Source: Pseudomonadota bacterium (GTDB taxonomy: Bacteria > Myxococcota > UBA9042 > PHBI01). Taken from it: a DNA stretch of 11,639 nt. The stretch's first letter is position 1, and the number at the start of each line of letters is the position of its first letter. The notes under the pieces were generated by a model. The model did not search any database. It saw only the letters and a program-made list of their open reading frames with translations, and had not been told where the DNA came from. The stretch spans positions 1 through 11,639 of the forward strand of contig SXIE01000026.1 of assembly GCA_005772945.1 (NCBI GenBank), given 5' to 3'. A program made the translations under genes and the position numbers. This document shows positions 1 to 11,639 of this stretch, one piece after another.

Positions 1-205
1 CTCTCTCTCTCTTGTTTGCTTTTGCTCTTGCTCTCGCTCTCGCTCTCCTGCTCTCGCTCTCGCTCTCGCTCTCGTTCTTGCTCTCGCTCTCGCTCTCGCC
101 CTCGCTCTCGCCCTCGCTCTCCCTCTCGCCCTCGCCCTCGCCCTCGAACTCGCTCTCGCTCCCGACCTCGCCCTCCGCCTCGATCTCGAAACCGCCCTCG
201 CTCCA
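1..205. repeat. Degenerate CTCTCG/CTCGCC hexamer repeat
   Basis: The left edge is a low-complexity tract built on a six-base unit, CTCTCG near the start and drifting to CTCGCC, then decaying to about position 205. The + strand has no adenine at all from 1 to 146, an extreme strand asymmetry. Because the unit is two codons long, unit gain or loss would not shift a reading frame. All three forward frames are open from the left edge to at least 402, simply because stop codons cannot form without A, so open frames here are not evidence of coding. It could be a simple-sequence tract in an intergenic region, or the low-complexity tail of a gene entering from the left; the window cannot decide. Confidence 0.85.
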
Positions 206-380
206 CGCCTCGAACCCCGCACCCGGTCCGGGCCCGCGCCCAACCCTCGCCGGATCCCCGCACCCGCCGGCCCTCCCCGCCAGCGCGCCCATCCACCCCC
301 CGGCCCTCGCACGCCCCCGCATCGATCGAATCCCCTCCGCCCAGCAACTCACGCGCAAGGCTTGCACGCGCGCCCGCATC
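206..380. other. C-rich leader with no recognised gene
   Basis: Between the hexamer repeat and the first gene is a C-rich stretch with proline-rich conceptual translations in every forward frame and no recognisable domain. I see no convincing -35/-10 pair, hairpin terminator, riboswitch or RNA gene in it. If the operon has its own promoter it probably lies here or in the repeat. There is no clear Shine-Dalgarno sequence directly before the first gene; an AAGG at 357-360 is about 20 bases upstream, too far to be useful. Confidence 0.5.
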
Positions 381-803
381 ATGGAACACCCTGCCCATAT
401 GAATCCTGACGCGCCTCTCGCGCTGAGCGGCGACCCCATCTTCCGCGTCGTCGGCGACGAAGTCTTCGTGCTCGCTGGCCAAGGGCATGTACACTGGCTG
501 AAGAACCCGACCGCGCGCCTCATCTGGGACGCCCTGGCCGCTCACCCCCCCAAGGGCGTCACCCCCAGCGCGCTCGCGGCCCGCGTCGTCGCCGAGTTCG
601 AGGTCGATGACGCCCGCGCCCTGGCCGATGTCAACGCCTTTCTCGTCGCGCTCCTCGAGCGCGGCCTCGTGGCCCCTCGGGAAGTTCAGAATGGCCGTCC
701 CGCGCCCGATTCGCCGCCGCCCATCGCGACGACCGCTTCCAGAGCCGTCGCGCCCCCCTCGCCCGATGGCGACCTCATTGACTCGGACCCCGGTCAGACA
801 TAG
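381..803 (+). CDS. PqqD-family peptide-recognition protein (RRE type)
   Basis: A 140-residue protein whose residues ~12-97 match the PqqD fold: a beta hairpin (FRVVGDEVFVLAG), the family hallmark region HVHWLKNPTARLIWDAL at about 36-52, then helices ending in a VNAFLVALLERGLV segment at about 84-97. PqqD proteins and the related RiPP recognition elements bind leader peptides and deliver them to modifying enzymes, so the likely partner is the precursor at 8872 and the radical SAM enzyme at 9985. After residue ~98 a Pro/Ser/Ala-rich tail looks disordered. The start at 381 was chosen because the domain begins soon after; ATG 399 is an equal alternative (134 residues). The frame stays open to the left edge, but that extension is only repeat-derived low-complexity Leu/Ser/Pro sequence. 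The next gene starts 39 bases downstream, suggesting one transcript. Confidence 0.85.
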   Translation: MEHPAHMNPDAPLALSGDPIFRVVGDEVFVLAGQGHVHWLKNPTARLIWDALAAHPPKGVTPSALAARVVAEFEVDDARALADVNAFLVALLERGLVAPREVQNGRPAPDSPPPIATTASRAVAPPSPDGDLIDSDPGQT

Positions 804-832
804 GCTTTTGGCCTCTGTGCGACGGTTCGGAT

Positions 833-837
833 AAGGA
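833..837 (+). promoter_or_regulatory. Ribosome binding site of the giant lipoprotein
   Basis: AAGGA lies five bases before ATG 843. It fixes the lipoprotein start, in agreement with the signal peptide beginning at that codon. The 39-base gap after the PqqD gene shows no hairpin terminator. Confidence 0.7.
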
Positions 838-842
838 ACAGC

Positions 843-908
843 ATGAAACCCAACGCGCGCCTGTCACTCGCCGTTTGCGTCGCCGCTTCGATCGGCCTCG
901 TCGCGTGC
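843..908 (+). other. Lipoprotein signal peptide (lipobox LVAC)
   Basis: Residues 1-22 of the giant protein: basic start (MKPNAR), hydrophobic stretch through residue 21, then L19-V20-A21-C22, a canonical signal peptidase II site. Cys22 would be the lipidated N-terminus; residue +2 is Glu. Under the E. coli rule Glu at +2 is not a strong inner-membrane retention signal, so outer-membrane sorting is plausible but rules differ between phyla. Confidence 0.9.
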
Positions 909-3900
909 GAAGGCTCCGAGCTGGTGCGGTCCATCGACAAGAGCGCGACCCACGAGGTCGTCGACGGTACCGACGGCGACGGTGGCGAGGTCGTCGGCTC
1001 CGGGCTCGACTTCTGGTTCCTCACGGCCAACGGGATCAAGGGTGCGGAGGTCGACGAGGTCGCGCTCGCCATCGCCGACGAGATCCTCGACTACCGTCCG
1101 CGGCCCGATTTCCAGGTGAACATCAAGGTCGCCGCTCGCACCGCGCAACCAGGCAGCCAGGCGCGCCTCTTCGTCGACGACACCGCGGTCGCCGTGGTCG
1201 AGCTCCTCGAACAGGACGGCGTCTTCACCGCGACGTTCGCCGCCGTCACGTTGCCCATGCGCACCGCCGGCGTGCCCGTGCGGGTCGAGACCGTCGACAC
1301 CACCGGCGCACCACTCGTCCGCGAGAAGTCGGTCACGGTCGGCTACACGGGCTGCACCGTCGAGGCCGCCATCGTCGAGAACGCACTGCAATGCGCCGTG
1401 ACGAGCTACGATCCGGTCAGCGGGCTGACGGTCGGCGTCGATGTCACCTTGGCCGACGGCCACTGCGACCTCGCGGGCCTGCAGGTCACGTTCGGCGCTG
1501 CCACGACCGAGGTTGGGCCGATCGCATTCGGCGATGCCGGCGTGGCCCACTTCGACGTCGTGCTGGCACCCGGCGCCGGAGCCGAGCCACCAGCGCTGAG
1601 CGGCGAGCTGCGCGTCACGGCCATCGCTACGGTCGCCGCCGATCCGGTCACGGGCGGCGCCATCGATCTGATCAGCACGGTCGACGCGGACGTGCCGACC
1701 GTCGAGCTCGTCGCGCCGTCCGAGGGCAACGCCACGATCACGCTCGACAACGATCTGGGCGGCGATCCGAGTGACGGGCTGCAGTTCGCGGTCGCGTTCT
1801 CGTCCAACGTGGCGGAGCCCGCGCGCGCCGTCCTCACGCTGGATGGTGTCGAAGTCGGGGCGATCGACATCGCGCCGCAGGACGCCCTGACCTTCACGTT
1901 TCCGGCCGTGACCCTCACCCAGAACGGGCCGGTCGATTTCGCGGTGACCGTGACCGACGCGTGCGGGAACGTGGGCTCCGCGACCGCCACGGTGTTGGTC
2001 CTCTCAGCTGCGGGTCAGATCGGCATCGTGGTTCCGACCGATGCCTCCGTGCTTCTCGCGCGCGATGACGACAACGTCGCGACCGCGGGCGTCTTCGACG
2101 GCACGTTCGATGTCCTCACGACGGGCGCGCAGGTCGGGGCGACGCTCGGAATCTGGTGCGCGCGGGCGTCCTCGGTCGATCCGGCCGACCTCGTGCAGGT
2201 CGGCGTGCGCACCATCGCCACCGGGGGCGTCGCGCCCAACGGTCGCTACCAGATCGAGGTGTCCATTGACACCGGGGCGCTCGGCCAACAGGTGCGTTGC
2301 GTGGCGTGCATCGACCTGCCCGCCTCGGCGGAGTCCGCGCCGATCGACCTGACGATCGCGCTGCCGGCGCCGACCATGCTCGTCACGGCGCCGCTGGATG
2401 GGACGTGCACGAACGTCACGGCGATCGATGTGGCGGGCACCGCCACCGGGCTCGACGGCGAACCGGTGCGGGTCGACCTCGGGACGGGCACCCCGACCGC
2501 GCTCGCGGCGGTCGCGGCCGGCGTGTGGAGCGGCACGGTCAACCTCGCCGACACCTCGCCCGACGGCAGCTACGCCCTCGGGTTCGACGCGACCGACGCG
2601 CTCGGTAACATCGTCAGCGACACCTCGGGGCCCCTCGGCGTCTCGGTCGTGCTCGATCGGAGCAAACCCGTCCTGGCGATCGTTGCGCCCGCGGCCGCGA
2701 TCGATGCGACCGTCACGCCCGACGAGAGCGACACCGAGGCTGGCTTCCAGACGACCGCGCGCGCGACCGTAACCGACGCGCACGTCGACGGCGCGTCGGC
2801 CTGCCTCGCCGTGAACGGGGGCGCTCCGACGTGCGTCGTCCTGGCCAGCGATGGCGCGGCCGCTTGGCCGCTCGTCACGCTCGAGGTCGGCCCGAACACG
2901 CTGACCTATACGGTCACGGACACCTGCGGCAACGCGGGTCCCGAGGTCACGCGCATCGTCACGCTCGAGCAGACGACGCCGATCGCCATCGTCACGCCGG
3001 CGGATGCGACCACGCTGCGCGCGGCCGACGACGGCGACCCGGCCACCGCGCGCGTCTTCGAGGGCGACGTGGTCGTCGACTCCGATGGGGCGGCGGTCGG
3101 CGCTGCGATCAAGGTCGCCTGCCGCACCAACGGGGCGGGGGCGCTGTTCGTCGAGGTTGGAGCCTTCACGGTCGCCACCGTGGCCGCCGACGGGCGCTAC
3201 ACCGTGCCCGTCGCCATCGACACGGCGAGCCTCGGCACCGCCGTCGTCTGCCAGGCGACCGTCGATCTGCCGTTCGCGGGTGTGTCCCTGCCGATCGGGC
3301 TGCGGATCGGACTCCCGGCGCCCACGATCGGCGTGACGTCGCCGGCGATCGGCGCGTGCGCCACGGCCGCCACGCTCGACGTCGCAGGTGTCGCGAGCGG
3401 TCTCGACGCGCAGAGCGTGGCGGGTGCCTTCGGCGCCGAGTCGGCCTCGGGCAGCGTCACGGCGGGCGCCTTCGCCTTCACGATCCCAGTCCCCAGCGGC
3501 GCCGACGGGCCGACGACGCTCAGCGTTTCGGGGGTCGATACCTTCGGCAACACGGCCGACGCGAGCGTCGCGCTGCTCGTCGATCGCACCGCCCCGACCC
3601 TCGTCTACGAGGGCCCGAGCTCGCCGGTCGATCCGGGCGTCACGCCCGACGCCGATCCGATCGCGCCCGGCTACCAGACGACGGTGTCGGCCACGCTGGT
3701 GGATCTCATCGCGCTCGGCGGCGAGGTCTGCCTGGCCGTCAACGGCGGCGGCCTGACCTGCGTGGAGATCGGCGATACGAGCGGGGCCGTCGCCTTTGCC
3801 GGCGTCACGCTCCAGCCCGGCGACAATACGCTCGCCTTCGCGATGACCGACGGCTGTGGCAACGCCGGTCTGGCAAGCACCGAGACCGTGGCGCTCGTCG

Positions 3901-6900
3901 CCTCCACGCCGACGGTTGCGGTCACGACGCCCGCGAGCGACCTCGTCACGACCGCGGCCACCCTCGATCTCACGGCGACCGTCAGCTTGAGCGCCGCGCC
4001 GCTGGCGGGCGCCACGGTCACGCTCAGCGCGAACGGCACGCCGCTCGCGCTCACGCCGACCGACCACGGTGACGGGACGTACACGTTCACCGCCGTCCCG
4101 CTCGCGCCGGGCGCGGCCACGGCGTTCGTCGCGTCGGCCACACCCGGCGGTGGCGGCGGCACCGGCGCCTCGAGTGCTCGCACCGTCACGCAGAAGAACG
4201 TCCTGCCCACAATCGTGATCACGGCGCCCGGGGGCGGTCCGGTCAACCTGGCGACACCCGCCTGTGCCGCTGGACAGGCCGATTGCGTCATGACGGTGGC
4301 CGCGACGACGACCAACGCCGAGGACGGCAGCGTGACCTCGCTCGCGGTCGATTGCGACGGTGCCGCGAGCTCGTATGCCGGGGTCGTCAGCGCCGCCGCG
4401 ACGTCCTTTGTCGGGGTCGTCCTGCCGGACGGCGCGACGTGCCTGCTCACCGGATCGGTCACGGATGCGGCCGCGCAGACCGCGCAGAGCGCCACGGTGA
4501 CGGTGGACGTCGATCGCACGGCGCCGGTCCTCGACGTCACGAGCCCGAGCGGACCGCTGCAGAATACGAGCGATCTCACGGCCGGCACGGCCGGGATCCA
4601 GGCGCCGCTTCTCGTCGATGTGGCAGGCGTCGAGGCCGGTCAGACGGTCGACGTGGTGCTGACCTGGACCGACGCGGGGGGGCCGCAGACCAAGGCGTAT
4701 TCCGCGGTGACCACCGGCAGCGACGGCGTCGTCGCCATGGAGGAATTCGCGGGCGCCGGTTGGATCACGTGGCCCGAGGGGCTCATCACCGTCACGGCGA
4801 GCGCCGAGGACGTCGCGGGCAACCCGGGCAGCGACGTTGTGAGCGTGCCTGTCTCGAGCACCGGGGACGTGCGCATCACGTCGCCGGTCGCGCTCGCGGA
4901 CGCGTGTGCCGGCACGTGTGCGACCGGCGTGTGCAACGCCGGCGCCTGCTGGCGCACCTGGGGTATCGCGGACTCGCGCCAGCTCGTGGCCGCCCCGGCC
5001 GGGATCACCACCACGAGCCAGAACATCCGGGTGTGCTCGGACGAGCCGTCGCTGGCGGCCACCGGCGCATCGGTCTGCGCCTCGACGCCGAGCGCGACCG
5101 GGCCCTACCGACAGGTGCTGATCGGCAATACGACCGGCGCGCTGACGGTCCTCGATGTGAGCGCCGTCCTGCCTGCGGGCTTCCAGCGCCTCGTCGTCGA
5201 GGTCATGCCGATTGCAGGGGGCGGATGGCTTTCGAGCCTCGGCACCGTCAACGCCGCCGAGCGCCTGCGCCGCGTCGCCGTGGACGTGAGCGCGCCCACG
5301 GTGAGCGGCCTCGGAAGCCCCTCGGACACCCTTGCGCCCATCGGCACGCTGAACGCGGCCGAGCAGGTTTCTCCCCCGCGCGTCTACCAGATTGCGTTCA
5401 CGCCGAGCGAGTCCGCGCGCGCCGAGGTGTTCGTGCAGGGCGTCTCGGTGCTGGTTCAGGACGTGGTCCCCGACCCGAGCCCGACGACGGTGCAGGTCAC
5501 GCTGCCCGAGGGAACGCCCCAAGTGTGGGTCGTGCTGACCGACGTCGTTGGCAACCGCTCGCCGGCGAGCCCCGCGACGGGCGCGGTGACGTACCAGCCG
5601 ACGGTCGACGTCACGCCTCCGACGCTGTCCTTCTCGCGCCCGAATGCGTCGCCGCTCCACGCGGGCGACAACCTCGACGTCATCCTGACCTCGAACGCCG
5701 AGGGGCGCACGGCCACCGTTCGTGACGCGGGTGTCGACGTCGCCTCGGCCGCGATCGCGAGCGGCGCGGCGACGTTCGCGGACGCGACCTTCCACATCCT
5801 CTCGGACGGGACGCACACGCTCACGGCGACCGTCAGCGATGCGGCCGGCAACGCGGCGACCGTCGCCACGACGCCAGCGTCCATCGTCGTCGACGCCGTC
5901 CCGCCCGTCGGCACGATCACCGATCCGGTCGAGCTCGACACCTTCACCGACGCCGACGACGCCGACCCGGCCTCGGGCTTCCAAGTGAGCGTGACGTTCA
6001 CGACCAGCGGCGCCGCGAGCTGGAAGCTGCTCACCGCCGACGGTTGCGACGCGACCTGGTCCGGGTGCGACGCGCCCGTTCAGCAATCGACCGGCGCTGT
6101 GACCAACCCCGGCGGCGCCGAGCCGGCGCAGCTCGTCACCGTCGACCTCGAGGCTGCGCTGACCTTCAAGAAGATCATCCTCGAGACGACCGACTCGGGC
6201 GGCAACACCGCGACCACCGACGTCGACGTCAGCTTCGCGGTCTCGGCGTGCGCGCTCGCGTTCACCAACCTCCCGGTCAGCGCCTGGTACAACATGTCCG
6301 CGTGTCCGGGGGGCACCCCCTGCGCCTCGACCAGCGTCGCGATCGACGTCCAGCTCACGGGCGCGTGCGCGCTCAGCGAGCTGCGCCTCCTCAACGGCGG
6401 CGCCACCGTGGGCACCATCCCGAATCCGGTCGGCACCGAGACCTTCCTCCTCACGGTCGCCGACGCGGCGCACCTGACCCTCGAGGCCAAGGGCTTCGCG
6501 GGCGCCAGCGAGGCGGCCTCGACCGGCGTGCGCGTCCGCGACGCCGACTTCACGCCGCCTTCCGTCCAGTTCGTGAGCCAGGTCGTCAACGGCTTCACGA
6601 CCACCGCCGAGGGCGCCAACACGACCTACAACGCCGCGACCGACCTCCTGCCGAGCACGGCCGGCATGCAGCTCCACGCGGCCGTGCGCGTCACAGACAC
6701 CAACGCCAATGGCGGCCGCATCGAGAGCATCTCCGCGGCGGGCACCTCCGGCACGACGGCGCTCTCGCCCTCCAACATCAGCCTGCCATCCTCGCTCGTC
6801 GGCGCCTCGCCGATCACCGAGAACCTCCTCGATCTGACGCTCGTCGACAACGACACCTATACGGTCACGGTGACGGGCTCGGATGCCGCCGGCAACACCG

Positions 6901-8840
6901 ACACCTCGTCGTACACGGCCAAAGTCGACGTGACGGCCCCGGCCGAAGTCCCCATCTCGTCGATCGCGATGCAGCAGCGGCGCCCCCGCGCGAACCAGTT
7001 CCGCTGGACCACCGTGGGTGACGACGGCAACACGAACGGGGCCGTCGCACGCTACGAGATCCGCTACTCGTTCCAACCCATCGACGCGTCGACCTGGGAT
7101 GCCGCCTGCCTCGGCAGCGGCGTCTGGGGCTCGAACGCGCTGCCCGCGCCGGTTCCGGCCGGCACCGTCCAGGGAAGCCTGGTGGGCGCCCCCGACACGC
7201 GCCCCATCACCGATCCGTGCAAGCTCGCCGTCTTCTTCGAGGCGAACGAGGCGCCGACTGAGGCCGCCATGTACTTCGCCATCCGCGCGGTCGACGACGC
7301 CGGGAACTGGTCGCCGCTCGGGAGCCAGAGCGTGCGCGCCGTCACGAACGCCGAGATCTGGATGCGCCTCACGCGCATCCGCTTCGACAACACCGGCGGC
7401 AGCCTCGGCATCGATCCGAACTTCTTGACGGTGCGCGGCGCCATCATCGGCGACATCAACGGCGACGCGCGCCCGGACTGGGCGGTCGGCTCGGCGAACG
7501 CGGGCGGGACGTGCGTCATGCTCGGCCACGCCTATCCGGTCGACGGCGAGACCATCAGCGCGCCGACCGGCACGAACCACACCTGCCTGACGAACGCCCA
7601 AGCCACGGCGCTGATCGCGAACGCCACCCAAGTCGGAACGACCGCCGAGCCGCTCGGCGACATCAACGGCGACACGCGCGCTGACTTCGCGATCACGGGC
7701 AAGGTCGCGTCCGGGTCGCCGCACGAGGGCTTCGCGCTCATCTACCTCGGCCAGGCGATGACCGGTGGCAACCCGAACGGCATGCCGAACCTGACCGCGC
7801 CGAACATCATCGTGCGCGGCATCGACGCGCTGAACGTTGCCTTCACCGGCGTGTGCGGCGCCGGCAACTTCAACGGCGCGGGCCCCGCCGACTTCGCAAT
7901 CGGCGAGCCTTTCTCCAATCGAATCAACGTCTTCCCGGGCGACGCCAGCTGGACGTCCGGCGGAACCAACCTCACCATCAACCTCGACGTCGCGGGCGCC
8001 GTGGCTGCCAATGGCGGCATGACCATCAACTTCACAGGTCCCGCGACGGCCGGCTTCGCTGCCCGTTGCGGCAATGCGGGCGACCTCCTGCCCGCCCCGG
8101 TCGACCTCAAGGACGACCTCCTCGTGAGCCAGACCGGCTCCGACAACGGCCGCGTGTTCGTCTTCCCGGGACGCACGTGGGTCGCCGGCGACACCTCGAC
8201 CGTGAGCCAGAACCCGTCCGGAACCCCCGAAGACCTGCGATCGCTTCGTCTGCGCCAGGAGAGCGACGGGCCGCAGGCCGGCTTCGGATCTGGCTTCCAG
8301 GGGCAGGCCGACTTCACGGGCGACGGGATGCCGGACGTGCTCGTCGTCATCCGCGGGCGCTCGTTCGACAACGCGGCGGGCGCGAACCACGACGGCAAGG
8401 CCATCCACATCTTCGATGGCGCCAAGCTCGCGGCCGGGGTGGGCGGAGACGTCCGCGTCGACATCGGCACGAACCCCAAGGTCGGCGAGAGCTGGACGGG
8501 GACCAATGGCTGGGTGCTGTACTCGAGCGTCTTCGGCGATATCCGCTCGGTGCGGGGCGTCGGCGACTTCAACCAGCAGAACTACGCCGGGCGGCCGACC
8601 GTGGACCTGGCCATCGCGAATATCGCGGGCGACACCGTCCAGATGCGCATGAACCACCCGCGCCCGGGCGTGAACGAGCTCGCGCAGTTCTCGATCATCG
8701 ACGGACTCTTCGACAACTTCTACAACGACGCCGCGAATGGCGTCGGAACGTGGATCGATGCGAGCGGGGACCTCACCGGCGACAGCCTTCCGGACTTCAT
8801 CGTGGGCAGCCAGAAGGGCGATGTCTTGATCATCCGCTGA
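843..8840 (+). CDS. Giant multi-Ig surface lipoprotein with C-terminal integrin-like propeller
   Basis: A 2665-residue exported protein. Residues 1-22 form a lipoprotein signal (Lys/Arg n-region, hydrophobic core, lipobox LVAC with Cys22), followed by a short acidic/Gly linker, so it should be lipid-anchored and probably surface exposed. Residues ~85-2030 are beta-rich Ig-like domains; the conserved D-x-x-G-N strand motif recurs at about 372, 585, 693, 899, 1003, 1323, 1567, 1666, 1784 and 2014. Paired cysteines in many domains suggest disulfides. Residues ~2032-2170 resemble Fn3 (FRWTTVGDD, YEIRYSF, YFAIRAVDDAGNWSP). Residues ~2180-2665 carry seven FG-GAP-like loops. Known proteins of this architecture are adhesins or surface structural proteins; binding partner is unknown. 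It has no catalytic motif that I recognise. It sits 39 bases after the PqqD gene and 31 bases before the precursor, so co-transcription is likely. Its inclusion in a peptide-modification operon is odd. Confidence 0.9.
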   Translation: MKPNARLSLAVCVAASIGLVACEGSELVRSIDKSATHEVVDGTDGDGGEVVGSGLDFWFLTANGIKGAEVDEVALAIADEILDYRPRPDFQVNIKVAARTAQPGSQARLFVDDTAVAVVELLEQDGVFTATFAAVTLPMRTAGVPVRVETVDTTGAPLVREKSVTVGYTGCTVEAAIVENALQCAVTSYDPVSGLTVGVDVTLADGHCDLAGLQVTFGAATTEVGPIAFGDAGVAHFDVVLAPGAGAEPPALSGELRVTAIATVAADPVTGGAIDLISTVDADVPTVELVAPSEGNATITLDNDLGGDPSDGLQFAVAFSSNVAEPARAVLTLDGVEVGAIDIAPQDALTFTFPAVTLTQNGPVDFAVTVTDACGNVGSATATVLVLSAAGQIGIVVPTDASVLLARDDDNVATAGVFDGTFDVLTTGAQVGATLGIWCARASSVDPADLVQVGVRTIATGGVAPNGRYQIEVSIDTGALGQQVRCVACIDLPASAESAPIDLTIALPAPTMLVTAPLDGTCTNVTAIDVAGTATGLDGEPVRVDLGTGTPTALAAVAAGVWSGTVNLADTSPDGSYALGFDATDALGNIVSDTSGPLGVSVVLDRSKPVLAIVAPAAAIDATVTPDESDTEAGFQTTARATVTDAHVDGASACLAVNGGAPTCVVLASDGAAAWPLVTLEVGPNTLTYTVTDTCGNAGPEVTRIVTLEQTTPIAIVTPADATTLRAADDGDPATARVFEGDVVVDSDGAAVGAAIKVACRTNGAGALFVEVGAFTVATVAADGRYTVPVAIDTASLGTAVVCQATVDLPFAGVSLPIGLRIGLPAPTIGVTSPAIGACATAATLDVAGVASGLDAQSVAGAFGAESASGSVTAGAFAFTIPVPSGADGPTTLSVSGVDTFGNTADASVALLVDRTAPTLVYEGPSSPVDPGVTPDADPIAPGYQTTVSATLVDLIALGGEVCLAVNGGGLTCVEIGDTSGAVAFAGVTLQPGDNTLAFAMTDGCGNAGLASTETVALVASTPTVAVTTPASDLVTTAATLDLTATVSLSAAPLAGATVTLSANGTPLALTPTDHGDGTYTFTAVPLAPGAATAFVASATPGGGGGTGASSARTVTQKNVLPTIVITAPGGGPVNLATPACAAGQADCVMTVAATTTNAEDGSVTSLAVDCDGAASSYAGVVSAAATSFVGVVLPDGATCLLTGSVTDAAAQTAQSATVTVDVDRTAPVLDVTSPSGPLQNTSDLTAGTAGIQAPLLVDVAGVEAGQTVDVVLTWTDAGGPQTKAYSAVTTGSDGVVAMEEFAGAGWITWPEGLITVTASAEDVAGNPGSDVVSVPVSSTGDVRITSPVALADACAGTCATGVCNAGACWRTWGIADSRQLVAAPAGITTTSQNIRVCSDEPSLAATGASVCASTPSATGPYRQVLIGNTTGALTVLDVSAVLPAGFQRLVVEVMPIAGGGWLSSLGTVNAAERLRRVAVDVSAPTVSGLGSPSDTLAPIGTLNAAEQVSPPRVYQIAFTPSESARAEVFVQGVSVLVQDVVPDPSPTTVQVTLPEGTPQVWVVLTDVVGNRSPASPATGAVTYQPTVDVTPPTLSFSRPNASPLHAGDNLDVILTSNAEGRTATVRDAGVDVASAAIASGAATFADATFHILSDGTHTLTATVSDAAGNAATVATTPASIVVDAVPPVGTITDPVELDTFTDADDADPASGFQVSVTFTTSGAASWKLLTADGCDATWSGCDAPVQQSTGAVTNPGGAEPAQLVTVDLEAALTFKKIILETTDSGGNTATTDVDVSFAVSACALAFTNLPVSAWYNMSACPGGTPCASTSVAIDVQLTGACALSELRLLNGGATVGTIPNPVGTETFLLTVADAAHLTLEAKGFAGASEAASTGVRVRDADFTPPSVQFVSQVVNGFTTTAEGANTTYNAATDLLPSTAGMQLHAAVRVTDTNANGGRIESISAAGTSGTTALSPSNISLPSSLVGASPITENLLDLTLVDNDTYTVTVTGSDAAGNTDTSSYTAKVDVTAPAEVPISSIAMQQRRPRANQFRWTTVGDDGNTNGAVARYEIRYSFQPIDASTWDAACLGSGVWGSNALPAPVPAGTVQGSLVGAPDTRPITDPCKLAVFFEANEAPTEAAMYFAIRAVDDAGNWSPLGSQSVRAVTNAEIWMRLTRIRFDNTGGSLGIDPNFLTVRGAIIGDINGDARPDWAVGSANAGGTCVMLGHAYPVDGETISAPTGTNHTCLTNAQATALIANATQVGTTAEPLGDINGDTRADFAITGKVASGSPHEGFALIYLGQAMTGGNPNGMPNLTAPNIIVRGIDALNVAFTGVCGAGNFNGAGPADFAIGEPFSNRINVFPGDASWTSGGTNLTINLDVAGAVAANGGMTINFTGPATAGFAARCGNAGDLLPAPVDLKDDLLVSQTGSDNGRVFVFPGRTWVAGDTSTVSQNPSGTPEDLRSLRLRQESDGPQAGFGSGFQGQADFTGDGMPDVLVVIRGRSFDNAAGANHDGKAIHIFDGAKLAAGVGGDVRVDIGTNPKVGESWTGTNGWVLYSSVFGDIRSVRGVGDFNQQNYAGRPTVDLAIANIAGDTVQMRMNHPRPGVNELAQFSIIDGLFDNFYNDAANGVGTWIDASGDLTGDSLPDFIVGSQKGDVLIIR
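2013..2969 (+). repeat. Large protein repeat, copy 1 (residues ~391-709)
   Basis: First copy of a ~310-320 residue composite repeat in the lipoprotein. It begins GQIGIVVPTDASVL, contains an NGRYQIEVSIDTG motif and a paired-Cys CVACIDLP segment, passes through two Ig-like domains and ends with a DTCGNAG motif. Landmarks recur in the same order in the next copy. The domain immediately before it (residues ~284-390, ending DACGNVG) resembles the last third of the unit. Confidence 0.75.
2970..3899 (+). repeat. Large protein repeat, copy 2 (residues ~710-1019)
   Basis: Second tandem copy. Landmarks shared with copy 1: TPIAIVTPADATTL at the start, DGRYTVPVAIDTASLG, CQATVDLP, LPAPTIGVTSP, DTFGN, CLAVNGGG...TCV, and DGCGNAG at the end. 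Copies are diverged at the residue level, so this is an old internal duplication and not a recent recombination product. Confidence 0.75.
4905..4949 (+). other. Cys-rich knot between Ig-like domains
   Basis: Within the lipoprotein, four cysteines occur in 15 residues (C1355, C1359, C1364, C1369) in the pattern C-x3-C-x4-C-x4-C, flanked by Gly/Ala. It resembles short disulfide-stapled EGF-like or Dickkopf-like inserts seen in secreted myxobacterial proteins. A metal site is possible but disulfides are more likely for an exported protein. Confidence 0.55.
7380..8837 (+). other. Seven-loop FG-GAP-like beta-propeller domain
   Basis: The last ~485 residues carry seven related loops at residues ~2204 (DINGDARPD), 2273 (DINGDTRAD), 2342 (NFNGAGPAD), 2414 (degenerate, DLLPAPVD), 2490 (DFTGDGMPD), 2575 (DFNQQNYAG, degenerate) and 2643 (DLTGDSLPD). 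Spacing is 68-85 residues, each loop followed by a hydrophobic strand such as DFAIGEP or DFIVGSQ. This is the arrangement of integrin-alpha type seven-bladed propellers, where Asp/Asn side chains of the loop bind calcium. Four loops keep the full Asp pattern. Confidence 0.8.
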
Positions 8841-8861
8841 TGCGGGGGCAACCTAGGACTT

Positions 8862-8866
8862 GGAGA
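8862..8866 (+). promoter_or_regulatory. Ribosome binding site of the precursor peptide
   Basis: GGAGA lies about five to six bases before ATG 8872 and is the best-placed Shine-Dalgarno sequence in the gap, favouring that start over ATG 8866 or TTG 8860. An AGGA at 8855-8858 could instead serve ATG 8866, which would add only two residues. The 31-base gap after the lipoprotein has no terminator-like hairpin, which supports read-through. Confidence 0.65.
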
Positions 8867-8871
8867 TGACC

Positions 8872-9063
8872 ATGAATCACCCTGTACTCGCTCGCGAAGA
8901 GCGCTTCGCGCTCGCCCGCGACGAATCGTCGATCGAGGCTGCGCGTGCGCCGCGCCGGCCCTATGCGGCGCCTCGCATCGAGAGCGGGGAGGCGTTCGAG
9001 CGGGTGCAGCTAGCGAGTGACTGCAACAGCGTCCTTCCCGGTGAATGCGACCCTGTGTGCTGA
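8872..9063 (+). CDS. Candidate RiPP precursor peptide with Cys-containing core
   Basis: A 63-residue peptide. The N-terminal ~45 residues are charged and Ala/Arg/Glu-rich, with no signal peptide, and include Y31-A-A-P34-R-I36 followed by GEAFERVQLAS. This Y-x-x-P-x-(I/L) then Glu/Phe pattern is of the kind found in leaders bound by PqqD-like recognition proteins, including lasso leaders. The last ~14 residues, DCNSVLPGECDPVC, form a likely core with Cys51, Cys59 and Cys63 (C-x7-C-x3-C), the final residue being Cys. Neighbouring genes (PqqD protein, radical SAM/SPASM, kinase-like, protease) support a ribosomally made, modified peptide. Thioether, disulfide or other crosslinks at the Cys residues are possible; the chemistry cannot be read from sequence. 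I do not recognise a named family. The 3' 47 bases are also read in another frame by the next gene. Confidence 0.75.
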   Translation: MNHPVLAREERFALARDESSIEAARAPRRPYAAPRIESGEAFERVQLASDCNSVLPGECDPVC

Positions 9064-9988
9064 CGACGGGCGCGCTGCGAGCCCGCCTTTCGAAGGGGCG
9101 GTCGCGGGCACGCGCCTTCAAGGTCTGCAGCTGACGCTGGACGTCGATGCGCGCTGGCACGCCGGCGTCCAGCAGCTCTTCGAGACGTTCCACCCGGGGC
9201 CGTCGATCGGCACCGCGCGCGCGACGGCGCACGCCGTCCTCGGCCGCACCGACCGACCTCGGCTCGCCGAGGCCCCCGATCGCCCCTTCTTCCGCGCGAC
9301 GGCGGGAGACTCCGTGCTGCGCGACCAGTCCCACGCCTGGGACGCCGAGCTTGGCCTCGGGCCGCGGCGCCTCGACGCCTCGTTCGCGCTCCGCGACGTT
9401 CCGCTGCTCCGCGACCACCCCTTCGAGCAGGCGTTCATGCGCGAGCTCGTCTCGAGCGCGCTCCGGGTGACGCTAGGCAGCGCCGCGCCACTGGCCGATG
9501 CGCTGCTCGTGCATGGGGCGGCGTTGGTCGAGCCCGCCAGCGGCATGGCGGTGCTCTTCCTCGGTCCGAGCGGCGCGGGCAAGACGACCATGGCGCGACG
9601 CCTGCCGGGCTGGCAGGTCCTGGCGGACGACACCGTGTGGCTCGCCCGCGGCGACGGCGGCTGGGTCGTCTCGGGAACCCCGCTGCGCGGCAAGGAGGGC
9701 AACCCGCGCTCGGGTACGCCCGTGGCCGTGAGCGCCGTCGCGACGCTCGTCCCGGCCGCGCCCGCGTTGAGCGTCACGCCTCTCACCGAGGCGGACGCGA
9801 TGCGCGAGCTGCTCGCCCGCATCTTCTGGTGCGTCGCGGATGCGCGCCTCGAAGCGCAGCTCGTCGACGTCGCGCACGCGGTCGTCGCCACGCTCCCGAG
9901 CGTTCGCCTCATGTCCTCCCTCGCGCACGACGTCGCGCCCGCGGCGCGTGAGCTGGCGTCCCTCGCGCGTCCTCGGGTGGCGCCATGA
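9017..9988 (+). CDS. HPr-kinase/PEPCK-like P-loop protein of the peptide cluster
   Basis: A 323-residue protein with an HPrK-like nucleotide-binding core in its C-terminal half: HGAALV at ~166, Walker A GPSGAGKTT at 183-191, LADDTVWL with D204/D205 (Walker B/catalytic-Asp region), and GTPLRGKEG at about 220-230. This resembles HPrK-type proteins encoded beside RiPP genes; one in the paeninodin lasso cluster phosphorylates a peptide serine. The core here contains Ser53, and Ser49 adjoins it, so peptide phosphorylation is possible but unproven; a regulatory or tailoring role is equally open. The N-terminal ~160 residues lack a motif I recognise. Start: GTG 9017 gives a 47-base overlap with the precursor; GTG 9041 is the only other nearby in-frame start and has no upstream Shine-Dalgarno. 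The end overlaps the next start in an ATGA, implying translational coupling. Confidence 0.8.
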   Translation: MTATASFPVNATLCADDGRAASPPFEGAVAGTRLQGLQLTLDVDARWHAGVQQLFETFHPGPSIGTARATAHAVLGRTDRPRLAEAPDRPFFRATAGDSVLRDQSHAWDAELGLGPRRLDASFALRDVPLLRDHPFEQAFMRELVSSALRVTLGSAAPLADALLVHGAALVEPASGMAVLFLGPSGAGKTTMARRLPGWQVLADDTVWLARGDGGWVVSGTPLRGKEGNPRSGTPVAVSAVATLVPAAPALSVTPLTEADAMRELLARIFWCVADARLEAQLVDVAHAVVATLPSVRLMSSLAHDVAPAARELASLARPRVAP

Positions 9989-11139
9989 TCGGCGGCCTCA
10001 ACACCGCGGTCCGCAAGGCCTATGCGCGCGCCGGCATGCTCTACGAGCTGCACTGCGATCTCCTCTACCAATGCGATCTCGACTGCGAGCACTGCTACCT
10101 CGACGACAAGGCCCGCCGCATCCTGCCAACCGAATTCTGGCGGGACGTCCTCTCGCAGGCCGCCACCCTCGGGGTCTTCTCGGTCCTCTTTTCGGGCGGC
10201 GAGATCTTCCTCCGCAAGGACCTCCTCGATCTCGTCGCCCACGCCCGCGCACTCGGGCTCTTCGTGCACCTCAAGTCGCACGGCGGGCACATCGACCGGG
10301 CCAAGGCCGACGCGCTCCAGGCGCTCGGCGTCTCGACCGTCTGGCTCAGCTACTACTCGACCGATCCCGCGATCCACGACGCCATCACGCGCAAATCCGG
10401 CAGCCATGCCAAGACGCGCGCAGCCCTCGGACACTTGTCGCAGGCGGGCCTCACGACCTTCGCCTCGGTCGGCGTCATGGCGCGCAACGAAGCGACCTGG
10501 CAGGACGCCGTCGCCGACGCGCGCGCCCTCGGCGCCCTCGCGAGCGTCGATGGCCACATGCGCGCGGCCCACAGCGGCGCCGATTTCCCGAAGCAATTGG
10601 CGGTCGATCTCGCCGGCCTCATCGCGATCGAGGACTCGGCGATCGACCCCAGCTTGCGCGGCGAGGTCGACTGCGATCCGCACCCGGAGCCCAAGCCCTG
10701 GGACGACAGCAAGAGCTGCGGCGCCGGCAACGTGATGCTCTACATCGGCCCCGAGGGCGACGTGATGCCGTGCGTCGCGTGGCCCATGCCGATCGGCAAC
10801 CTCGCGACCGGCGACCGCCTCGCCGACCTCTGGGCCGATAGCGCCCGCCTGGCCCAGATCCAAGCCTACCGGCGCAGCGATCGCGTCGTCTGCACCGCTT
10901 GCCCGGTGCGCGACGACTGCGACTTCTGCGCGGGCCAATCCTGGATCGAGACCGGCGATCCGTTGGCCGCCATCCAGAATGTGTGCCTCAAGACGCGCGC
11001 CAAGACCCTCGCCAAGGCCGCCGCCCTCGGCCTCCCGGAACCCCCGATGCCCGCCGGACTCACGGCCGATCCGGCCACGTCTCCGGCGGCGTTCCCAGGC
11101 GCCCGGCCTCGCTTCCCCATCCGCGTCGTGAATCGGTGA
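9985..11139 (+). CDS. Radical SAM/SPASM peptide-modifying enzyme
   Basis: A 384-residue enzyme. The radical SAM cluster motif is C30-x3-C34-x2-C37 (QCDLDCEHCYL), with the SAM-binding FSGGE at 69-73. A full seven-Cys SPASM domain follows: C245-x12-G258-x4-C263, then C303-x2-C306-x5-C312-x2-C315, and C334, enough for two auxiliary 4Fe-4S clusters. Extra cysteines C24 and C230 lie near the clusters. SPASM enzymes of this layout modify peptides or proteins (PqqE, anaerobic sulfatase maturases, thioether and cyclophane synthases). With a PqqD protein and a small Cys-containing peptide in the same operon, the precursor at 8872 is the natural substrate, probably via C-S, C-C or C-O bond formation. 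The start ATG 9985 overlaps the upstream stop by four bases and has GGGTGG four bases before it. The C-terminal ~40 residues are Pro/Ala-rich and probably flexible. Confidence 0.92.
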   Translation: MIGGLNTAVRKAYARAGMLYELHCDLLYQCDLDCEHCYLDDKARRILPTEFWRDVLSQAATLGVFSVLFSGGEIFLRKDLLDLVAHARALGLFVHLKSHGGHIDRAKADALQALGVSTVWLSYYSTDPAIHDAITRKSGSHAKTRAALGHLSQAGLTTFASVGVMARNEATWQDAVADARALGALASVDGHMRAAHSGADFPKQLAVDLAGLIAIEDSAIDPSLRGEVDCDPHPEPKPWDDSKSCGAGNVMLYIGPEGDVMPCVAWPMPIGNLATGDRLADLWADSARLAQIQAYRRSDRVVCTACPVRDDCDFCAGQSWIETGDPLAAIQNVCLKTRAKTLAKAAALGLPEPPMPAGLTADPATSPAAFPGARPRFPIRVVNR

Positions 11140-11573
11140 CCGAGCCCGATCCGCGATCGTCGGCCTTTCGCGACGCGGTCGCGGCGCAGCTTCGCGCTGG
11201 CCGCCCCGCGCGTCTGCGCGCCTCCGGTCAGAGCATGTGGCCCACCGTGCGCGACGGCGACGACGTCCTGATCGAGTCGCTCGCGCCCGCCTGTCCGCTT
11301 GCCGTCGGCGATGTCGTTCTCTACGAGAGCCCGCGCGGCCTGGTCCTCCATCGCATCATCGCGCTCGCCGCCGATCACCTGACGACCAAGGGCGACGCCG
11401 AGCCGCGCCCCGACCTGCGCATCCCGCGTGCGGCCATCCTCGGCCGCCTCGCGCGGCGCCCCGGCGACCCCTTGCGCGCTGCCCTGTCCGCGCACCTCGG
11501 CCCGCTCGGCGCCTACCTCGCGCGGCGCGCGCGCCGCCTGGAGGCCCTGCTTTTCCGGCGCGCCGCGGGTTAG
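11136..11573 (+). CDS. Soluble S26B (SipW)-type signal-peptidase-like protein
   Basis: A 145-residue protein with the motifs of S24/S26 peptidases: SGQSMWPT with predicted nucleophile Ser33, GDDVLI, GDVVLY at ~58-63, LVLHRII with His72, and TTKGDAEPRPD at 83-93. The HR...TKGD signature fits the SipW/eukaryotic/archaeal branch that uses a Ser-His dyad, not the bacterial LepB Ser-Lys dyad. It shows no convincing transmembrane segment, unlike true signal peptidases, so it may act in the cytoplasm, for example as leader peptidase for the RiPP. The C-terminal ~40 residues are Arg/Ala/Leu-rich and may form a basic amphipathic helix. The start is GTG 11136, overlapping the radical SAM stop in a GTGA; no Shine-Dalgarno is seen, so coupling is likely. 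The open frame extends upstream into the radical SAM gene, but that part is a shadow. Confidence 0.8.
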   Translation: MTEPDPRSSAFRDAVAAQLRAGRPARLRASGQSMWPTVRDGDDVLIESLAPACPLAVGDVVLYESPRGLVLHRIIALAADHLTTKGDAEPRPDLRIPRAAILGRLARRPGDPLRAALSAHLGPLGAYLARRARRLEALLFRRAAG

Positions 11574-11582
11574 CGTCCGCCC

Positions 11583-11639
11583 ATGCGGTTCGCGGACGTC
11601 CTCGGCCAAGTAGCTCCCAAAGCCACGCTCATCGAGGCC
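11583..11639 (+). CDS. holB: Start of probable DNA polymerase III delta' subunit (partial)
   Basis: Nineteen codons from ATG 11583 to the window edge. The start, MRFADVLGQVAPKATLIEA, matches the opening typical of delta' (HolB) proteins, F-x-D-V-L-G-Q-x-x-A-x-x-x-L, which precedes the AAA+ clamp-loader domain. Other clamp-loader-like AAA+ proteins (DnaX, RarA) begin with a similar V-x-G-Q motif, so the assignment is moderate. It begins nine bases after the protease stop, suggesting a shared transcript with the peptide module. No clear Shine-Dalgarno is visible. Confidence 0.55.
   Translation, partial: MRFADVLGQVAPKATLIEA

Follow-up and report, generated by a model that had tools for sequence, protein, structure and literature searches.

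A giant predicted surface lipoprotein linked to a putative RiPP-type maturation cassette in Myxococcota

The six genes of the window, here meaning the whole stretch of 11,639 nt that was analysed, appear to join a maturation cassette of RiPP type to a giant surface lipoprotein, with a product that works with that lipoprotein (rough probability 0.55). That the six genes represent one functional module is highly probable. Most RiPPs described so far are secreted antibiotics, signals or cofactors; if this reading is correct, an integrin-like lipoprotein gives them a part in surface structure or recognition, and a function is provided for a lipoprotein family that is now without an informative name. 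The cassette, whose hosts are uncultured relatives of the myxobacteria, would also supply new radical SAM substrates that are testable at once.

Gene content and layout

All six open frames lie on the plus strand (Table 1), and their coordinates agree to the base with an earlier note on this DNA, which had named the same six gene types; these types stand by Pfam and, in the case of the HPrK-like protein, by predicted fold. In gene order, gaps of 39 and 31 bases are followed by overlaps of 47, 4 and 4 bases. Promoter and terminator scans of the window returned no match above chance, and the operon structure therefore rests on this spacing; Rfam at gathering scores likewise gave no match in the window. 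The same gene order is found in the three nearest relatives detected (L001-L003, 45-59% identity), which together with its wide recurrence in the phylum argues that the six-gene set is not a product of chance.

Table 1. Features of the window
Position	Strand	Product	Support
381..803	+	PqqD-family protein, stand-alone RiPP recognition element	Pfam PF05402, E 2e-10
843..8840	+	Lipoprotein, 2665 aa: lipobox, Ig-like repeats, predicted C-terminal integrin-alpha-like FG-GAP beta-propeller	
8872..9063	+	Putative precursor peptide, 63 aa: leader part with RRPYAAPRIESGEAFERVQLAS, presumed core DCNSVLPGECDPVC	
9017..9988	+	HPrK/PEPCK-fold P-loop kinase-like protein	
9985..11139	+	Radical SAM/SPASM enzyme	Pfam Radical_SAM, SPASM
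11136..11573	+	S26B-like (Ser/His) protease, presumed leader peptidase	Peptidase_S26, conserved Ser and His

The precursor peptide and its partner proteins

The 63-aa peptide is very probably a modified precursor. The sequence GGAG ends six bases upstream of its ATG, with a further in-frame ATG at 8866. Judged by sequence, it is a short precursor with a conserved leader and a variable core: a [YW]xxP motif occurs in 76 of 78 peptides, a frequency that is not independent evidence as the YxxP pattern was one of the criteria by which candidates were chosen. Every one of the 78 has Cys downstream of the motif; at one group of loci the presence of a Cys was also required for selection. In 60 peptides, Cys accounts for 3 of 1,566 residues up to the motif versus 128 of 1,877 after it. 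YxxP is a characterised recognition motif of RiPP recognition elements (RREs), and RREs of the PqqD group bind W/Y/LxxP (PMC12710340); the PqqD-family protein of the window is by its profile match such an element. The cores differ between lineages, and the number of Cys residues (1 to 4 per peptide) and their spacing also vary, making one fixed crosslink pattern unlikely.

The HPrK-like protein is weakly assigned by sequence (Hpr_kinase_C 0.018, Pfam) and falls far short of the NCBIfam cut-off for functional HPr kinase (15.0 vs 240 bits); the assignment holds on the predicted PEPCK/HPrK fold and a Walker A motif. Model confidence is low for the first 31 residues of its frame, a stretch that takes in the 47-base overlap. 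In the three nearest relatives the gene starts downstream of the peptide stop, and in the window the next in-frame start codon after that stop is located only at 9314. Paeninodin receives a phosphate on its C-terminal Ser from an HPrK homologue (PMC8498205). A C-terminal Ser is present in 29 of 36 peptides outside the class set of the window and in only 4 of 42 within it, and the paeninodin parallel thus does not cover the latter.

The radical SAM/SPASM protein (Pfam Radical_SAM 3e-14, SPASM 1e-7) retains, by alignment, the active-site motifs of a modifying enzyme: the CxxxCxxC cysteines are kept in 65 of 65 sequences and each of six SPASM cysteines in 63-64, with the last Cys kept in 42 and replaced by His in 21. 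Only two viperin models of PADLOC match this protein, which is taken as superfamily likeness. The S26-like protease scores just under the Pfam threshold (Peptidase_S26 4e-4, 20.8 vs 22.9 bits) and conserves Ser and His in 58 of 58 sequences each, a pair that we take to be the mark of S26B. The Fe-S, Walker and Ser/His residues are kept across homologues. The most hydrophobic 19-residue segment of the protease lies inside the S26 domain and scores 1.74 in the window; the corresponding values for L002 and L003 are 0.93-0.95, and a membrane anchor is therefore not expected. PMC10885120, a paper on leader proteases, mentions neither S26 nor signal peptidase in its main text.

The giant lipoprotein bears an N-terminal signal and a lipobox (...IGLVAC/EGSE) that mark it, by sequence, as a bacterial lipoprotein, and matches Pfam Big_13 (4e-14) and FG-GAP (3e-4; 21.3 bits, just below Pfam's 22.1); the barrel_OmpL47 domain model exceeds its NCBIfam cut-off (43.5 vs 40). 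Its C-terminal end is predicted by structure modelling to be an integrin-alpha-type FG-GAP beta-propeller, and a sequence-profile match agrees. Of 46 complete lipoproteins, that of the window and 36 more fit a simple lipobox pattern, several of the misses having uncertain starts. Among the 73 relatives in the matches listed, which were compared by score, name and length, the closer ones, where they have a name at all, are annotated no further than as "hypothetical protein", "FG-GAP repeat protein" or "cysteine-rich repeat protein".

Distribution and linkage across Myxococcota

Within one Myxococcota class, exactly one homologous lipoprotein occurs in 43 of 52 genomes, and 42 of these 43 places have adjoining cassette genes, the remaining contig being too short to judge. 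The peptide follows the lipoprotein in 41 genomes (37 by profile and four by eye at the same spot; two undecidable), and PqqD precedes it in 32 (three not found, eight undecidable at contig ends). HPrK was found at 39 of the 43 places, radical SAM at 38 and S26 at 37; by reading of the loci, the missing genes are explained by contig ends except for PqqD at three.

Across the phylum, 87 radical SAM places from 85 of 377 genomes were inspected. A large FG-GAP lipoprotein is present at 64 of them (G202 being counted across two contigs), a C25 peptidase takes its stead at two, each in a separate genome, and 21 have neither. Homologous clusters are therefore not consistently devoid of the lipoprotein, nor, as the class genomes indicate, of the small peptide, and the proposal of the earlier note that the lipoprotein belongs to the RiPP-type module is supported by this neighbourhood comparison; the roles that the note offered for it (display scaffold, receptor, immunity factor, additional substrate) stand as candidates. 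The 23 places without a nearby FG-GAP lipoprotein, the two C25 places among them, make the lipoprotein a usual, not an obligatory, partner. A peptide was called at nine of the 21 places lacking both large proteins, one of the nine lying on a contig of 3.3 kb, so the maturation core can do without the lipoprotein. The peptide profile gave no match in the seven class genomes that have neither a lipoprotein nor a radical SAM match, nor in the two C25 genomes, a result that says little since the profile also missed the two C25-type peptides read by eye. In G172 and G129 the lipoprotein is intact, with no peptide detected next to it.

Two gene orders exist across the phylum, and the lipoprotein gene lies upstream of the peptide gene in both. 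In the radical SAM tree, the loci of order B make up one side of a branch (support 90, quick method); among them the lipoprotein precedes the peptide at 14 of 16, the other two having no called peptide, one of them cut by a contig end. The order-B lipoproteins are shorter (973-1672 aa), their likeness to the others here being the FG-GAP repeats, and 15 of 16 show the same lipobox pattern (L103, L118 and L122 are counted in both lipobox sets). Such retention of the linkage next to the peptide, widely over the phylum and through a change of gene order, leaves scant room for an unrelated surface protein lying by chance inside a peptide-modification operon, even with about a quarter of radical SAM places having no lipoprotein nearby.

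The cassette genes diverge in matching fashion (Mantel test), a signal that shared descent would give as well as shared function. The initial searches were seeded only with the window and L001-L003, and the later phylum-wide profiles were rebuilt from loci found with those seeds and so are not independent; an early radical SAM search was confined to five candidates in each genome and overlooked at least one genuine case (G013). A downstream scan of second-tier loci gave ten neighbours, comprising TPR and LysM proteins and one unmatched, with no transporter or further enzyme.

Proposed pathway and comparison with known systems

In the pathway proposed here, the PqqD recognition element would bind the 63-aa precursor at its [YW]xxP leader, and both of these parts are present at the locus. 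The radical SAM/SPASM enzyme would then crosslink or otherwise modify the Cys-bearing core, most simply by a thioether, and the HPrK/PEPCK-fold protein may phosphorylate the core, perhaps at the C-terminal Ser in related clades, after which the S26B-like protease would remove the leader. The lipoprotein would be exported and lipid-anchored, its Ig repeats serving as a stalk and its integrin-alpha-like propeller as a head; these domains are supported by sequence and model, and the lipobox points to a surface location. The mature peptide would finally work with the lipoprotein, most likely bound to the head as ligand or prosthetic group. The conserved linkage shows joint function, not binding, and we put the peptide's action with the lipoprotein at about even odds.

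An unlikely alternative makes the peptide a secreted product, either a RiPP signal or a bacteriocin, for which the lipoprotein would act as receptor at the surface or as immunity factor. The predicted surface head, whose fold is a ligand-binding one, the small and probably modified peptide next to it, and the divergence of the cores between lineages are in keeping with this; however, there is no transporter gene among the genes of the window, and for a bacteriocin in particular, the single lipoprotein copy in most genomes of the class and the matching gene divergence fit a core cellular role better. A receptor role would still be compatible with these observations.

Somewhat less probable is that the enzymes act on the lipoprotein itself (by crosslinking, phosphorylation or processing), with the small peptide as adaptor or carrier. 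In five genomes a solitary radical SAM gene lies apart from the lipoprotein, which is present elsewhere, and in the four of these that no contig end interrupts, PqqD is still found within 0.8 kb on the upstream side of the lipoprotein. This counts towards the linkage of the cassette with the lipoprotein and, like the replacement of the lipoprotein by another large exported protein in the two C25 genomes, would also suit a lipoprotein substrate. The Cys that follows an RRE-type motif in every one of the small peptides argues instead for the peptide.

It is improbable that the product is a redox cofactor or other small molecule, in the manner of PQQ or mycofactocin, with the lipoprotein as its binding protein. 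The radical SAM protein resembles the PqqE and mycofactocin models below their cut-offs, and the distribution is broad and mostly single-copy, but the cores share Cys and show no conserved Tyr/Glu pair, as in the PQQ precursor, or Val-Tyr pair, as in that of mycofactocin.

Extending the preferred reading, in which the peptide works with the lipoprotein, we tentatively suggest that the modified peptide may be a genetically linked ligand or prosthetic group with which the cell equips an integrin-like adhesin or receptor head on its own surface, an arrangement widespread in Myxococcota, with sister cassettes serving other large exported proteins such as the C25 peptidase.

The earlier note knew of no described RiPP class with this gene set, and our search of the open-licence full-text literature likewise found no description of the set or of the pairing of such a cassette with an integrin-like lipoprotein. 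Among the NCBIfam matches listed for the PqqD, kinase-like, radical SAM and S26-like proteins, every model stays below its cut-off. The SynChlorMet (SCM) system shares HPrK-like, PqqD-like and radical SAM/SPASM proteins with the cassette, and the best NCBIfam match of the HPrK-like protein is ScmC, presumably itself HPrK-like; however, the scores are far below the curated cut-offs (ScmC 20.7/125, ScmD 15.1/100, ScmF 58/400 bits), and by its model names SynChlorMet has two radical SAM enzymes (ScmE, ScmF), whereas the cassette of the window has one. The GeoRSP system (radical SAM protein, 122.1 vs 400 bits) and the HPr-rel-A system (PqqD-type chaperone 20.1/35, HprK-related kinase A 15.2/200 bits) are rejected on the same grounds. 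TIGR04133, "rSAM_w_lipo", is comparable by name as a radical SAM/SPASM family with a lipoprotein, but a related enzyme, that of L120, reaches only 45.9 of 425 bits.

Lasso peptides with an HPrK-type kinase (paeninodin) share the YxxP leader, a stand-alone RRE and the HPrK homologue (PMC8498205, PMC12710340), and the C-terminal Ser in clades related to that of the window. Neither a B2 transglutaminase-like nor a C asparagine-synthetase-like enzyme was detected by Pfam among the six window proteins, which have a radical SAM enzyme in place of B2/C, a Cys-bearing core and the giant lipoprotein. The propeller of the lipoprotein shares its predicted fold and a sequence-profile match with the VCBS/FG-GAP beta-propellers, including integrin alpha (PMC8023676); it differs from them in its bacterial lipid anchor, its Ig stalk, the linked peptide-maturation cassette and the lack of a beta subunit in the window. 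Sactipeptides and ranthipeptides have in common with the cassette a radical SAM/SPASM enzyme and a Cys-bearing core, whereas the separate PqqD, kinase-like protein, S26 protease and lipoprotein set the cassette apart, and its thioether is a predicted one; SkfB is among the nearest solved sequences to the radical SAM enzyme of the window.

The cassette and its nearest relatives

The six reading frames of the window, with the coordinates, gaps and overlaps reported for them in the earlier note, all agree with the re-read sequence. Pfam families were identified for PqqD (PqqD), the lipoprotein (Big_13 and FG-GAP), the radical SAM enzyme (Radical_SAM and SPASM) and the S26-like protein (Peptidase_S26); NCBIfam cut-offs were reached by none of the window's PqqD, kinase-like, radical SAM or S26-like proteins. 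A scan of GTDB genomes yielded three related loci (L001-L003), all in MAGs and within one order (five genomes in the genome set), the L001 organism being Myxococcota by its NCBI name. Lipoprotein, peptide, HPrK, radical SAM and S26 follow in the same succession in each, and PqqD was seen in L002, the only one of these contigs that extends that far. Their radical SAM proteins are 44-64% identical to that of the window over the full alignment, and their lipoproteins are alignable with the window's along all available sequence. A DNA polymerase III delta-prime gene (Pfam DNA_pol3_delta2) takes the same place after the cassette in L001 and L002.

Features of the window and of homologous loci (L-handles)
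Locus	Position	Feature	Remark
Window	24-188	Degenerate hexamer array GCTCTC, ~27 copies, 81% matches	Upstream of PqqD gene
Window	2004-8657, minus strand	Open frame, 2217 aa, antisense to lipoprotein	Likely a side effect of G+C-rich codon usage
Window	11584-11639	Partial frame, start resembles DNA polymerase III delta-prime gene	Downstream of cassette end (11573); likeness judged by eye
L003	4805-7293	TPR and LysM protein pair	Downstream of cassette
L098	4833-10638	HPrK, PqqD, radical SAM, WETP-type peptide (IQTLAYQCSSGPAPVSGS), S26, C25 peptidase	Variant cassette, C25 type
L099	3356-9845	As L098	Variant cassette, C25 type
L120	4405-8022	Lipoprotein-like protein, 1205 aa, several CxxCH motifs (by eye)	Beside cassette
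L120, L141		PqqD-peptide-HPrK-radical SAM-S26	No FG-GAP lipoprotein
L148, L149, L151, L154, L155, L159		Mostly S26-HPrK-PqqD-radical SAM-peptide	No giant lipoprotein called nearby
L113, L116			Short contigs

Linkage of the lipoprotein to the cassette

In the class of the L001 genome (52 genomes), a profile of the last 650 lipoprotein residues (threshold 1e-20) matched 43 genomes, once in each, and a radical SAM profile (1e-40) matched 39 among the matches listed, with at least one true gene missed. Both were present in 37 genomes, the lipoprotein only in six, the radical SAM gene only in two and neither in seven. In five of the six lipoprotein-only genomes other cassette genes lie beside the lipoprotein, be it PqqD, the peptide, HPrK or the whole set, and in one of the five the neighbours include a radical SAM gene that the search had missed; the sixth (locus L134) has none, its contig stopping inside the lipoprotein gene. 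In both radical-SAM-only genomes a C25 peptidase stands where the lipoprotein would be. At the 43 lipoprotein places, where undecidable cases are contig ends as judged by reading the contigs, the peptide was found at 41 (2 undecidable), HPrK at 39 (4), radical SAM on the same contig at 38 (5, with one of these genes located at the beginning of a different contig), S26 at 37 (6) and PqqD at 32 (8, with 3 not found).

The radical SAM search listed 87 places in 85 of 377 genomes, and all 87 were inspected. The earlier note had proposed a RiPP-type module that includes the lipoprotein, and the gene set does recur together as a conserved module: the lipoprotein is present at 37 of the 39 class places (the C25 peptidase at the other two) and at 27 of the 48 places outside the class, with neither protein at the remaining 21. 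Eleven of the 27 show the window's gene order as far as their contigs reach, and 16 show a second order, in which HPrK and PqqD (either first) are followed by radical SAM, an FG-GAP protein of 973-1672 residues and the peptide; S26, if called at all, is found downstream of the peptide or close to HPrK, and a few loci have no called PqqD or HPrK. The peptide lies immediately 3' of the large protein in 14 of these 16, the exceptions being L150, whose contig stops inside the large protein, and L156, which has no called peptide. A lipobox was found by pattern search in 15 of the 16 large proteins. In a radical SAM tree built by a quick method (87 rows, with the window and L131 included and L113 and L116 excluded), the second order falls on one side of a branch with support of 90, and lipoprotein presence requires seven changes when solitary genes are scored as absence. 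The link is therefore old and outlasted a rearrangement of the gene order, the usual constant being a lipoprotein adjoining the peptide.

Loci without the lipoprotein

The 21 places consist of the two and the six sets listed in the table, L162, L163, L102, the two short contigs and eight solitary or nearly solitary genes. The genomes of L120 and L141 seem truly to lack the lipoprotein, because its profile gave only weak, repeat-like matches there. Within the six sets, the peptide was called in five (none in L148), and L159 has no called HPrK or S26; these sets form a separate lineage on one starred tree branch, with a peptide of the type EPLEAVA..C. For five of the eight solitary radical SAM genes the genome has a lipoprotein elsewhere (G251, G283, G129, G172, G205), preceded by PqqD at most 0.8 kb upstream in four of the five. 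The distant lipoprotein of G283 is followed by peptide and HPrK; a peptide was sought beside those of G172 and G129 and not found, and G205 is in short contigs. At L178 and L179, PqqD stays with the lipoprotein and the radical SAM gene is elsewhere in the genome, no peptide being found beside the lipoprotein. The C25 peptidases of L098 and L099 (1034-1058 aa) have a hydrophobic C-terminal stretch and an RRRR tail.

Enzymes, peptide and proposed function

The enzyme motifs are intact. The three radical SAM cysteines are kept in 65 of 65 proteins and each of six SPASM cysteines in 63-64; at the last SPASM position 42 proteins have Cys and 21 have His. In the S26-like protein, Ser and His are conserved (58/58 each) and no membrane anchor is expected, which suggests a cytosolic leader peptidase and not a signal peptidase. 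The Walker Lys of the HPrK-like protein is invariant (58/58), and its predicted structure has a PEPCK/HPrK fold (pLDDT 81.7); a kinase reaction may be proposed from this fold and by analogy with paeninodin (PMC8498205).

The peptide has an RRE-type leader and a Cys-bearing core. [YW]xxP occurs in 58 of 60 peptides, which were picked partly by this motif, the other two having FxxP and YVKA; YxxP has been characterised as an RRE motif (PMC12710340). At least one Cys follows the motif in all 60, and cysteines number 3 in 1566 residues through the motif end versus 128 in 1877 beyond it. Eighteen additional profile-called peptides all have [YW]xxP and a later Cys. A C-terminal Ser is found in 4 of 42 peptides of the window's class set and in 14/18 and 15/18 of two other sets, these 36 including the two C25-type peptides of the class, each with a C-terminal Pro. 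The peptides of the window, L001 and L002 conform to S[GD]C[ND]x(4-7)C[DES]xxC, as do the database relatives with FERVQLAS; the L003 peptide does not. In a large protein database 28 proteins match the peptide profile at E ≤ 10, and none of them carries a name that indicates a function.

We favor a RiPP-type system in which the cassette would mature the peptide, by modification, phosphorylation and cleavage, and the mature peptide would dock to and work with the predicted integrin-like head of the lipobox protein, which would itself be exported. The main rival readings make the lipoprotein a receptor or a substrate of the cassette. In several class members (L064, L065, L066, L070, L072 and L003) the cassette is followed by two envelope-type genes, which encode a YfiO/CpoB-like TPR protein and a LysM protein.
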